A stretch of 64,000 bases of DNA, from assembly GCF_002855515.1 (NCBI RefSeq), contig NZ_PKRP01000004.1, forward strand, positions 248,001 to 312,000. The letters are read 5' to 3'. The translations under genes and the position numbers were made by a program. Under the pieces are notes generated by a model. It made no database searches and was not told the DNA's origin. It saw only the letters and a list, made by a program, of their open reading frames with translations. This stretch comes from Rhizobium sp. TH135. GTDB lineage: Bacteria; Pseudomonadota; Alphaproteobacteria; Rhizobiales; Rhizobiaceae. Of this stretch, positions 1-64,000 are shown piece by piece. Every line of letters starts with the position of its first letter. Position 1 is the stretch's first letter.

Positions 1-750
1 ACCTTCCGGGGTGATCGCCCCGAACTTGACGAGCTGAGCGAGGTTCAGCTTGTCCTTCTTGAACTTACGAATGGTGAGTGCTGGCCCGTCGATCGCAAGC
101 GGCGGAGCGATGACGTTCACACGCGAACCGTCGGGAAGACGCGCGTCGCAGATCGGGCTGGATTCATCGACGCGGCGGCCGACCTGGCTGACGATACGCT
201 GGCAGATCGACAGAAGCTGCGAATTGTCGCGGAAGCGGATCTCCGACTCGATCGTCTTTCCACCGACTTCGATGAAGGTCTGGCCAGCCCCGTTGACCAT
301 GATATCGGCGATATCGTCGCGTGCCAGCAGTGGCTCGAGCGGACCATAGCCCAGAACGTCGTTACAGATGTCCTCGAGCAGCTCTTCCTGCTCGGAGATC
401 GACATCGCGAAATTTTTGATCGTGATGATGTCGTTGACGATATCGCGGATTTCTTCGCGCGCGCTTTCGCCATCGAGCTTGGCCAACTGCGACAGGTCGA
501 TCGTGTCGATCAGCGCCGAAAACACCTGGCTCTTGGTGTCGTAATAATCTTCCGTCCGCGGTGGCTTCTTGCGGCTCGGGGTCTGCATCGAAGGCGGTGT
601 CACCTGCTGCCGGTTGCTGACCTCAGGGCTGCCAGGCTCGATCAGCGTGCTGGAGCGTGCCGCAGGCGCGGCAGCAGCCGGCTGTGCGGGGATCGTGCCG
701 ATACCCGCCCCACCTTTGCCGAAACCGTCGTTTCCGCGTTTGCCAAACAT
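1..750 (-). CDS. cpaF: CpaF/TadA-type pilus secretion ATPase (3' part cut off)
   Basis: Partial gene: 250 codons from the ATG at 750 run off the window edge. The protein begins with a Gly/Ala/Pro-rich linker of about 60 residues. It then has the N-terminal domain typical of Tad secretion ATPases, with stretches such as GYGPLEPLL, DIMVNG, QRIVSQVGRRVDESSP and DARLPDGSRVN. The Walker A and B motifs lie beyond the edge. In the family this hexameric cytoplasmic ATPase powers assembly of Flp pili at the inner membrane. It is the last visible gene of the minus-strand operon, 26 bases after cpaE. The family call is firm; only the N-terminal part can be judged. Confidence 0.93.
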   Translation of the reverse strand, partial: MFGKRGNDGFGKGGAGIGTIPAQPAAAAPAARSSTLIEPGSPEVSNRQQVTPPSMQTPSRKKPPRTEDYYDTKSQVFSALIDTIDLSQLAKLDGESAREEIRDIVNDIITIKNFAMSISEQEELLEDICNDVLGYGPLEPLLARDDIADIMVNGAGQTFIEVGGKTIESEIRFRDNSQLLSICQRIVSQVGRRVDESSPICDARLPDGSRVNVIAPPLAIDGPALTIRKFKKDKLNLAQLVKFGAITPEG

Positions 751-776
751 GAGCTCTACCTGTTCCTGTTACGGGT

Positions 777-2066
777 CTACTTCTTGCGCAGTTTCTCGAT
801 GAACGAGCCGAGTCCCGCCTTCTTGGGCTTCTTGATCGTCGCGCGGCCCGTCACGAGATGGGCAAGCTGCGAGAAGGTCTCCGCCGTCGGCGACTTCGCA
901 TCCATTTCGCTGATCATCCGACCACTATTGGCTGCCGTGCCGAAAAGCTGCGCGTCAAAGGGAATGATCGCGACCGGCTCAAGCTCGAGCGGTTCGAAGA
1001 AATCAGACGGCGCGATCTCCGGCCGCTTCGGCATCCCCACCTGATTGAGGATCAGATGCGGCGGCTTGTCCTGCGGCCTCAGCTTCTTCAGCGCGTCGAT
1101 CATGTTCTTCATGTTGCGCAGGTTGGCGAGGTCGGGCGCACAGGTAATGACGATCTCGTCGACATCGGCCAGCACCGCCCGCGTCCAGTCCGCCCAGGTG
1201 TGCGGCAGGTCGAGCACGGTCACCGGCGCGCTGCGCTGGAGAACATCGAGGATCGGTTGGAAGGCCCCACGCTCGTAGTCATAGCCGCGGTCGAGCATCG
1301 AAGGTGCCGCGAGCAGCGAAAGGTTCTGACCGCATTTCGTCAGCAGGCGGTCGAGGAACACCTCGTCCAATCGCTCCGGCGAAAACACGGCTTCCGCCAT
1401 GCCCTGGGCTGGATCCTGGTCGAAGTCGATATTCGCGGTGCCGAAGGGAAGATCGAGGTCGGCGAGAACAGTTTCGGTCGAAAACAGCGAGGAGATGCCG
1501 AAGGCACAGTTATGCGCGATAGTCGAGGAACCCACGCCGCCCTTGGCGCCGATGAAGGCAATGCTGCGACCGAGCGGCTCAGCCTCGGGATCAACGAAGA
1601 TCGAGGCAATCGCGCCCATCATGTCGGCCATGCTGAAGGGTGCTACGATGTATTCCGAAATGCCGCTGCGGATGAGTTCGCGATAGAGCGCGATATCGTT
1701 GTGGCGACCGACCACGATGACGCGAGAACTCGGGTCGCAGACCTCGGCCAGAGGTGCGAGTTCGCTCAAGAGATCACGTGGCGCCGCATCCGTCTCCAAA
1801 ATGATCAGGTTCGGCGTCGGCGTCGACGAGAACATGTTCGCCGCAGCAGAGATATTGCCATGCGTAACGCGCATGCTGACGCGCGCCATGCGCCGATCGC
1901 CTGCGCATTGCTCCATCGTCCGATGCACCGTCTCGCTGATGCAGAAGGCATGGATGGAAATGCGTGGCAGTGGCCGCAGGTTCTCGACGTCTCCAGCCGT
2001 AACGGTCGCGGAAGCCCCGTGATATCCGTCATTGGTATCGCCGATGTCATAATCGATCGCGTTCAT
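777..2066 (-). CDS. cpaE: CpaE-like pilus assembly/localisation ATPase
   Basis: 429 aa. Residues about 40-160 look like a degenerate receiver domain (LIILETDAAP, VIVVGRHNDIALYRELIRSG). Residues about 165-400 form a ParA/MinD-type ATPase with a deviant Walker A, FIGAKGGVGSSTIAHN, near residue 170 and the following LADLDLPFGTANIDF. In Caulobacter CpaE places the pilus secretion apparatus at the pole; a role here is inferred from family and position. It lies between cpaD (33 bases upstream) and cpaF (26 bases downstream) and is surely cotranscribed. The Lys/Arg-rich C-terminus is usual. Confidence 0.93.
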   Translation of the reverse strand: MNAIDYDIGDTNDGYHGASATVTAGDVENLRPLPRISIHAFCISETVHRTMEQCAGDRRMARVSMRVTHGNISAAANMFSSTPTPNLIILETDAAPRDLLSELAPLAEVCDPSSRVIVVGRHNDIALYRELIRSGISEYIVAPFSMADMMGAIASIFVDPEAEPLGRSIAFIGAKGGVGSSTIAHNCAFGISSLFSTETVLADLDLPFGTANIDFDQDPAQGMAEAVFSPERLDEVFLDRLLTKCGQNLSLLAAPSMLDRGYDYERGAFQPILDVLQRSAPVTVLDLPHTWADWTRAVLADVDEIVITCAPDLANLRNMKNMIDALKKLRPQDKPPHLILNQVGMPKRPEIAPSDFFEPLELEPVAIIPFDAQLFGTAANSGRMISEMDAKSPTAETFSQLAHLVTGRATIKKPKKAGLGSFIEKLRKK

Positions 2067-2099
2067 GCTCTCATCCCGTCCTCTTGGACCGCTGCCGCA

Positions 2100-2819
2100 T
2101 CAGTTGGTGGAGGTGTCACTTCCGTCGCGATAGAGACCGATGACGGTCGACCGCCGGGTCGCGTCGATCGGTGCCATATCGCGGGGGGTAACGAGATCCA
2201 TCGGATTGGCAATCTGAGCGGCGAGGTTGCTCTGCGTCGCGCAGCCGAAATTGTGGTAGTTCTTGTTGCTGAAGGTGTTGTTCTGCAGATCCTCGGGCCA
2301 CTCGCCGCAAGGGTTGGTCATCGCCGTGATCGCCACATAGCTGATCCGCACCGGTGCGGCATTGCTGTTCGCCTCAGCCTGATACGAGGTCTCGATGATC
2401 CGGTTCGAAGGCACGCCGCGGGTGGTCAGAACCTGACGGATCTGCTTGCGCATGGCAGAGGCCGCACCGGAATTCGGCGAACCGTGCGGAATCATGACCT
2501 GGATCGTACCCGTAGAGGCCGAGAGGTAGTCTGCGGCAAAGCCTGCAATCGAATCCTGCACGCTCACTGTCAGCCTGTGGTCGCCGGAAGCGATCGGAAC
2601 GTCGAGCGTGTGCTCGACCTCGCTCAGCATGATCGGATGGCGCGTGCGGTAGTCGTCCGGAACGGCCGATGTCGACATCTGATCCTTCATGCTGCCGCAG
2701 CCGGAAAGCACGGCGGCCGAGCCGATGATCAGGCTGGAAAGAACGAGACGCTGGAATGACTGACGTGCGGATGCCATGGCTGGCCGACTTTCCCTGACTT
2801 GACGTGCCGAGTGTTTCAT
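2100..2819 (-). CDS. cpaD: CpaD-family pilus assembly lipoprotein
   Basis: 239 aa from the ATG at 2819, which has AGGA six bases upstream. A GTG at 2840 would overlap the cpaC stop but has poorer context. A basic N-terminus, a hydrophobic stretch and the lipobox VLSGC (Cys near residue 41) predict an outer-membrane lipoprotein. The body carries the CpaD family pattern, with a repeated unit related to OmpA-like peptidoglycan-associated folds and a conserved C-terminal NPCGEWP...NFGCATQSNLAAQIANPMDL region. CpaD is thought to help the secretin assemble. It lies directly after cpaC in the pilus operon. Confidence 0.92.
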   Translation of the reverse strand: MKHSARQVRESRPAMASARQSFQRLVLSSLIIGSAAVLSGCGSMKDQMSTSAVPDDYRTRHPIMLSEVEHTLDVPIASGDHRLTVSVQDSIAGFAADYLSASTGTIQVMIPHGSPNSGAASAMRKQIRQVLTTRGVPSNRIIETSYQAEANSNAAPVRISYVAITAMTNPCGEWPEDLQNNTFSNKNYHNFGCATQSNLAAQIANPMDLVTPRDMAPIDATRRSTVIGLYRDGSDTSTN

Positions 2820-2836
2820 CACGATCCTCGCGCCGT

Positions 2837-4393
2837 TCACTTGTAGATGAAGCCTACCGCGCCATGGTATTGGCCGGTCGGTTCGCTGTTCTCGCGGCGG
2901 CCATAGACCTTGTTCACCTTGTTCAGGAAGAAGGTCGCACCGTCGTTCTCGGGGTTGAAATTGTCATCCGGGCGCGACAGCGCGCCGCGCGCCACAGGCC
3001 GCACCAGATAGGGCGTCGCAATGATGACGAGTTCGGTCTCGTTGCGCTGGAAGTCCTTGCTTCGGAAAAGCGTGCCCAGCACCGGAACCTTGGAAAGGCC
3101 CGGCAGGCCCGACATTGCCTGGCGGATATTGTCCTGCACGAGACCGGCAATCACGATCGAACCACCGGACGGCAGTTCCACTGTTGTCGACGCTTCGCGC
3201 TTGCGGATCGAGAGATAGGTCGAACCAGGAATCTGGTTCAGGATGTTGCCCGTCACCTGGGATGCTTCCCAGGTGGGTTCCGAGACATTGGTCTCGATCT
3301 GCAGGCTGATGCGGCCGGGGGCGAGCACCACAGGGCGGAAGTTCAGCTCGATCCCGTAGTCGACCGACTGTGTCGTGCGGTCGATGGATATGCCCTCTTC
3401 GTCGCTGGTTACTTCTTGCTGACCGGCGAGTCGGAACTCACCGCCGACATAGAACTTTGCCGGCTCACCCGAAATCGCTGTGAGGCTCGGCTCTGCGAGC
3501 GTCCGCATGACGCCGGCCTGTTCCATGGCATTGATGTAGGTATTGATCCCGAGGCTGCCGATGCCTGCGGAAATCGTGGCAGTACCGGTCGGATCGATCG
3601 CATTGCCGAGGTTCGAAGGGTTGGCGTAGCTGATGCCCGTCGAGCCGTCGGAAATGCTACCCGAGAAGCCGAGCTGCTTCAGCACCTGGCGGCTCACTTC
3701 CGCCACGGTGACCTTGAGCGTCACCTGATCCTCACCCTCGATTGTCAGGAGGTTGACGATCTGTGATGTCTGTCTCTGTTCGGCATAGATCGCGACGGCG
3801 CCGTCGCCGCTGCTCTCGCTTGTTGCGGTCGTGTTGCGGGTGGTCGCTTCACCGCCCTTGAGGAAGGCTTCGGCGAGGCTGGCTGCACGAGATGCATCCT
3901 GCGGCGTGCGCACTGTGCCTGTCAGCACGATGTTGTCAGAGACAATCTCGACCTTAATGTCGGATTCTGGAATGAAGCGCCGCAAATTGGTTTCAAGGCC
4001 CGAGATATCGCGCTCGATCTGGATATCGAGGCTGACGATCTCGTTGCCGTCGGCACCGAAGATGAAGATATTCGTCTGGCCGACCATCTTGCCGAACAGA
4101 TAGATCCGGCGAGACGAGCGCGTCACGGCGTCGGCCATCACAGGGTCGGCTACGAGGATATCGTGTGCGTCCGCCGGCAAATCGACGACCAGCGCCTTGT
4201 TCAGCCCGAGCTTGATGGCCCTGCGTGCGCCAGGGCCTGAATTGGTGATCCGGAGCACCGATTCCTGTGCTGCTTCAGCCGCGGGGAAGGGCGATCCGTG
4301 CTTGGAAAACGAGGTCGGTACGCCGCTGATCGCCATGGCAAAGGCAATGCTGGCGGTCAAGGAAACTCGAAGTTGGTGCGTCAGGCTGGCCAC
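2837..4393 (-). CDS. cpaC: CpaC/RcpA-type secretin of the Tad pilus
   Basis: 518 aa starting with GTG at 4393, preceded by GGGGA; it starts 13 bases after the cpaB stop. A signal peptide covers about residues 1-40. The N-terminal pilus-assembly domain (ALVVDLPADAHDILVADP) is followed by a BON-like domain (VEIVSDNIVLTGTVRTPQDA). The secretin core, about residues 230-470, includes the typical PSGGSIVIAGL, LPGLSKVPVLGTLF and ELVIIATPYLVRP blocks. It should form the outer-membrane ring through which Flp pili emerge. A stand-alone copy of its N-terminal domain is encoded at 6631-7035. Confidence 0.95.
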   Translation of the reverse strand: MASLTHQLRVSLTASIAFAMAISGVPTSFSKHGSPFPAAEAAQESVLRITNSGPGARRAIKLGLNKALVVDLPADAHDILVADPVMADAVTRSSRRIYLFGKMVGQTNIFIFGADGNEIVSLDIQIERDISGLETNLRRFIPESDIKVEIVSDNIVLTGTVRTPQDASRAASLAEAFLKGGEATTRNTTATSESSGDGAVAIYAEQRQTSQIVNLLTIEGEDQVTLKVTVAEVSRQVLKQLGFSGSISDGSTGISYANPSNLGNAIDPTGTATISAGIGSLGINTYINAMEQAGVMRTLAEPSLTAISGEPAKFYVGGEFRLAGQQEVTSDEEGISIDRTTQSVDYGIELNFRPVVLAPGRISLQIETNVSEPTWEASQVTGNILNQIPGSTYLSIRKREASTTVELPSGGSIVIAGLVQDNIRQAMSGLPGLSKVPVLGTLFRSKDFQRNETELVIIATPYLVRPVARGALSRPDDNFNPENDGATFFLNKVNKVYGRRENSEPTGQYHGAVGFIYK

Positions 4394-4406
4394 GATGCGT
4401 CCCCAC

Positions 4407-5219
4407 TCACTGCATGGAATTGGCTGGCGAGGCGGTCGATTTGACGACCTCGCCGGACTTGATGACCTGGATGGTCGGCTGGCCGTCTCCGCCGCTTAAC
4501 AGATGCTCGGCGGCGGAGGTGTCTTCCTCCTGGGCATCTGCAACGGAACGAAGTGCCAGCGACAGGCGGTCGGCCATCTGCTGGGCAACGGTAATCACTT
4601 TGGTCTGGTCCGGTGTCAGCTCCAGCGTCGCGGTCGTGCCGATAACGGATTTGGATCCATCGGGCGCTTCCTCGATTTGCTGGTCGATTGCGAGAACCCG
4701 CACGTTGGACAGAACGGTTTCCGTCAGGAAGTTGTCCTCGTCGCCCTTGCGCACCATGATCACGTCGACCCGGTCGTTCGGCAGGATGAAGCCGCCGGCG
4801 CCGGTCGCAACCGAGATTTCGGTGGAGACGGCGCGCTTGCCGGAAGGCAGCAGCGCAGAAAGGATGCGGGACGAGGAATCGGCGATCTTTTCCCGGCGCA
4901 AGGGTTCGCCCTCGAAGACCGGCAGGCGGACGACGACGCCCGTTAACTCCGTCAGCGCGTCAGGCCGTGTGGAAGACGTGATGAAGCCGTCGACGAGGCT
5001 TCCCTCCGGCCAGGGCATCCAGCGCATGGACGTTTCATCGAGCCGGGCACCGACGGGCAAGTTCTTGGCCGAGACCAAAACGTCGATCGTCGGTTCCTTT
5101 TCGACGACAGAGTCTTGAACGATAACGGTCTGGTTGCCGCTCAGCCGCATGGCGAGGAGACCGGCCATACCGGCGGCCACGACGGCGACAGCGAGTATGA
5201 TGAGGCGGGCGGGTTTCAT
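4407..5219 (-). CDS. cpaB: CpaB/RcpC Flp pilus assembly protein
   Basis: 270 aa with one N-terminal membrane segment (about residues 7-25) and a periplasmic part. An SAF domain begins with VLVSAKNLPVGARLDETSMRWMPWPEGS. It is followed by the RcpC/CpaB signature region ALLPSGKRAVSTEISV, GGFILPNDRVDVIMV and TLELTPDQTKVITVAQQ. CpaB stabilises the secretin channel in related systems. The 115-base gap upstream is unusually AT-rich and could carry a second promoter. cpaC follows 13 bases later. Confidence 0.94.
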   Translation of the reverse strand: MKPARLIILAVAVVAAGMAGLLAMRLSGNQTVIVQDSVVEKEPTIDVLVSAKNLPVGARLDETSMRWMPWPEGSLVDGFITSSTRPDALTELTGVVVRLPVFEGEPLRREKIADSSSRILSALLPSGKRAVSTEISVATGAGGFILPNDRVDVIMVRKGDEDNFLTETVLSNVRVLAIDQQIEEAPDGSKSVIGTTATLELTPDQTKVITVAQQMADRLSLALRSVADAQEEDTSAAEHLLSGGDGQPTIQVIKSGEVVKSTASPANSMQ

Positions 5220-5282
5220 GATCGATCCTCGGGCGACGCAATAGGTTCTGCCGGCAAGATTGATCAGGAATTGGTGTACTTA

Positions 5283-5315
5283 TAGTTAATAAGCCGCTTA
5301 CAATCGTAGTTAATA
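5283..5315. repeat. Direct repeat TAGTTAATA in AT-rich gap before cpaB
   Basis: The 9-mer TAGTTAATA occurs at 5283-5291 and again at 5307-5315, 24 bases apart, inside the AT-rich spacer (5220-5334) between cpaA and cpaB. It could be a regulator-binding site or part of an internal promoter for cpaB onward. The function is not established. Confidence 0.35.
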
Positions 5316-5334
5316 GAAGGTTTCTCGCGCGCCC

Positions 5335-5847
5335 TCAGTGGAGGTTTTGTATCGCGGCCACGACGAGCGGGGAGCTGGGATAGGCAATCAATCCGGCAGC
5401 GCCGATGGCGATTGCATAGGGAATTTTGTTCGCGACCATCAGGGTTTGGGGAAGCTTCATCCCGACCGTCGCCAGCTTGTCCCAGTTTGCGCGCAGCAGA
5501 ATCACGGCAACGGTCAACAGGCCACCGATATATCCCGTGAACGCCAGAAACTCGAAGAGGGACGTGTTGAAACCGAACCACAGTGCCGCCGCGGTCAGGA
5601 TCTTGGCGTCGCCGCCTCCCATGACATTCAAAGCGAAAAGCGTGAAGCAGACGGCGAAGACCATCAGGGCTGCGGCCAGATGCCAGCCAATCTCGACAAG
5701 GCCGAGACCACTGAATGGCATGATCAGGAAAAAGGACGCAGCAAGGATAGCAGGGATCCGGTTGGGGATCTTCATCTCCAGGAAGTCGGTCAACGACGCC
5801 AAGACGAGACAGAGCGGAGGAATGAGAAAGACGGCCGCATTATACAT
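5335..5847 (-). CDS. cpaA: CpaA prepilin peptidase
   Basis: 170 aa from the ATG at 5847, which has GGGAG eight bases upstream; an in-frame ATG at 5901 lacks this context. It is a small A24A-family peptidase. The two catalytic aspartates are visible in TDFLEMKIPN (near residue 21) and in the GGGDAK motif (near residue 79). Four to five hydrophobic segments indicate an inner-membrane protein. It should remove the leader from the Flp pilin encoded just upstream and from TadE/TadG-like pseudopilins. The large N-terminal methylase domain of classical PilD enzymes is absent, as usual for Tad systems. Confidence 0.93.
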   Translation of the reverse strand: MYNAAVFLIPPLCLVLASLTDFLEMKIPNRIPAILAASFFLIMPFSGLGLVEIGWHLAAALMVFAVCFTLFALNVMGGGDAKILTAAALWFGFNTSLFEFLAFTGYIGGLLTVAVILLRANWDKLATVGMKLPQTLMVANKIPYAIAIGAAGLIAYPSSPLVVAAIQNLH

Positions 5848-5934
5848 GTGAAGCTCCCAGTCAGATCGCCATTCTGGCTGAAATCTGTTTGCAAATGGCA
5901 AACGGCGAGGTCCATTGAATGGTCAGAAACTGAA

Positions 5935-5960
5935 AAAGCCGCCCTGAGGCGGCTTTAACA
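5935..5960 (-). terminator. Rho-independent terminator after the pilin gene
   Basis: A perfect 9-bp stem (AAAGCCGCC at 5935-5943 pairing with GGCGGCTTT at 5948-5956) with a CTGA loop. Read on the minus strand it ends in a T run. It lies between the pilin stop (5980) and cpaA. It would end most pilin transcripts while leaking into cpaA-F, giving the expected excess of pilin over machinery. Confidence 0.8.
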
Positions 5961-5979
5961 GACAGTCGATGAGGACCGC

Positions 5980-6162
5980 TTAGTACTTGGCAGCCGCGTT
6001 GGTCATCTTGGTCGAGACCCCAGCGAACGTGTTGTTCAGAGCCGTACCCAGGGTCGTCGCGCCGGTGATGAGCGCTACGGAAATCAGGGCGGCGATCAGG
6101 CCGTATTCGATGGCGGTTGCGCCGGACTCGTCCTTGACGAAACGTGCGAAAAGCTTGGTCAT
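5980..6162 (-). CDS. Flp-type major pilin
   Basis: 60 aa, the normal size for Flp/Fap pilins. It has a short basic leader with the processing motif ESGATAIEYGLIAAL: cleavage after the Gly of SGA, then a hydrophobic helix, with the conserved Glu and Tyr of class IVb pilins. GGAG stands seven bases before the ATG. It is the first gene of the operon and is followed by its own terminator. It is orthologous in position to ctpA/pilA of Agrobacterium and Caulobacter, where it forms the adhesive pilus fibre. Confidence 0.96.
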   Translation of the reverse strand: MTKLFARFVKDESGATAIEYGLIAALISVALITGATTLGTALNNTFAGVSTKMTNAAAKY

Positions 6163-6630
6163 GTTATTTCTCCTACTCCGCGAGGTTGATCAGCACTGCC
6201 GGCAACTGTTTGCCGTTGCTCGGATGTCGCCAACCTAAACGCCGCCGTGTTGCCATCGACTTAAGAAAAACGGTTAGCAGATCGTGAAACGCCGCTAGCA
6301 TTCGCCGTGGTAAACGAATGCTGGAGACGACTGTTAAGATGCCGCGAAATGCCCCGGGTTTCCGGCTTTTTGCCTTCCATGACGGCGTATCCGCCGCAGC
6401 ACGTGCCCGCTTGGCAGACGGGGGCAAGAGCCGAGTTAACAAGTCCTGCCGCTTTATCGTACCGAGATGGCACGGATTGAGGGTTCCAGGCATGTGCTGG
6501 CGATGAAAAAGGGGCGCGCGGGCGACGGGACGGGCCCCGAAGTCGGCCTTCTCACCGGTTTAACGCTTCATTCACCTAAAGCCGGCATCCTCACGGCACT
6601 TCTTCACGCGCGTATTCCAAAGGCACGTCC
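6163..6630. promoter_or_regulatory. Divergent promoter region of the pilin operon
   Basis: 468 bases without a credible gene, between the divergent pilin operon and the 6631 gene. It contains an inverted repeat AGCATTCG-N10-CGAATGCT (6297-6322), 135 bases upstream of the pilin start. Four TTAA half-sites lie at 6261, 6334, 6436 and 6560. TTAA half-sites recall CtrA, which controls pilA in Caulobacter, but no full TTAA-N7-TTAA site is present. The regulatory role is inferred from position. Confidence 0.45.
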
Positions 6631-7035
6631 ATGTCCGATCGTCGTTTCGCCGCTGCCGCAGCCATGATCCTGGCCATTGCCATGGTCGCGCCCGCGCCCA
6701 CAGCGTATGCGGAGGATGAAGGCATCCTGCGTGTCTATATGAATAGCGCGCGGGTCCTGAAGCTGGATCGCCCCGTGAGCAAGGTTATCGTCGGGAATGC
6801 GGAGGTGGCGGATGCCACGGTCGCCGATTCAAAGACGATCGTCTTGACCGGCCGCTCTTACGGAACCACCAACCTCGTCCTGCTCGATGCCGATGGCAAT
6901 GCGATTGTCGACGAGCGGATCCTCGTGTCCATCGACGAAGCGAGCACCGTCCGCGTGTTCAAGTCGACGGCACGCACCGTCCTTTCCTGCACGCCGAACT
7001 GTGAGGAACACGCCCAGACCGGCGCCACTCCGTAA
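6631..7035 (+). CDS. Stand-alone secretin N-terminal domain pilus assembly protein
   Basis: 134 aa with a clear signal peptide (hydrophobic run to about residue 27, cleavage near AYAED). The rest matches the pilus-assembly N-domain found at the start of CpaC: RVLKLDRPVSKVIVGNAEVADATVADSKTIVLTGRSYGTTNLVLLDADGN. There is no secretin barrel. A Cys pair occurs near the C-terminus (SCTPNCEE). It is periplasmic by prediction and probably an accessory of the Tad secretin. It is transcribed away from the pilin operon and toward the TadE/G genes. Confidence 0.8.
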   Translation: MSDRRFAAAAAMILAIAMVAPAPTAYAEDEGILRVYMNSARVLKLDRPVSKVIVGNAEVADATVADSKTIVLTGRSYGTTNLVLLDADGNAIVDERILVSIDEASTVRVFKSTARTVLSCTPNCEEHAQTGATP

Positions 7036-7144
7036 CGTTTGCGAGTTTTCGGTTCTGCCGGCTCTGCAAAGTGTAAATATTCGGGAAACGGAAAATCAAC
7101 ATTTGGCCCGTAGCTTCTCCTCATCTTTGAGGGTGAACAAGGCT

Positions 7145-7786
7145 ATGACGAGCCAGCATATCGATCGACATCAAAGGATTGAGCGCATCCGCAGACCACG
7201 CTTCCGTCTCTGGCGGAAACTTGCGCGGTCGAGAGATGGCGCGGCTGCCATTGAATTCGCGATCTTGGCGATCCCCTATTTCCTGATCGTCTTCGCGATC
7301 ATCGAGACCTTTGTTGCCTTTGCCGCCGAGCAGCTTGTGACCAACGCGGTCAATACGCTCGGCCGGCAGCTGCGCACCGGACAGATTACCTACCAGCTAA
7401 ACCGTGTCGACACGGACATGGATGTGACGAAGTTCCGCAGAGCCTTCTGCAACGAGGTTAACATCATGATCCAGTGCTCGGAGAGTGAAATCACCACGCC
7501 GAGCAAGCTCTATATCGATGCCCGGACCTTTGCGAGTTTCGCTGCCATTCCGAAAACCATCCCGCGTGTCTCGACGGCCAGCTACGCCGATATCGATCCG
7601 ACCAGCTTCAAGTTCACGCCCGGCGGCCCCTCCACGATCAACATGCTGCGCGCCTACTACCGCTGGCAGGTGATCACGGACCTCGTCCGCCCCTACATCA
7701 CGACCATTCGCCCCGCCGATGGCTCCATGCCGTCAGACTTCCTGATCGTCGCCACCACCGCCTTCCAAAACGAGAACTATCCATGA
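7145..7786 (+). CDS. TadE/TadG-type pseudopilin
   Basis: 213 aa from the ATG at 7145. A basic cytoplasmic stretch of about 35 residues is followed by the TadE motif RDGAAAIEFAILAIPYFLIV with the conserved Glu, forming one membrane helix. The remainder is periplasmic. Such proteins are processed by the prepilin peptidase and are needed for Flp pilus assembly. The stop overlaps the start of the next gene (ATGA), so the two are translationally coupled. An upstream in-frame extension back to 6887 overlaps the previous gene and is not believed. Confidence 0.85.
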   Translation: MTSQHIDRHQRIERIRRPRFRLWRKLARSRDGAAAIEFAILAIPYFLIVFAIIETFVAFAAEQLVTNAVNTLGRQLRTGQITYQLNRVDTDMDVTKFRRAFCNEVNIMIQCSESEITTPSKLYIDARTFASFAAIPKTIPRVSTASYADIDPTSFKFTPGGPSTINMLRAYYRWQVITDLVRPYITTIRPADGSMPSDFLIVATTAFQNENYP

Positions 7787-8406
7787 GCACCAGCGGCCGA
7801 GATATGTCCTTGCTGATACGAAGCGCGACCTCTCTGCAGCGCGGCGTGGCGGGTGCTCGAAGCACGTTCAGGCGCTTCCTGCATGACCGGCAGGGCGTCG
7901 GAGGCGTGGAATTCGCCATCGTCGCTCCCATGCTCATCGTCCTCTATCTCATGGCTTTTGAACTCACCATGGGTCTTAGCGTCGCCAAAAAGACGTCGAT
8001 GGCGAGCAGCACCGTGGCCGATCTCGTCGCCCGCCAGGAAAAGGTCAACAAGACCTTCCTCGCCACCATGGCGGATGTCTCCGGAGCCGTCTTCGTTCCC
8101 TATCCCTCCAACAATCTCGTCATCAAAGTGAGCGCGATCAAGATCGACTCCGCCAAGGCCCCCAAGGTGGCCTGGTCCTGGTCGACAACCGGAGTGGCGC
8201 CCTATGCCGTCGGAACAACGGCTCCCGTGCCCGCCGATATGCTGGTGGCCGATACCTTTCTCATCCGTAGCGAACTCAGCGTCACGCACGAATTGATGAT
8301 GTACCTGCCCGGCCTGTCCGGTACGCAGGCCAAGAGCCTGACGATCGGCCGAGAGTTCTATTTCCGCCAGCGCCTCGGCACGGAAGTCACCTGCAGCGAC
8401 TGCTGA
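7783..8406 (+). CDS. TadE/TadG-type pseudopilin
   Basis: 207 aa. A basic N-terminus is followed by the TadE signature RQGVGGVEFAIVAPMLIVLYLMAFE near residues 36-60, one membrane span, and a periplasmic domain ending in a CSDC pair. It overlaps the preceding TadE gene by four bases. The two probably act together as minor pseudopilins of the Tad machine encoded on the opposite strand. It is separated from deoB by 86 bases in which no strong terminator is seen. Confidence 0.85.
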   Translation: MSTSGRDMSLLIRSATSLQRGVAGARSTFRRFLHDRQGVGGVEFAIVAPMLIVLYLMAFELTMGLSVAKKTSMASSTVADLVARQEKVNKTFLATMADVSGAVFVPYPSNNLVIKVSAIKIDSAKAPKVAWSWSTTGVAPYAVGTTAPVPADMLVADTFLIRSELSVTHELMMYLPGLSGTQAKSLTIGREFYFRQRLGTEVTCSDC

Positions 8407-8492
8407 GCAGGTTTGCCAAGGCCTTGGACAGGCGCTAAGGATGCTGGCAAAGGCCGGCACACACAGCAACCAGACCCGGCCGTGAGTTGCAC

Positions 8493-9713
8493 ATGGCACG
8501 CGCTTTCCTCTTCGTTCTCGATTCCTTCGGTATCGGTGGTGCACTCGATGCACCCGCTTATGGTGACGACGGCTCCGATACGCTCGGCCATATCGCCGAA
8601 TTCTGCGCGGCTGGCGCCGGTGACCGGAAAGGCCTACGCCAGGGCCCACTGGTGCTGCCCAATATGTCGGCACTTGGCCTGCTTGCCGCAGCCAGGCTCT
8701 CTACGGGCCGCACGCCGCATGGCATGGCGATCCCGGAACGGGTCTTCGGGTTGCATGGCGCGGCCAGCGAAGTGTCGAAAGGCAAGGATACCCCCTCTGG
8801 CCACTGGGAAATCGCTGGAACCCCCGTCATGTTCGATTGGGGCTATTTCCCCGAAGGCGAGGAAGCCTTTCCGGCGGATCTCGTCGAAGCGATCTGTCGT
8901 GAGGCAAACCTCCCCGGCATCCTCGGCAATTGCCACGCCTCGGGCACTGAGGTCATTGATCGTTTCGGCGAAGAGCATATCCGCACCGGCAAACCGATCT
9001 GCTACACCTCGAGCGATTCCGTCTTCCAGATCGCAGCCCACGAAACCCATTTCGGTCTCGAACGCCTGCTTGAGCTCTGCCAGATCGTTCGCAAACTGCT
9101 CGATCCCTTGAACATCGGCCGCGTCATCGCCCGTCCTTTCATCGGCGAAACCGTCCAGACCTTCGAGCGCACCGGCAATCGCCGCGACTATTCCGTCCTG
9201 CCACCTGAACCGACGCTGCTCGACCGGCTGGTGGAGGCCGGCCGCAAGGTGCATGCCGTCGGCAAGATCGGCGATATCTTCGCCCACCAGGGCGTCTCCC
9301 GTGTCATCAAGGCCAATGGCAATATGGCGCTCATGGACGCGACCTTGAAGGTCATGGATGAGGCGGAAGACGGCGATCTTGTCTTCACCAATTTTGTCGA
9401 TTTCGACATGCTCTTTGGCCACCGCCGGGATGTGCCGGGTTATGCCGCAGCGCTCGAAGCCTTCGATCGCCGGCTGCCGGAAGTCCATCGCAAGCTGAAG
9501 CCCGGGGACATGGTTCTCATGACCGCGGATCACGGCTGTGACCCGACCTGGCGCGGCACCGACCACACCCGCGAGCGTGTACCGATCATGTGCTTTGGTC
9601 CCGGTGTGCGCTCGCGCAACATCGGTGTCCGCAACACCTATGCCGATATCGGCGAAACGATCGCGGCGCATCTGGGGATCGCCCCCGGTCGCTATGGACG
9701 GAGTTTTCTGTGA
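8493..9713 (+). CDS. deoB: Phosphopentomutase
   Basis: 406 aa, the standard length. It converts (deoxy)ribose 1-phosphate to (deoxy)ribose 5-phosphate, linking the nucleoside phosphorylases encoded downstream to deoxyribose-phosphate aldolase. Family features are the N-terminal metal site [12 protein letters not shown], the substrate region [11 protein letters not shown] with the phosphorylated Thr, [14 protein letters not shown], and the C-terminal metal motifs [12 protein letters not shown] and GTDHTRE. The ATG at 8493 lacks an obvious ribosome-binding site; a TTG two codons earlier is possible. add overlaps its stop by four bases. Confidence 0.96.
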
Positions 9714-10678
9714 CGAACCGACTGAAGAAGGCCGAACTGCACTGCCACATCGAGGGGGCGGCCCCGCCGGCGCTTTCGCTGTCCCAGGCGCATAAATACG
9801 GCGTGGACCCTGAGACCTTCATGCGCGACGGAACCTATGCCTGGACCGATTTCGCCGAATTCATCAAGGCTTACGACCGGGTCGCCGCTCTCTTCCGCAC
9901 GGAAGAGGACTACGCACTCCTGACCGAGACCTATCTGCGCGAACTCGCCGACGTTGACACGATTTATAGCGAGATCATCGTCTCGCCCGATCACGGCGAC
10001 CGGATTGGTCTCGGCGCCGATACCTACCTCGCCGGCATCACCGCCGGCATCAAGGCAGCGAAAGCTGCGACTGGCATCGAAGCCCGCATCATCGTCACGG
10101 GCGAGCGCCATTTCGGCCCGGAAAGCGTGATTGCCGCCGCCGAATATGCAGCCCGCAGCAACAACCCGCTCATCACCGGCTTCAACATGGCCGGCGAAGA
10201 GCGCATGGGCCGCGTGGCGGATTACGCCCGCGCCTTCGACATCGCCCGCGAGGCCGGCCTCGGCCTCACCATCCATGCTGGTGAAGTCTGTGGCGCTTTC
10301 AGCGTCACGGATGCCCTCGACCTCGTCAAACCCGCCCGCATCGGCCATGGCGTCCGCGCCATCGAGGATCCCGAGCTCGTCCGCCGCCTCGTCGATCTCG
10401 GAACCGTGCTGGAAGTCTGCCCGGGCTCCAACATCGCACTCAAGGTTTTCCCCGACTTCGCCAGCCATCCGCTGAGGAAATTCCACGAGGCCGGCGTCAG
10501 GGTCTGCATCAATTCCGACGATCCACCCTTCTTCGGCACGTCACTCGCCCAGGAATATGACTGGGCGTCGAGCGAATTCGGCTTCACGGATGCTGAGATC
10601 AACGGCATGACGCGCACGGCCATTGAGGCCGCCTTCGTCGACGAGGAGACGCGCGCGCGGCTTCTCGCCCGGTTGTGA
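9710..10678 (+). CDS. add: Adenosine deaminase
   Basis: 322 aa starting with GTG at 9710, inside the deoB stop (GTGA overlap). It has the zinc-binding ELHCHIEG near residue 10, the catalytic region TIHAGEV (His and Glu), [14 protein letters not shown], and the metal-ligand motif [11 protein letters not shown]. It deaminates adenosine/deoxyadenosine to (deoxy)inosine, feeding the purine nucleoside phosphorylase at 14.4 kb. Related adenine or aminodeoxyfutalosine deaminases cannot be ruled out by eye, but the neighbourhood supports adenosine. Confidence 0.9.
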
Positions 10679-10784
10679 CACCGCAACTGTTGAAGACCGG
10701 CCAAAAAGCGGCATCGCTCTTGCGGCCTCTTCAGAGAACGTGAAAATAGAAGCACCTCAGAAAACAAGAAAAGAAGGCTCGACC

Positions 10785-11414
10785 ATGGACGGCGTAACAG
10801 TCATCAATCACCCCCTCGTGCAGCACAAGCTGACGATTATGCGCCGCAAGGAAACGTCGACCTCAAGCTTCCGTCGCCTCCTGCGCGAAATCTCGACGCT
10901 CCTCTGCTACGAGGTGACCCGCGATCTCGAACTCACCATGGAAACGATCGAAACGCCGCTGACCGAGATGCAGTCGCCGATCCTCGAAGGCAAGAAGCTC
11001 GTCTTCGCCTCGATCCTGCGCGCCGGCAATGGGCTCCTCGAAGGCATGCTGGAACTGGTTCCCGCTGCCCGCGTCGCCCATGTTGGCGTCTACCGCGATC
11101 ACGAGACGCTGCAGGCCGTCGAATACTACTTCAAGGCGCCGGAAGCCCTGTCGGAACGCCTGATCATCGTTGTAGATCCCATGCTCGCCACCGGCAACTC
11201 CTCGATCGCCGCCATCGAAAAGCTGAAAGAGCGCGGCGCGAAGAACATTCGCTTCCTCTGCCTGCTGGCCGCACCCGAAGGCATCAAGAACTTCCACGCC
11301 GCCCATCCGGACGTGCCGATCTTCACCGCATCGATCGACAGCCACTTGAACGAGAAGGGCTATATCATGCCCGGCCTCGGCGATGCCGGCGACCGTATGT
11401 ACGGAACGAAGTGA
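10785..11414 (+). CDS. upp: Uracil phosphoribosyltransferase
   Basis: 209 aa. It makes UMP from uracil and PRPP. Visible motifs are the N-terminal [15 protein letters not shown], the [13 protein letters not shown] region, the PRPP loop [14 protein letters not shown], and the C-terminal uracil-binding [21 protein letters not shown] lies about 10 bases before the ATG. It recovers uracil released by pyrimidine nucleoside phosphorolysis (deoA, cdd). It ends at a strong terminator. Confidence 0.97.
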
Positions 11415-11439
11415 TTTCTTAACCAGATCGCAAGGTTTG

Positions 11440-11470
11440 ACGGCCCGAAACCCGGTTTCGGGCCGTTTTG
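11440..11470 (+). terminator. Rho-independent terminator after upp
   Basis: An 11-bp perfect stem, ACGGCCCGAAA / TTTCGGGCCGT (11440-11450 and 11456-11466), with a CCCGG loop followed by TTTTG. It lies 25 bases beyond the upp stop. Confidence 0.8.
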
Positions 11471-11537
11471 CGTGGTGCCTTATCCAATTTCTGAACAGCG
11501 ACTGCTACCATCCGGCATCGATCCACGGGGATTTCAG

Positions 11538-12056
11538 ATGTTCGCTCGCACGCTGTTCACAGTCCTGATGCTCGCTTTGTCCGCCAGCCAGTGGCCGACG
11601 ATCGTGGAGAAGGTTCAGGCCATGCTGGATGAACGCGAAGCGAACGCTCCCGAAGAGGTCGCCGCCAAACCTTCCGCCTCCCATGCCGGTCAGATGGTTC
11701 TCCCTATGGGGCCGGGCGGCCACTACACGGGCACGTTCAAGATGAATGGCAAGCCCGTTGATGCCATGGTCGATACGGGTGCCTCGACGGTGGCGATCAA
11801 TGTTTCCACCGCCCGTCGTCTTGGCTTCAGCCCCGCAGCGCTTGATTTCCGTCATAACGTCAGTACGGCCAATGGCTCGATCAAGGCCGCCCATGTCGTG
11901 CTCGACCGTGTCGAGATCGGCAGCATCCGGGTGAAAGAAGTCGATGCCTTCGTCCTGAGCGACGACGCGCTGACGTCGACACTCGTTGGCATGAGCTTCA
12001 TGAGCAAGCTCAAGTCCTATACCGCCGAGAAGCGCGTCCTGCGGATGATCCAGTAA
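11538..12056 (+). CDS. Retropepsin-like aspartic protease, membrane/periplasmic
   Basis: 172 aa from the ATG at 11538. An N-terminal hydrophobic segment (about residues 5-18) is followed by a linker and a single-domain pepsin-like fold with the active-site motif AMVDTGASTVAINVSTARRLG. The C-terminal part (VLSDDALTSTLVGMSFMSKL) completes the family pattern. This clan AA family (TIGR02281 type) works as a dimer of one-lobe subunits; physiological substrates are mostly unknown. It has no obvious link to the nucleoside genes around it. Its stop abuts the MITE-like element. Confidence 0.85.
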   Translation: MFARTLFTVLMLALSASQWPTIVEKVQAMLDEREANAPEEVAAKPSASHAGQMVLPMGPGGHYTGTFKMNGKPVDAMVDTGASTVAINVSTARRLGFSPAALDFRHNVSTANGSIKAAHVVLDRVEIGSIRVKEVDAFVLSDDALTSTLVGMSFMSKLKSYTAEKRVLRMIQ

Positions 12057-12321
12057 TACCAAATCTCGGTGATAGGAACCTATCGGATGGCTTATGGCGG
12101 GTCGCTGGCTAGGCGCGACGCGCCGGGCGATGCTGTCGCATCGACCAAGCGGCGCAACAACGCCAGAGGCCCGCCATAAGCCACCTTCGGTCGGCTTCTC
12201 GTCCCTTCTGGCGTCGTCGAGTAGTTCCTCGACCGATGCGCAAGCATCGCTCTTCGAACCTCTCCTAGCCAGCAGGGGCGATCGAGCCGATCCTATAGGT
12301 TCCTATCATCGAGACTTGGTA
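12057..12321. mobile_element. MITE-like imperfect palindromic element
   Basis: 265 bases bounded by near-perfect 30-bp terminal inverted repeats, differing at about three positions. The left end begins TACCAAATCTCGGTGATAGG. The right end, read in reverse complement, begins TACCAAGTCTCGATGATAGG. Further inverted pairs occur inside: GGCTTATGGCGGG with CCCGCCATAAGCC, CTGGCTAGG with CCTAGCCAG, and GCGATGCT...GCATCG with its mirror. It has no coding capacity. TA dinucleotides flank the CCAA...TTGG core, as expected of a TA-targeting transposon. It sits exactly between the stop of the retropepsin gene and the deoA stop. Confidence 0.75.
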
Positions 12322-12336
12322 TAAGGCCTCTGGCCC

Positions 12337-13653
12337 TCACTCTGCGCCGATGCGCAGCCCGATGACCGGCGTGGCAGCCGGCTTCGTTTCCGAGATCCGG
12401 CAGCACTCCGCCACTGTCTTCGCCGCTGCAGCCGCGGCAGCCTCGTCATTGGCCTGCACGAAGGCGATCGGCTCACCCTTCGCGACCCTCGTTCCCAGCG
12501 GCTTGAAGCCGGAGAGACCTACGCCGTGATCGATCGTGTCGCTCGGACGCTGGCGGCCACCACCGAGCGCGACAACGGCAAGCCCAAGCCCGCGTGTGTC
12601 ACATGCGCTCAGATAACCGTCCTGCTCGGCAAGAACGGCCACTTCGACCTTGGCGCGCGGCAGATAGCCTTCCGCCTTCTCCATGAAATCGACAGGCCCG
12701 CCAAGTTCGCTGACCATCTTCCCGAAGATCTCTGCCGCCTGGCCGGAGGCGAGCACCTTTGCGCAGCGGGCAAGTGCCGCCGCCTGGTCAGTCTCCACAC
12801 CAGCATTCACCAGCATCTCGGCACCGAGCGCCAGCGTCACCTCTTCGAGCCGCGTACCGCTCTTCTGGCACTTCAGAAAGTCGACGGCGTTCTGCACCTC
12901 GATCGCGTTTCCAGCGCAATCTGCAAGCGGCTCGTTCATGTCGGTCAAAAGCGCCGTGGTCTTCACACCGGCCCCATTGGCGACCCTGACAAGCGAACGC
13001 GCCAAGGCCTCTGCATCCTCAGCTTTGGCCATGAAGGCGCCGTTGCCGACCTTCACGTCGAGCACCAGGCTCTCAAGCCCAGCCGCCAGCTTCTTGGAGA
13101 GGATCGAGGCGGTGATCAGCGGAATGGACTCGACCGTCGCCGTCACGTCGCGGATCGCATAGAGCCGCTTGTCGGCCGGTGCCAGATCGCCCGTCTGTCC
13201 GATGATCGCGCAGCCGGCGCGGTCAACCGTCCGGCGGAAGGTGACATTGTCAGGCATCACGTCGTAACCGGGGATCGCCTGCAGCTTGTCGAGCGTGCCG
13301 CCGGTGTGGCCCAGTCCGCGCCCTGAAATCATCGGGACAGCGAGCCCGCAGGCCGCCACGATCGGCGCCAGCATCAGCGAAACATTGTCGCCCACGCCGC
13401 CGGTCGAATGCTTGTCCGCGACCGGCTTGCCGACGCCGGCCCAGGAGAGCACGTCGCCGGAATCGCGCATGGCAAGGGTCAGAGCCACGATTTCATCTGG
13501 CGTCATGCCCTTGAAGAACACGGCCATGGCGAAGGCCGCAACCTGCCCCTCGGAAATCGTTTCCTTGGAAAGTCCCTCGATGAAGCCGGCAATCTCTTGC
13601 CCGCTGAGGGTCCCGCCATCACGCTTGCGCCGGATGATCTCCTGGGGAAGCAT
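12337..13653 (-). CDS. deoA: Thymidine phosphorylase
   Basis: 438 aa, full length. Glycosyltransferase family 3 features are visible: N-terminal [20 protein letters not shown], the phosphate-binding [26 protein letters not shown], and ALDEP-like regions toward the C-terminal pyrimidine-nucleoside domain (GHHVG-like IDHGVGLS). It cleaves thymidine/deoxyuridine to base and deoxyribose 1-phosphate. It is the last gene of the minus-strand nucleoside operon, 3 bases after deoC. Confidence 0.96.
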
Positions 13654-13656
13654 GGC

Positions 13657-14433
13657 TCAATATCCCGATGCCGTAGCCGTCGAGCGCTCGCCCGAGAGCA
13701 CGGCGTTGATATCGTCAAGCAGGCCGGAAGCGCCGAAGCGGAAGGTCGAGGGCATGACCCAGTCCTCACCCATGATCGTATCGGCAAGGCTGAGATAGAG
13801 CGCCGCATCCGTCACCGTCGAAATGCCACCGGCCGGCTTGAAGCCCACCTTCCGGCGGCTGTCGCGGATCGCCTGCAGCATGATGTCGGCCGCCTCAAGC
13901 GTCGCATTGACGCCGACCTTGCCGGTCGAGGTCTTGATGAAATCCGCACCGGCCGCGATCGAGAGATCCGAGGCGCGACGGATCAGCGAGATATCCTTGA
14001 GCTCACCCGTTTCCAGGATCGTCTTCAGGATCGCCGGACCACAGGCCGCTTTCACCGCCGAAACCATGTCCGTCACGGCCTTCTCGTCGCCCTTGGCGAG
14101 CGCCCGGTAAGGGATCACGAGGTCAATATCGTCTGCACCGTCTGCCACGGCATCCCGCGTCTCGGCCAGCACGTCCTCGGTCTTCATCTCGCCTGCGGGG
14201 AAGTTGACGACGGTCGCAATGCGGATCGGGCTGTCGGGGCCCAGCAAGGTCCGCGCCTGCATGACGAAGCGCGGCCAGATGCAGATCGCAGCCGTCGGAC
14301 CAAAGGCGCTCTGGGCGCGCCCGCACAGCGTCACGATCTGTTCGGGCGTGCAGTCGTCCTTCAGGTTGGTGAGGTCGAGCAGCGAAAGCGCTCGCGAAGC
14401 GACGGCGCGCAGTTCTTGATTATCCAATGTCAT
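13657..14433 (-). CDS. deoC: Deoxyribose-phosphate aldolase
   Basis: 258 aa. A class I aldolase that splits deoxyribose 5-phosphate into glyceraldehyde 3-phosphate and acetaldehyde. The Schiff-base Lys is in DFIKTSTGKVG near residue 170; DIDLVIPY and KPAGGI complete the family pattern. The N-terminus overlaps the end of the purine nucleoside phosphorylase gene by 14 bases, showing tight coupling. It completes deoxynucleoside catabolism begun by deoA and punA and continued through deoB. Confidence 0.95.
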   Translation of the reverse strand: MTLDNQELRAVASRALSLLDLTNLKDDCTPEQIVTLCGRAQSAFGPTAAICIWPRFVMQARTLLGPDSPIRIATVVNFPAGEMKTEDVLAETRDAVADGADDIDLVIPYRALAKGDEKAVTDMVSAVKAACGPAILKTILETGELKDISLIRRASDLSIAAGADFIKTSTGKVGVNATLEAADIMLQAIRDSRRKVGFKPAGGISTVTDAALYLSLADTIMGEDWVMPSTFRFGASGLLDDINAVLSGERSTATASGY

Positions 14434-15226
14434 TTCCTCCGCCGATCATCCGTTTCAGGATGGCGGCCAGACGTTTGCCGCCGATCGGCGCCATGTCCTT
14501 GGTTTCTTCGTGGCTGAGTTCGCCACCGGTCATGCCTGCCCCATAATTGGTGATGACGGACGCAGCTGCAACCCTCAGGCCATAGAAACGGGCCAGAATG
14601 ACCTCCGGCACGGTCGACATGCCGACGGCATCGGCGCCCAGAACACGCGCCATGCGGATTTCCGCGGGCGTCTCGAAGCTCGGGCCCGAGAACCACATAT
14701 AGACACCCTGCGAGAGCGGCACATCTTCTGCTTCAGCGGCTGCCCGCATGGCTGCCTGCAGCTCGACATCATAGGCCGAGGTCATGCCGACGAAGCGCCC
14801 GTCGCTCGGCTCGCCGATCAGCGGGTTCTTGCCAGAGAAGTTGATGTGGTCGGTGATCTGCATGACCGAACCAGGCGGCATGTCTTCACGCAGCGATCCA
14901 GCCGCATTGGTCAGGATCAGCGACTTCACGCCAAGCCCCATCAGCACTTCGATCGGCTTGCGCATCGCATTCGCATCGCCGTGCTCGTAGTAATGCATGC
15001 GTCCGGCAAGCATGATGACCGGCGTGCGCCCGAGATAACCAGCAACGATCTCGCCCGCATGGCCCGATACGCCGCTCAACGGAAAGCCGGGAAGCTCCGC
15101 ATAGGGAACGCGCACCGCATCGCGAACCTCGTTGACCAGCGATCCCAAGCCCGAGCCGAGCACGATCGCATGGCGCGGAACGAGCCCGTTGAGCCGCTCG
15201 ACGAGCAGATCTACTGCCGCCTTCAT
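14420..15226 (-). CDS. punA: Purine nucleoside phosphorylase (trimeric, NP-II type)
   Basis: 268 aa from the ATG at 15226, which overlaps the cdd stop (ATGA). It carries the phosphate-binding VLGSGLGSL, FPLSGVSGHAG, GRMHYYEHGD, TNAAGSL, the PNP signature SGPSFETPAEIRM, GMSTVPE, and TNYGAGM with the base-contacting Asn. This is the trimeric mammalian-like class, not hexameric DeoD. It phosphorolyses inosine/guanosine-type nucleosides. The longer reading frame back to 15463 overlaps cdd and is rejected. Confidence 0.94.
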   Translation of the reverse strand: MKAAVDLLVERLNGLVPRHAIVLGSGLGSLVNEVRDAVRVPYAELPGFPLSGVSGHAGEIVAGYLGRTPVIMLAGRMHYYEHGDANAMRKPIEVLMGLGVKSLILTNAAGSLREDMPPGSVMQITDHINFSGKNPLIGEPSDGRFVGMTSAYDVELQAAMRAAAEAEDVPLSQGVYMWFSGPSFETPAEIRMARVLGADAVGMSTVPEVILARFYGLRVAAASVITNYGAGMTGGELSHEETKDMAPIGGKRLAAILKRMIGGGNDIG

Positions 15227-15615
15227 CCGAGGATATCCGTCTTGAAGCTGAGCGGCAGAAGCTCGTCCATGGTCATGGTCTTCTGCACTCCCACTTCGTC
15301 GCAGAGAAAGATCTTGGTGTCGGCGGATGCGAATTCCGAGATCTTCTGCCGGCAACCGCCACAGGGCGGGCAAAGCGCCAGCTTCTCGGCAATCACGGCC
15401 ATCTCGATGATCTTCTTGCCGCCGCCCATGATCATGCAGCCGATCGCCGTCGGCTCGGCACACCAGCCCTGTGGGAAGGAGAGGTTCTCTATATTGGCGC
15501 CGGTATAGATGCGCCCGTCATCGGCACGGATCGCAGCCCCCACCGGGAACTTCGAATAGGGCGCATGCGCGAATTTCATCGCGTCACGCGCGGCTTCGAA
15601 AAGATCGTGCGCCAT
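15223..15615 (-). CDS. cdd: Cytidine deaminase
   Basis: 130 aa, the size of the tetrameric class. Zinc ligands are seen in GWCAEPTAIG and CPPCGGCRQ, giving the three-cysteine site of tetrameric cytidine deaminases with catalytic Glu. NIENLSF is the substrate-binding segment. The ATG at 15615 lies 2 bases after the upstream permease stop. It converts (deoxy)cytidine to (deoxy)uridine before phosphorolysis. Confidence 0.95.
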   Translation of the reverse strand: MAHDLFEAARDAMKFAHAPYSKFPVGAAIRADDGRIYTGANIENLSFPQGWCAEPTAIGCMIMGGGKKIIEMAVIAEKLALCPPCGGCRQKISEFASADTKIFLCDEVGVQKTMTMDELLPLSFKTDILG

Positions 15616-15617
15616 GA

Positions 15618-16589
15618 TCAACGCTCCTTGGAATATGCGACGCCACCGGCCTTCGGCGGATTGGCAGAGCCGATGAAGCCCGCAAGCAGAATGCAGGTGA
15701 GAATATAGGGCAGGGCCTGGAAGAGCTGCACCGGCACTTCGCCGATGACAGGGATCTCCTTGCCCTGCATGAAGTTTGCCAGCGCATCGAGGAAGCCGAA
15801 CAGCAGGCAGGCGAACATCACCGGCACTGGCTTCCACTTGGCGAAGATGAGGGCTGCAAGCGCGATGAAGCCCTTGCCCGCCGACATGTCCTTGATGAAG
15901 GCCGCCGACTGAGCGATCGCGAGATAGGTCCCGGCAATGCCGCAGAGCAGGCCCGCCACCAGCACGGCACGGTAGCGCAGGAAAGTCACCGAAATGCCGG
16001 CCGTATCGACCGCACCCGGATTTTCACCGACAGCGCGGAGCCGCAGGCCAAAGCGCGTGCGATAGAGCACCCACCAGGAGATTGGCACCGCAAGGAAGGC
16101 GATATAGGTCAGGATATTGTTGCCCGAGATGACGTTGGAATACAGCGGCCCGATGATCGGCACCTCACGCATCATGTCGGCACCTGGCAGGATGATTGGC
16201 GCAAAACGCCCGTCACCCGAAACCTGTGGCGTGCGACCGCCCTGGCCGAACCAGGCCTGGCCAAGCACGACAGTCAAGCCGGCTGCCACGAAGTTCAACG
16301 CCACGCCGGAGACGATCTGGTTGCCGCGATTGGTGATCGAGGCAAAGCCGTGGATCAGCGAGAAGACGAGCGAAACGGCAATACCGGAGAACAGCCCCAG
16401 CCAGGCCGAACCGGTGAGATAGGCAACGCAGGCTGCCGCGAAGGCTGCCGCCAGCATCTTGCCCTCAAGCCCGATGTCGAAGACACCGGCGCGTTCCGAA
16501 TAGAGGCCGGCAAGGGCCGCCAGGATCAGCGGGATCGACAGACGGATCGTCGAACCGAGGATGCTGATGAGCATGTCAAATGATTCCAT
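15618..16589 (-). CDS. Nucleoside ABC transporter permease (second permease)
   Basis: 323 aa with about eight to ten hydrophobic segments. It belongs to the branched-chain-like BPD_transp_2 permease family of BMP-type nucleoside importers, with typical GLYSERAGVFDIGLEGKMLAAAF near the N-terminus and RYRAVLVAGLLCGIAGTYLA. It pairs with the permease at 16600-17703 to form the membrane channel. It follows that gene by 10 bases and precedes cdd by 2 bases, so import and degradation genes are cotranscribed. Confidence 0.92.
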   Translation of the reverse strand: MESFDMLISILGSTIRLSIPLILAALAGLYSERAGVFDIGLEGKMLAAAFAAACVAYLTGSAWLGLFSGIAVSLVFSLIHGFASITNRGNQIVSGVALNFVAAGLTVVLGQAWFGQGGRTPQVSGDGRFAPIILPGADMMREVPIIGPLYSNVISGNNILTYIAFLAVPISWWVLYRTRFGLRLRAVGENPGAVDTAGISVTFLRYRAVLVAGLLCGIAGTYLAIAQSAAFIKDMSAGKGFIALAALIFAKWKPVPVMFACLLFGFLDALANFMQGKEIPVIGEVPVQLFQALPYILTCILLAGFIGSANPPKAGGVAYSKER

Positions 16590-16599
16590 GGTCGCGTCC

Positions 16600-17703
16600 T
16601 CAGGCCTTTGTCAGTGACTGGTAGATGCGCACGATCATCGGCCGGCACATGAATTCGAGCGCGCCGGCAAACAGGATCACCAGACCCTGGATGACCACGA
16701 TCATCTCGCGAGTGATGTTCGGCATATCAAAGGAAAGCCACGCACCGCCCTGATAGAGAATGCCGAACAGGATGGCGGCTAGCAGGATGCCGAGCGGATG
16801 GTTGCGCCCCATCAGCGATACAGCGATCCCGACGAAGCCGGCGCCAGCCACGAATTCCACCTGCAGGCGGGCGGAGGCCCCGAGCACCGGGTTCAGCGCC
16901 ATCATCCCGGCGAGACCGCCCGAAATCAGCATGGTGATCATGACGATCTTCACATAGGGAATGCCGGCATAGGCGGCGGCCGACCGGCTGATCCCGAGCG
17001 TGCGCATCTCGTAGCCGAGCTTGGTGCGCCAGATCAGCACCCAGACGACAACGCACATGACGAGTGCGATCAGGAAGGACACGTTGAACGGGGCAGGACC
17101 AAGCGTACCCCCGAACATGGCAATCAGCCAGTCGAGCTTCGGCAGCTGGCCACCTTCGAGGAAGGTGCGTGTCTCAGGCGCCATCTTGCCGGGAACGATC
17201 AGCACGTTGACCAGAAGATAGACCATCAGCGCTGCGCCGATGAAGTTGAACATGATCGTGGTGATGACGATATGGCTGCCGCGCTTGGCCTGCAGCCAGG
17301 CCGGGATCAGCGCCCAGGCCGCGCCGAAGAGGGCCGCCGCCATGATCGCAAACGGCATCGTGACATACCAGGGCACGTATTGATCGAGCGCAAGTGCTGC
17401 GAGTGCGGCACCCAGGCCGCCCAGGTAGGCCTGGCCTTCGGAGCCGATATTGAACAGGCCGGCATGATAGGCAACCGCGACAGAAAGCCCGGTGAAGATG
17501 AAGTTCGTCGCATAAAACAGGGTGAAGCCAATGCCTTCGCCGCTGCCGAGCGCGCCTTCCAGCATAAGCTTCAGGGCCTCCCAGGGGTTCTCCCCGATGA
17601 TCCAGACCACGAGGCCCGACACCAGAAAGGCGAGCGTGAGGTTGATCAGCGGCAGCAGCGCATAATTGATCCAGTTTGGAAGTGGTACGGATGCAGTGCT
17701 CAT
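16600..17703 (-). CDS. Nucleoside ABC transporter permease (first permease)
   Basis: 367 aa from the ATG at 17703, with GAGG five bases upstream; an ATG at 17721 would overlap the ATPase gene. About nine to ten transmembrane segments. The family-typical segment YHAGLFNIGSEGQAYLGGLGAA is present, as in NupB/YufP-type permeases. It forms a heterodimer with the next permease. Its substrate, nucleosides, is inferred from the BMP-type binding protein and the salvage genes in the same operon. Confidence 0.92.
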   Translation of the reverse strand: MSTASVPLPNWINYALLPLINLTLAFLVSGLVVWIIGENPWEALKLMLEGALGSGEGIGFTLFYATNFIFTGLSVAVAYHAGLFNIGSEGQAYLGGLGAALAALALDQYVPWYVTMPFAIMAAALFGAAWALIPAWLQAKRGSHIVITTIMFNFIGAALMVYLLVNVLIVPGKMAPETRTFLEGGQLPKLDWLIAMFGGTLGPAPFNVSFLIALVMCVVVWVLIWRTKLGYEMRTLGISRSAAAYAGIPYVKIVMITMLISGGLAGMMALNPVLGASARLQVEFVAGAGFVGIAVSLMGRNHPLGILLAAILFGILYQGGAWLSFDMPNITREMIVVIQGLVILFAGALEFMCRPMIVRIYQSLTKA

Positions 17704-17710
17704 CAAATCC

Positions 17711-19231
17711 TCAAGCGGCAATGCCGGCCATCATCAGGCCGAGTGTCTGTTCGCCTGTATCAGGCGTCTTCTCGCCGACGACCTTGCCGGCAAACATTAC
17801 CAGGATACGGTCGGAGAGTGAGCGGATCTCGTCAAGTTCGACGGAGACGAGCAGCACGGCCTTGCCGGCGTCGCGCGTCTCGACGATCCGCTTGTGAATG
17901 AACTCGATCGCGCCGATGTCGACGCCGCGCGTCGGCTGGCCGACGATCAGAAGCTTCGGATCGCGCTCGATCTCGCGGGCAACGACGATCTTCTGCTGGT
18001 TGCCGCCGGAGAAGTTGGCAGTCTTCAGCCGCGGGTTCGGCGGGCGGATATCGTATTTCTCGATCTCTTCAACCGCAGCCTTTCGAATAAGGTCCGGGTT
18101 TAGGAACATGCCCTTCCCGTAGCGCTCGTCGCGGTGATAGCCGAGGATTGCGTTCTGGCTCTCCTCGAAGGGAAGCACGAGGCCCATGTGGTGGCGATCT
18201 TCCGGGATATGCGCCACACCGATGCCGCGCAGTTCCGCCGGGTCGAGGCCGGCAACATTATTGCCGTTGATCCAGATCTCCCCGGAGGTCGGTTTGCGAA
18301 TGCCGGTGATCGCTTCCAGGAGTTCGCTCTGGCCGTTGCCGGCCACGCCGGCAATCCCGACGATCTCGCCGGAGCGGACATCGAAGGAGACATTGTCGAC
18401 CATGACGACGCCGCGGTTGTCCTTAACGGTGAGATTGCGGACGGACAGGAAAATCTCGCCCGCATTGGCCGGCTTCTTCTCGACATGCAGCAGCACGCGG
18501 CGGCCGACCATCAGCTCGGCGAGTTCCTCGACGGTCGTTTCCGCCGTCTTGCGGGTCGCGACCATTTCGCCGCGGCGCATGACCGACACCGTATCGGTAA
18601 TCGCCATGATCTCCCGCAGCTTGTGAGTGATCAGGATGACCGTCTTGCCCTGGTCGCGCAGCACACCGAGGATCTTGAAAAGGTGATCGGCTTCCGCCGG
18701 TGTCAAAACACCCGTGGGTTCGTCGAGGATCAGGATTTCGGCACCGCGATAGAGCGCTTTCAGGATTTCGACGCGCTGCTGCAGACCAACGGGCAGTTCC
18801 TCGATGATGGCATCGGGATCCACTTCCAGCTCGTAGTCTTCTTCCAGCTTCTTAAGTGCTGCACGCGCAGCATCGGTGCCCTTGCCGAGCAAGGCGCCGC
18901 CTTCGGCACCGAGCATCAGGTTCTCGAGCACGGAGAAATTCTCGACCAGCATGAAGTGCTGGTGCACCATTCCGATCCCGGAATTGATGGCAGCCTGGCT
19001 GTCCTTGATCGTGATCGGCTTGCCGTCGATCTGGATGGATCCCTGGTCGGCCTGGTAGAAGCCGTAAAGGATCGACATCAGCGTCGACTTGCCGGCGCCG
19101 TTTTCACCGATGATGCCGTGGATGGAGCCCTTGGCGACCGTCAGATTGATGTTCTTGTTGGCATGCACCGCACCGAACTTCTTGTCGATGCCGATCAATT
19201 CGATCGCGGGTGCCTGGTTCGTTGCACTCAT
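17711..19231 (-). CDS. Nucleoside ABC transporter ATP-binding protein (two ABC domains)
   Basis: 506 aa from the ATG at 19231. It has two fused nucleotide-binding domains. The first has Walker [10 protein letters not shown], signature [12 protein letters not shown] and Walker B ILILDEPT. The second has a degenerate loop [16 protein letters not shown], signature [15 protein letters not shown] and RGVDIG. This is the RbsA/YufO layout, in which the second site is altered. It energises the two permeases that follow. Confidence 0.94.
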
Positions 19232-19250
19232 TCCGGTCCCCCAGACATAC

Positions 19251-19289
19251 AAAAAGGGCGCAGGACGACGAGGTCGCCGTCCTGCGCCC
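19251..19289 (-). terminator. Intra-operon hairpin between binding protein and ATPase genes
   Basis: A 12-bp perfect stem GGGCGCAGGACG / CGTCCTGCGCCC (19256-19267, 19278-19289) followed on the minus strand by TTTTT. It sits in the 68-base gap after the binding-protein gene. A partial terminator here would explain higher expression of the periplasmic binding protein than of the membrane parts, a common arrangement. Confidence 0.75.
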
Positions 19290-19299
19290 GGCTTTCAGA

Positions 19300-20292
19300 T
19301 CACTTCGGGCAGGAATTGTCCGACATGTAGTCATGGACCTTGATGGTGCCGGCGGCGATGTCGGCCTTGGCCTTCTCGACAGCAGCCTTCATCTCTTCTG
19401 TGATCAGCTTGGCGTTGTTGTCGTCCAGAGCGTAGGCGACACCTTCCTGTGCGACGCCGAGAACCTGCAGACCGGGGGTGAACTTGTCGTTCTTCGAATC
19501 CGAGTAAGCGTTGTAGACGGCGAGGTCGACGCGCTTGACCATCGACGTCAGAACCGAGCCCGGATGCAGGTGGTTCTGGTTGGAGTCGACGCCGATCGAC
19601 AGCTTGCCGTTGTCGGCAGCAGTCTGCAGAACGCCGAGACCGGTTGCACCGGCTGCCGCGTAAACGACGTCCGCACCCTGGTCGATCTGGTTCTTGGTCA
19701 GTTCACCGCCGCGAACCGGGTCGTTCCAGGCTGCACCCGTCGTGCCGGTCATGTTCTGGAAGACCTGGATGTCAGCCTTGGCAGCGCGTGCGCCCTGCTC
19801 GTAGCCGCAGGCGAACTTGCGGATCAGCGGAATGTCCATGCCGCCGACGAAGCCGACCTTGCCGGTGGTGGAAGCCATGCCGGCCAGCAGGCCAACGAGG
19901 TAGGAACCTTCCTCTTCCTTGTAGACAACCGAACGGACATTCGGCTTGTCGACGACGGAATCGACGATCACGAACTGGGTATCCGGGAATTCAGCGGCAA
20001 CCTTTTCGACGGCCGAGGTCCAGGCGAAGGAAACGGCGACAACCGGGTTGAAGCCGCGCGACGCGAAGTTACGGATGGCCTGTTCGCCCTGCGTGTCGCT
20101 GGTCGGCTCGAAGTCGCGGTAGTCGATGCCGGTTTCGGCCTTGAACTTCTCGGCGCCACCGTAAGCGGCTTCGTTGAAGGATTTGTCGAACTTGCCGCCC
20201 GTGCCGTAGACCAGCGCCGGCTTGACGTCGGCCGCAAGCGCGGTCGCCGACATCGCGGCCAAGGCAAAGAGACTGAGGAGGGTTTTCTTCAT
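19300..20292 (-). CDS. BMP-family nucleoside-binding periplasmic protein
   Basis: 330 aa with a classical signal peptide (cleavage after ALAAD near residue 21). BMP/PnrA-like basic membrane protein family: ALVYGTGGKFDKSFNEAAYGGAEKF, the VDKPNVRSVVYKEEEGSYLVGLLAGMAS block, GGMDIPLIRKFACGYEQGA and GVDSNQNH. It captures nucleosides for the ABC importer. It is the first gene of an eight-gene operon ending with deoA. Two palindromes lie in its upstream region. Confidence 0.93.
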   Translation of the reverse strand: MKKTLLSLFALAAMSATALAADVKPALVYGTGGKFDKSFNEAAYGGAEKFKAETGIDYRDFEPTSDTQGEQAIRNFASRGFNPVVAVSFAWTSAVEKVAAEFPDTQFVIVDSVVDKPNVRSVVYKEEEGSYLVGLLAGMASTTGKVGFVGGMDIPLIRKFACGYEQGARAAKADIQVFQNMTGTTGAAWNDPVRGGELTKNQIDQGADVVYAAAGATGLGVLQTAADNGKLSIGVDSNQNHLHPGSVLTSMVKRVDLAVYNAYSDSKNDKFTPGLQVLGVAQEGVAYALDDNNAKLITEEMKAAVEKAKADIAAGTIKVHDYMSDNSCPK

Positions 20293-20431
20293 GGTGCAGC
20301 CCTGTTGTTGCTATTGATCTTGTTGGGTCCTCCCGCAAGCCTTCCTCATGAGAAAGACATGTCTGCGGAACCGCCGCCCCCTTTTCCGGAGGTCCTGGCT
20401 GGCTTTCATCCTTGCATGGCTCGTTTCAAAA

Positions 20432-20458
20432 TTCACCAGATTTTTTTCATCTGGTAAA
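20432..20458. promoter_or_regulatory. Operator-like inverted repeat upstream of nucleoside operon
   Basis: ACCAGAT-N7-ATCTGGT at 20435-20455 is a perfect 7-bp inverted repeat, extended to 9 of 10 bases by flanking TTC/AAA. It lies about 140 bases before the start of the BMP-type binding protein. The half-site spacing fits a dimeric repressor site. The regulator is unknown. Confidence 0.5.
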
Positions 20459-20474
20459 GATTCACAAGCCTGCC

Positions 20475-20503
20475 GATTTTTCAGCGCCGCGCGCTGAAAA
20501 ATC
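20475..20503. promoter_or_regulatory. 13-bp perfect palindrome between msrA and nucleoside operon
   Basis: GATTTTTCAGCGC and GCGCTGAAAAATC form a perfect 13-bp inverted repeat with a CGC loop. No T run follows the stem on either strand, so a simple terminator is unlikely. It could be a second operator or a hairpin in the msrA 3' end (msrA stops at 20548). Confidence 0.45.
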
Positions 20504-20547
20504 AGTCAGATCAATGGGATTTATGCTGCACCTTTGGGCATTCGCCC

Positions 20548-21207
20548 TTAAGCGGCGGGCGAGATCGGGCAGGCGACGCCCGTGCCGCGCAGGCCGCAGT
20601 AACCGTTCGGATTCTTCGCCAGATACTGCTGGTGATAATCCTCGGCATAGTAGAACGGTCCGGCATGGGCGATTTCAGTCGTCACCCGGCTGTTGCGTCC
20701 GGCCTTCACCAGTGCGTCCTGGAACCGGTCGCGAACCGTAATGGCAAGCGCCATGTCGCCCTCGTCCTCGACATAGATGGCCGAGCGATAGGTTGTGCCG
20801 ATATCATTGCCCTGGCGCATGCCCTGGGTCGGATCATGCGCCTCGAAGAAGATCTTCAGCAGCCCTTCCAGCGCGATTTTCGCAGGATCATAGACCACCT
20901 TCACCACTTCGGTGTGACCCGTCAGCCCCGTGACGGTCTCCTGATAGGTCGGATTGGGCGTGATGCCGCCCTGGTAGCCGGAGACGGTCAGATAGACGCC
21001 CGGCGTCTGCCAGAGCAGCCGCTCCGCACCCCAGAAGCAACCCATGCCGAGATAGATGGTCTTCATGCCCTCAGGCGCCGGTCCCTTGAGGGGCAGGCCG
21101 GACACGAAATGCGTGGCGGCCGTCGGGATCGGCTCGGCCCGACCGGGAAGGGCGTTCTCCGCCGTGGGCATCACAGTCTTCTTGTTGAACATGTCGATCA
21201 GGAACAT
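20548..21207 (-). CDS. msrA: Peptide-methionine (S)-S-oxide reductase
   Basis: 219 aa. The active-site motif [11 protein letters not shown] near residue 51 and the VSGYQGG and [11 protein letters not shown] blocks are diagnostic of MsrA. A C-terminal recycling-type region has [13 protein letters not shown] with Cys residues. It repairs oxidised methionine. AGGAGG stands six bases before the ATG. It is transcribed in the same direction as the nucleoside operon but is separated from it by 255 bases with two palindromes. Confidence 0.95.
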
Positions 21208-21384
21208 CTTTTACCTCCTGAGGCCTAAGCGGCCTGCTGGTTCGTCTGAAGCGCCGCCAGAGGCGGATCACTAGAAGCTGCACTGTCTGCAGCTCCTGTT
21301 TCTATGGTCTTAGTCGCGGGGCCCGCTTAAAACTTACAACCGGCACGAGGGACGGCTTGTCCCGCGCGCTAAGGAAGTCCCGGC

Positions 21385-21708
21385 TCAGGCCGCAAAGCGC
21401 CCGGCAGGCGAGGGCCGCTTATAGCCGATCATCCAGAACGCCAGCGACAGCACGAGGAAAGCGGCGGAAGCCGGCTGCGGCAGCACCACGTCACGCAAGG
21501 CAAGCCATGCGCCGGCGCCAAGCCGTGTCTCGACCAGTCCTTCAAGCGTCATGAGCGAACCCGGATTTGCATCGATCCAGGCCTCCGATATCGGCGTCAG
21601 GATGACCTGCGATGCCGAAACCGACGCAATCGAATCCACCACGCCGAACACGACGCCGACGCAAAGCGCAAGCAAACTCAAGATCCTGAAGAGGAAACGC
21701 ACGACCAA
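21385..21708 (-). CDS. Small predicted membrane protein
   Basis: 107 aa, not recognised by name. It has two hydrophobic segments, at about residues 8-26 and 80-97, separated by a polar loop, and a basic C-terminus ([10 protein letters not shown]). This looks like a two-pass inner-membrane protein. It lies alone between msrA and tRNA-Ser. Coding is supported by frame length and normal composition only. Confidence 0.6.
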
Positions 21709-21805
21709 AGTCTCCGGCTGAAGCCCGTCACGGCCTGCAATTCGCCGCGCTCGGCCTTATAGATAGGGAATTGTCGGCCGATGTCAAAATTCTGATAGAT
21801 TTCGG

Positions 21806-21834
21806 TTGATCCGCCGAAATTCCTCGGTATATAT
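21806..21834 (+). promoter_or_regulatory. Likely promoter of tRNA-Ser
   Basis: TTGATC (21806-21811), a 16-base spacer and TATATA (21828-21833) resemble the housekeeping -35/-10 elements. They lie about 43 bases before the mature tRNA 5' end. Confidence 0.45.
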
Positions 21835-21876
21835 CCCGCCCGACCAACCGCGGTGGTTTTTCCCCGCGATCCCCCT

Positions 21877-21966
21877 GGACAGGTGGCCGAGTGGTTTAAG
21901 GCGCACGCCTGGAACGCGTGTGTGCGTGAAAGCGTACCGTGGGTTCGAATCCCACCCTGTCCGCCA
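21877..21966 (+). tRNA. tRNA-Ser(GGA)
   Basis: 90 bases including an encoded CCA. The acceptor stem GGACAGG pairs with CCTGTCC. The anticodon stem CACGC/GCGTG encloses the loop CTGGAAC with anticodon GGA (serine, TCC codons). A long variable arm typical of serine tRNAs and a GGTTCGAATC T-loop are present. Confidence 0.96.
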
Positions 21967-22053
21967 TCTATCCCAACACATTCTCCCCGCCCTGACGGCA
22001 TCCCCGTCAGCGTAAGCATCACGCCCTCCGCGCTCTCTGCCAAGCCTCGCCCC

Positions 22054-22078
22054 GGAACCGGATCCCGGCTGCGCCGTT
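22054..22078 (+). promoter_or_regulatory. General-stress (EcfG-type) promoter candidate
   Basis: GGAAC (22054-22058), a 16-base spacer and CGTT (22075-22078) exactly match the consensus used by the alphaproteobacterial general stress sigma factor EcfG. It lies 80 bases before the ATG at 22158 and would drive the two small stress-type genes. Confidence 0.6.
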
Positions 22079-22157
22079 CTCCTGCGAGACCACTGGCGCC
22101 GCGTCACGCATTGTCGAGCCACTCCAGTGCCCGCCAGTCATGCCGGAGGAAGCCGAG

Positions 22158-22460
22158 ATGTCCGATACGTTCAAGCCGACCGCAGCTGTGGCCAAGGAGG
22201 CGGCGCGGGGGCTGGAATTGCGCCAGGAGTTCAATCGCGGCGGAACCCAGGTCGGCGTCGCCCGGGCGCGTGATCTCAAGAACCAGCGAAATCTGAGTGA
22301 AGACACGATGAAGCGCATGAAGAGCTATTTCGCGCGCCACAAGGTCGACAAGCGGGCGAAGAATTTCGGCGACGACGACAATCCCTCCGCCGGCTACATC
22401 GCCTGGCTCCTGTGGGGTGGCGATGCCGGACGCGACTGGGTGAAGGAACAGCTTCAGTGA
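22158..22460 (+). CDS. Small conserved protein, possibly stress related
   Basis: 100 aa from the ATG at 22158, chosen because GGAGGA lies eight bases upstream; an ATG at 22140 is in frame. No named domain is recognised with certainty. The region GVARARDLKNQRNLSEDTMKRMKSYF, then RHKVDK and GYIAWLLWGGDAGRDWVKE, resembles short proteins found on plasmids, phages and chromosomes of soil bacteria, but the function is unknown. It is followed by a DUF2945 gene 41 bases later and preceded by an EcfG-type promoter. Confidence 0.75.
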   Translation: MSDTFKPTAAVAKEAARGLELRQEFNRGGTQVGVARARDLKNQRNLSEDTMKRMKSYFARHKVDKRAKNFGDDDNPSAGYIAWLLWGGDAGRDWVKEQLQ

Positions 22461-22501
22461 ACGCGGCATACGCTGCAAGCCATCAAACGGGAGATCAGAA
22501 C

Positions 22502-22711
22502 ATGACGAAGAACCTGCACAAGGGCGACAAGGTCGAGTGGAAAACCAGCCAGGGAAAGACGGAAGGCAAGGTCGTCAAGAAGCAGACTTCGCCGACCAAG
22601 ATCAAGGATCACGAGGTCAAGGCCTCTAAATCGGAACCGCAATACATCGTCGAGAGCAGCAAGACGGGAAAGCGCGCCGCTCACAAGCCCGAGGCTCTGC
22701 ACAAGGCTTGA
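22502..22711 (+). CDS. DUF2945 (Hva1/Tudor-like) small protein
   Basis: 69 aa, very Lys-rich. It matches the DUF2945 family (hypervirulence-associated, Tudor-like) along its whole length: KGDKVEWKTSQGKTEGKVVKK, IKDHEVKASKSEPQYIVESSKTGKRAAHKPEALHK. GGGAG precedes the ATG at 22502. Family members are often induced in stationary phase or osmotic stress, which agrees with the upstream GGAAC-N16-CGTT element. The molecular role is unknown. Confidence 0.85.
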   Translation: MTKNLHKGDKVEWKTSQGKTEGKVVKKQTSPTKIKDHEVKASKSEPQYIVESSKTGKRAAHKPEALHKA

Positions 22712-22807
22712 AAGCACCGGCCGGAGAGCTCAGGAGATGCACCCGGCTTCGAAGCGAATGGCCCCGTTACTGTTGACCCCGGCGGCAGCGACTGCGAGAA
22801 AGCCAAG

Positions 22808-23965
22808 ATGCAGACACCGATCAATATTGACCCGGATTATCTGAGGGCTCGGCTCAAGGCATTGCTGGCCATCCCGAGCCCGACCGGCTTCACGGACGAA
22901 GCTGTTCGCTACACGGCGCGCGAACTGGAGCGTCTCGGTCTCGAAGTCAAGCTGACCCGCCGTGGCGCGATCCGCGCGAGACGGCCGGGCGCTGCGGAAC
23001 GACCGGCCCGCGCCATCGTCTCCCATCTCGATACGCTCGGCGCACAAGTTAAGGCGCTCAAAGACAATGGTCGGCTCGAGCTTGTTTCGATCGGCCACTC
23101 GTCGGCGCGCTTTGCCGAGGGCGCCCGGGCCTCGATCTTCTCGACCAAAGGCATCTATCGCGGCACCATCCTGCCACTGAAAGCCTCCGGCCACACCTTC
23201 AACGAGGAGGTGGACACGCAACCTACCGGCTGGCGCCATGTCGAACTGCGCATCGATGCACTGTCGCGCGACAGGAACGATATCGTCCAACTCGGCATCG
23301 ATATCGGTGATATCGTCGCCATCGACCCCCAGCCCGAATTCCTCGACAACGGCTTCATCGTATCAAGGCACCTGGACGACAAGGCGGGCGTGGCGATCAT
23401 GCTGGCGGCGATCGAGGCGATGCAGCGCGGGGAGATCGAAACTCCGGTCGATACCTACTGGCTCTTTACCATCGGCGAGGAGGTCGGCGTCGGCGCCTCA
23501 GCAGCTCTCGTGCCGGAGATCGCCTCCCTCGTCGCCATCGACAATGGCACGACGGCGCCCGGCCAGAATTCCGATGAATTCGGCGTGACGCTCGCCATGG
23601 CCGACCAGACCGGCCCCTTCGATTATCATTTGTCGAAGAAGCTCTATGATCTCTGCGCAGAACACGGCATTCGCGTGCAGAAGGACGTCTTCCGCTACTA
23701 CCGCTCCGATGCGGCCTCGGCGGTGGAAGCCGGCCATGATGTGCGCACGGCCCTCCTGGCCTTCGGCGTCGACGCCTCCCATGGCTATGAGCGCATCCAC
23801 CTTCATGCCCTGATGTCGGTGGCAAAGCTCGTCGTCTACTATACGGCGAGCGAGGTGCAGATCGAGCGTGATTCCGAAGAGGTCTCGGGGTTGCGCGGCT
23901 TCACCCGCCAGAAGGTCGAGCCTGCACGGCAGAGCCTGAAAGCAGACGAACCCGACGAGTCGTGA
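22808..23965 (+). CDS. NAGGN-system M42-family peptidase/hydrolase
   Basis: 385 aa. It resembles the M42 glutamyl-aminopeptidase-like hydrolases that accompany the N-acetylglutaminylglutamine amide genes (the trio family of TIGR03106). Metal ligands are visible in VSHLDTLG (near residue 72), SRHLDDKAG (near 187) and TIGEEVGVG (near 222). Its role in osmolyte turnover or maturation is inferred; the substrate is not proven. The two partner genes, asnO and ngg, are 4 kb downstream on the same strand. Confidence 0.88.
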   Translation: MQTPINIDPDYLRARLKALLAIPSPTGFTDEAVRYTARELERLGLEVKLTRRGAIRARRPGAAERPARAIVSHLDTLGAQVKALKDNGRLELVSIGHSSARFAEGARASIFSTKGIYRGTILPLKASGHTFNEEVDTQPTGWRHVELRIDALSRDRNDIVQLGIDIGDIVAIDPQPEFLDNGFIVSRHLDDKAGVAIMLAAIEAMQRGEIETPVDTYWLFTIGEEVGVGASAALVPEIASLVAIDNGTTAPGQNSDEFGVTLAMADQTGPFDYHLSKKLYDLCAEHGIRVQKDVFRYYRSDAASAVEAGHDVRTALLAFGVDASHGYERIHLHALMSVAKLVVYYTASEVQIERDSEEVSGLRGFTRQKVEPARQSLKADEPDES

Positions 23966-24033
23966 TTGCAGCGACATCCGCCCGCTGCTAGCGTTTATCT
24001 CGGCGATTTCGCCGGAATTCGGAGAATCAGGCA

Positions 24034-25020
24034 ATGGCGGGTGACGAGGCAACAAAAAGGCCGCGGCTGAAGATTGGCTTCGTGCTGTCGCGGTCGTTTA
24101 CGCTGTCCGCCTTTGCGCTTTTCATCGATACCATCCGGCTTGCTAGCGACGAATATGATCGCTCCGGCCGCGTTCTCGCCGATTGGCAGGTCATCGGCAG
24201 CACACGCCATCTGATCACCTCCAGCTGCGGGGTCCAGGTGGCGCCCACCAGCGATTTCGTTAATCCCAGCCGCTTTGACTATATCGTCGTGGTCGGCGGC
24301 CTGCTCGGTCGCCAGCCCGCCGTGGACGATCAGACCATCGCCTTCCTGAAGAAGGCCGATGCGCAGAAGGTGCCTTTGATCGGACTTTGCACCGGCACCT
24401 TCATCTTGGCCGAAGCCGGTCTGATGAAGAACCACCAGACCTGTGTCAGCTGGCTGCATTACCAGGAGTTCCGCGATCGGTTCCCCGATCACGAGGTCCG
24501 CTCCGACCGCCTGTTCAATCTCGATCGGCGCCGCGGCTCCTGTGCCGGCGGCAGCAGCTCGGCCGATCTCGCAGCCTTCATCGTCCGCCAATATCTCGGC
24601 CATGACGCCGAGCGCAACGCGCTTGAAGTCCTGCAGATCGAGAAGGCCCGCACCAATAAGGATATCCAGGTACGCCGGCCACTGACGATCGAATGCGACG
24701 ATCCCCGGGTAAAGGCCGTCCTGATCCTGATGGAACAGAGCCTGGAAAACGAGCTGACCATTGATCAGCTCGCCCGCTCGGTGGGTCTCTCGCGCCGCCA
24801 GCTGGAGCGCCTCTTTGCCCAGAAAATTGATGTATCGCCCGCCCGGATCTACACGAAGCTCAGGATGGAGCGCGCCAAGATGCTGGTCACCCAGACCAAT
24901 GCCTCGCTGATCGATATCGCGCTGCAGGTCGGTTTCCAGAACACCTCGCATTTCACCCGCGTCTTCAAGGGCACCTATGGCCGCACACCCGGCCAGATGC
25001 GCAGCCAGCCCGCCGCCTGA
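24034..25020 (+). CDS. GlxA-type AraC-family transcriptional regulator
   Basis: 328 aa. Residues about 10-190 form a DJ-1/PfpI-like domain (FDYIVVVGGL, LIGLCTGTFILAEAGLM with the nucleophile-elbow Cys). Residues about 225-325 are an AraC-type double helix-turn-helix (LTIDQLARSVGLSRRQLERLF and DIALQVGFQNTSHFTRVFK). Such regulators often respond to amino acid, choline or betaine derivatives. It lies between the NAGGN peptidase and the metal-type genes and might control either side; that is inference. Confidence 0.9.
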   Translation: MAGDEATKRPRLKIGFVLSRSFTLSAFALFIDTIRLASDEYDRSGRVLADWQVIGSTRHLITSSCGVQVAPTSDFVNPSRFDYIVVVGGLLGRQPAVDDQTIAFLKKADAQKVPLIGLCTGTFILAEAGLMKNHQTCVSWLHYQEFRDRFPDHEVRSDRLFNLDRRRGSCAGGSSSADLAAFIVRQYLGHDAERNALEVLQIEKARTNKDIQVRRPLTIECDDPRVKAVLILMEQSLENELTIDQLARSVGLSRRQLERLFAQKIDVSPARIYTKLRMERAKMLVTQTNASLIDIALQVGFQNTSHFTRVFKGTYGRTPGQMRSQPAA

Positions 25021-25140
25021 TCACCAGTGCTTCAGGCGTCGCTGTTTTAGCGGTGCTCGCTGCGACGACATGCGGCGAGATCACCGTCTTGTGAGCAGCG
25101 CTGCCCGATGCTATCCACGGGAAATCTGTCGGGGGATAGA

Positions 25141-25533
25141 ATGACTGAAACGGGCGTCCGGATGAGCTTTGAGCGAGCGATACGCATGATCTGCGTCGTC
25201 GCGCTCGTTCTGCTTGGCCTCGCCCATCAACCGGTCGCCGCACCCGCGACGCAATTCTCCCCGGAAGAAATCGCTGCCCTGATGCTGCCGGATGGCAGCC
25301 TGCCGGAGCTCTGCTTGCCGTCGGATGACGGCAAGGCGAAGCCCCATGCCGGTGCCTCCGATTGCGAGGCCTGCCGTATCTCGGCCGCCGTCCTCCTGCC
25401 AGCGCCCGCCGATGCCGTCGGCACGCGCATGGCCCTCTCCACCTCCGTCGCCCTGCCGCCGCCGGCAGAGGCGCATTTCCGCCAGCTTTTTCCGCCCGAC
25501 ACCCATCCCCGCGCACCACCCGTCACCGCCTGA
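25141..25533 (+). CDS. Secreted DUF2946-like protein
   Basis: 130 aa from the ATG at 25141, with GGGGGA upstream. A signal peptide or N-terminal anchor covers residues about 13-33. The mature part has a Cys pair in SDCEACRISAA and the family-like ending HPRAPPVTA. DUF2946 proteins are found near copper or TonB-dependent transport genes. Here it precedes a Crp-type regulator and a PepSY membrane protein, suggesting a metal-related module. The assignment rests on pattern recall and is moderate. Confidence 0.6.
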   Translation: MTETGVRMSFERAIRMICVVALVLLGLAHQPVAAPATQFSPEEIAALMLPDGSLPELCLPSDDGKAKPHAGASDCEACRISAAVLLPAPADAVGTRMALSTSVALPPPAEAHFRQLFPPDTHPRAPPVTA

Positions 25534-25623
25534 TCGAAGGTCACGGCCGGCGCGTCTCGCGTCCGGTCACCAGTGTCGTCAGGCCGGTGAGTTTGCACGC
25601 TTTGCAGCTCCGGTCGAAATCGG

Positions 25624-26313
25624 ATGTCTGTCATGCTGCAACTCCTTGCCGATCGCGGGCCGTCGCCTGCGTTTCCGCCCGCGTCTTCCGCGACCCCCAG
25701 GCCAACAAGACCCACCTTGGCCGGCCCGCTTCTGCCGCCGAGAACCGTGGTTTTCCTCGAAGGCCTCGCCGGCTCTCCGCAATACCGCGTGGTCGACGGC
25801 TGTGTCGCCACAGCCCAGACGCTGTCGGATGGGCGGCGCCAGATTATCGACCTCGTCGGACCCGGCCGACTGATCGGCCTCGGGCTTGGTGAACACACCA
25901 AATATTCGGCCGAGACCCTCGGCTTCACCCGCCTGGAAGCCGTGTCTGACACCATCAGCCAGAGCGAACGGGATCTGGCGCTCAGCGAAATGCTCGCCCG
26001 CTCTCAAGGCCTGGTCATGCTGCTTGGCCGCAAGACGGCGCCCGAACGCGTGGCCTTTGCCGTGCTTGATCTCGCCCGGCAATTCGGTCGCCCGGCACGC
26101 GACAAGCGGCGCGGCACCATCACCTTCCATCTTTATCCCACCCGCGGCGACCTTGCCGATTGGCTTGGCCTCACCGTCGAGACCGTCAGCCGCTGCCTCA
26201 CCCGCCTGAAGAAGGCGGGCCTCATCGACATCCAGCGCGGCGATCTCGTCACCGTGCTCGACCCGCAGCAGCTCTCGGGCCTCGCCGCCGGCGATCGCTC
26301 GCTTTCCCACTGA
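25624..26313 (+). CDS. Crp/Fnr-family transcriptional regulator
   Basis: 229 aa. Residues about 40-130 form a cyclic-nucleotide-like sensor barrel (FLEGLAGSPQYRVVDGCVATAQTLSDGRRQIIDLVGPGRLIG). The C-terminal winged helix-turn-helix has GDLADWLGLTVETVSRCLTRLKKAGLI, with the E-x3-R-type recognition helix of Fnr/FixK proteins. The N-terminal cysteines of oxygen-sensing Fnr are absent, so it is FixK-like. It is 28 bases upstream of the PepSY gene and may regulate it. Confidence 0.88.
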   Translation: MSVMLQLLADRGPSPAFPPASSATPRPTRPTLAGPLLPPRTVVFLEGLAGSPQYRVVDGCVATAQTLSDGRRQIIDLVGPGRLIGLGLGEHTKYSAETLGFTRLEAVSDTISQSERDLALSEMLARSQGLVMLLGRKTAPERVAFAVLDLARQFGRPARDKRRGTITFHLYPTRGDLADWLGLTVETVSRCLTRLKKAGLIDIQRGDLVTVLDPQQLSGLAAGDRSLSH

Positions 26314-26341
26314 ACCTCTCTCCAACCAGTCGAGACCCAGG

Positions 26342-27754
26342 ATGACCATCGTTCCCGACCTCTCCCCCACCAAGGCGAACAGCAAGGATCTGTCGCGCCG
26401 CTTCTACATCACCGCCTGGCGCTGGCATTTCTATGCCGGCCTCTATGTGGCCCCCTTCCTGATCATGCTCGCCGTCACCGGCCTCATCATGCTCTGGACG
26501 GCAACGCTTTTCGGCCGTGATGGCGAGAAGATCTATTCGGTCGAACCCCAGGCGACCCTTGCCTCCGTTTCCGCCCAGGCGGGAGCCGCGACCCTGGAGA
26601 TCCCCGGCCAGATCATCCAGTACATTGCGCCGCGCACGCCGGAGCAGGCCGCGCTCTTTCGCATCAACCAGGGCGACGCCTCCTTCATGGTGGCCGTCGA
26701 TCCCTACAAGGCCGAGGTCCTTGGCAACTGGGAACGTCGCAATGGTCTTTATGACCTCGCCGACACCATCCACGGCACGCTGCTGATCGGTGATCTCGGA
26801 GACCGCCTGATCGAGATTGCCGCCGGCTTCGCCATCATGCTCGTTGTCACGGGCCTTTATCTGTGGTGGCCGCGTGACGGCCGCGGCTTCGGCTCCGTGC
26901 TCGTCCCGCAGCTCTCTGCCAAGGGTCGTCAGCTGTGGAAGTCGCTGCATCTGAGCATCGGCTTTTATGCCTCGCTCTTCCTCGTCGTCTTTCTGCTGTC
27001 GGGCCTCACCTGGGCTGGCATCTGGGGCGAGAAGTTCACCCAGGCCTGGAGCACCTTCCCGGCGGAGAAGTGGGACAATGTGCCCCTGTCGGACAAGACC
27101 CATGCCAGTATGAACCATGGCGGCATCAAGCAGGTTCCGTGGACGCTGGAGCAGACCCCGATGCCGGCCTCCGGCTCGGATGCCGGTGTCACCGGCACGC
27201 CGGATGGCGAGCCCGTCAATCTCGACGCGATCGTCACGCTCGCCCGCACGCTTGGCTTCGACCAGCGCTTCCAGCTGGCTTTCCCGGGCGACGAGACGGC
27301 CGTCTGGACCATCTCCCGCGACACGATGAGCAATGACAGCGCCAACCCCCTTGATGATCGCACCGTCCATATCGATCAGTATACCGGCCGCATCCTTGCC
27401 GATGTTGGTTTCGGTGACTACGGCGCAGCGGGCAAGGCCATGGCCGCCGGTGTCGCCTTCCACGAGGGCGACATGGGCCTCTGGAACCTGGTCTTCGTCA
27501 ACATCTTCTGTCTGTCGATAATCTTCCTCTCGGTCAGCGGCTTCGTCATGTGGTGGAAACGCCGTCCCAAGGGTGCCGCCCGTCTGGTCGCTCCGTCGGT
27601 CGGCGAGCCCGGTCCACTCTGGAAGACCGGCGCCTTGGTCATGCTCGCGACAGCGCTCCTCTTCCCGCTCTCCGGCGCTGTTCTCCTGGTGGTTCTCCTT
27701 CTCGACCTCTTGGTCTTCCGCCACATTGCCCCGCTGAAGAAGGCCTTGAGCTAA
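26342..27754 (+). CDS. PepSY-domain membrane protein (reductase-type)
   Basis: 470 aa. Four strong transmembrane segments (about residues 33-55, 160-178, 212-232, 385-405) plus a C-terminal hydrophobic pair. It starts with the PepSY-associated pattern RRFYITAWRWHFYAGLYVAPFLIML and has the conserved HIS-rich helices (DTIHGTLLIGD, LWKSLHLSIGFYASLF). PepSY transmembrane proteins of this kind act with siderophore or copper/haem uptake systems, probably as inner-membrane reductases. No TonB receptor gene is adjacent here. Confidence 0.85.
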   Translation: MTIVPDLSPTKANSKDLSRRFYITAWRWHFYAGLYVAPFLIMLAVTGLIMLWTATLFGRDGEKIYSVEPQATLASVSAQAGAATLEIPGQIIQYIAPRTPEQAALFRINQGDASFMVAVDPYKAEVLGNWERRNGLYDLADTIHGTLLIGDLGDRLIEIAAGFAIMLVVTGLYLWWPRDGRGFGSVLVPQLSAKGRQLWKSLHLSIGFYASLFLVVFLLSGLTWAGIWGEKFTQAWSTFPAEKWDNVPLSDKTHASMNHGGIKQVPWTLEQTPMPASGSDAGVTGTPDGEPVNLDAIVTLARTLGFDQRFQLAFPGDETAVWTISRDTMSNDSANPLDDRTVHIDQYTGRILADVGFGDYGAAGKAMAAGVAFHEGDMGLWNLVFVNIFCLSIIFLSVSGFVMWWKRRPKGAARLVAPSVGEPGPLWKTGALVMLATALLFPLSGAVLLVVLLLDLLVFRHIAPLKKALS

Positions 27755-27763
27755 TCGGAATTC

Positions 27764-27788
27764 GACGCCCCGGGCCGGCCGGGGCGTC
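27764..27788 (+). terminator. GC-rich hairpin after the PepSY gene
   Basis: GACGCCCCGG / CCGGGGCGTC form a perfect 10-bp stem with a 5-base loop, 9 bases after the stop. No T run follows, so it may be only a partial terminator. Confidence 0.4.
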
Positions 27789-27938
27789 GCCTCGCTTCCA
27801 GCCATCTTCCGCAAAAAATAATGGAACAATGGAACCGCTCCGCCATTTGCAAACCATGTGACCGGTACGCCGACGATCCTTGATCGGCGCGCCGGCACAT
27901 TTGCGTTTGATCTTTCAACGGAGGTTTCAGCCCAGTTC

Positions 27939-29714
27939 ATGTGTGGCATTTGTGGAGAAGTGAGATTCGATGGCGCGTCGCCATCGGTAGCGGCAGTTTC
28001 GATCATGGCGGATGTTCTGGCCCCCCGCGGGCCGGATTCGGCCGGTGTGATGGTCAGGGGCAATGTCGGGCTCGGCCATCGACGATTGCGCATCCTCGAT
28101 CTTTCCGACAAATCGCAGCAGCCGATGGTCGATCCCGATCTCGGCCTTTCGCTCGTCTTCAACGGCTGTGTCTATAACTTCCGTGAACTGCGTAGCGAAC
28201 TGGAAGCCAAGGGCTACCGCTTCTTCTCCGACGGCGACACCGAGGTCATCCTGAAGGCCTGGCATGCCTGGGGCACAGACTGCGTCTCCCGCTTTCACGG
28301 CATGTTCGCCTTCGTCATCCATGAGCGTGACACCGGCCGCGTCGTCATGGCGCGCGACCGGTTCGGCATCAAGCCGCTTTATCTGGCCGAAGTCTCCGGT
28401 GGTCTGCGTTTCGCCTCCTCGCTGCCGGCCCTCGTCAAGGCGGGTGGTGTCGATACCGCGATCGATGTCACGGCCCTTCATCACTACATGACCTTCCACG
28501 CTGTCGTTCCGCCGCCGCGCACGATCTACAAGGGCGTGCGCAAGCTTCCCCCTGCGACGATCCGAGTCTACCAGCCCGATGGCAGCTTCGAGGACAAGCG
28601 TTATTGGGATCCAGCCTATACGCGCCGCGCCGAAGACGCCCGTATGAGCCGCGAGGACTGGCAGGAGCAATTGCTCGATGCCCTGCGCCTCGCCGTCAAG
28701 CGCCGGATGATTGCCGACGTGCCCGTCGGCGTCCTTCTGTCAGGCGGCGTCGATTCGAGCCTGATCGTCGGTCTGCTCGCGGAAGCAGGTCAGACGGGAC
28801 TGATGAGCTTCTCCGTCGGCTTCGAGGAAGCCAATGGCGAAAAGGGCGATGAATTCGTCTATTCCGACCTGATCGCCAAACGCTTCGGCACCGATCATCA
28901 CAAGATCTTCGTGCCCTCGGCCGATCTCATGGGCGCGCTGCCCGGCACGATCGCCGCCATGTCCGAGCCCATGGTCTCCTATGACAATGTCGGCTTCTAC
29001 CTTCTGTCGAAGGAAGTCTCGAAACACATCAAGGTCGTCCAGTCGGGCCAGGGCGCCGACGAGGTCTTCGGCGGTTATCACTGGTATCCGCCGCTGGTCG
29101 GCTCCAAGGATGTCGTCAGCGATTATGGCCGCGCCTTCCGCGATCGCTCCCATGAAACGCTGACAACCCAGTTGCAGGACCGTTGGATTGCCGACCGCGA
29201 TGTCAGCGGCGATCTGCTCCGCGAACATCTCCTGCGCTCCGGTGCCGACAGCCCGGTCGATCAGGCGCTCCGCCTCGATACCAACGTCATGCTAGTCGAC
29301 GATCCGGTCAAGCGCGTGGACAATATGACCATGGCCTGGGGCCTGGAAGCCCGCGTCCCCTTCCTCGATCACGAGCTGGTTGAACTCGCCGCCCGCATTC
29401 CGCCTGAGGAAAAGCTCCGCGATGGCGGCAAGGGCATCGTCAAGGACGTTGCCCGCAAGGTCATTCCTTCCGAGGTCATCGACCGCAAGAAGGGTTATTT
29501 CCCCGTACCCCAGCTGAAATACATCGCCGGCCCGTATCTCGACATGCTCCGCGATGCCTTATCGTCACAGGCTGCCCGAGAACGTGGCCTCTTCCGCCAG
29601 GATTATATCGATCGTCTGGTGGCAGATCCTGCCTCGCATATCACGCCGCTGCAGGGCTCCGAACTCTGGCAGATCGGCCTTCTCGAAATATGGTTGCAGG
29701 CTCAGGAGAACTGA
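27939..29714 (+). CDS. asnO: N-acetylglutaminylglutamine amidotransferase (AsnO-type)
   Basis: 591 aa, from the ATG at 27939, so that Cys2 becomes the N-terminal nucleophile (MCGICGEVRF). A class II glutaminase domain covers residues 1-210 (RGPDSAG, FNGCVYNFREL, FDGMFAF-like HGMFAFVI). The asparagine-synthase domain has the PP-loop LLSGGVDSSLIVGLL near residue 265. It amidates the dipeptide made by Ngg to give NAGGN, a compatible solute in rhizobia and pseudomonads. ngg begins 1 base after its stop. A weak GGAAC-N16-CATT element lies at 27823-27847. Confidence 0.93.
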   Translation: MCGICGEVRFDGASPSVAAVSIMADVLAPRGPDSAGVMVRGNVGLGHRRLRILDLSDKSQQPMVDPDLGLSLVFNGCVYNFRELRSELEAKGYRFFSDGDTEVILKAWHAWGTDCVSRFHGMFAFVIHERDTGRVVMARDRFGIKPLYLAEVSGGLRFASSLPALVKAGGVDTAIDVTALHHYMTFHAVVPPPRTIYKGVRKLPPATIRVYQPDGSFEDKRYWDPAYTRRAEDARMSREDWQEQLLDALRLAVKRRMIADVPVGVLLSGGVDSSLIVGLLAEAGQTGLMSFSVGFEEANGEKGDEFVYSDLIAKRFGTDHHKIFVPSADLMGALPGTIAAMSEPMVSYDNVGFYLLSKEVSKHIKVVQSGQGADEVFGGYHWYPPLVGSKDVVSDYGRAFRDRSHETLTTQLQDRWIADRDVSGDLLREHLLRSGADSPVDQALRLDTNVMLVDDPVKRVDNMTMAWGLEARVPFLDHELVELAARIPPEEKLRDGGKGIVKDVARKVIPSEVIDRKKGYFPVPQLKYIAGPYLDMLRDALSSQAARERGLFRQDYIDRLVADPASHITPLQGSELWQIGLLEIWLQAQEN

Positions 29715-29715
29715 C

Positions 29716-31521
29716 GTGAGCAAGGCCGAAAAGAAGATCGCCACCCAGCCGCGCAAGGCGCGCCGCGGCAATGCTTTGTCACATCGTCTGACGCGCCTGC
29801 GCACACCTGGCAGCGGCAGCCACGGCACAACCAGCCGGCCCTCGGAAGCGGAGGGCCGAAACCGCAACATCGCCCTCGATTGCGGCTGGGGGCGTCTCCT
29901 CTTCACCCCAACCTTCGACCGATATCAGGACCTGCTTGATGCGCTCCGCGAAGAAGCCCCTGATACGCGCGACATCGCCTTTCACGTCGGCGATCCCCAT
30001 GTCCTGCTCGCCCAGGCGCCGCAGGAAATCTTCCTCGATCCGTCCCACACCTTCCGCCTCGATCTCTCCACCTATCGCGCCGGGGGCCGCCGTCCGAAGG
30101 GCGTCACCTTCAGGCGTTTCTCCTCCGAGAGCGATGCGGTGGGCATCAACGCGGTCTATGCCAGCTGCGGCATGGTCCAGGTGCGCGAGGACTTTTTTAC
30201 CGGCGAGCGCGACAACCGCCCGGTCACCTATTTCGTCGCCCAGGACGATCTGACCAGCGAGATTGTCGGAACCGTCACCGGCATCGATCATCACCGCCTA
30301 TTCGACGATCCGGAGCGCGGTGCCTCGCTCTGGTGCCTCGCCGTCCACCCGCAGGCACGCCAGCCTGGCATCGGCGAAGGCCTGGTGCGGATCCTCGCTG
30401 AACATTTCCAGGCGCGTGGCCTCGCCTATCTCGATCTCTCCGTCCTGCATGACAATGACAAGGCGATCGGCCTCTATGAGAAGCTCGGCTTTCGCCGGGT
30501 GCCGCTCTTTGCCGTCAAGCGCAAGAACGCCATCAACGAGAAGTTCTTTGCCCAGCCGGTCGAAGGCTACGAGGCGCTCAACCCCTATGCCCGCCTAATC
30601 GTCGACGAGGCGCTCCGCCGCGGCATTCATGTCGAGGTGACCGATCCCGAGGGCGGTTTCTTCCGTCTTAGCCATGGCGGCCGCAGCATCCATTGCCGCG
30701 AAAGCCTTTCGGACATGACCTCTTCGGTCGCCATGTCGATCTGCGACGACAAGGCCGTCACCCGCCGCTTCGCCGAGGCAGCCGGTTTAAGCGTTCCGGC
30801 GCAGCTCTCCGCTGACGCCTCCGATGCCGAGAAGCAGGCCTTCCTGGAGAAACACGGCAAGCTGGTCGTGAAACCGGCGCGCGGCGAACAGGGTAGGGGC
30901 ATCTCGGTCGGCATTTCCTCAATGGATGCGCTGCAGACTGCCATCCGCCAGGCTCGCCAGGTCTGCGACCGCGTGCTTCTGGAAGCCTGCTTCGAAGGCG
31001 AGGACCTGCGCCTCGTCGTTATCGACTACAAGCTTGTGGCCGCCGCCGTCCGTCGCCCGCCCCGCGTGGTCGGGGATGGCCGCTCGCCCATCCGGAAGCT
31101 GATCGAGCAGCAGTCCCGCCGCCGCGCTGCCGCAACCGGCGGCGAAAGCCGCATTCCCGTTGATGCCGAGACGAAGCGATGCTTGGCCGAACAGGACCTC
31201 GATCTCGACAGCGTGTTGGAAGAGGGTCGCGAGATCACCGTGCGCAAGGCCGCCAATCTCCACACCGGCGGCACGATCCACGACGTCACCGCAACCGTCC
31301 ATCCTGAACTCGTCGATGCCGCCTGCCGGATCGCCAAGGCCATCAAAATCCCGGTCGTCGGCATCGACTTCATGGTCCAGGATCCCGCAAGGCCGGACTA
31401 TGTCTTCATCGAAGCCAATGAGCGGCCGGGGCTTGCCAATCACGAGCCGCAGCCGACGGCCGAGAGCTTCATCCAGCTCCTGTTCCCGGGCAGCCGTGCC
31501 CAGGAGCGCCGCAACGTTTAA
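29716..31521 (+). CDS. ngg: N-acetylglutaminylglutamine synthetase (GNAT plus ATP-grasp)
   Basis: 601 aa starting with GTG at 29716. The first third holds a GNAT acetyltransferase domain (about residues 115-280: VTYFVAQDD, WCLAVHPQARQPGIGEGLVRILAEHF, AIGLYEKLGFRRV). The rest is an ATP-grasp ligase (about 290-590: KLVVKPARGEQGRGISVGI, VGIDFMVQD, VFIEANERPGLANHEPQP). The fusion makes the N-acetylated Gln-Gln dipeptide that AsnO amidates. It ends at a good terminator, so asnO-ngg form a two-gene unit. Confidence 0.93.
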   Translation: MSKAEKKIATQPRKARRGNALSHRLTRLRTPGSGSHGTTSRPSEAEGRNRNIALDCGWGRLLFTPTFDRYQDLLDALREEAPDTRDIAFHVGDPHVLLAQAPQEIFLDPSHTFRLDLSTYRAGGRRPKGVTFRRFSSESDAVGINAVYASCGMVQVREDFFTGERDNRPVTYFVAQDDLTSEIVGTVTGIDHHRLFDDPERGASLWCLAVHPQARQPGIGEGLVRILAEHFQARGLAYLDLSVLHDNDKAIGLYEKLGFRRVPLFAVKRKNAINEKFFAQPVEGYEALNPYARLIVDEALRRGIHVEVTDPEGGFFRLSHGGRSIHCRESLSDMTSSVAMSICDDKAVTRRFAEAAGLSVPAQLSADASDAEKQAFLEKHGKLVVKPARGEQGRGISVGISSMDALQTAIRQARQVCDRVLLEACFEGEDLRLVVIDYKLVAAAVRRPPRVVGDGRSPIRKLIEQQSRRRAAATGGESRIPVDAETKRCLAEQDLDLDSVLEEGREITVRKAANLHTGGTIHDVTATVHPELVDAACRIAKAIKIPVVGIDFMVQDPARPDYVFIEANERPGLANHEPQPTAESFIQLLFPGSRAQERRNV

Positions 31522-31550
31522 AGCTCCGGGTTATCCAACAAAGTCTGGAG

Positions 31551-31580
31551 AAAGGGCGGCATCCGGTGCCGCCCTTTTTC
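31551..31580 (+). terminator. Rho-independent terminator after ngg
   Basis: AAAGGGCGGCA / TGCCGCCCTTT stem (31551-31561, 31567-31577) with a TCCGG loop followed by TTC TTT. It lies 29 bases after the ngg stop, between convergent genes. Confidence 0.8.
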
Positions 31581-31598
31581 TTTGGGACCTGCTGCCGA

Positions 31599-32591
31599 CT
31601 ACTGTGACTCGCCGATCGTGTCCGCCATATACGCCCCCCGATAGCCCATCGGCTGTGTCGGCCCCGTTGTCGTATCCACCGCCGTCTGATGTTCGAGTTC
31701 CGCGTTCAGCATCGCCCCGACGATCAGGATCACCACTGACAGCCAGGTCCAGAACATGAAGCCGATAAAGGTGCCGAGGGCGCCGTAGGTGGCGTTGAAG
31801 TCGGCGAAATGCTCCAGATAGAAGGAGAAGCCGAGCGACATGATCAGCCAGACCAGCGAACTGAGCAGCGTGCCCCAGGTCAGCCATCGAAGCTTGGCAT
31901 CCTCCCGGCTCGGCCCGTATCGATAGACCATGACCGTTCCGAGCCAGACGACGCAGATCAGGATCGGCCAGCGGATCAATCCGACCATCATCTCGGCCCG
32001 TTCGGAAATGAAGACAAGAGAAATGGCGATCGGCAGGATCGCGAGTGCCGTGACGATGATGGCGAGAATGGCCATGGCGCCAAGCGTAAACGCGACGGCC
32101 AGAAGCGTGGTCTGGATGAAGCCGCGCTTCTCCGGTTCCTGATAGGCAATGTTCATCGCCTCGAAGAGAGCGACCATGCCGTTGCGCGCACTGAACAGCG
32201 ACACGCCGAGGCCGACCAGAAAACCGATGCTCAAGGTGCTGTCGTTTTCATCGGCCAGCGACTGTAGCTGTCCGAGGATCATCGCAACCCCATCGGCGGG
32301 CAGAAGTTCGGAGAGAAACCCGAGCCGCCCCGCAATCGTGGTCGGGTCGGCGATCAGGCCGTAGAGCGATACAAGCGCCGCGAGCCCGGGAAACAGCGAC
32401 AGCATCACGTAAAATGAAACACCCGCCGCGGCCAGCATCACCCGGTCGGAGGTCAGCCGCGACAGCAGCCTCATCGAGACGTCCCAAAGACCGCGCGCCG
32501 GGATTTCGCCCGGACTCTGCGCATCCCGCCCCCGTTCGTCCTGCATATGACCGGCTTCAAGCTGAGAGGGTGGGGGCGTCGTGGGCGGCAT
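31599..32591 (-). CDS. YihY/BrkB-family inner-membrane protein
   Basis: 330 aa from the ATG at 32591, with AAGGAG six bases upstream; longer in-frame starts back to 32870 lack this context. Six membrane helices are seen, with the family pattern LTSDRVMLAAAGVSFYVMLSLFPGLAALVSLYG and TYGALGTFIGFMFWTWLSVVILIVGAMLNAELE. It was once annotated as RNase BN, which is not supported for the family. The function is unknown. It is divergently arranged with the 32722 gene. Confidence 0.9.
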   Translation of the reverse strand: MPPTTPPPSQLEAGHMQDERGRDAQSPGEIPARGLWDVSMRLLSRLTSDRVMLAAAGVSFYVMLSLFPGLAALVSLYGLIADPTTIAGRLGFLSELLPADGVAMILGQLQSLADENDSTLSIGFLVGLGVSLFSARNGMVALFEAMNIAYQEPEKRGFIQTTLLAVAFTLGAMAILAIIVTALAILPIAISLVFISERAEMMVGLIRWPILICVVWLGTVMVYRYGPSREDAKLRWLTWGTLLSSLVWLIMSLGFSFYLEHFADFNATYGALGTFIGFMFWTWLSVVILIVGAMLNAELEHQTAVDTTTGPTQPMGYRGAYMADTIGESQ

Positions 32592-32721
32592 GTCTGGCTC
32601 CTTGTTCTCGGAGAAACTGGTCCGCACGGCCGCATGTTCCATGACGACCGGTCGGTCGCCGGACGGAACCCTTGGTCGCCCCGTTCGGTTGGAGAGGCAG
32701 ACATTCCAGAGGGAGAAGAAC

Positions 32722-33177
32722 ATGCCTGACACGACCGAAAATGCAGCGCCCATGAACCAGCCGCAGGACGAGATCGACCCGCGCCTGACAGATCCGGTAG
32801 AAGCCGCGGCGATGCGCGCCGACGCCTCGGCCGCAGGGCAGGGCTTGCCGAAGGGGAATGAACGGCTCAACCTCTACCGTCTGGTGCCGATTGCAGAAGC
32901 CGACGATCCGCGCTGGGACAACTCACCCTTCCAGGGCGAAGTGACCGTTGCGGCACGCTCCACCGGCGATGCCCGCCTGGTCGCATCCTCCCGCGAGCTC
33001 GACTATATGGAAATTGACGCCAAGCCCGCCGAAGACGTGACCACCAGCACGGCCAGCGCCTTCCGTTCAGAAAAGCTCTACACGGTCATCGAGATCGACC
33101 GTGACCGGACCGATCTCAGCCGCGGCATCGTCGACGGCGAGATCGCCATCGACGTGATCCGGCCTGTGCAGGACTGA
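32722..33177 (+). CDS. Hypothetical acidic protein
   Basis: 151 aa from the ATG at 32722, preceded by GGGAG. No domain recognised. The N-terminal third is rich in Ala/Asp/Pro and looks disordered. The middle (NLYRLVPIAEADDPRWDNSPFQGEVTVAARS) and end (LYTVIEIDRDRTDLSRGIVDGE) look folded. No signal peptide or membrane segment. Similar proteins are probably confined to Rhizobiales. It is convergent with the SDR gene 2 bases away. Confidence 0.7.
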   Translation: MPDTTENAAPMNQPQDEIDPRLTDPVEAAAMRADASAAGQGLPKGNERLNLYRLVPIAEADDPRWDNSPFQGEVTVAARSTGDARLVASSRELDYMEIDAKPAEDVTTSTASAFRSEKLYTVIEIDRDRTDLSRGIVDGEIAIDVIRPVQD

Positions 33178-33179
33178 CC

Positions 33180-33989
33180 TCAGAAAGGCTTGGAGGGATG
33201 AGGGCTGTCCTCATAGGCGCCCCAGATCGACTGGTCGAAATTGATCGTCGCACCCGTCATCAGTCCGGATTCGGGTGACGAGAGATAAGCGCAGGCGCGT
33301 GCGACTTCGGCCGGATCGACCAGCCGGCCGAACGGCTGCTTTGCCGCCGCTTCCGCCAGCCAGTTGTCGGCTGCCCCGTGAAACTCCCGCTGGATCCGAT
33401 CTTCGCCATCGCTCGCCATCCAGCCGATATTCAGCCCGTTCACCCGGATACGGTTCTTGAGAAGCCCGAAAGCGGTGTTGCGCGTCAGCGTGTCGAGCGC
33501 CCCCTTGGAGGCGCAATAGGCCGCGATGAAGGGTTGGCCCGCCATGGCCGACATCGAGGAGATGTTGACGATCGTGCCTTCCGTCTTCGTCTCCAGCATC
33601 AGCTTGATTGCCTCCTGCATCAGGAAGAATGGCGCCCGCGTGTTGATCGCAAACATCCGGTCGAACAGCTCTGGATCCGTGTCGAGAATGGTCCCGCGAT
33701 CCGTGATCGCCGCCACATTGACCAGCGCATCGATCCGCCCGAAATGCGAGCGTGCCGCCGCGATCACCATGCGGCAGTCCTCCACCTGCGCCAGATCGGC
33801 GGCAACAAAGTGAACCTGCGTGCCATAGCGTGCGCCGATCTCCTCAGCCTTCGCCTCGCCGTTGGCGACGCTACGACCGCAGATAACCAAGCCCGCCGCC
33901 CCCCGCTCGGCAAACAGCCGGGCAACCTCGGCGCCCAGCCCCTGCGTTCCCCCCGTTACAACCGCGATTTTGCCATCCAGACGACTCAT
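33180..33989 (-). CDS. SDR-family oxidoreductase
   Basis: 269 aa from the ATG at 33989 (AGGAAG upstream). Classical short-chain dehydrogenase: nucleotide-binding TGGTQGLGAEVA, VNVAAI, the catalytic Ser in NISSMSA and YCASKGAL with Tyr/Lys, and the C-terminal Rossmann end GATINFDQS. The substrate cannot be read from the sequence. The extended frame to 34082 is non-coding leader. It is tail-to-tail with the hypothetical gene at 32722. Confidence 0.92.
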   Translation of the reverse strand: MSRLDGKIAVVTGGTQGLGAEVARLFAERGAAGLVICGRSVANGEAKAEEIGARYGTQVHFVAADLAQVEDCRMVIAAARSHFGRIDALVNVAAITDRGTILDTDPELFDRMFAINTRAPFFLMQEAIKLMLETKTEGTIVNISSMSAMAGQPFIAAYCASKGALDTLTRNTAFGLLKNRIRVNGLNIGWMASDGEDRIQREFHGAADNWLAEAAAKQPFGRLVDPAEVARACAYLSSPESGLMTGATINFDQSIWGAYEDSPHPSKPF

Positions 33990-34118
33990 GCTCTTCCTCC
34001 TGCCAAGCGCCGCAGCCTGCGACGCATGCCACCATTTGGCCTGGAGTGAGCCTGAGTCACAAGCCCTGAGAGAGGGCCTCAAGAAATGAGTTTCAAGGTG
34101 GAAAGCGGGTGATGAAGG

Positions 34119-34147
34119 AGGTCAGGGACGGGCTCTGTCCCTGACCT
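34119..34147 (-). terminator. Hairpin downstream of the ftsK-like gene
   Basis: AGGTCAGGGAC / GTCCCTGACCT, an 11-bp perfect stem with a 7-base loop, 14 bases beyond the ftsK-like stop. The T run is weak on the minus strand. Confidence 0.5.
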
Positions 34148-34160
34148 GTTGCGAGCAAGC

Positions 34161-37100
34161 TCAGCCTTCGAAGTCACCCTCGGCATTCACCTCGCGGCCA
34201 CCGACGATGATCGCCCGCTTGCCGACATGGTTGGCAGCACCGACGATGCCTTCCTGCTCCATGCGCTCCACCAGCGAAGCGGCCTTGTTGTAGCCGATCG
34301 AAAGACGGCGCTGGATGTAGGAGGTCGAGCACTTCTTGTCGCGCAGCACCACCTTGACCGCCTTGTCGTAGAGGTCGTTGCCGTCCTCTTCTGCCATGGC
34401 GCTCTTGTCGAAGACGGCGGTATCTTCTTCCGGCTCGTCTTCGACCTCGTCGGCATCTTCGGTCACGGTGCCCAGATAATCCGGACGTCCCTGCATCTTC
34501 AGATGCGCGACGACCTTCTCGACTTCCTCGTCGGACACGAAGGGACCATGAACGCGGGCAATGCGTCCGCCGCCGACCATATGCAGCATGTCGCCCTGGC
34601 CGAGCAGGTGTTCAGCGCCCGGCTCACCCAGAATGGTGCGGCTGTCGATCTTCGAGGTTACCTGGAAGGAGACACGCGTCGGGAAATTCGCCTTGATCGT
34701 GCCGGTGATGACATCGACCGAGGGCCGCTGCGTCGCCATGATCAGGTGGATACCCGCCGCACGTGCCATCTGCGCCAGCCGCTGGATCGCACCTTCGATC
34801 TCCTTGCCGGCCACCATCATCAGGTCGGCCATCTCGTCGACCACCACGACGATATAGGGCATCGGCGAAAGGTCGAGTTCCTGGTCTTCGTAGACGATTT
34901 CGCCGCTCTGCCGATCGAAACCGGTCTGGACGCTGACGGTGATCGTTTCGCCCTTTTCGCGCGCCTGTGCCGCACGGGCATTGTAGCCGTCGATATTGCG
35001 CACGCCGAGGCGGCTCATCTTGCGATAGCGATCCTCCATCTCGCGCACCGCCCATTTCAGCGCCATCACGGCCTTCTTCGGATCCGTGACGACGGGGGTG
35101 AGCAGATGCGGGATGCCATCATAGACGGAAAGCTCCAGCATCTTCGGATCGACCATGATCAAGCGGCACTCGTCTGGCCTGAAGCGGTAGAGCAAGGACA
35201 GGATCATCGTGTTGATCGCCACCGACTTGCCCGAGCCGGTGGTGCCGGCCACGAGCAGATGCGGCATCTTTGCAAGCTCCGCGATTACGGGCTCGCCACC
35301 GATGGTTTTGCCGAGGCAAACCGGCAGCTTGTAGCGCGTCTCGGCATAATCGAGCGTCTCGATCAGCTCGCGCAGATAGACAGTCTCGCGCACCGGGTTC
35401 GGCAGTTCGATGCCGATCACGTTGCGGCCGGGCACCACGGCGACACGCGCCGAAAGCGCCGACATCGAACGGGCGATATCGTCGGAGAGACCGATGACGC
35501 GGGAGGACTTGACCCCTGGTGCCGGCTCGAATTCGTAGAGCGTGACGACGGGGCCGGGGCGCACGTCGATCACTTCGCCCTTGATGCCGAAATCTTCCAG
35601 CACGCTTTCCAGAAGCCCGGCGCTCTGCTCCAGCGCCTCAGCCGTCATCGTGACGCCGGTCTGAACGGGCGGCATCTGCAGGAAGTCGAGATAGGGCAAC
35701 TCGTATTCGCCTTCGCCCAGCGCTTCCTGTGCCTTGAACAGCGGCTGGCGCGGCAGTGCAGCGGACATGGGAGCAATTGACGAATTGTTCGTCTGGAGTG
35801 GTGCAGGAACAGCCGCTTCAAGGGGGGCGACGGTCTCCGTCATCGGTGTTTGCGCCTGCGTCGCCGCAAAGTAGGCAGCCGACACCTCGCGGTGGGCGAC
35901 TTCGCGGTAGAGCGCAACGACCGAGCCAGGTGTCGCCTCGAAAGCCGGCTTGCGCGGCAGGGCCGTCACAGGCTGCACCGAGGTCATCAGGGCATCGGGG
36001 CGATACCGTACCACTTCGGCCCGGATGGCAGCCGGAGCCTGCGGCGCCATGGTGCGGACCGCCGGCGGTGCGACCTGGCGGACCGGCTGTGGTGCCGTGC
36101 GCACGGGTGTCTGCAGCCTCGCCTGCGGCACGCTCGGGCGCACCATCTCGATATCCTGAGGTGCCTCGACAGGCGCGATCATCGCTTCGAAGAAGATGTG
36201 GTCCGACAGCAGTGCGGCAATCGGAGGCCGCACGCCTTGCGCGGCGGTGTCGACGATGGGTGCTGCCACTTCAGCCTGCGGGGCAGGCGGATTGGTCATC
36301 TGCGCCCAGGCGGCAAAGCCCGATCCCTGGGGCTGGCTGGCTGCTGCAGCGGCAGAAACCTGTTGCACAGGCGGCGGTGCCGGAACCGGCTCCGGATTGG
36401 CCTGCACAGGCGGCGTGCGCAGGAACGCGTTGCGCACCATCGGCGGGCGGGCCGCAGGCGTTGCCTGTTGTGCGGCAAGGCGTGCAGCTTCCGCCTGCTG
36501 GGCGATTGATCGCTGCAGATGCGGCGGAACATGGGCCGCGGTTGTCGGCTGCACGGTGGCGCCGACGCTGGCGGCCTGGGTGCTTGCAAGCACGGTCCGC
36601 ATGCCCTGCACCAGTGGTGCCGGCTGTGCCAGTTGCGGCGCCGGTCCGATCTGACCAACGCCGCCGTCTGCCATGGATGCCTCCCAGGCAGCCTGTTCGG
36701 CCTGCTGGCGCGCCAGTTCCCGGCGAAGCTTGTAGGTCAGCGCCCGTGCGCCGATCGCATCCGGCGGCTGCGGCAGCGTCACAGAAGCCGGCATACGCGG
36801 TGCTTCCGGTTTCGGCGCGGGCGCCGGTGCGCCCGTGCGCGGCAAGCCCGCATAAGGCACGCTGGTTGAGGGGGCAGCCGTGTACCGTGGCTGGCTTGCG
36901 GTTAGGCGCTGGCTCGCCTGCGTGACCGGCTGTCTCGGCGGTTGCTGCGCCATCTGCTGCTGCGGAGGTGTCGTCCGCGCAGTCGGCGCACTTGGCTGAG
37001 GTGCAGGGACTGGGGCGGTCTCCGGCTTGGCCGGTGTGCGATCGGGCGTGCGCGTGAAGCGCACATTCGGCCCCAGCACGAAGGCCTTCTGCCAGACGGG

Positions 37101-37211
37101 CGTTTCCTCGCGTCCCTCGATCTGGTTGGCCGCCGACTGATCGGCACCTTCACCCTGGTTGTCCCCTAACTGATTGGCCTGATACGCGGAATTTGAACGG
37201 GGAGGGTGCAT
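34161..37211 (-). CDS. ftsK: FtsK/SpoIIIE-family DNA translocase without membrane domain
   Basis: 1016 aa. Residues 1 to about 490 are a Pro/Gln/Ala-rich, low-complexity linker with no hydrophobic segment. The motor follows: alpha/beta subdomains, Walker [14 protein letters not shown] near residue 657, Walker [14 protein letters not shown], and [24 protein letters not shown] gamma winged-helix DNA-reading domain lies at about residues 945-1005 ([25 protein letters not shown]), which reads KOPS-type sites. FtsK normally has four N-terminal transmembrane helices; these are missing, so this is probably the soluble paralogue known in rhizobia, with a membrane-anchored FtsK elsewhere. Confidence 0.92.
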
Positions 37212-37465
37212 CGAAAACCTGAACTCTGACGGGATACGGGGACGCGAAAACTGAGCTATCTGAGTAGAAAATAAAGGTTAACGACCGCTTTCCGTCCGGC
37301 AGAAAAAGCTAATGCACGAGAGGTCTGTCCGGGCCCTTTTCAGCCGCGATGCCGCTGTTGCCAAAGCCGAATTTTGTCCCGCGCGGGAAGAAGCGGAAGC
37401 TCAAGTTTTTTTCTCGCACCGGCTCCCCGCTCGGGCTATGGACGGACACCAACAGAAAGCCGGTC

Positions 37466-37858
37466 ATGTCGAAGAAAGAGAAGCCCAGCCCGCTGAAGAA
37501 GCTCCTCAAGGCCTGGACATCAGCAGATCCCGAGGAGCGCCAGGCCTTCCTCGATCTGGTCTCGGCCGGCGCCCGCGCGGCAGGCTCCACTGCAGATAAG
37601 CCTTTAGGCGCCGAGCCAGTCCCGGAGGATGCCGCAGCCCTCATCGCCAATGGCCGCTATCTCCTGCCGTCGACCATCGAGCGGATCGAATCGGTGATGC
37701 GCGCCCGAAAGCTCTCCCCATCAGGTGTCATGGCCGAGCTCGGCTTTTCCAGCCGCGATGCCTCGCTCACCCGCGCACTCGCGATGAAGGCGTCCCTGCG
37801 GCTTTCGGTGATCGCAGCGCTCGCCGAATGGCTCGCGGCCCACGAGAAGCACGGCTGA
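37466..37858 (+). CDS. Hypothetical protein
   Basis: 130 aa from the ATG at 37466 (an in-frame ATG at 37349 would add 39 residues). No family recognised. It has a Lys-rich N-terminus and a helical body; the C-terminal part (STIERIESVMRARKLSPSGVMAELGFSSRDASLTRALA) looks like a possible helix-turn-helix-type fold. Its stop is 8 bases before the YigZ gene, so they are probably cotranscribed. Confidence 0.65.
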   Translation: MSKKEKPSPLKKLLKAWTSADPEERQAFLDLVSAGARAAGSTADKPLGAEPVPEDAAALIANGRYLLPSTIERIESVMRARKLSPSGVMAELGFSSRDASLTRALAMKASLRLSVIAALAEWLAAHEKHG

Positions 37859-37865
37859 GCCGGCC

Positions 37866-38453
37866 ATGCCCCACACGCTCGTCGCTCCCGTCGAATTCGT
37901 CCAGGACATCAAGAAGAGCCGCTTCATCGGCAAGGCGACACCGATCGCCAGCGAAGACGAAGCCAAGGCTTTTCTCGCAAGCGTCTCGGATCCCGCCGCC
38001 AATCACAATTGCTGGGCCTGGCGCATCGGGCAGGCCTATCGCTTCTCCGATGACGGTGAACCCTCAGGCACGGCCGGTAAGCCGATCCTGCAAGCGATCG
38101 ATGGGCAGGATCTCGATGGGGTCGTGGTGGTGGTCACCCGCTTCTTCGGCGGTATCCTGCTTGGCAGCGGCGGGCTTGTCCGCGCCTATGGCGGAACCGC
38201 CGCCCAGATGCTGCGCGCAGCGGAAAAGCGCGAGATTATCCCGCTGGTCTCCGGCTTTTGTGCAGTCGGCTTTTCCGATCTTGCCCTGGTCAAATCGCGA
38301 CTGACCGCGATCCCGCATCTCGTCTTGTCAGAGAACTTCACGGCTGAGGGTGTGGACCTGACGGTCACCCTGCGAGAGGGAGACGAGGATCAGGCGATCC
38401 GGTTGGTGCGCGATCTCACCAGCGGCCGGTCGAACCTCATCTTTCCGGATTGA
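37866..38453 (+). CDS. YigZ/IMPACT-family protein
   Basis: 195 aa. UPF0029/IMPACT N-terminal domain: KKSRFIGKATPIASEDEAKAFL, NHNCWAWRIG, FSDDGEPSGTAGKPILQAI and VVVVTRFFGGILLGSGGLVRAYGGTA. The C-terminal part is the DUF1949-type ferredoxin-like domain. YigZ is thought to bind RNA or ribosomes; no enzymatic role is established. It is convergent with the TadD-like gene, 6 bases apart. Confidence 0.93.
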   Translation: MPHTLVAPVEFVQDIKKSRFIGKATPIASEDEAKAFLASVSDPAANHNCWAWRIGQAYRFSDDGEPSGTAGKPILQAIDGQDLDGVVVVVTRFFGGILLGSGGLVRAYGGTAAQMLRAAEKREIIPLVSGFCAVGFSDLALVKSRLTAIPHLVLSENFTAEGVDLTVTLREGDEDQAIRLVRDLTSGRSNLIFPD

Positions 38454-38459
38454 AGCCTC

Positions 38460-39281
38460 TCAGCTCTTCTTCTTCGGCATGTCCTGGGTGGACAACTGCT
38501 TCCAGGAATTCTGCTGGGCGAGCATGCCGCGCAGATATTGCAGGTTTGCCGCTGCCTGCTGCGGATCGAGTTCCTGCGCCGCCAGTTGCTCGGCCTCCTG
38601 GAACCGGCCCTGCAGGCCGACCACCAGTGCCAGGTTCTGGCGCACGCGGCTGTCCGCACCCGGCTGCTGAGAAGCCTGGCGCAGATAGTCCTCCGCCGTC
38701 TTCAAGTCGCCCGACAGCACGAAGGACATGCCCATGTTGGAAATCACGCTCGGATCGTTCGGCTGGATCTGCAGCGCCATACGGTAACGCGAGCGCGCCT
38801 CGCTGGAGCGGCCGAGCTGGTCGAGTACCGCACCTTCGGCGGAATAGAGACGCCAGTCGGGCCGGTCGGGTGTCTGTGCCCGCTGGATGGTGCCGAGCGC
38901 CTTCTCCAGCTGCCCCGCTGCGGCCTGTGCCTTGCCGAGGGCTGCCAGCACTTCGCGGTCGCTCGGATGGGCAATCGCCACCTGCTGCATGACAGCCAGC
39001 GCCTGGGTGTTTCGCCCGGTCATCATCAGGCCGTTGGCGTAGGAAAGTCCGGTATTGCGGTCGCGTGGATTGCGCTCATAGGCCTGACCGATACCGTCAA
39101 CAGCGCGGGAAAGCTGCGGCCCGCTCAGCGCATCGAGCTGGCGATTCGCCTTCGGGATCGAGCCGGTCGTCAGCTCCTTCTTGGACGAGGCGCAGCCGGT
39201 CAGCGCAAGCGCGGCGAGTACCAGACCAGCCGTGGCCATGATCTGCAAACGGTTTGCGAAGCCTGGGTTCTGCATGCGCAT
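38460..39281 (-). CDS. TadD-like TPR lipoprotein
   Basis: 273 aa from the ATG at 39281, with GGGACG about six bases upstream; an ATG two codons later is also possible. It has a signal sequence with lipobox LALTGC (Cys near residue 30). Repeated tetratricopeptide units follow, such as DREVLAALGKAQAAAGQLEKAL and DPSVISNMGMSFVLSGDLKTAEDYLRQAS. This is the TadD pattern, the pilotin-like lipoprotein of the Tad pilus. It sits 30 kb from the main pilus operon, so the Tad system is split. Confidence 0.83.
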   Translation of the reverse strand: MRMQNPGFANRLQIMATAGLVLAALALTGCASSKKELTTGSIPKANRQLDALSGPQLSRAVDGIGQAYERNPRDRNTGLSYANGLMMTGRNTQALAVMQQVAIAHPSDREVLAALGKAQAAAGQLEKALGTIQRAQTPDRPDWRLYSAEGAVLDQLGRSSEARSRYRMALQIQPNDPSVISNMGMSFVLSGDLKTAEDYLRQASQQPGADSRVRQNLALVVGLQGRFQEAEQLAAQELDPQQAAANLQYLRGMLAQQNSWKQLSTQDMPKKKS

Positions 39282-39427
39282 GGTGATCGTCCCGAGTTGA
39301 ATAGTCCCCACCGCCGCCCTTGTCCCGGACGGCGCAATCTCCGCTCAAGCAATAATCCGTTAACCCTAATGGAGTGTTAATCGAGCATCCCTGCGATTCT
39401 CAAGGCGACTCCCAGAAAGCGTCCATC

Positions 39428-40819
39428 ATGGCCCCGTTCCAGTACATCGAAAGACCGTCCCCCTTCAGCACCAAGGGCGGAAAGACGCTGCCGGTCTTCG
39501 CCGTCACCCCGGCCCATGTCGAAACCGGCACGCTTGAGCCACTCGCCCTCGACTGGGCGAAGAAGGCTGGCTTCAAGGCCGAGCCAGGTTCGGTGTTGTT
39601 GATCCCGACGGCTGATGCCCATGTCGGTGGCGCACTCTTCGGCCTCGGCGCCAACCCCTCGGAAAACCCTTATCTGACCGGCAAGCTCGCCCGCGCCCTG
39701 CCGGCCGGTGAATGGCACGTCGAGACGGCGCCGCTCACCGCCAACCGCCTTCTGCTGGGCTATGGCCTCGGCGCCTACAGCTTCGACCGCTATCGCTCCG
39801 AACGCGTCACGGAACCGCGTCTGCTCATCCCCCAGGATGCCGATGCCGCCGACATCAAGCGCCAGATTGCCGGCGTCTTTCTCGCCCGTGATCTGATCAA
39901 TACGCCCGCCAACGACATGAGCCCGGCCGATCTCGAAGCCGCCGTTCGCCGTCTCGCCGAACATTACAAGGCCGAAGTCTCCGTCATCACCGGCGACGAG
40001 CTGATCGAAAAGAACTTCCCCCTCGTCCATGCCGTCGGCCGGGCCTCCACAGTTGCCCCTCGCCTCATCGAGATGCGCTGGGGCAAGAAGGGTCACCGCA
40101 AGGTCACCCTGGTCGGCAAGGGCGTCAGCTTCGACACCGGCGGCCTCGACATCAAGCCGGCCTCCTCCATGCTGCTGATGAAGAAGGATATGGGCGGTGC
40201 CGCCAATGTGCTCGGCCTTGCCCTGATGATCATGGACGCCAAGTTGAAGGTTGACCTCCACGTCGTCATCCCCGCCGTCGAAAATGCCATCGCCGGCAAT
40301 GCCTTCCGCCCCGGCGACGTCTACAAGAGTCGCAAGGGCCTCACCGTCCAGATCGACAACACCGATGCCGAAGGCCGCCTGATCCTCGCCGATGCGCTTA
40401 GCTACGCCGATGCCGAGGAGCCGGAACTGCTGATCGACATGGCGACGCTCACCGGCGCCGCCCGCGTGGCCCTCGGCCCCGACCTGCCGCCCTTCTTCAC
40501 CGACGACGAGGATCTGGCCCACGCGCTGGCCGAAGCGAGCCTCGAGGTTGACGACCCCCTGTGGCGCCTGCCGCTCCACAAGGGTTACGAGCGCATGTTG
40601 AAAGCCCATATCGCCGACCTCACCAATGCCCCCTCCGGCGGCATGGCGGGTGCGATCACCGCAGCCCTTTTCCTCAAGCGCTTCGTCTCCCCCGGTCGCC
40701 GCTGGGCACATTTCGATATCTTCGGCTGGTCGCAGACCGAGCGCGCCCATTCGCCCGTCGGCGGCGAAGCCCAGGCGATCCGCGCCCTCTACCGCTACCT
40801 CCAGGCGGGCACCGACTGA
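39428..40819 (+). CDS. Leucyl aminopeptidase family (M17) protein
   Basis: 463 aa from the ATG at 39428. It has the M17 catalytic core: LVGKGVSFDTGGLDIKPASSMLLMKKDMGGAA with metal-binding Lys and Asp, VIPAVENAIAGNAFRPGDV, and the signature NTDAEGRLILADAL. It removes N-terminal amino acids from peptides in the cytoplasm. It is slightly shorter than PepA (about 500 aa) and belongs to the PepB-like branch seen in Rhizobiales. Confidence 0.93.
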   Translation: MAPFQYIERPSPFSTKGGKTLPVFAVTPAHVETGTLEPLALDWAKKAGFKAEPGSVLLIPTADAHVGGALFGLGANPSENPYLTGKLARALPAGEWHVETAPLTANRLLLGYGLGAYSFDRYRSERVTEPRLLIPQDADAADIKRQIAGVFLARDLINTPANDMSPADLEAAVRRLAEHYKAEVSVITGDELIEKNFPLVHAVGRASTVAPRLIEMRWGKKGHRKVTLVGKGVSFDTGGLDIKPASSMLLMKKDMGGAANVLGLALMIMDAKLKVDLHVVIPAVENAIAGNAFRPGDVYKSRKGLTVQIDNTDAEGRLILADALSYADAEEPELLIDMATLTGAARVALGPDLPPFFTDDEDLAHALAEASLEVDDPLWRLPLHKGYERMLKAHIADLTNAPSGGMAGAITAALFLKRFVSPGRRWAHFDIFGWSQTERAHSPVGGEAQAIRALYRYLQAGTD

Positions 40820-40914
40820 GCCTGCCGCACGTCGCCCCTTGCCAGATCGTTCCTTTGCCGGAATGATATGGGTGAGGGGCAGATGCCCCACGCGATGAAG
40901 AGGGGAGAGGGGCC

Positions 40915-41262
40915 ATGGGCCTCGAGATGACGGCAACCCAGGCGCTCGGCCTCTGGCATAGGGTGACCCTGGATCAGGTCCAGAGCCAAGGCCCTGATCT
41001 CACCATGCGCCAGCTCGCCGTGCTGCTCGAGATCTATCTCGTGCCCCCACCACACACGGTGCGCGGCCTCGCCGCGACCCTCAACGTCACCAAGCCGGTC
41101 ATCACCCGCGCCCTCGATACGCTGGGAGAAATGGGCCTCGTGGACCGCGTGCGCGACGAGCTCGACCGGCGCAGCGTCATCGTCAAGCGCACCGTCTCAG
41201 GTGCGCTCTTCCTCGAAAAATTTGGCGATATCATCATCGCCCGGGGCCGCGCGCTCCGCTGA
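40915..41262 (+). CDS. MarR-family transcriptional regulator
   Basis: 115 aa, short for the family. The winged helix is clear: TMRQLAVLLEIYL, TVRGLAATLNVTKPVITRALDTLGEMGLVDRVRDELDRRSVIVKRT. The flanking dimerisation helices are reduced. GGGAGAGG precedes the ATG. It is 11 bases upstream of the NlpC/P60 gene and likely in one operon with it. Confidence 0.88.
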   Translation: MGLEMTATQALGLWHRVTLDQVQSQGPDLTMRQLAVLLEIYLVPPPHTVRGLAATLNVTKPVITRALDTLGEMGLVDRVRDELDRRSVIVKRTVSGALFLEKFGDIIIARGRALR

Positions 41263-41273
41263 CGGAGACTACC

Positions 41274-42128
41274 ATGCTCGATCGGCGCCTGAACGCCTTC
41301 CGCCCTGATCTCGCCGACATCGCCCTCAAAGGGCAGGTGGATGCCGAACGCTTCGTCGCCCCTGAACCTGCGATGGTCAGCGAGCCGGTCGTGGCGCTGC
41401 GACCAAAGCCGGATCTCTCCAGCGGTATCGATACCGAGCTCCTGATGGGCGAGGAGGTCCGCGTCTTCGAGCGAACGGGCGGCTGGGCCTGGGTCCAGGC
41501 CGTGGATGACGGCTATGTCGGCTACCTCCCGGAAGAGGCCCTCGGCCCTATCGTCGCTCCGACCCACATCGTCACCGCCCCGCGCACCTTCGTCTATTCC
41601 GGCGCCGACCTGCGTTTCCCGACCCGCACCGCCCTGTCGATGGGCAGCCGGCTCACGATCTCAGGCGAAGCCGAAATCCGTGGCACGCGATACCTGCTTC
41701 TCGCCGATGGTGGCGCCCTCGTTGCCCGCCACCTCCGGCCGATGTCGGATCCGCCGGCGCCGGACTATGTCGCGGTTGCGGCCCTCTTCCTCGAAACGCC
41801 CTATCTCTGGGGCGGCAAATCCGGCTTCGGCATCGATTGCTCCGGCCTCGTACAGCTTGCCATGCTGATGGCCGGCCATGCGGCCCCGCGCGATAGCGAC
41901 ATGCAGGCCTCAGGCCTGGGACAGGCGATCGACCGCAACGCGCTCAGGCGCGGCGATCTCGTCTTCTGGAAGGGGCATGTGGCCATCATGGAAGACGAGA
42001 AGAGCATGATCCATGCCAACGGCAACACCATGAGCGTCGCGCGCGAAACGCTTGCAGCGGCCATCGAACGCATCGGCTGGCTCTATGGCGAACCCACCGG
42101 CTACCGCCGCCCCGTCGCCGAAACGTGA
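41274..42128 (+). CDS. C40 (NlpC/P60) peptidase with SH3 domain
   Basis: 284 aa. No signal peptide is seen. Residues about 40-145 contain a bacterial SH3-like region (MGEEVRVFERTGGWAWVQAVDDGYVGYL). Residues about 160-275 form the NlpC/P60 domain with catalytic Cys in GIDCSGLVQLA, His in GHVAIM and the third residue in HANG. Such enzymes cut gamma-D-Glu-containing peptidoglycan peptides; lack of a leader suggests recycling in the cytoplasm, as for related rhizobial proteins. Confidence 0.9.
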   Translation: MLDRRLNAFRPDLADIALKGQVDAERFVAPEPAMVSEPVVALRPKPDLSSGIDTELLMGEEVRVFERTGGWAWVQAVDDGYVGYLPEEALGPIVAPTHIVTAPRTFVYSGADLRFPTRTALSMGSRLTISGEAEIRGTRYLLLADGGALVARHLRPMSDPPAPDYVAVAALFLETPYLWGGKSGFGIDCSGLVQLAMLMAGHAAPRDSDMQASGLGQAIDRNALRRGDLVFWKGHVAIMEDEKSMIHANGNTMSVARETLAAAIERIGWLYGEPTGYRRPVAET

Positions 42129-42199
42129 TACAGCCGGGCTTGGTCCGTTGGGCTCAAGTGCTTATATCGACGGCATCCAAGCTTACGAGAAGATTGCCC

Positions 42200-42586
42200 A
42201 TGCAGCCGGTCCGCGAAAAAAAGCCCATGCCCCGCAAGATCAGCCGCAGGATTGCACAGGCGTCTCTGCTCGTCTGCCTCGCGGCCTTTGTCGCGCCCGC
42301 TTTCGCCGCCGAGGGCATCGCCTGGGGCAATGCCGGACAGGAAAGCTTCAAGGATCTGCCCGGCGTGAAGCCACAGGATCCCGCCAATCAGTTCGGTGAA
42401 GGCGTCACCTGCGAAACACGCACGGTGTCCCCCCGACCCGGCTTTGGAGGCCGGCGCGAGCTGCGCGATGTCCTGCCTTACACTGTCTACCGCTGCGAAA
42501 AGAATGGCATCGTTTACCAGGGGACCCAGCCGCCACGCACCGGGCGCCAATGGTATCCGGGCGTCAATCCGCGCGTCATTGACTGA
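42200..42586 (+). CDS. Hypothetical secreted protein
   Basis: 128 aa from the ATG at 42200 (alternative at 42227). A twin-basic start and hydrophobic stretch end at the likely cleavage site AFAAEG. The mature part is about 90 residues with two Cys (GVTCETRTVS and VYRCEKNG), perhaps a disulfide. No family recognised. Confidence 0.65.
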   Translation: MQPVREKKPMPRKISRRIAQASLLVCLAAFVAPAFAAEGIAWGNAGQESFKDLPGVKPQDPANQFGEGVTCETRTVSPRPGFGGRRELRDVLPYTVYRCEKNGIVYQGTQPPRTGRQWYPGVNPRVID

Positions 42587-42777
42587 CGAACTGGTACGAA
42601 AACGTCAGATTGGTCCAGAAAAGGTCGCCGCACCCCTTATTGTGATCGCTTTGTCTAAGATTTTAACGAGGGAACAAACCTCAAAGTAGCATCTTGCCCG
42701 GATGCTCCCTCAAACGCTGTGTCCGCTCGATTAAGGTTGGACCCGCACCCGTTGTTTGAGACGAAAGAGGGATGGGC

Positions 42778-44004
42778 ATGTTTTTGGAAAAACTTCGTCA
42801 GGGTTGGCTGGATCGCTCCGGCAACTTTGGCATCATCTCCGCGCTGCTCGCGCCGGTTCTGCTCGTGTCCGCCGGCGGCGCGCTCGATGTCGCCTCTGCT
42901 TACAACACCCGGGTCGACATGCAGGCGCAACTCGATGCCGCCATGCTGGCAGCCGCCCGCAAGAGCGGCAAGAGCGCCCAGGAACTGGAGGCGCGCAATT
43001 TCCTCGGCCTCAGCGCCGAGGAGGACAAGCTCAGCGAAACGACGGGCTTCGTTCTGACGGTCAACAGCGATGGTTCGATCACCGGTGGTTACCAGCAGGC
43101 GGTCGAGAACCGCTTCCTCGGCATCATCGGGCTGTCGAACTTCAACGTCGGCGTCAACACCACGGTGGCGGCCAGCGCCGCAAAGGGGACCGGTGGCAAT
43201 GGCTGCATCTATGCGCTCGGCAATCAGAACCAGGCGGTGCTGATCAACTCGGGTGCCAACGTCAAATCGACCAAATGCGAGGTCCATGTCCATTCGACCA
43301 GCAACCCTGCTTTCATCATGAATGCGGGCGCGACGATCGATACGGCGAAGTTCTGCGTCAAGGGCGCCAATTACATCAAGAATGGTGGCACGCTCACCAA
43401 TCTTGAGACCAAATGCGCTGCCGAAGCCGATCCCTTTGCCGGCAAGATGCCCGAGCCGCAGATCCCGGCGAATTGCACCACCTCGGGCACGATGGATGGT
43501 CAGTCCATCACGCTCCAACCGGGCAAGCATTGCGGCACCACTTTCAACGGTTCGCCGACCATCACCTTCAAGCCGGGCCTGCACATCATTTCCGGCCGCA
43601 TGATCATCAACTCGGGCGCGACCGTAAAGGCCGAGGGCGTGACCTTTTACTTCCCCGACGTCAACAGCGAGATCCGCGCCAATGGCGGCCTGACCTTTAC
43701 GGCGACTGCCCCAACGTCGGGCGACTACAAAAACATCCTGATGTTCGAGAAGACGAGCGATGCGAGCAACAACCGCTACCCGCAGCAATACATCTTCAAC
43801 GGCAGCAAGGGCGAGATCCTCAAGGGCATCATTCATCTGCCCAATCGCGACGTGACCTACAATTCGACGACAAATCAGACGAACAACATCACGCTCGTGG
43901 TCAACACCATCATCATGAATTCGTCGAACTGGAAGATCGAACCGCTGGAAGCGGGTGGAACGACGTCCACCAGTGGCCTCGCCAATCCCCGCATCCTGCG
44001 TTGA
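42778..44004 (+). CDS. TadG-like pilus-associated protein
   Basis: 408 aa from the ATG at 42778 (AGAGGG six bases upstream). The N-terminus matches TadG/TadE-type proteins: RSGNFGIISALLAPVLLVSAGGALDVASAYNTRVDMQAQLDAAMLAAA. The C-terminal half is a string of short beta-like turns with many Gly/Asn/Ser (INSGANVKS, NAGATIDT, KNGGTLTN, INSGATVKAEG), suggesting a right-handed beta-helix rather than the von Willebrand domain of classic TadG. It is probably anchored in the inner membrane with a periplasmic or exported domain. Confidence 0.8.
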   Translation: MFLEKLRQGWLDRSGNFGIISALLAPVLLVSAGGALDVASAYNTRVDMQAQLDAAMLAAARKSGKSAQELEARNFLGLSAEEDKLSETTGFVLTVNSDGSITGGYQQAVENRFLGIIGLSNFNVGVNTTVAASAAKGTGGNGCIYALGNQNQAVLINSGANVKSTKCEVHVHSTSNPAFIMNAGATIDTAKFCVKGANYIKNGGTLTNLETKCAAEADPFAGKMPEPQIPANCTTSGTMDGQSITLQPGKHCGTTFNGSPTITFKPGLHIISGRMIINSGATVKAEGVTFYFPDVNSEIRANGGLTFTATAPTSGDYKNILMFEKTSDASNNRYPQQYIFNGSKGEILKGIIHLPNRDVTYNSTTNQTNNITLVVNTIIMNSSNWKIEPLEAGGTTSTSGLANPRILR

Positions 44005-44069
44005 GCCAGGCAGGGTGAAAACTGCAGTCCGGAAGGTTCGGGGCGTCGGCTGGACGCCCCTATCTGTCG

Positions 44070-44291
44070 TCAGCCCTGTTCGAGCTCGCCGAGCAGGCCG
44101 TCGAACACTTCGAGCAGCGCTTCGCTGATCGCGCCGCCGAGCTTCTGGCCGGCTTCACGCAGCCCTTCTTCGTCCATGTCGCGTGCCGCGAGCGCCAGCG
44201 CTGTGCCTTCCTGCGCGACGATTTCCTTGGCCCGCTCGATGGCCCAAAGGGCGAATTCGCTGCGGCTTTCGATGGCGACGGTCTCGTCCAT
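44070..44291 (-). CDS. Small acidic helical protein
   Basis: 73 aa from the ATG at 44291 (AAAGGA six bases upstream). Not recognised. It is acidic and predicted all-helical (ESRSEFALWAIERAKEIVAQEG and LREAGQKLGGAISEALLEVFDGLL). A longer frame reaching 44597 would run through the tRNA-Leu gene and is rejected. Convergent with the TadG-like gene. Confidence 0.6.
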   Translation of the reverse strand: MDETVAIESRSEFALWAIERAKEIVAQEGTALALAARDMDEEGLREAGQKLGGAISEALLEVFDGLLGELEQG

Positions 44292-44391
44292 GGTCTGTCC
44301 TTTTCGGCTATGCGCGGGCGTTCGGGAGAGGGCTGCGGAATGCGGTCGAAAATGGCTTTGCACAGGCGTCAAAAGCCTATCGGCAGACAAG

Positions 44392-44419
44392 AAAAAAGCC
44401 CGGCAAGCCGGGCTTTTTT
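44392..44419. terminator. Strong bidirectional terminator
   Basis: AAAAAAGCCCGGC / GCCGGGCTTTTTT, a perfect 13-bp stem with an AA centre and T runs on both strands. It lies 46 bases downstream of the tRNA-Leu 3' end and ends that transcript. Confidence 0.88.
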
Positions 44420-44464
44420 CAACTGTTTGACGATCGCATAAACTGCTGATCTCAAATCGGAATT

Positions 44465-44551
44465 TGGTGCCCAGAAGAGGACTCGAACCTCCACACCCTT
44501 TCGAGTACCAGCACCTGAAGCTGGCGCGTCTACCAATTCCGCCATCTGGGC
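44465..44551 (-). tRNA. tRNA-Leu(CAG)
   Basis: 87 bases with encoded CCA. Acceptor GCCCAGA/TCTGGGC; anticodon stem CCAGC/GCTGG with loop TTCAGGT, anticodon CAG (leucine, CTG codons). A long variable arm (TACTCGAAAGGGTGT) and the GGTTCGAGTC T-loop fit leucine tRNAs. Confidence 0.96.
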
Positions 44552-44561
44552 GACGAGGAGC

Positions 44562-44590
44562 CGTGTAAAGGGACTGCTTCGGCCTGTCAA
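44562..44590 (-). promoter_or_regulatory. Likely promoter of tRNA-Leu
   Basis: On the minus strand a perfect TTGACA (44585-44590), a 17-base spacer and TACACG (44562-44567) precede the tRNA by 10 bases. Confidence 0.6.
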
Positions 44591-44805
44591 CCGCCATTTT
44601 GAAGTTTTCGTGTCAGCGTATCGAAAGCGCTTCGAAAGAGTCTCGTGCGCTCACGCTCAACGCCCCGGTGGATAGGGCTTGTGGCCGTTTGAAGCTCCTG
44701 GTGATACCGATGACGCTGTCGTGAAAAAGCCGTGATCAATCCGCTCTATCTCGCAGTCGGCGAAGCGCCTCTTGCACTTTGCCGGGACCGGAACAGGATG
44801 ACGAG

Positions 44806-45270
44806 ATGAAGTTACGCTCTGCTTTTGTGGCTCTGGCACTGGCCGGCACCCAGATTTTCACCCCTGTGGCGGAAGCCGCCATGCCGAAACCGGTCCAGCC
44901 GGTCCTGGGCCAGCACACGGATGCTGAACAGGTCGATCTCGTCTGCGACTTTTCAGGTTGCTACGAGACCTGGGACCGTCCGCCGCCGCGCCGCCCGCGC
45001 CCTCTGCCGCCGGAATACTATCCGCCATCCGTTTATGACGAGCCGCCGGTCTATCGTCCCCGCCCGCGTCCGCCCGTCTATGTGGAGCCCGGTTACCGTC
45101 CGCGGCCTCGCCCGCCAGTTTACGCCGATCCGGGTTATCGCCCGCCCGGCCGAGGCTGGGAGCGCCATGTCGATTGGTGCCTGAACCGCTACAGGTCCTA
45201 CAATCCGCGCACCAACCAGTTCCTCTCGTCGAGGGGCTACTACAAGGTCTGCCAGTCGCCCTTCTATTGA
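44806..45270 (+). CDS. BA14K-domain secreted protein with Pro-rich repeats
   Basis: 154 aa from the ATG at 44806. Signal peptide to about residue 25 (AEAAMP). Residues about 65-120 are Pro/Arg/Tyr-rich with an imperfect tandem unit around RPRPRPPVYVEPGY. The C-terminal 35 residues (HVDWCLNRYRSYNPRTNQFLSSRGYYKVCQSP) are the BA14K motif, named after a Brucella immunoreactive protein with lectin-like activity. It is probably attached to or exported across the cell envelope. A terminator follows. Confidence 0.9.
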   Translation: MKLRSAFVALALAGTQIFTPVAEAAMPKPVQPVLGQHTDAEQVDLVCDFSGCYETWDRPPPRRPRPLPPEYYPPSVYDEPPVYRPRPRPPVYVEPGYRPRPRPPVYADPGYRPPGRGWERHVDWCLNRYRSYNPRTNQFLSSRGYYKVCQSPFY

Positions 45271-45284
45271 GAGCGACGACGTGC

Positions 45285-45312
45285 AAAGGCGGCCGAGAGG
45301 CCGCCTTTTTTT
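45285..45312. terminator. Terminator between convergent BA14K and SelW-like genes
   Basis: AAAGGCGGCC / GGCCGCCTTT, 10-bp stem with a GAGA loop and a run of seven T on the plus strand. The mirror on the minus strand has a shorter T run. Confidence 0.82.
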
Positions 45313-45316
45313 CATC

Positions 45317-45622
45317 TTAGCTGTCCAGCCCTTCGTTGCGGCTGAAGCGGTCGACATGGCCGAGATCCCGCTCCGGATCGATGGCATCCCGCACCTTCTG
45401 CTTCAGCTCCTTCGGCCCGGGAAAACCGCCGTCTCGCTTGCGCTCCCAGATCAGCTCCTCATTCAGCCGAATCTCGAAGATCCCGCCGGTGCCGGGAATG
45501 AGCGCTACCTCGCCGAGATCGTCGGCAAACGTGTGCAGCAGTTCCTGCGCCATCCAGCCGGAGCGCAAGAGCCAGTTGCACTGGGTGCAGTAGGTGATCG
45601 AGATCCGGGGTTTCGCCATCAT
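45317..45622 (-). CDS. SelT/SelW/SelH-family (Rdx) protein
   Basis: About 101 aa. Three ATGs stand in a row (45625, 45622, 45619); AAGGA spacing favours 45622 or 45619. The thioredoxin-like redox motif is CTQC in ITYCTQCNWLLRSGWMAQELL, with Cys in place of selenocysteine. GGIFEIRLNEELIWERKRDGGFPGPKELKQKVRD is the rest of the family pattern. Its redox partner is unknown. Confidence 0.88.
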   Translation of the reverse strand: MMAKPRISITYCTQCNWLLRSGWMAQELLHTFADDLGEVALIPGTGGIFEIRLNEELIWERKRDGGFPGPKELKQKVRDAIDPERDLGHVDRFSRNEGLDS

Positions 45623-45741
45623 CATCGTCCTTGCTTCACGCATAAGTTAACTGAAGAATTCAACTTTCTGTCTCCCCGTAATTGCCATGCCCTCGGCCTT
45701 CCGCCAAGAGGCCGAGATCATTGTTTGTCGAGGAATTTCCC

Positions 45742-46182
45742 ATGTCCACTGAACCGAACCGTCTTTTCATCCCGGCGCTCGCTCCCATCTATCGATCCGG
45801 CCATGACCTGGTCGAGACTTTGTTGCGTCTTGTCGCTGGCGGCTTTCTCGTGATCCACGGTGCCGGCAAGATCGTCGATCCCTTCGGCGCCGTCCAGATG
45901 GTGGAAGGTCTCGGCTTCTATCCGGGCGTCTTCTGGTCGCCGCTGCTCGCCGCCACAGAATTCTTCGGCGGCATCCTGCTCGCAATCGGCCTCCTTACCC
46001 GCCCGGCGGCATTTGCCGCCACCATCGTCCTGCTCGTCACCGTCTATTTCCATTGGGTACAGCTCGACCAGGGCTTCTCAGGCGCTGAAAAGTCTCTGCT
46101 CTGGGCGGCGATGACCTTCTTCTTCGTGATTCGCGGCGGCAACAGCCAGTCGGTTGATGCGCGCCTGAAGAAAACCTTCTGA
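45742..46182 (+). CDS. DoxX-family membrane protein
   Basis: 146 aa from the ATG at 45742 (GAGGAA upstream). Four membrane helices with the DoxX pattern: LVETLLRLVAGGFLVIHGAGKI, GFYPGVFWSPLLAATEFFGGILLAIGLLTRPAAFAATIVLLVTVYFHW. DoxX proteins take part in membrane redox or thiosulfate and stress responses; the exact role is unknown. Confidence 0.9.
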   Translation: MSTEPNRLFIPALAPIYRSGHDLVETLLRLVAGGFLVIHGAGKIVDPFGAVQMVEGLGFYPGVFWSPLLAATEFFGGILLAIGLLTRPAAFAATIVLLVTVYFHWVQLDQGFSGAEKSLLWAAMTFFFVIRGGNSQSVDARLKKTF

Positions 46183-46280
46183 AGCCTGGGGGAGGGGGCT
46201 TCAAGCGGCGCCCTCCCGTCTTGCCGTGATCGCGGGCGCATGCTTTCTCTGAGGCAACCGCCCACGAGATCCGATTCCCC

Positions 46281-46985
46281 ATGCGCGTTGCCATTGTCGA
46301 GAACACCAAAGTCACCGAAGCCGGTCAGGTCGGCATCGCCCTGGCCGAAGCCGCAGCAGAGATCGTCACGATCCGCGCCTATGCGGGTGAACCTCTCCCG
46401 GAGTTCGACGCGCATGATGCCCTCGTCGTCTTCGGCGGCGAGCAAAATGCCCGCGATGACGAAAAGCACCCCTATCTGCCGGCGCTCGCAAGCCTGATGC
46501 GCCGCTTCGGCGACAGCGATAAGGCGGTGCTTGGCATCTGTCTTGGCAGCCAGTTGCTCGCCCGAGCCTATGGCGGCGATAACCTGATCGGCGCCGCCCC
46601 GGAATTCGGTTGGCGCAGCATTGGCCGCACCGAGGCCGGTAAGGCCGATCCGGTGCTCTCGGTCCTGCCCGACCGCTTCCTCTCCTTCCAATGGCACGAC
46701 GACACCTTCACCTTGCCTGAAGGCGCTGCCCATCTCGCGGAAAACGAAGCCGCCCGCCATCAGGCCTTCCGCGTGGGACGCGCCGCCTATGGCTTCCAGT
46801 TCCATTTCGAGGCCAATAGGGAGGTCGTGCGCAACTGGATGACGCATTTCCCTGAGGTGATCGAGCGCAAGGAACCCGGCTGGCTCGCCCGCCATCCCGA
46901 AATCGAGCCGACGGACGGGCACCTCTCCGACGAAGCTGGCCTGACCCTCGCCCGCGCCTGGGTCCGCCAGATCCGTCCTTCCTGA
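46281..46985 (+). CDS. Class I glutamine amidotransferase-like protein
   Basis: 234 aa. GATase-1 triad visible: nucleophile Cys in LGICLGSQLLARAYGG near residue 90, His and Glu in GFQFHFEANREVV near residue 172. It resembles stand-alone GMP-synthase-like amidotransferases that act in glutamine/gamma-glutamyl metabolism. No synthase partner is adjacent, so the substrate is open. Confidence 0.88.
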   Translation: MRVAIVENTKVTEAGQVGIALAEAAAEIVTIRAYAGEPLPEFDAHDALVVFGGEQNARDDEKHPYLPALASLMRRFGDSDKAVLGICLGSQLLARAYGGDNLIGAAPEFGWRSIGRTEAGKADPVLSVLPDRFLSFQWHDDTFTLPEGAAHLAENEAARHQAFRVGRAAYGFQFHFEANREVVRNWMTHFPEVIERKEPGWLARHPEIEPTDGHLSDEAGLTLARAWVRQIRPS

Positions 46986-47090
46986 GCATCGGGCTGCAAC
47001 TTTCCGCCTTGAGCGACGGGTTTGACCGAAATCAAGCAGCAGCTCTGGCCAACCTGTTATCTCCGGCACGAATGCTACGGAGTTCCCCCG

Positions 47091-47684
47091 ATGTCCCTGT
47101 CCGCCTTTGCCCTTGCCGTTCTCCTCCTTCTCCTGACGCCGGGGCCGACAAATACCCTGCTCGCCGTCTCGGGCGCAGCGCGCGGCCTCAAGGCATCCCT
47201 GCCGCTGATCGGCGCCGAACTCGCGGGCTATCTCACCACCATCGTTCCGCTGGTCTTCCTGGCTGCCCCGCTGCTCGCGGACCAATCCGTCGCCTCGCTG
47301 GTCATCAAGCTCGCCTCGACGCTCTGGGTCCTGCTGCTTGCCGCCCGCCTCTGGACCCGCCCGCCCTCGGCCACCGAGCCCGGTGCAATTACCGCAGCGA
47401 CCGTCTACGGCACCACGGTGCTGAACCCCAAGGCCCTGATCATCGGCCTCGCGCTTATTCCCCCCGCCTCCTTCTCAGCACCTGAAACGCTTGTCATCCC
47501 GCTTCCCTACCTGGCGCTCTTTGCGCTCATGGTAGTGCTCGTCGCCACCTGCTGGTTGAGCGCCGGGGCCGCCATCCTGCGCCGTGTCGCCACCACCAAT
47601 CCGCTGCTCTTCGGTCGCGTCGCCGCAAGCTTCCTCGTCGTCTTCGCCATCAGCCTCGCCGGCCGCGCCATCGGCTGGATTTGA
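47091..47684 (+). CDS. LysE-family exporter
   Basis: 197 aa from the ATG at 47091. Five to six membrane segments with the LysE/RhtB N-terminal pattern LLLLTPGPTNTLLAVSGAARGLKASLPLIGAELAGY and the mid-protein NPKALIIGLALIP. These export amino acids or related metabolites. It follows the amidotransferase in the same direction with a 105-base gap. Confidence 0.88.
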   Translation: MSLSAFALAVLLLLLTPGPTNTLLAVSGAARGLKASLPLIGAELAGYLTTIVPLVFLAAPLLADQSVASLVIKLASTLWVLLLAARLWTRPPSATEPGAITAATVYGTTVLNPKALIIGLALIPPASFSAPETLVIPLPYLALFALMVVLVATCWLSAGAAILRRVATTNPLLFGRVAASFLVVFAISLAGRAIGWI

Positions 47685-47782
47685 GCACCCGTCACCCGCC
47701 GCCCTCTTGCGAGCCGTCCGCCCCCGTGCTTAATCGACATTCAATCGATTGAGATCGCTTCTGAAACCTGTGGGAGGGGGAC

Positions 47783-49096
47783 ATGAAGGCAGTGGGGACG
47801 CGCCTCCTGGCGCTCTGCTTCATCATTATGGCGCTGGCCGTGCAGCCGGCTCAGGCAGGCTCTGTCGGAGCCGACAAGGTCATGCGCGACTGGTACCGCC
47901 TCGTGCTCGAACTGGTGCGGCACACGCCGACCTATTCGCCACCGGTTGCGAGCCGCGCCTTCGCCTATCTCGGCGTCACCGCTTACGAGGGGCTGGCCTC
48001 CGGCGATCGGACACTGACGTCTCTGGCGGGCCAGCTGAATGGCCTCACGCCCGTGCCGCAGCGTGAAGCGGGTGTCGCCTATGACGAGGCCGTCGTTATG
48101 CAGGCCGCACTCTCCTCCGCCGCGCGCCAGCTCTTCGGCAATACCGGCCCGACCGGCCAGCGCGCCATGAAGCGCATGACGGAAAAGCTTGCCAAGGAGG
48201 TCTCGACCGGTCTCGCCCCTGATCTCGTCGCCCGAAGCCAGGCCTATGGTGAGAGCGTCACCGCGCATATCCTAAGCTGGTCTGAGGGCGATGGCGGCGC
48301 CAAGGTCGAGAACATGGGCTTCCCGCTGGAGTTCACGCTCAACAAGGGGCCATCGAACTGGGTTCCAACAAGCCTGATCAACCAGCAGCAGCTGCCGCTT
48401 CTGCCGAAATGGGGCGAGAACCGTCCCTTCGCGATGGAAACGGGCAATGGTTGCCCCCTTCCGGCACCGCCCGCCTATAGCGAGGAAAAGGGCTCCGATT
48501 TCTATCAGGAAGCCTTTGAGGTCTACGAGACCGTCAAGAACCTGACGCCGGAACAGCGTGCCGTCGCACGCTTCTGGTCAGATGATCCGATGCTCTCGCC
48601 GACCCCGCCCGGCCATTGGATGGTGATCGGCCTGAAGATCCTCGACGAACGCAAGGCGAGTGCCGCCGAGCATGCCGACCTGCTCGCCCGCCTCGGTGTC
48701 ACGCTCGCCGACGCCTTCATCGGCTGCTGGCATTCGAAATTCGAATACGACCTGCTGCGCCCCGTCACTTACATCAAGCGGGTGATTGATCCCAAATGGG
48801 AGCCGATCCTGATCACGCCGCCCTTCCCGGAATATCCGAGCGGCCATTCCACCCAGTCGGGTGCCGCCGCGACCGTTCTTACAGCCTTCTTCGGCGACAA
48901 TTTCGCCTTCACCGACAACACGCATGAAAAGGACAAGCTGCCGAACCGGAGCTTCAAGAGCTTCTGGGATGCGGCCGAGGAAGCCGGCGTCTCCCGCCTC
49001 TATGGCGGCATCCATTTCCGCGCCGCCATCGATCGTGGTCTCGACCAGGGCCGCTGCATCGGCGAAAAGACAGTTGCCCTGAGGACGCGCGGATGA
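47783..49096 (+). CDS. Vanadium-dependent haloperoxidase-like (PAP2 superfamily) protein
   Basis: 437 aa with a signal peptide (cleavage near AQAGS). The three phosphate/vanadate-binding motifs are present: KFEYDLLRP near residue 318, PSGH near residue 350 and SRLYGGIH near residues 402-409. This matches bacterial vanadium haloperoxidase-type proteins of about 400-450 aa rather than short PAP2 phosphatases. Whether it is a haloperoxidase or a phosphatase cannot be told by eye. Its stop overlaps the start of the CRTAC1 gene (ATGA). Confidence 0.88.
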   Translation: MKAVGTRLLALCFIIMALAVQPAQAGSVGADKVMRDWYRLVLELVRHTPTYSPPVASRAFAYLGVTAYEGLASGDRTLTSLAGQLNGLTPVPQREAGVAYDEAVVMQAALSSAARQLFGNTGPTGQRAMKRMTEKLAKEVSTGLAPDLVARSQAYGESVTAHILSWSEGDGGAKVENMGFPLEFTLNKGPSNWVPTSLINQQQLPLLPKWGENRPFAMETGNGCPLPAPPAYSEEKGSDFYQEAFEVYETVKNLTPEQRAVARFWSDDPMLSPTPPGHWMVIGLKILDERKASAAEHADLLARLGVTLADAFIGCWHSKFEYDLLRPVTYIKRVIDPKWEPILITPPFPEYPSGHSTQSGAAATVLTAFFGDNFAFTDNTHEKDKLPNRSFKSFWDAAEEAGVSRLYGGIHFRAAIDRGLDQGRCIGEKTVALRTRG

Positions 49097-50730
49097 CCGG
49101 GCGCAACAACGTTCGTCTTCCAGCTCGGCTCGCGGGCCTTGCCCTGCTGCTGTCGCTGCCTGAGGCAGCGCCAGCACTCGCCAATGGCGGCCCCGTCGTT
49201 CCCCGCTTCACCGACGAAACCGCCTCCAGCGGGATCGCCAGCACCTATCGCGGCGACTGGGAATACATGGTCGGCGGCGGCGCCGGCAGCTTCGACTGCA
49301 ATGCCGACGGGTTCCCCGACCTCGTGCTGGCTGGCGGCGAGGACAAGGCGAAATTCTACCTCAACCGCAGCAGCCAGGGCGGGGCGCTGAAATTCGAAGA
49401 AAAGGTCTCGGGCCTCGAACTCGACAAGGTGATCGGCGCCTATCCGCTGGATATCGATGGCGACGGGCTGCAGGACGTCGTGCTGCTGCGCTCCGGGGAG
49501 AATGTCGTGATGCGCGGCCTCGGCGAATGCCGCTTCGAGCGCGCCAACGAGGCCTGGGGTTTCGACGGTGGCGACGTCTGGTCGACCGCCTTCTCCGCCA
49601 CCTGGGAGCGCGACAATACCTGGCCGACACTCGCCATCGGCAATTACATCGACCGCTTCGAGGACTTCGAGCCCTGGGGCTCCTGCACCGACAACTGGCT
49701 GCATCGCCCGGCATCGACGGCGGAGCGACGCTTTGCCCCGCCGCTCGCGCTCACTCCCTCCTTCTGCCCGCTCTCGATCCTCTTCACCGACTGGAACCGC
49801 TCCGGCACGCCATCGCTACGCGTCTCCAACGACCGCGAATATTACAAGGGCGGTCAGGAGCAGATGTGGAAGGTCGAGCCGGGCACGGCGCCGGAGCTCT
49901 ACACACAGGCCGAAGGCTGGAAATACCTGCGCATCTGGGGCATGGGCATCGCTGCCCATGACCTCGATTTCGACGGTTATCCGGAATATTTTCTCACCAG
50001 CATGGCCGACAACAAGCTGCAAAAGCTTGGCGAAATCCCCGCTGATGGCAAGCCGAAACCCTCCTACAACGATGTTGCCTTTGCCAAGGGTGCGACCGCT
50101 CACCGGCCCTATACCGGCGGCGAAATCCGCCCCTCGACCGCCTGGCACACGGAGTTCGAGGACGTCAACAATGACGGCCGCACCGATCTGTTCGTCGCCA
50201 AGGGCAATGTCGCCGAGATGCCCGACTTCGCCGAAAAGGACCCCAACAATCTGCTCGTCCAGGGCGCGGACGGCAAGTTCATTGAAATGGGCGACAAGGC
50301 CGGCGTCGCCTCGATGGCCAAGGGCCGGGGCGGGGCGCTCGCCGATTTCAATCTCGATGGATTGGTCGATCTCCTCGTCGTCAACCAGGGCTCGCCCGTC
50401 GAGATCTGGCGCAACACGACCGAAGGCGCGGGCCGCTTCCTGCAGATTGCGCTCCGCCAGGAGGGAGCCAACCGCGATGCGGTCGGTGCCTGGATCGAGG
50501 TGAAGACCGGCAATGTCGTGCAGCGCCGCGAGGTGATGATCGGCGGCGGGCATGCCGGCGGCAAGACCGGTTGGCATCATGTCGGTTTGGGGCAACTGGG
50601 TGAAACCGAGATCCGCGTGCTGTGGCCGGACGGCGAGGCCGGTAATTGGCAAAAGGTGGCGGCTGACGGGTTTTATATGGTCGAACCGGGCAAGGCGCCG
50701 AGAGCGTGGACGCCGGGCGAGGGGATGTGA
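49093..50730 (+). CDS. CRTAC1-family FG-GAP/ASPIC-UnbV repeat protein
   Basis: 545 aa with a signal peptide (cleavage near ALANGG). Several FG-GAP/VCBS calcium-loop repeats are visible: DCNADGFPDLVLAG, DIDGDGLQDVVLL, DLDFDGYPEYFL, DVNNDGRTDLFVA and DFNLDGLVDLLVV. They predict a beta-propeller. The C-terminal ASPIC/UnbV domain follows (GAWIEVKTGNVVQRREVMIGGGHAGGKTGWHHVGLG). It is exported and translationally coupled to the haloperoxidase-like gene, so the two probably act as a pair. Confidence 0.9.
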   Translation: MTGRNNVRLPARLAGLALLLSLPEAAPALANGGPVVPRFTDETASSGIASTYRGDWEYMVGGGAGSFDCNADGFPDLVLAGGEDKAKFYLNRSSQGGALKFEEKVSGLELDKVIGAYPLDIDGDGLQDVVLLRSGENVVMRGLGECRFERANEAWGFDGGDVWSTAFSATWERDNTWPTLAIGNYIDRFEDFEPWGSCTDNWLHRPASTAERRFAPPLALTPSFCPLSILFTDWNRSGTPSLRVSNDREYYKGGQEQMWKVEPGTAPELYTQAEGWKYLRIWGMGIAAHDLDFDGYPEYFLTSMADNKLQKLGEIPADGKPKPSYNDVAFAKGATAHRPYTGGEIRPSTAWHTEFEDVNNDGRTDLFVAKGNVAEMPDFAEKDPNNLLVQGADGKFIEMGDKAGVASMAKGRGGALADFNLDGLVDLLVVNQGSPVEIWRNTTEGAGRFLQIALRQEGANRDAVGAWIEVKTGNVVQRREVMIGGGHAGGKTGWHHVGLGQLGETEIRVLWPDGEAGNWQKVAADGFYMVEPGKAPRAWTPGEGM

Positions 50731-50736
50731 GGCTCT

Positions 50737-50759
50737 CCTCTCCCACCAAAGGGGAGAGG
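50737..50759 (+). terminator. Hairpin after the CRTAC1 gene
   Basis: CCTCTCCC / GGGAGAGG, 8-bp stem with a 7-base loop, 6 bases after the stop. There is no T run. This is a common rhizobial intergenic hairpin type; terminator function is only likely. Confidence 0.4.
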
Positions 50760-50802
50760 ATGGAACCGCTGGGCCCTCGGTTTGACTGATAATGCCGAGC
50801 CC

Positions 50803-51168
50803 TCACTCCGCGTCTTCAACGGCAGCCTCTGCGGCACGCTTCTGGAAGGAGGCGATGCAGTTCTTCGCGCTGGACTTCGACTTGTAGGTTTCCGAGCGCA
50901 CCATGATTTCGCCATTGGCGGCGCGGAAGCGGACGAAGGTTTCGCCGTTCTTGGCTTCGTCGATCTCGAAACGATAGCCGCTGCCGGTTTCCTGCTTGGT
51001 GAGGTCGACGACCGGCGCCGCAGGCGCATTCTTCTTCAGCGACTCGACGCAGTTCTTCGCGCTTGCCTTGGAGGCGTAGTTCTCCGACCACACCATGACC
51101 TCGGAATTGTAGACGAACTGGACGCGGAACTCGCCCTTCTCGGTCTTCAGGATCTTGAACTTGTGCAT
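50803..51168 (-). CDS. YegP-like protein with two DUF1508 repeats
   Basis: 121 aa, two tandem DUF1508 units: FKILKTEKGEFRVQFVYNSEVMVWSENYASKASAKNCVESLKKNA, then FEIDEAKNGETFVRFRAANGEIMVRSETYKSKSSAKNCIASFQK, each with the SKxSAKNC pattern. A Pro/Ala linker joins them. The family is small and soluble, of unknown function; E. coli YegP has the same layout. Confidence 0.92.
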   Translation of the reverse strand: MHKFKILKTEKGEFRVQFVYNSEVMVWSENYASKASAKNCVESLKKNAPAAPVVDLTKQETGSGYRFEIDEAKNGETFVRFRAANGEIMVRSETYKSKSSAKNCIASFQKRAAEAAVEDAE

Positions 51169-51198
51169 GCCCGTCTCCCTCTATGCCTGTCCATCGGC

Positions 51199-51549
51199 TT
51201 ATGATTGCATGCGAATGCTAGCGTGACGGCAGCGGGCGGGCAAGAAGCACTCAAAAACCTTGGAAGAGGAATCCGTGGCGCCAGTGATCTCGTCCGCGCG
51301 GGCGGAGAGATCGACGACCGAGGGGCCGATCTCGGAGAGTGGAAGAGCGGCGAGACGGTGGGTCGCCATGACATAGGTTTGGCCACTGACCTCGAAACGA
51401 GGCGTCAGGCGCGCGATCACGCAGGAAACCTCTTCGACCTGCTGCAATGGAGCGACGACCCGTGTCGGCAGGTCATGGAGAAAGTCGGACTTGAGATCCA
51501 CGACCAGTTGGTCTTCCGATTTCAGGCGATGGATCCGAAACCGCGTCAT
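51199..51549 (-). pseudogene. ccdB: CcdB-type toxin with C-terminal frameshift
   Basis: As it stands, 116 aa. Residues 1 to about 92 match CcdB gyrase toxins (DQLVVDLKSDFLHDLPTRVVAPL, RLTPRFEVSGQTYVMATHRLAALPLSEIG). The last part (TDSSSKVFECFLPARC...) does not fit. In another frame, ending with TGA at 51251, the sequence reads GFLFQGF-stop, the normal CcdB ending. A one-base loss near 51274-51283 explains this. Terminal residues are needed for gyrase poisoning in F-plasmid CcdB, so the toxin is probably inactive or altered. It starts 2 bases after the ccdA stop. Confidence 0.8.
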
Positions 51550-51551
51550 GG

Positions 51552-51782
51552 TCAGAACTGCCGGTATTTGGCGAGCGGCAGTCCGTGCTTGGCGACATAG
51601 TCGTTGTCGGCCTTGATCGCCTCGGCGTTCTCAATTTTCCAGCGCCGTTCCTTTTCGGCCTTGATGGCAAGAGCGATGCCTTTCTCGGCAGCGCCCTTGA
51701 TGTCGAGGCCGAGGGCTTCCGCTTCGGCAATGAGGTCGTCACTGACGGTGAGGTCATGCGGTTTGCGGGCTTCGATCGACAT
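51552..51782 (-). CDS. ccdA: CcdA-type antitoxin
   Basis: 76 aa from the ATG at 51782. It is helical and charged, with the CcdA C-terminal pattern KGIALAIKAEKERRWKIENAEAIKADNDYVAKHGLPLAKYRQF that wraps the toxin. The N-terminal ribbon part (PHDLTVSDDLIAEAEALGL) is the DNA-binding region. It represses its own operon in related systems. The downstream toxin gene is frameshifted, but the antitoxin frame is intact. Confidence 0.88.
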   Translation of the reverse strand: MSIEARKPHDLTVSDDLIAEAEALGLDIKGAAEKGIALAIKAEKERRWKIENAEAIKADNDYVAKHGLPLAKYRQF

Positions 51783-51869
51783 GGCGCAACTCCGAGGATG
51801 ATGCATCCTAGCGCAAAACGAGCAAGGCGGGTAGAGCGGCCCTCCACTCCAAACCAAGCTCTTGCGGCA

Positions 51870-52199
51870 TCAATTCTGTAGCCATTTACCTTCGGTACAG
51901 GCCCAGGCGACGGCTGTCAGGGCGTAGTGGCGCATCTCGGCGATCTCGCCGATGAAGGGCCGGATGGCCGACAGGAAAGGTGGGAAATGCGGGCCTTTGC
52001 GAAAGCCTTGCAGATGGTCCTCCGTCGAGGTCCAGAGGATGCGGAGCGTCAGGCTCGAAGGCTCCTCGACGCAATGGGAGAGTTCATAGCCATGGCATTG
52101 CGGTGCCGCCTCGAGATGCGGCGCGGCCAGCCGATAGGCCTCGACAAGGTCGTGGGGCTGATGGGTCTTGAGTTCGTAGCGGATATATTCGACGATCAT
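51870..52199 (-). CDS. Antibiotic-biosynthesis-monooxygenase-type (ABM) protein
   Basis: 109 aa from the ATG at 52199, preceded by GGAGG. A ferredoxin-like ABM fold is suggested by IVEYIRYEL, AAPHLEAAPQCHGYELSHCVEEP and TLRILWTSTEDHLQGFRKGP. Members act on quinones or small aromatic compounds without cofactor. It is divergent from an HxlR regulator that may control it. Confidence 0.78.
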   Translation of the reverse strand: MIVEYIRYELKTHQPHDLVEAYRLAAPHLEAAPQCHGYELSHCVEEPSSLTLRILWTSTEDHLQGFRKGPHFPPFLSAIRPFIGEIAEMRHYALTAVAWACTEGKWLQN

Positions 52200-52311
52200 G
52201 TTCAACGTCCTCCGGTTGTGAAAACGCATGCTGGCCAAAAACTGCGAGCATGCAAGGGCTTACCTGGAGGTTAGGGCTTGCCGTCGCGAGCTGGGCCAGG
52301 AGGGATATCCG

Positions 52312-52671
52312 GTGGGCATAGACAAGATGCGCGACTGTCCGGTCATGGCGACGATCGATGTGATCGGCGGCAAGTGGAAACCGAGGATCCTCTGGCGCCT
52401 GCGCGATGGGCCGGTCACCTTTGGCGACCTGCGCCGCTATGTGGGCGTGTCCGAAAAGGTTCTTGCGGAGAATCTGGCAGCCTTGCAGCAGGACGGCATC
52501 GTGTCACGCCAGCCCCACAAAGAGGGCGACATGGTCTATGTCGAGTATGACTATACCTGTTACGGTCGTTCGCTGGTGCCGGTGCTCGATGCCATGGGCA
52601 GCTGGGGCCTTGCGCATGATGCGAGAAAATCTGAGCGGTCGGACACTGCCTTGATGACGTTCGACGTGTGA
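52312..52671 (+). CDS. HxlR-family transcriptional regulator
   Basis: 119 aa with GTG at 52312, chosen because AGGAGG lies eight bases upstream; a start at 52228 would overlap the divergent promoter. It has the HxlR winged helix: CPVMATIDVIGGKWKPRILWRLRDGPVTFGDLRRYVGVSEKVLAENLAALQQDGIVSR. The Cys near residue 9 matches redox- or quinone-sensing cysteines in this family. It probably controls the divergent ABM monooxygenase gene. Confidence 0.9.
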   Translation: MGIDKMRDCPVMATIDVIGGKWKPRILWRLRDGPVTFGDLRRYVGVSEKVLAENLAALQQDGIVSRQPHKEGDMVYVEYDYTCYGRSLVPVLDAMGSWGLAHDARKSERSDTALMTFDV

Positions 52672-52681
52672 GCTGACAAGC

Positions 52682-52710
52682 CAAAAGAAAACGCCGGCTT
52701 TCGCCGGCGC
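52682..52710 (-). terminator. Rho-independent terminator after lepA
   Basis: CGCCGGC / GCCGGCG stem (52692-52698, 52703-52709), TTTC loop, followed on the minus strand by TTTTCTTTT. It lies 12 bases after the lepA stop and also closes the convergent HxlR gene region. Confidence 0.82.
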
Positions 52711-52721
52711 CAACTCTGTCT

Positions 52722-54542
<1,821 letters not shown>

Positions 54543-54718
54543 GGCTCGCGCATATAGCAGCGAGCCCTTGTATCGCAAAGCGGAAAGATCGGGTTTTGCA
54601 GGCGATCACGGCGGTTTTGACGTCGCAGGCAACAAGGTTTGCAGCCTGAGGCCGAGCCGTTGTCAGCGGCGCGGCTGTCGCCGATAGTGGGTGGGGCCCG
54701 AAAAAATCTTCTGGTCGT

Positions 54719-54745
54719 TGTCGAATCCGATGTCCGAGCCGCGTC
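54719..54745 (+). promoter_or_regulatory. ECF42-type promoter candidate
   Basis: TGTCGA (54719-54724), a 17-base spacer and CGTC (54742-54745) match the TGTCGA / CGA-or-T-C motif reported for ECF42 sigma factors. It stands 58 bases before the YciI-like gene and would make the operon autoregulated. Confidence 0.6.
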
Positions 54746-54803
54746 TCTTCATCGACGGGATCGATCGACGATGCCGCAAGGGCCCGAAGGAGGGGCAAAA
54801 CCG

Positions 54804-55166
54804 ATGCAATACCTGCTGCTGATCTACGAAAACGAAGAAATCTTTGGCGGTCCGGACAAGATGGGCCCGATCATGGCCGATCTCGGCCCCCGCCATTTCG
54901 CCTTCAGCCACGAGCTGGGCGAGAAAATGCATGCGGGCGCCGGGCTAAAGGGCACGGAGGCTGCGACCACCGTGCGCACCATGGCTGGCAAGCAGACCAT
55001 CCATGACGGTCCCTTTGCCGAGACGCGCGAACAGCTGGGCGGCTTTTATCTCGTGGAAGCCGAGGACCTCGATGCGGCGATCGCGATCGCCAGGAAGGTG
55101 CCGCTCGGCAAGGATGGCGCAATCGAGGTCCGGCCGGTCTTGCCGATGCCGCCGGGCCTGCGATGA
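54804..55166 (+). CDS. YciI/DGPF-domain protein, ECF42 partner
   Basis: 120 aa from the ATG at 54804 (GGAGGGG upstream). YCII-related fold: MQYLLLIYENEEI, TTVRTMAGKQTIHDGPFAETREQLGGFYLVEAEDLDAAIAIARK. The DGPF motif is diagnostic of the group that accompanies ECF42 sigma factors. It starts an operon with the sigma gene 12 bases downstream. The reaction, if any, is unknown. Confidence 0.92.
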   Translation: MQYLLLIYENEEIFGGPDKMGPIMADLGPRHFAFSHELGEKMHAGAGLKGTEAATTVRTMAGKQTIHDGPFAETREQLGGFYLVEAEDLDAAIAIARKVPLGKDGAIEVRPVLPMPPGLR

Positions 55167-55178
55167 AGCGTTGAAACG

Positions 55179-56417
55179 ATGCGGGCAGCGGTCCTCGACG
55201 AGACGTTTCGGGCGGCGGGCGGGCGTATCCGCGCCGCACTCGCCGCCCGCTACCGCGATCTCGACATCGCGGAAGAAGCCTTTGCCGAAAGCTGCCTCAA
55301 GGCGGTGAAAGCCTGGGGTGATGAGGAACACGACCTGCCGCGCGATCCGGCCGCCTGGCTCTACCGGGTGGCCGAGCGCGCCGCTCTCGATATCCTGAGG
55401 CGAAGGCGAACGAGGGCTGAAAACCGGCCGGACGAGCCGGAGCCCGAGCCGACCGCCGAGGATCGGCTGACAAGCGACGACGCCGTCATTCCCGACGAGC
55501 GGCTGAAACTGATCTTCGTCTGCTGCCATCCGGCGGTGGCCGCAGACAGCCGGGCTGCGCTGACGCTCAAAATGGTCTGTGGCCTTTCGACGGAGGAGGT
55601 GGCGCGTGCCTTTCTCGTTTCCGAAACGACACTCGCCCAGCGGCTGGTCCGCGCCAAGCGCAAGATTGCCGAGGCCGGCGTGAGTTTCGAGGTGCCGGGG
55701 CCGGAGCACTGGACCGAGCGGCTGGCGGCGGTGCTCTCGACGATGGAAGTCGCCTATGCCAAGGCGCATGAGGATGCGGCGGGCTCTGGCCGGCATGCGG
55801 GTTTTGCCCGAGAGATGCTGGAAGTGACGGCGCTCTTGACAGAGATGTTGCCACGGGAGGCAGAGGTTCTGGCACTCGCTGCGACGATCCGCTTTGCCGA
55901 GGCCAGGCGGCCGGCCAGGATGGATGCGGAGGGCGTGATGGTTCCGCTCGCCGAGCAGGATCCGGCGCTTTGGTCGAAGCCGCTGATCGAGGATGCCCGG
56001 CGCTATTGCGGGCGGGCGCTTGGCATCTCGGGTCCGGGTCCGCGCATTCTGCAGATGATGATCCACGCGCTCTGGTGCGGCAGGAAGAGCCTCGCCGATC
56101 AGCCGCCATGGAAGGCGGTTCTTGCGGCCTATGATATTCTCGTCGAACTGCGTGACGACGCGATTATCCGTATCAACCGGGCTGTGGCACTGGCGGAGGT
56201 AAAGGGGGCGGAGGAGGCGCTCGCCGAGCTCGATTGTCTGGATGCCGAAACGCTGTCGGATTTTTTGCCGTTTCATGCAGCCCGCGCGGATTTGCTGGCG
56301 CGGCAGGGGAGGGTTGTTGAGGCCTTGGAGGCCTATGACCGCGCGCTGGCGCTCTCGCCTGGGGAGGCGGAGCGGCGGTTTCTGGAGCGGCGGCGGGACG
56401 CGTTTGTGGCGTCCTGA
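55179..56417 (+). CDS. ECF42-family RNA polymerase sigma factor with long C-terminal extension
   Basis: 412 aa, far longer than typical ECF sigma factors. Region 2 (AFAESCLKAVKAWGDEEHDLPRDPAAWLYRVAERAALDILRRRR) and region 4 (RAALTLKMVCGLSTEEVARAFLVSETTLAQRLVRAKRKI) are in the first 170 residues. About 230 further residues are helical, with TPR-like units near the end (FHAARADLLARQGRVVEALEAYDRALAL). No anti-sigma gene is adjacent; control is thought to lie in the extension. The upstream DGPF gene fits the ECF42 group. Confidence 0.9.
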   Translation: MRAAVLDETFRAAGGRIRAALAARYRDLDIAEEAFAESCLKAVKAWGDEEHDLPRDPAAWLYRVAERAALDILRRRRTRAENRPDEPEPEPTAEDRLTSDDAVIPDERLKLIFVCCHPAVAADSRAALTLKMVCGLSTEEVARAFLVSETTLAQRLVRAKRKIAEAGVSFEVPGPEHWTERLAAVLSTMEVAYAKAHEDAAGSGRHAGFAREMLEVTALLTEMLPREAEVLALAATIRFAEARRPARMDAEGVMVPLAEQDPALWSKPLIEDARRYCGRALGISGPGPRILQMMIHALWCGRKSLADQPPWKAVLAAYDILVELRDDAIIRINRAVALAEVKGAEEALAELDCLDAETLSDFLPFHAARADLLARQGRVVEALEAYDRALALSPGEAERRFLERRRDAFVAS

Positions 56418-56421
56418 GCGA

Positions 56422-57297
56422 TTACACCCCGAACTGCTCCGGCCAGTCGCGGCGTGTAGCGACCTGGCCTTCCGTGCGCAGCCGTCGGACCGTATCGAGA
56501 TCGATTTCGGTAATCAGCCAGTGGCTTTCCTCGACTTCGTCGCTCTCGCTTTCGGCATAGATGCCGTTGGGCGGCATGCCGTAGTCGGAGGGAACGTAGA
56601 GGGCGGCGCGACCGCGGTTTTCGTCGAGTGCGGGAGACCAGGGGGCGGTACCCGCGGTGGGGGAGGCGAGCACGGCGATCTGGTTTTCCAGTGCCCGGGC
56701 CTGGGCGCCGATGCGGACGCGATAGGCGCCGGCCAGCGTGTCCGTGCAGGAGGGGGCAAGGATGAGGTCGACATCCTGTTCGGCGAGGTTATGGGCCAGC
56801 ATCGGGAATTCGTTGTCGTAGCAGATAAGGATGCCGAGCTTGCCGAGCGGCGTGTCGAAGGCGGTGAGGCCGTCGCGTCCGGCGGCGATGCCCCATTGCT
56901 CGCGCTCGAAGCGGGTCATGATGATCTTGTCCTGATGGCCGATCAGACCGTCGGGGCCGAAGAGGAAGGCGCGGTTCCTGTATTGGCCATCGGGGTCGAG
57001 CACCGGTGCGGAGCCCGGCTGGAAGACGATGGCATGCGTGCGCGCCAGCTCTTCGCAGAGCTCGACCCAGGCCGGGATGAGCGGCTGGATGCCGGCGATC
57101 GAGCCGTGCAGGTCGGAGCGGGTTTCAGGATCGAGCTGGCCGGCGAGCACCAGGCCGGCATATTCCGGCAGGAGTACGAGTTTCGCGCCGCGTTCGACGG
57201 CCTGATGGACCAGGCCCGTCAGGTGCAGGACGTAATCTTCCCAGCTCTCGATCAACGCGATCTTGTACTGGCAGGCGGCAAGGGTGAGGGCTGTCAT
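56422..57297 (-). CDS. Carbon-nitrogen hydrolase (nitrilase superfamily)
   Basis: 291 aa. Catalytic Glu in LVLLPEYAG, Lys in HQDKIIM and Cys in ILICYDNEFPM follow the nitrilase triad. It may be an amidase or omega-amidase type enzyme; the substrate is unknown. It overlaps the upstream GNAT gene by 4 bases, so acetylation and amide hydrolysis may be linked in one small operon. Confidence 0.9.
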   Translation of the reverse strand: MTALTLAACQYKIALIESWEDYVLHLTGLVHQAVERGAKLVLLPEYAGLVLAGQLDPETRSDLHGSIAGIQPLIPAWVELCEELARTHAIVFQPGSAPVLDPDGQYRNRAFLFGPDGLIGHQDKIIMTRFEREQWGIAAGRDGLTAFDTPLGKLGILICYDNEFPMLAHNLAEQDVDLILAPSCTDTLAGAYRVRIGAQARALENQIAVLASPTAGTAPWSPALDENRGRAALYVPSDYGMPPNGIYAESESDEVEESHWLITEIDLDTVRRLRTEGQVATRRDWPEQFGV

Positions 57298-57887
57298 GCT
57301 TTGAGATCCCGGATCCAGAAGGAAAGCGGCTTCGGGCTTTCGACGCTTTCGTCGAGGTCGCGCCAGGTGAAGGTGGTCCGAAGCTCGGGGTGATGGGTAT
57401 AGCCGCGCTTGGCCCAGAAGGCGTCGAGCGGCACGTAATCTGCCGGTCGGCGCTGATGGTCGGCAGGGCGCTCGACGGCGCAGAAGGTGGCATAGCGCAG
57501 GCCGAGTTTCTTCGCCTGCGCCTCGCGGCCCTCGAAGAATTTCACGCCGATACCCTGGCCGCGATAGGTGGGCAGGAGCACGCTTTCGCCGAAATAGAAG
57601 AACTCTTGTGGGTCGAGCCCCGCCTCAAGGAAGGGACGTTTGACCTCGTCCGTTTCGCCAACCAACGGCGTTCCCGTGGCAACGCCAACCACCTGGTCAC
57701 CATCGATGGCGAGCACAAAGACCGAGCCTTCGGACTTGGCATAGGTCGACAGATAGGTCTGCTCGTAGTCAGGATTTCCCTCGTAGAGATAGGGAAAGGC
57801 GCGAAAGACGGTGGATCTGAGCCGCGCGAGGTCGCCGAAGAAGGGCGTCGCGTCGCTGCCGGAAAAGGATTGGATCTTGAGGGCCAT
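57294..57887 (-). CDS. GNAT-family N-acetyltransferase
   Basis: 197 aa. Central acetyl-CoA-binding strand-helix: YFGESVLLPTYRGQGIGVKFFEGREAQAKKLG, with the Q/R-x-x-G-x-G/A loop. FVLAIDGDQVVGVATGTPL precedes it. The acceptor is unknown. First gene of the pair with the nitrilase-type hydrolase. Confidence 0.88.
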   Translation of the reverse strand: MALKIQSFSGSDATPFFGDLARLRSTVFRAFPYLYEGNPDYEQTYLSTYAKSEGSVFVLAIDGDQVVGVATGTPLVGETDEVKRPFLEAGLDPQEFFYFGESVLLPTYRGQGIGVKFFEGREAQAKKLGLRYATFCAVERPADHQRRPADYVPLDAFWAKRGYTHHPELRTTFTWRDLDESVESPKPLSFWIRDLKA

Positions 57888-57968
57888 AGAGTGTTTTCAG
57901 TCCGTTGCGGAGTGGTTATACCCATCTCCCACGACCCGAGAAAGCAATTCCACGACGAGGAGTGATCG

Positions 57969-58370
57969 ATGACCGCCGCAGCCACCATCCGTGCCTATTA
58001 CGATGCCTTCAATGCCGGCGACATGGACCGTTTTCTGGCACTCCTGACCGATGATGTCGCGCACGACATCAACCAGGGTGCCCGCCAGACGGGGAAGGAA
58101 GCCTTCGCGAAATTCATGGACCACATGAACCGCTGCTACAAGGAAGAGCTGACCGACATGGTGGTGATGGTGAATGAGGACGGCACGCGGGGTGCGGCCG
58201 AATTCATCGTCAACGGCACCTATCTCGCAACCGACGAGGGCCTGCCGGAAGCCAACGGCCAAACCTACCGCCTGCCTGCCGGCGCCTTCTTCGAGATCCG
58301 CGACGGCAAGGTCGCCCGAATCTCCAACTATTACAGCCTGCCCGACTGGATCGCCCAGGTCGGCGGCTGA
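57969..58370 (+). CDS. SnoaL-like / ketosteroid-isomerase-fold protein
   Basis: 133 aa. NTF2-like fold with typical IRAYYDAFNAGDMDRFLALLTDDVAHDINQG, AAEFIVNGTY and PAGAFFEIRDGKVARISNYYSLPDWIAQV. Family members are small isomerases or hydrolases with varied substrates. GACGAGG lies upstream of the ATG. Confidence 0.85.
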   Translation: MTAAATIRAYYDAFNAGDMDRFLALLTDDVAHDINQGARQTGKEAFAKFMDHMNRCYKEELTDMVVMVNEDGTRGAAEFIVNGTYLATDEGLPEANGQTYRLPAGAFFEIRDGKVARISNYYSLPDWIAQVGG

Positions 58371-58392
58371 CCAGCGGATAGAGGCCGCGCCT

Positions 58393-59808
58393 TCACGGTG
58401 AGGGCGTGGCCTCGGCCGTGCAGAGACGACGCGCATCGAGCAGGCCCCAGCCGAAGACCTGGTCCTTGCCGGGGCTGCCGATATCCTGCGCCAGTCCGGA
58501 GAGCGCCTCGGCCATCTGAACTGGTGTGAGGTCCGGCCGCTCGGCAAGAAGCACGGCGGCTGCGGCACTGACGAAGGGGGCGGCAAAGGATGTGCCGCTC
58601 TTCGGACGGGCGCCGCTGATCGAGGCGGCTGTCCAGACATTGACACCAGGTGCGGCGATATCGACATGCGCGCCCTGGTTCGCGCGGCGATAGGCATTGC
58701 GGCCTCTGTCGACGGCCGTCACTGCGATCACCCCGTCATAGCCGGCGGGATAGAGTGGTTTCGCCCTGGGTCCGGCATTGCCGACCGCGGCCACCAGGAT
58801 CACGCGGCGGGTGATCATGGCCTCCACGGTTGTCTTCAGCAGTACATTGTCCGGACCGGCAAGGCTGAGATTGATCACCCGAACATTGCGACCTGCCAGC
58901 GCGTCGAGCGCCCTGACCAGGTCGAAGGTGGAGGCGACATCGGCCGACCCGCCGAGCCGACGAAAGGCATCCACGGCGATCACCTCGGATGACGGCAGAA
59001 GGCCGGGTGCCCGGCTGCCGGCCGCGCCCACGAGAAGCGCCGCGACAGCCGTCCCATGCTGGCGGCCGGATTGCGGCAAGGCATCGTCGGTGATCCGGAT
59101 AACTTCGAGCCGCGCATCGCCGAGTGAGGGGTGATCCGGATTGATGGCGGTGTCGATCAGACCGATCGTCGGCAGGCTTCCGCAGCGCTGCACAAGTCCG
59201 GCAGGATCGATGGGCCAGCCTATGATCTCGCGCACGAGGGCGCAGGTCTGGCCGCCGCAATCGGGTGCGGTTTCCGTCTGCTCGGGCCGGTAATAGTGAT
59301 TGAAATCAACCTGAGCGACCGGGGCAAGGGATGTGACCCTCTCGCGCGCCGCCTCCAGCCCGGTGCCGCGCGGCACGACGAGACGCACGATCTCGGTGGC
59401 GGACCCGGTGGTCACCAGGCCGAGGCTCTGGCGCTCGGCGACGGCATAGCCTTCACCGGTCAACTGGGTGATGGCCGCCTCGGGCAGGCCTGCGGCAATG
59501 ATTTCGTTCGGCACGCGGTCGGGAATGGCGGGGGCCGCGCGACGAGAAGGTGCCGGACGTTGTGGCTGCAGGAAAGGAAACAGCGTGAAGCCGGATTGCC
59601 TCGAAGGGACGCGATCCCCTGATCGACCGGAGCCGCCTTCGCTGCGCCCACCCCCGCCATCGTCGTCCCCACCACCGTCATCGTCGTCGTCAGCATGCGC
59701 AGGTGTGAGGAGCTGGTATGTCGGGTCAAAGGGGAGAGAGACGGGTGGTGGCAGGACCACCGCGAGCCCCAGCAATCCGCCGAGCAACCTTGCAAAGACC
59801 CGATCCAT
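58393..59808 (-). CDS. Secreted S8-family (subtilisin-like) serine peptidase
   Basis: 471 aa from the ATG at 59808; the longer frame to 60183 overlaps the divergent sigma gene and is rejected. Signal peptide to about residue 39, then an acidic/Gly low-complexity stretch (DDDDDGGGDDDGGGG) and a pro-region. The catalytic triad is Asp in IGLIDTAIN, His in GRQHGTAVAALL and Ser in SGTSFAAPFVSAA. It is transcribed away from an ECF sigma/anti-sigma pair and has a GGAAT-N16-CGTA element upstream, so it is a likely target of that sigma factor. Confidence 0.9.
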   Translation of the reverse strand: MDRVFARLLGGLLGLAVVLPPPVSLPFDPTYQLLTPAHADDDDDGGGDDDGGGGRSEGGSGRSGDRVPSRQSGFTLFPFLQPQRPAPSRRAAPAIPDRVPNEIIAAGLPEAAITQLTGEGYAVAERQSLGLVTTGSATEIVRLVVPRGTGLEAARERVTSLAPVAQVDFNHYYRPEQTETAPDCGGQTCALVREIIGWPIDPAGLVQRCGSLPTIGLIDTAINPDHPSLGDARLEVIRITDDALPQSGRQHGTAVAALLVGAAGSRAPGLLPSSEVIAVDAFRRLGGSADVASTFDLVRALDALAGRNVRVINLSLAGPDNVLLKTTVEAMITRRVILVAAVGNAGPRAKPLYPAGYDGVIAVTAVDRGRNAYRRANQGAHVDIAAPGVNVWTAASISGARPKSGTSFAAPFVSAAAAVLLAERPDLTPVQMAEALSGLAQDIGSPGKDQVFGWGLLDARRLCTAEATPSP

Positions 59809-59872
59809 GTTCCATCTCTCCGTGGTCGGCGCCGGGCCTTCGAGACCCGTCGACGAGTGTGATGTCAGGTTA

Positions 59873-59897
59873 TACGTGCGAGCCGCTGGTTTATTCC
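59873..59897 (-). promoter_or_regulatory. ECF-type promoter candidate of the S8 peptidase gene
   Basis: On the minus strand GGAAT (59893-59897), 16 bases, CGTA (59873-59876), 65 bases before the ATG. It shares GGAATAA and spacing with the elements at 61261 and 62143. Confidence 0.5.
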
Positions 59898-59916
59898 GGA
59901 GAGACGGAAAGTTTTT

Positions 59917-60441
59917 ATGGTTGAGCCTGTCGATATCGTCGGAGAGCGCCTCGTCTCCTTCCTGCCGAACCTCAGGCGTTTTGCGATTTCGCTCTGCCGT
60001 GCACGCGATGTTGCCGATGATCTGGTTCAGCAGACCTGCGAGCGTGCCCTGGCGGCAGCTGCAAGCTTCGACCCAGACACCCGCTTCGACGCCTGGGTCT
60101 TCCGCATCCTGCGCAATCTCTGGCTCGACCAATTGCGCCGGCAAAAGACGGCAGGCCCTGCCGTCGATATCGATGACATCCATGATCTGTCTGTGACATC
60201 AGGCGAAGCGCAGAGTGAGGCACGGTTGGCGCTCGAAAGGGTTGAGGTCGCCCTGCAGCAATTGCCCCCCGAGCAGCGCGAAGTTCTGGTGCTGGTCTGC
60301 ATCGAGGAGCTGAGCTACCGCGATGCGGCCGACGTGCTGGAAATCCCGGTGGGCACGGTGATGAGCCGGCTCGCCCGCGCCCGAAAGGCACTTTCCGAAT
60401 TGACGGGAATAAATCCCGAAGCCAGACGTTCTTCGCCATGA
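59917..60441 (+). CDS. ECF sigma factor
   Basis: 174 aa. Sigma region 2 (LPNLRRFAISLCRARDVADDLVQQTCERALAAAASFDPDTRFDAWVFRILRNLWLDQLRRQK) and region 4 (LQQLPPEQREVLVLVCIEELSYRDAADVLEIPVGTVMSRLARARKAL) are complete. Its anti-sigma gene follows 16 bases later. The divergent subtilisin-like protease and two downstream genes carry matching GGAAT-N16-CGTT/A promoters. The signal is unknown. Confidence 0.93.
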   Translation: MVEPVDIVGERLVSFLPNLRRFAISLCRARDVADDLVQQTCERALAAAASFDPDTRFDAWVFRILRNLWLDQLRRQKTAGPAVDIDDIHDLSVTSGEAQSEARLALERVEVALQQLPPEQREVLVLVCIEELSYRDAADVLEIPVGTVMSRLARARKALSELTGINPEARRSSP

Positions 60442-60457
60442 GAAAGGCGGACACTCC

Positions 60458-61237
60458 ATGACACGCGCGATTTCCGACGAAATGCTGATGGCCTTTGCCG
60501 ATGGCGAACTGGCCCCCGCCGAACAGAGCGAAATCGAGGCGGCCCTCGCCGAGGACGAGGCTCTCGCCGAGCGCCTCGCCGTATTCATGGACACGAGACA
60601 TCAGCTCTCGGCGACGATGAAGCCGCTGATCGATGAGCCGGTGCCGGCAGCACTTAAGGCCTCCCTTGCCGCTGCGATCGCAACCGGCCGGCAGACGCAG
60701 GGCGCCAAGCCGCAAACAACCGAGACTGTCGTGCCGCTCAGGCCGCGTGCGTCGTCAACGTCTGCCGCTCGGTCCACGGGATCGGTGATCACGTCGCCCT
60801 GGGGCATTGCCCTTGCCGCGTCCTTCGTCGGGGTCGTGGTCGGTCTCGGCGGTTTCCTGCTCGGCCAATCGACCGCCGTCGCGCCTGATGGCGCGAACCT
60901 GGCACTGAACGAGGCGTTGGAAAACCTGCCCTCGGGCGGGGACCGCGCGCTCTCTGACGCCGAAAGCCTGCACATGATCGCGAGCTTTCGCGATGCCGAA
61001 GGGCATCTCTGCCGCGAATACGAGCGCAAGGCGGCAGATGCCGTGACCACGGCGGTGGCCTGCCATGGTCCGGCGGGCTGGCAGACGCGGTTTGCTCTGA
61101 CCAACCCGGTGGCGGAAGGCTACGTGCCGGCCTCGACCACGGACACGCTGGATGCCTTCCTTTCCGGCATCGGCGCGGGTGCGCCATTGTCGCCCCAGGA
61201 AGAAATCGCCGATATCGAAGCACTTCGCAGCCGCTGA
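60458..61237 (+). CDS. Transmembrane anti-sigma factor
   Basis: 259 aa. N-terminal anti-sigma domain (SDEMLMAFADGELAPAEQSEIEAALAEDEALAERL) without zinc-binding His/Cys. One membrane helix lies at about residues 112-134 (PWGIALAASFVGVVVGLGGFLLGQ). The periplasmic C-terminal domain has two Cys (GHLCREYERKA and VACHGPAGW), possibly a disulfide-based sensor. It should hold the sigma factor at the membrane until an envelope signal releases it. Confidence 0.88.
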   Translation: MTRAISDEMLMAFADGELAPAEQSEIEAALAEDEALAERLAVFMDTRHQLSATMKPLIDEPVPAALKASLAAAIATGRQTQGAKPQTTETVVPLRPRASSTSAARSTGSVITSPWGIALAASFVGVVVGLGGFLLGQSTAVAPDGANLALNEALENLPSGGDRALSDAESLHMIASFRDAEGHLCREYERKAADAVTTAVACHGPAGWQTRFALTNPVAEGYVPASTTDTLDAFLSGIGAGAPLSPQEEIADIEALRSR

Positions 61238-61260
61238 AACGAAAAAAATGATGCGGATCG

Positions 61261-61285
61261 GGAATAACTCCCCGGCGCATCCGTT
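61261..61285 (+). promoter_or_regulatory. ECF-type promoter candidate of the DUF6065-like gene
   Basis: GGAAT (61261-61265), 16-base spacer, CGTT (61282-61285), 33 bases before the ATG at 61318. Confidence 0.6.
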
Positions 61286-61317
61286 CTCCAGAGCAGACTA
61301 GGATCTGGAGAAAGCCG

Positions 61318-62034
61318 ATGAAGCTCTCGCTGCTGAAACGTCCCACACCCCGCATCACCTTCACCTGCCGCCGCGAAGACGAAGGCGTCATCACGCCGCC
61401 GGTCCGCGCGAAAACCGTGCTGCCCGAGTGGTTCCGCAAACTGCCGGCGGTGACGGAAGACAAGGTCTCGCCGACCGATAGCGGGTTGACCGTAAAGCGC
61501 TGCATGCCGTTTCTCGATGCGATGATGGCAGGCTGGGTAATCGGCCTGCCGGCAACCGTACGCATGGAAATTTCCGATGGCGGCCGCACGGTGAATTGCG
61601 GCTGGGATTTCGACCGCACCCTCGTGAGCAACCATGCCACCCATCAGGTGGCCGGCAATCCGCGGGATCCGATGCCGCCCTGCAAGTTTCACAACTACTG
61701 GACCATCCGCACGCCGCCCGGCTGGAGCTGCCTCTTCGTATCCCCGCTCAATCGCCCGAACGGGCTCTTCGAGGTGGTCGCAGGTGTCGTTGATACCGAT
61801 ACCTATCAGTCGGAAATCCACTTTCCCTTTTTCGCCACGGGCCCGGATGGCTTGCATGTGCTCGAACGCGGCACGCCGATCGTCCAGGTGATCCCCTTCC
61901 GGCGCGAGACCTCGGATCTCGAAGGCGACATCCGCAGCGAGACGGATGAGGAGCAGACGAAACGCAAGACGATCTTCCGCAAGACGATCGCCTCCGAAGG
62001 CTGGTACCGGAAGTTCGCCCGCGCCCAGCGCTGA
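61318..62034 (+). CDS. DUF6065-like conserved protein
   Basis: 238 aa, soluble, no signal peptide. It resembles the DUF6065 family: AKTVLPEWFRKLPAV, TVKRCMPFLDAMMAGWVIGLPA, FHNYWTIRTPPGWSCLFVSPLNRPNGLFEVVAGVVDTDTY and GTPIVQVIPFRRE. Function unknown. It has an ECF-like promoter and lies immediately downstream of the anti-sigma gene, so it is probably part of that sigma regulon. Confidence 0.75.
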   Translation: MKLSLLKRPTPRITFTCRREDEGVITPPVRAKTVLPEWFRKLPAVTEDKVSPTDSGLTVKRCMPFLDAMMAGWVIGLPATVRMEISDGGRTVNCGWDFDRTLVSNHATHQVAGNPRDPMPPCKFHNYWTIRTPPGWSCLFVSPLNRPNGLFEVVAGVVDTDTYQSEIHFPFFATGPDGLHVLERGTPIVQVIPFRRETSDLEGDIRSETDEEQTKRKTIFRKTIASEGWYRKFARAQR

Positions 62035-62142
62035 CAGAATCAGAATCATCCTGTTGCAGACCACCCGGAACGCCGTTTCGGGTGGCGCTTCCGGTTTTGC
62101 CGGTATTCAGAAATAAATATCTGAAAATAAATGATTTTTTTC

Positions 62143-62167
62143 GGAATAAACCTCGAGGCGATCCGTT
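62143..62167 (+). promoter_or_regulatory. ECF-type promoter candidate of the Ser/Asn-repeat gene
   Basis: GGAAT (62143-62147), 16-base spacer, CGTT (62164-62167), 50 bases before the ATG at 62218. The flanking CGTTCTTCC is close to CGTTCTCC at the 61261 element. An AT-rich TTCAGA-N8-TCTGAA palindrome lies just upstream (62106-62125). Confidence 0.6.
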
Positions 62168-62217
62168 CTTCCCCTGCAGCCGACGTGCTGCCGTGAAAGA
62201 AACCAAGGAGACTGACC

Positions 62218-62532
62218 ATGAAGAAATTCATCGCCATCCTGAGCTCTGTGCTCGCCATCGGCACCACCGCCCCGGCCCCCGCTCTGGCCGACGATCCGCT
62301 GACCCGCTTCCTCGACAGAAGCACAGGCGAGGGGCGCTCCCATGCGCGCTCCGGGAACCGCAATGACGATCGCGGCGGCTGGAGTTCGAACAGCAACTCC
62401 AACAGCAATTCCAACAGTTCGTCGAACTCCTCGAGCAATTCGAGCTCGAATTCCTCGTCGAACTCGTCTTCCAACTCTTCGTCGAACTCGTCCTCGAATT
62501 CGTCGTCCAACTCGTCCGACGATGACGATTGA
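62218..62532 (+). CDS. Secreted Ser/Asn-repeat low-complexity protein
   Basis: 104 aa. Signal peptide (cleavage near ALADD, residue 24), a charged linker with RSHARSGNRNDDRGG, then about 45 residues of Ser-Asn repeats changing from SN to SSN, ending DDDD. AAGGAG stands seven bases before the ATG. No enzyme domain. It could be a surface-coating, ion-binding or ice/water-interacting peptide, or a substrate of the nearby subtilisin-like protease; all are inference. A strong terminator follows, so it is a real transcription unit. Confidence 0.8.
   Translation: MKKFIAILSSVLAIGTTAPAPALADDPLTRFLDRSTGEGRSHARSGNRNDDRGGWSSNSNSNSNSNSSSNSSSNSSSNSSSNSSSNSSSNSSSNSSSNSSDDDD
62383..62517 (+). repeat. Tandem codon repeats encoding (Ser)n-Asn
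   Basis: 135 bases of short degenerate tandem units built from TCG/TCC/AGC and AAC/AAT codons. Synonymous codons vary between units, so the protein repeat, rather than recent slippage alone, seems maintained. Confidence 0.8.
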
Positions 62533-62555
62533 TCCTCGCGTCTGATGAAACGAAT

Positions 62556-62588
62556 AAGGCCGCGGCATTGCCGCGGCCTCCTTTTTTG
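62556..62588 (+). terminator. Rho-independent terminator after the Ser/Asn-repeat gene
   Basis: GGCCGCGGC / GCCGCGGCC stem (62558-62566, 62570-62578) with an ATT loop and TCCTTTTTT following. Confidence 0.85.
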
Positions 62589-62607
62589 TCTGGTCAACGG
62601 ATGGGGA

Positions 62608-62838
62608 TCAGTTGACCGCCCAGTTGCTCTTCACGTCGTCGGCGTTTTTCGACAGATGCACGTGCTGGTCGACATGATCGACCCAGTCGAGCGGAATGTA
62701 GTGGTGCTGGCCATCAGAGGAATCGCTCTTGGTCAGCTTGATGCGGCTCGGACCATCCATGTGGTCGACGGTGCCGACATGGGCGCCGTCCTGGGCCAAA
62801 ACTTCCATGTGTTCGCGGATCTCGTCTGCAGAAATCAT
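62608..62838 (-). CDS. DUF2171-domain protein
   Basis: 76 aa. Matches DUF2171: MISADEIREHMEVLAQDGAHVGTVDHMDG, IKLTKSDSSDGQHHYIPLDWVDHVDQHVHLSKNADD. It resembles PRC-barrel-like small stress proteins. GGAGCATGACC precedes the start. A weak GGAAC-N17-CCTT element lies upstream on the minus strand (62874-62899). Function unknown. Confidence 0.9.
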   Translation of the reverse strand: MISADEIREHMEVLAQDGAHVGTVDHMDGPSRIKLTKSDSSDGQHHYIPLDWVDHVDQHVHLSKNADDVKSNWAVN

Positions 62839-63003
62839 TGGTCATGCTCCTCTGTGTGTTGCGATGGTCGGAAAAGGCGCGAGCTGCGGAATTTGTTCCG
62901 GCAAAGTCATTTTGGCGCAGGTAGCAAAAGCGGCGGAACAACCTTGCCCCGCGCGCATTGAACGAAACCGCGCGAGATCCCTCGCCGAACAGCGAGCTCA
63001 TCC

Positions 63004-64000
63004 ATGCTTCCGAGAATTGCGATCATCGGCACCGGCCCGACCGGCCTCTATACATTCAAGCAATTGATTGCCTCGACCGTCCCGCTGTCCATCACGCTCT
63101 TTGAGGCGGAAGGCGAACCGGGCAAGGGCACGCCCTATCATCCCGACATGAACGACCCGGCCATGCTCTCCAACATTCCGAGCATCGAGCTGCCAGCCTT
63201 CACCGAAACGCTGGCCGACTGGCTGCGGCGGCAGAATGACGACACGCTGATGCGCCACGGCATCCGCCGCGAAGCGATCGACGAGCGCGAATTCTACCCG
63301 CGCCTGGTGCTTGGCGACTATATGCAGGCGCAGTTCGAGCGCATGCTGGCGGTGGCCGCCGAGCGTGGTCATGAGATCACTGTGCTCGCCCATCACAAGG
63401 TGGTGGACATCGAGATCCAGAACGATGCGATCCGCCTGCGTGTCTCCAATCCCGATGGGGAAAGTGACGCGAATTTCGACCATGTGGTGATGGCAACCGG
63501 CCACAACTGGCCGGACAGCACGGAAATCCGCCCGGGCTATTTCGTTTCGCCCTGGCCGGCCACTGTTTTGAAGTCGATCCGCAATGAACCCGTCGGCATT
63601 CTCGGCACCTCGCTGAGCGGGATCGACGCCCTGATGACCGTGGCGACGGCCCACGGCATGTTCTACAGCGATGCGGCGGGTGATCTGCAATATCAGCCGG
63701 CTGCCGGGACTGAGGATTTTCGCGCGACGCTGATGTCCCGCAAGGGCATCCTGCCGGAGGCCGACTTCTACTGCCCGCTGCCCTATGTGACGCCGCTCGT
63801 CTGCACGGAAGAGGCCATAGACGCGCTGATCGCGACAGGTCGTCACGACCTGCTCGATGAGGTCTTCGAGCTGTTCCGCGGAGAAATCGTCGCCCGCGAC
63901 CCCGGTTATGCCGCCCGCATCGGCCTTTCGCAGCTGACCGTCGAGACCTTCGCAGCCGCCTACTATGCCGACCGAACCGAAAGCGATCCGTTCGTCTGGG
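63004..64000 (+). CDS. FAD/NAD(P)-binding protein (3' end cut off)
   Basis: 332 codons from the ATG at 63004 run off the window. FAD dinucleotide-binding motif RIAIIGTGPTGLYTFKQLI at the start, then LFEAEGEPGKGTPY, a second motif VVMATGHNWPD and GILGTSLSGIDAL. This is the FAD-NAD(P)-binding family (NAD_binding_9 type), of unknown substrate, often 450-650 aa. A weak GGAAC-N16-CATT element lies at 62935-62959. Confidence 0.85.
   Translation, partial: MLPRIAIIGTGPTGLYTFKQLIASTVPLSITLFEAEGEPGKGTPYHPDMNDPAMLSNIPSIELPAFTETLADWLRRQNDDTLMRHGIRREAIDEREFYPRLVLGDYMQAQFERMLAVAAERGHEITVLAHHKVVDIEIQNDAIRLRVSNPDGESDANFDHVVMATGHNWPDSTEIRPGYFVSPWPATVLKSIRNEPVGILGTSLSGIDALMTVATAHGMFYSDAAGDLQYQPAAGTEDFRATLMSRKGILPEADFYCPLPYVTPLVCTEEAIDALIATGRHDLLDEVFELFRGEIVARDPGYAARIGLSQLTVETFAAAYYADRTESDPFVW

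Follow-up and report, generated by a model that had tools for sequence, protein, structure and literature searches.

The locus described here lies within a 64,000-nucleotide stretch of Rhizobium sp. TH135 DNA (contig NZ_PKRP01000004.1, positions 248,001 to 312,000), referred to as the window. It comprises five genes and four promoter-like sites, given below in window coordinates.

58393..59808, minus strand: S8 (subtilase) peptidase, divergent from the sigma gene (PF00082, E 3.1e-35)
59873..59897, minus strand: GGAATAA-N14-CGTA promoter-like site preceding the protease gene, found in 11/11 other genus loci and in 50/59 sampled loci with an S8 match
59917..60441, plus strand: ECF sigma factor corresponding to RpoE6 of S. 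meliloti (PF08281, PF04542; 66% identity)
60406..60430, plus strand: intragenic GGAATAA-N14-CGTT promoter-like site preceding the anti-sigma gene, found in 50/58 loci, backed by codon analysis and matched in S. meliloti by a promoter listed in Table 1 (PMC6180224)
60458..61237, plus strand: anti-sigma factor with a helical N-terminal domain, one predicted membrane helix and a C-terminal domain containing C185 and C202
61261..61285, plus strand: GGAATAA-N14-CGTT promoter-like site preceding the DUF6065 gene, found in 70/80 DUF6065 loci
61318..62034, plus strand: DUF6065 protein (PF19541, 35.5 bits against a cut-off of 26.6), with a predicted dUTPase-like fold in which dUTPase motif 2 is not kept
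62143..62167, plus strand: GGAATAA-N14-CGTT promoter-like site preceding the Ser/Asn-repeat gene, found in 71/78 loci with a repeat-gene match
62218..62532, plus strand: small Ser/Asn-repeat protein of 104 residues, with a start resembling a signal peptide by eye

A sequence-only reading of the window had proposed three of these sites, and their positions are exact (minus strand 59897-59873; plus strand 61261-61285 and 62143-62167), as is the spacing, each reading GGAAT-N16-CGTT or GGAAT-N16-CGTA. A fourth exact site, absent from that reading's list, lies at 60406-60430 (+), inside the sigma gene at its 3' end. Counted from the motif's first base, the start codon is 52 bases away for the anti-sigma gene that follows, 89 for the protease, 57 for DUF6065 and 75 for the repeat gene. 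When the 4.80 Mb genome was searched, as the same reading had suggested, the N14 form proved to be confined to this locus: GGAATAA-N14-CGTW matches four times, all of them inside its 2.3 kb. Allowing N13-15 adds three places, each with N15, and the looser GGAATA-N15/16-CGTT occurs at nine genome places, three of them at this locus. The window count of four compares with 0.07 expected, and 0 of 100 shuffles reached it (spacer 13-16 allowed); within the 2.8 kb region, 0.0015 matches are expected by chance (GGAATA-N15-CGTW; 2000 shuffles, maximum 1). Across the best 80 of 145 DUF6065 loci (970,650 bases), the motif occurs 284 times, whereas three scrambled patterns average 3.7 occurrences. A chance origin was rejected on the shuffles, the genome-wide count and the scrambled-pattern control; the motif is real, well past chance expectation.

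Conservation was assessed at several taxonomic depths. A survey of 63 genomes of the genus (thresholds E<=1e-40 for the sigma factor and E<=1e-20 for DUF6065) placed the sigma factor in 12/63 and DUF6065 in the identical 12, a co-occurrence inflated because linked genes are inherited together. The gene set was found to stay together, as had been put forward for checking: 10 of the 11 other sigma-bearing genomes have the complete set of five genes with their four sites (GGAATA-N15-CGTN), and the eleventh contig stops after the sigma gene, with both sites within its reach kept. By hand tally, GGAATAR-N14-CGTT occurs on average 4.7 times per genome with the sigma factor (n=12) versus 1.5 times without it (n=51), an excess of about the three local sites. 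A wider comparison covered 8 plasmid loci (two of them from S. meliloti) and 15 family loci, where the sites recur before whichever of the S8, anti-sigma, DUF6065 and repeat genes a locus contains. The exceptions are two loci without an S8 match (L045, L059), one without a site before S8 (L061) and one without a site before the anti-sigma gene (L069); in twelve loci (L055, L056, L059-L064, L066-L069) the stretch has no DUF6065 match. For a further sample, contigs were scanned with a DUF6065 alignment, 145 relatives were confirmed and the best 80 of the 145 were used. The motif precedes DUF6065 in 70/80 of these loci, the repeat gene in 71/78, S8 in 50/59 and the anti-sigma gene in 50/58, counts that are not independent events, since the loci come from related species and eight are close to the window. 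Conservation of the motif in orthologous intergenic regions, the other check proposed, thus extends over the genus, plasmid, family and DUF6065-sample loci.

The motif also follows the sigma factor where the two are not adjacent. In 15 loci, DUF6065 and the repeat gene both have the motif and the stretch (about 6 kb on each side) contains no sigma gene; an RpoE6-like sigma of 51-68% identity is encoded elsewhere in 14 of these 15 genomes, two of the 14 matches containing an in-frame TAG. Among the less regular cases, one metagenome-assembled genome (L119) has a motif-bearing pair and no detectable sigma, and another locus (L159) has the motif before DUF6065 and a sigma only 46% identical. Three motif-less pairs (L129, L150, L154) all come from genomes without a sigma at E<=1e-30. 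In a family sample of 151 genomes, a close DUF6065 (E below 1e-100) was found in 8, and an RpoE6-like sigma in 6 of these; the remaining two have weak sigma matches (G086, best E 2.1e-26; G100, 42% at 6.5e-34) and together hold three DUF6065/repeat pairs, all motif-less. A local sigma with no motif before DUF6065 was seen in 7/80 loci (L128, L133, L149, L156, L158, L161, L162), and in L161, whose sigma is 60% identical, the whole locus is motif-free. Taken across genomes, motif presence appears largely to track the RpoE6-like sigma.

The sigma factor matches a protein of S. meliloti pSymA at 65.7% identity across 172 residues, with the same neighbours. Among the 25 of 90 NCBIfam models listed, superfamily TIGR02937 alone exceeds its cut-off. 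In a tree of 54 rows, the window falls within a supported clade (97/92) of 11 rhizobial rows, the RpoE6 locus (L040) stands on an unresolved fork, and some paralogues of 39-46% identity share the same large group beside long branches; the tree leaves RpoE6 orthology undecided, so the assignment rests on identity and gene order. S. meliloti RpoE6 belongs to group ECF26, with the consensus -35 GGAATA and -10 GT (Lang et al. 2018, PMC6180224), and all four window sites carry this -35 sequence and a GT in the -10 element. According to the same paper, its regulon includes the divergent serine protease gene SMa0142 and a promoter of ecfR6 within rpoE6, and its prominent targets are the glyoxylase gene SMa0139, SMa0142, SMa0146 and SMa0148, the last two labelled hypothetical. 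Log FC values with RpoE6 in Table 1 are 4.7 for SMa0142, 3.6 for ecfR6 and 6.5 for SMa0148, and overexpression together with promoter data make SMa0142, ecfR6, SMa0146 and SMa0148 RpoE6-dependent (PMC6180224). On pSymA, the promoters printed there for SMa0142, ecfR6 and SMa0148 precede the S8, anti-sigma and DUF6065 genes; SMa0148 is therefore DUF6065, and SMa0146 would, by position, be a 128-residue repeat protein with an upstream motif.

The two loci thus share a divergent protease, a sigma gene, an anti-sigma gene with its promoter inside the sigma gene, the -35 and -10 sequences, and adjacent repeat and DUF6065 genes. They differ in that S. meliloti DUF6065 lies on the opposite strand, converging on the repeat gene, whereas both genes run in the same direction in the window. 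The sequence-only reading knew of no described system of this composition; the same regulon is on record as that of S. meliloti RpoE6 (ECF26), as the regulon passages of PMC6180224 make plain. Its proposal that one envelope sigma factor drives the three genes is supported for the single ECF sigma, on motif conservation, co-occurrence with the sigma across genomes and the S. meliloti RpoE6 response, and falls short for the envelope label, as the array data of that paper, by its own account, did not yield a role for RpoE6; there, the RpoE6-unique targets are not switched on by stresses that trigger rpoE2. Genome sequences show the sites, how well they are conserved and how they co-occur with the sigma, and RpoE6-dependent expression, established by others in S. 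meliloti, would extend to the window by analogy. It is very probable that one ECF sigma controls the genes of the protease, DUF6065 and the Ser/Asn-repeat protein together with the gene of its own anti-sigma factor.

The site inside the sigma gene was analyzed by codon, counted by alignment column across the same 78 ORFs, with values for elsewhere given as totals minus the motif column. At the motif column, Ile is encoded by ATA in 71/72 cases versus 43/625 elsewhere, and Gly by GGA in 74/77 versus 73/593. On these counts the intragenic site is under selection as DNA, because ATA holds that column and is rare elsewhere. Upstream of the sigma gene itself, the motif occurs in 6/58 loci, and even a relaxed motif in only 8/77 ORFs. 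Four loci have the upstream motif and lack the intragenic one (L128, L133, L149, L155), and one has both (L156). The usual design therefore looks like feedback onto the antagonist. In the S. meliloti work, autogenous regulation of rpoE6-ecfR6 is favoured and the promoter inside rpoE6 is noted as an alternative (PMC6180224); this view, together with the overlap with the RpoE2 regulon, makes a feedback-only design tentative.

That overlap also lends substance to EcfG (RpoE2 type) as the main reader of the sites, with the local sigma merely overlapping: 27/40 RpoE6-responsive genes of S. meliloti are shared with the RpoE2 (EcfG) regulon (PMC6180224), and EcfG-type (ECF15) promoters have the same spacing and the same -10 CGTT as the sites. 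The fifth base speaks against it. As the sequence-only reading had pointed out, this base is T in 4/4 sites, in contrast to GGAAC, the form of most RpoE2-type promoters in the Table 1 passages of PMC6180224, and GGAAC-N16/17-CGTT occurs once in the window, at 22054, with none at this locus. Since motif presence, moreover, largely tracks the RpoE6-like sigma, EcfG dependence is not favoured as the main reading, and we regard it as very improbable. A retained chance or codon-driven resemblance has still less to commend it. The sigma protein is 75-99% identical among genus loci, as recent common descent would have it; yet the motif is kept in distant loci whose spacers diverge, its abundance far exceeds that of the scrambled patterns, and its intragenic copy persists at an otherwise rare codon, so that we consider this explanation practically negligible.

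Sharing of the regulon with an ECF26-like paralogue of the RpoE1/RpoE4 type in the same genome deserves more weight, though we still think it unlikely. Besides this sigma, the window genome has three others that match at E<=1e-20, the two listed showing 42 and 44% identity. S. meliloti RpoE1 and RpoE4, which act in the sulfite response (PMC3511301), belong to the same sigma group and have different targets (sorT etc.); RpoE6 nevertheless activates the rpoE4-ecfR4 and sorT operons (PMC6180224), and a heterologous ECF26 promoter was activated by RpoE1, RpoE4 and RpoE6, not by RpoE3, the RpoE6 response being strong (log2 about 8; PMC10880074). Against this, Table 1 of PMC6180224 gives SMa0148 and ecfR6 with RpoE6 only and SMa0142 weakly (0.7) with RpoE4, and the 51 genus genomes without an RpoE6-like sigma are also without DUF6065. 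We hold, with high confidence, that this is a regulon of the RpoE6 type (group ECF26), in which the sigma, held by a membrane-spanning anti-sigma factor, would read four sites including the intragenic one, and in which DUF6065 and the repeat protein would form one functional pair.

The predicted architecture of the anti-sigma factor fits this role. Its model has helices at residues 7-82, a helix at 115-139 (low confidence) and an alpha/beta domain at 144-258, which is the layout expected of an N-terminal domain, a membrane helix and a periplasmic domain. Residues 2-54 resemble the cytoplasmic domain of MucA, a weak match below Z 8 (Z 5.8, rmsd 2.7, 53 aligned), and the C-terminal domain gave no clear fold match, with EagT6/DcrB-like rows at Z<=5.3. 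Cysteines C185 and C202 of the C-terminal domain are invariant in 32/32 aligned sequences. Despite a weak zf-HC2 match (24.0 bits, cut-off 22.2), the N-terminal domain is without the Cys/His zinc ligands of a zinc-binding anti-sigma factor (ZAS): the window protein has no cysteine in alignment columns 1-100, and no invariant Cys or His was found in the N-terminal domain of the 32 aligned sequences.

In the proposed mechanism, the membrane-spanning anti-sigma factor, whose outer domain bears the invariant cysteine pair, would hold the sigma until a signal at the envelope frees it. The free sigma would then start transcription at GGAATAA-N14-CGTT/A before the genes of the secreted S8 protease, DUF6065 and the secreted repeat protein, while transcription from within the sigma gene would raise the anti-sigma factor and usually not the sigma, giving negative feedback. 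DUF6065 and the repeat protein may work together as a functional unit, and whatever the protease contributes to the regulon is presumptive. By eye, the protease starts with a leader resembling a signal peptide, and its catalytic triad, D219/H251/S407, is kept in 56, 57 and 57 of 57 aligned proteins, the window protein among them. SMa0142 was among the peptidases screened in S. meliloti, with a normal fixation phenotype reported in that screen (PMC8175422).

DUF6065 is predicted to adopt a dUTPase-like fold. Its structure model (pLDDT 82) matched dUTPase in Foldseek at E 3.2e-4 and probability 1.00, but with a TM-score by query of 0.32, and in VIA at Z 10.9 (rmsd 6.1, 133 aligned), with dUTPases in all 50 matches listed. 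At the sequence level, hhalign to dUTPase returned a motif 3/4-like stretch at a pairwise E of 0.005 and a probability of only 7%: residues 156-193 align to the GTIDSDYRGE and RIAQ stretch of trimeric dUTPases, and this stretch of low sequence probability reads GVVDTDTYQSEIHF...RGTPIVQ. By eye, the PRSG of motif 2 is replaced by TPPGW, and motifs 1 and 5 are not recognised. PF00692 had no match in DUF6065 at E 0.1, and the DUF6065 sequence profile had no significant match among solved structures (best E 0.064). The predicted model has a dUTPase-like fold, and the full set of five catalytic motifs is not found. No signal peptide was seen. We infer that DUF6065 may be a non-canonical, probably cytoplasmic, ligand-binding protein.

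The Ser/Asn-repeat protein contains a 45-residue block of tetrapeptides (NSSS or NSNS) followed by DDDD, and had no match to Pfam at E 0.1. The block is encoded by seven different codons, which suggests that selection on the protein maintains the repeat and that it is not a fresh DNA expansion. A repeat-gene match lies alongside DUF6065 of this subfamily in 78/80 loci and in three sigma-less family loci. In the two loci without a match (L123, L130), the stretch stops within about 310 bases of DUF6065, and in three others (L116, L153, L159) the repeat gene is about 3-4 kb away. One family genome (G080) has DUF6065 with a site and no repeat gene within about 3 kb; its repeat gene adjoins the sigma gene on a different contig. 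For the broader PF19541 family, 46/385 genomes of a class sample matched, and neither the motif nor a Ser/Asn-repeat ORF was found in any of the 30 loci returned (0/30); as these extend no more than about 1.5 kb to either side, a farther partner could escape. The pairing of DUF6065 with the (NSSS)n protein, nearly always kept in the genomes compared whether the sigma is present or not, appears new here; no paper on either DUF6065 or Ser/Asn-repeat proteins was found in the open-access collection searched.

In some loci the regulon seems to extend to further genes. A glycerate kinase gene lies nearby in 22/102 loci, with the same promoter motif in 22/22, and SLC13 permease genes occur in 23 of 102 loci (two of which, L038 and L097, are one plasmid), with a motif of their own in nine rows. 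In the motif list of the window genome, no N14-spaced site for such genes lies outside this locus. A glycerate kinase gene with a predicted RpoE6-type promoter is new here.

We give about even chances to a more specific proposal, in which this DUF6065 subfamily makes up an undescribed two-gene system with the secreted (NSSS)n protein. The cytoplasmic dUTPase-fold protein would bind, modify or meter something that the repeat protein needs; the pair would be self-standing and, in most lineages seen, have been put under RpoE6-type control with the subtilase and, in some rhizobia, with the SLC13 permease and glycerate kinase.

The essentials of the regulon have already been described in S. meliloti, and what is added here is the DUF6065/repeat pairing, the predicted dUTPase-like fold and the glycerate kinase promoter. 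Any account of RpoE6 function has three things to explain: the lasting association of a dUTPase-fold protein with a Ser/Asn-repeat exoprotein across the Alphaproteobacteria examined, a sigma that seemingly raises its antagonist and not itself, and the entry of glycerate kinase and an SLC13 permease into the regulon in some rhizobia. The comparative data thereby narrow the RpoE6 question and offer concrete mutants and substrates to test.

The promoter motif of the RpoE6-type locus was also observed before glycerate kinase and SLC13 permease genes adjoining related loci. Among the 102 loci examined, the glycerate kinase gene was found in 22, and the motif was present in all 22.

Glycerate kinase/SLC13 permease genes with the motif (L, related locus; positions within each locus)
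L041: 7840
L042: 7859
L043: 7845
L045: 8829
L055: 10130 and 11789
L061: 2035 and 3657
L038 (plasmid locus): 1649

The motif also precedes genes for other low-complexity proteins. The one in L056 (9100, minus strand) is rich in Gly, has a Tat-like leader and is neighbored by an ORF labeled by eye as HPr-kinase-like; the one in L083 (9502, plus strand) is small and Asp-rich and lies 3' of the Ser/Asn-repeat gene.

In L043, from Neorhizobium galegae pNgVX, the S8 gene annotation is split into two pieces (2122-3524) and the anti-sigma match comprises three separate pieces (4184-4911), both appearing as if frameshifted. An in-frame TAG lies within the RpoE6-like sigma match in both genomes carrying L143 and L146 (G605, contig C11; G606, contig C1). 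In the genus genome G186, the locus motif sites are spread over three contigs (C43, C262 and C271) and DUF6065 occurs in two copies; this is perhaps a mixed assembly.

Within the window, at 54639-56417, the ORF list places a YCII-like ORF directly before a second sigma-like gene of 412 aa, a pair that resembles the ECF42 arrangement.
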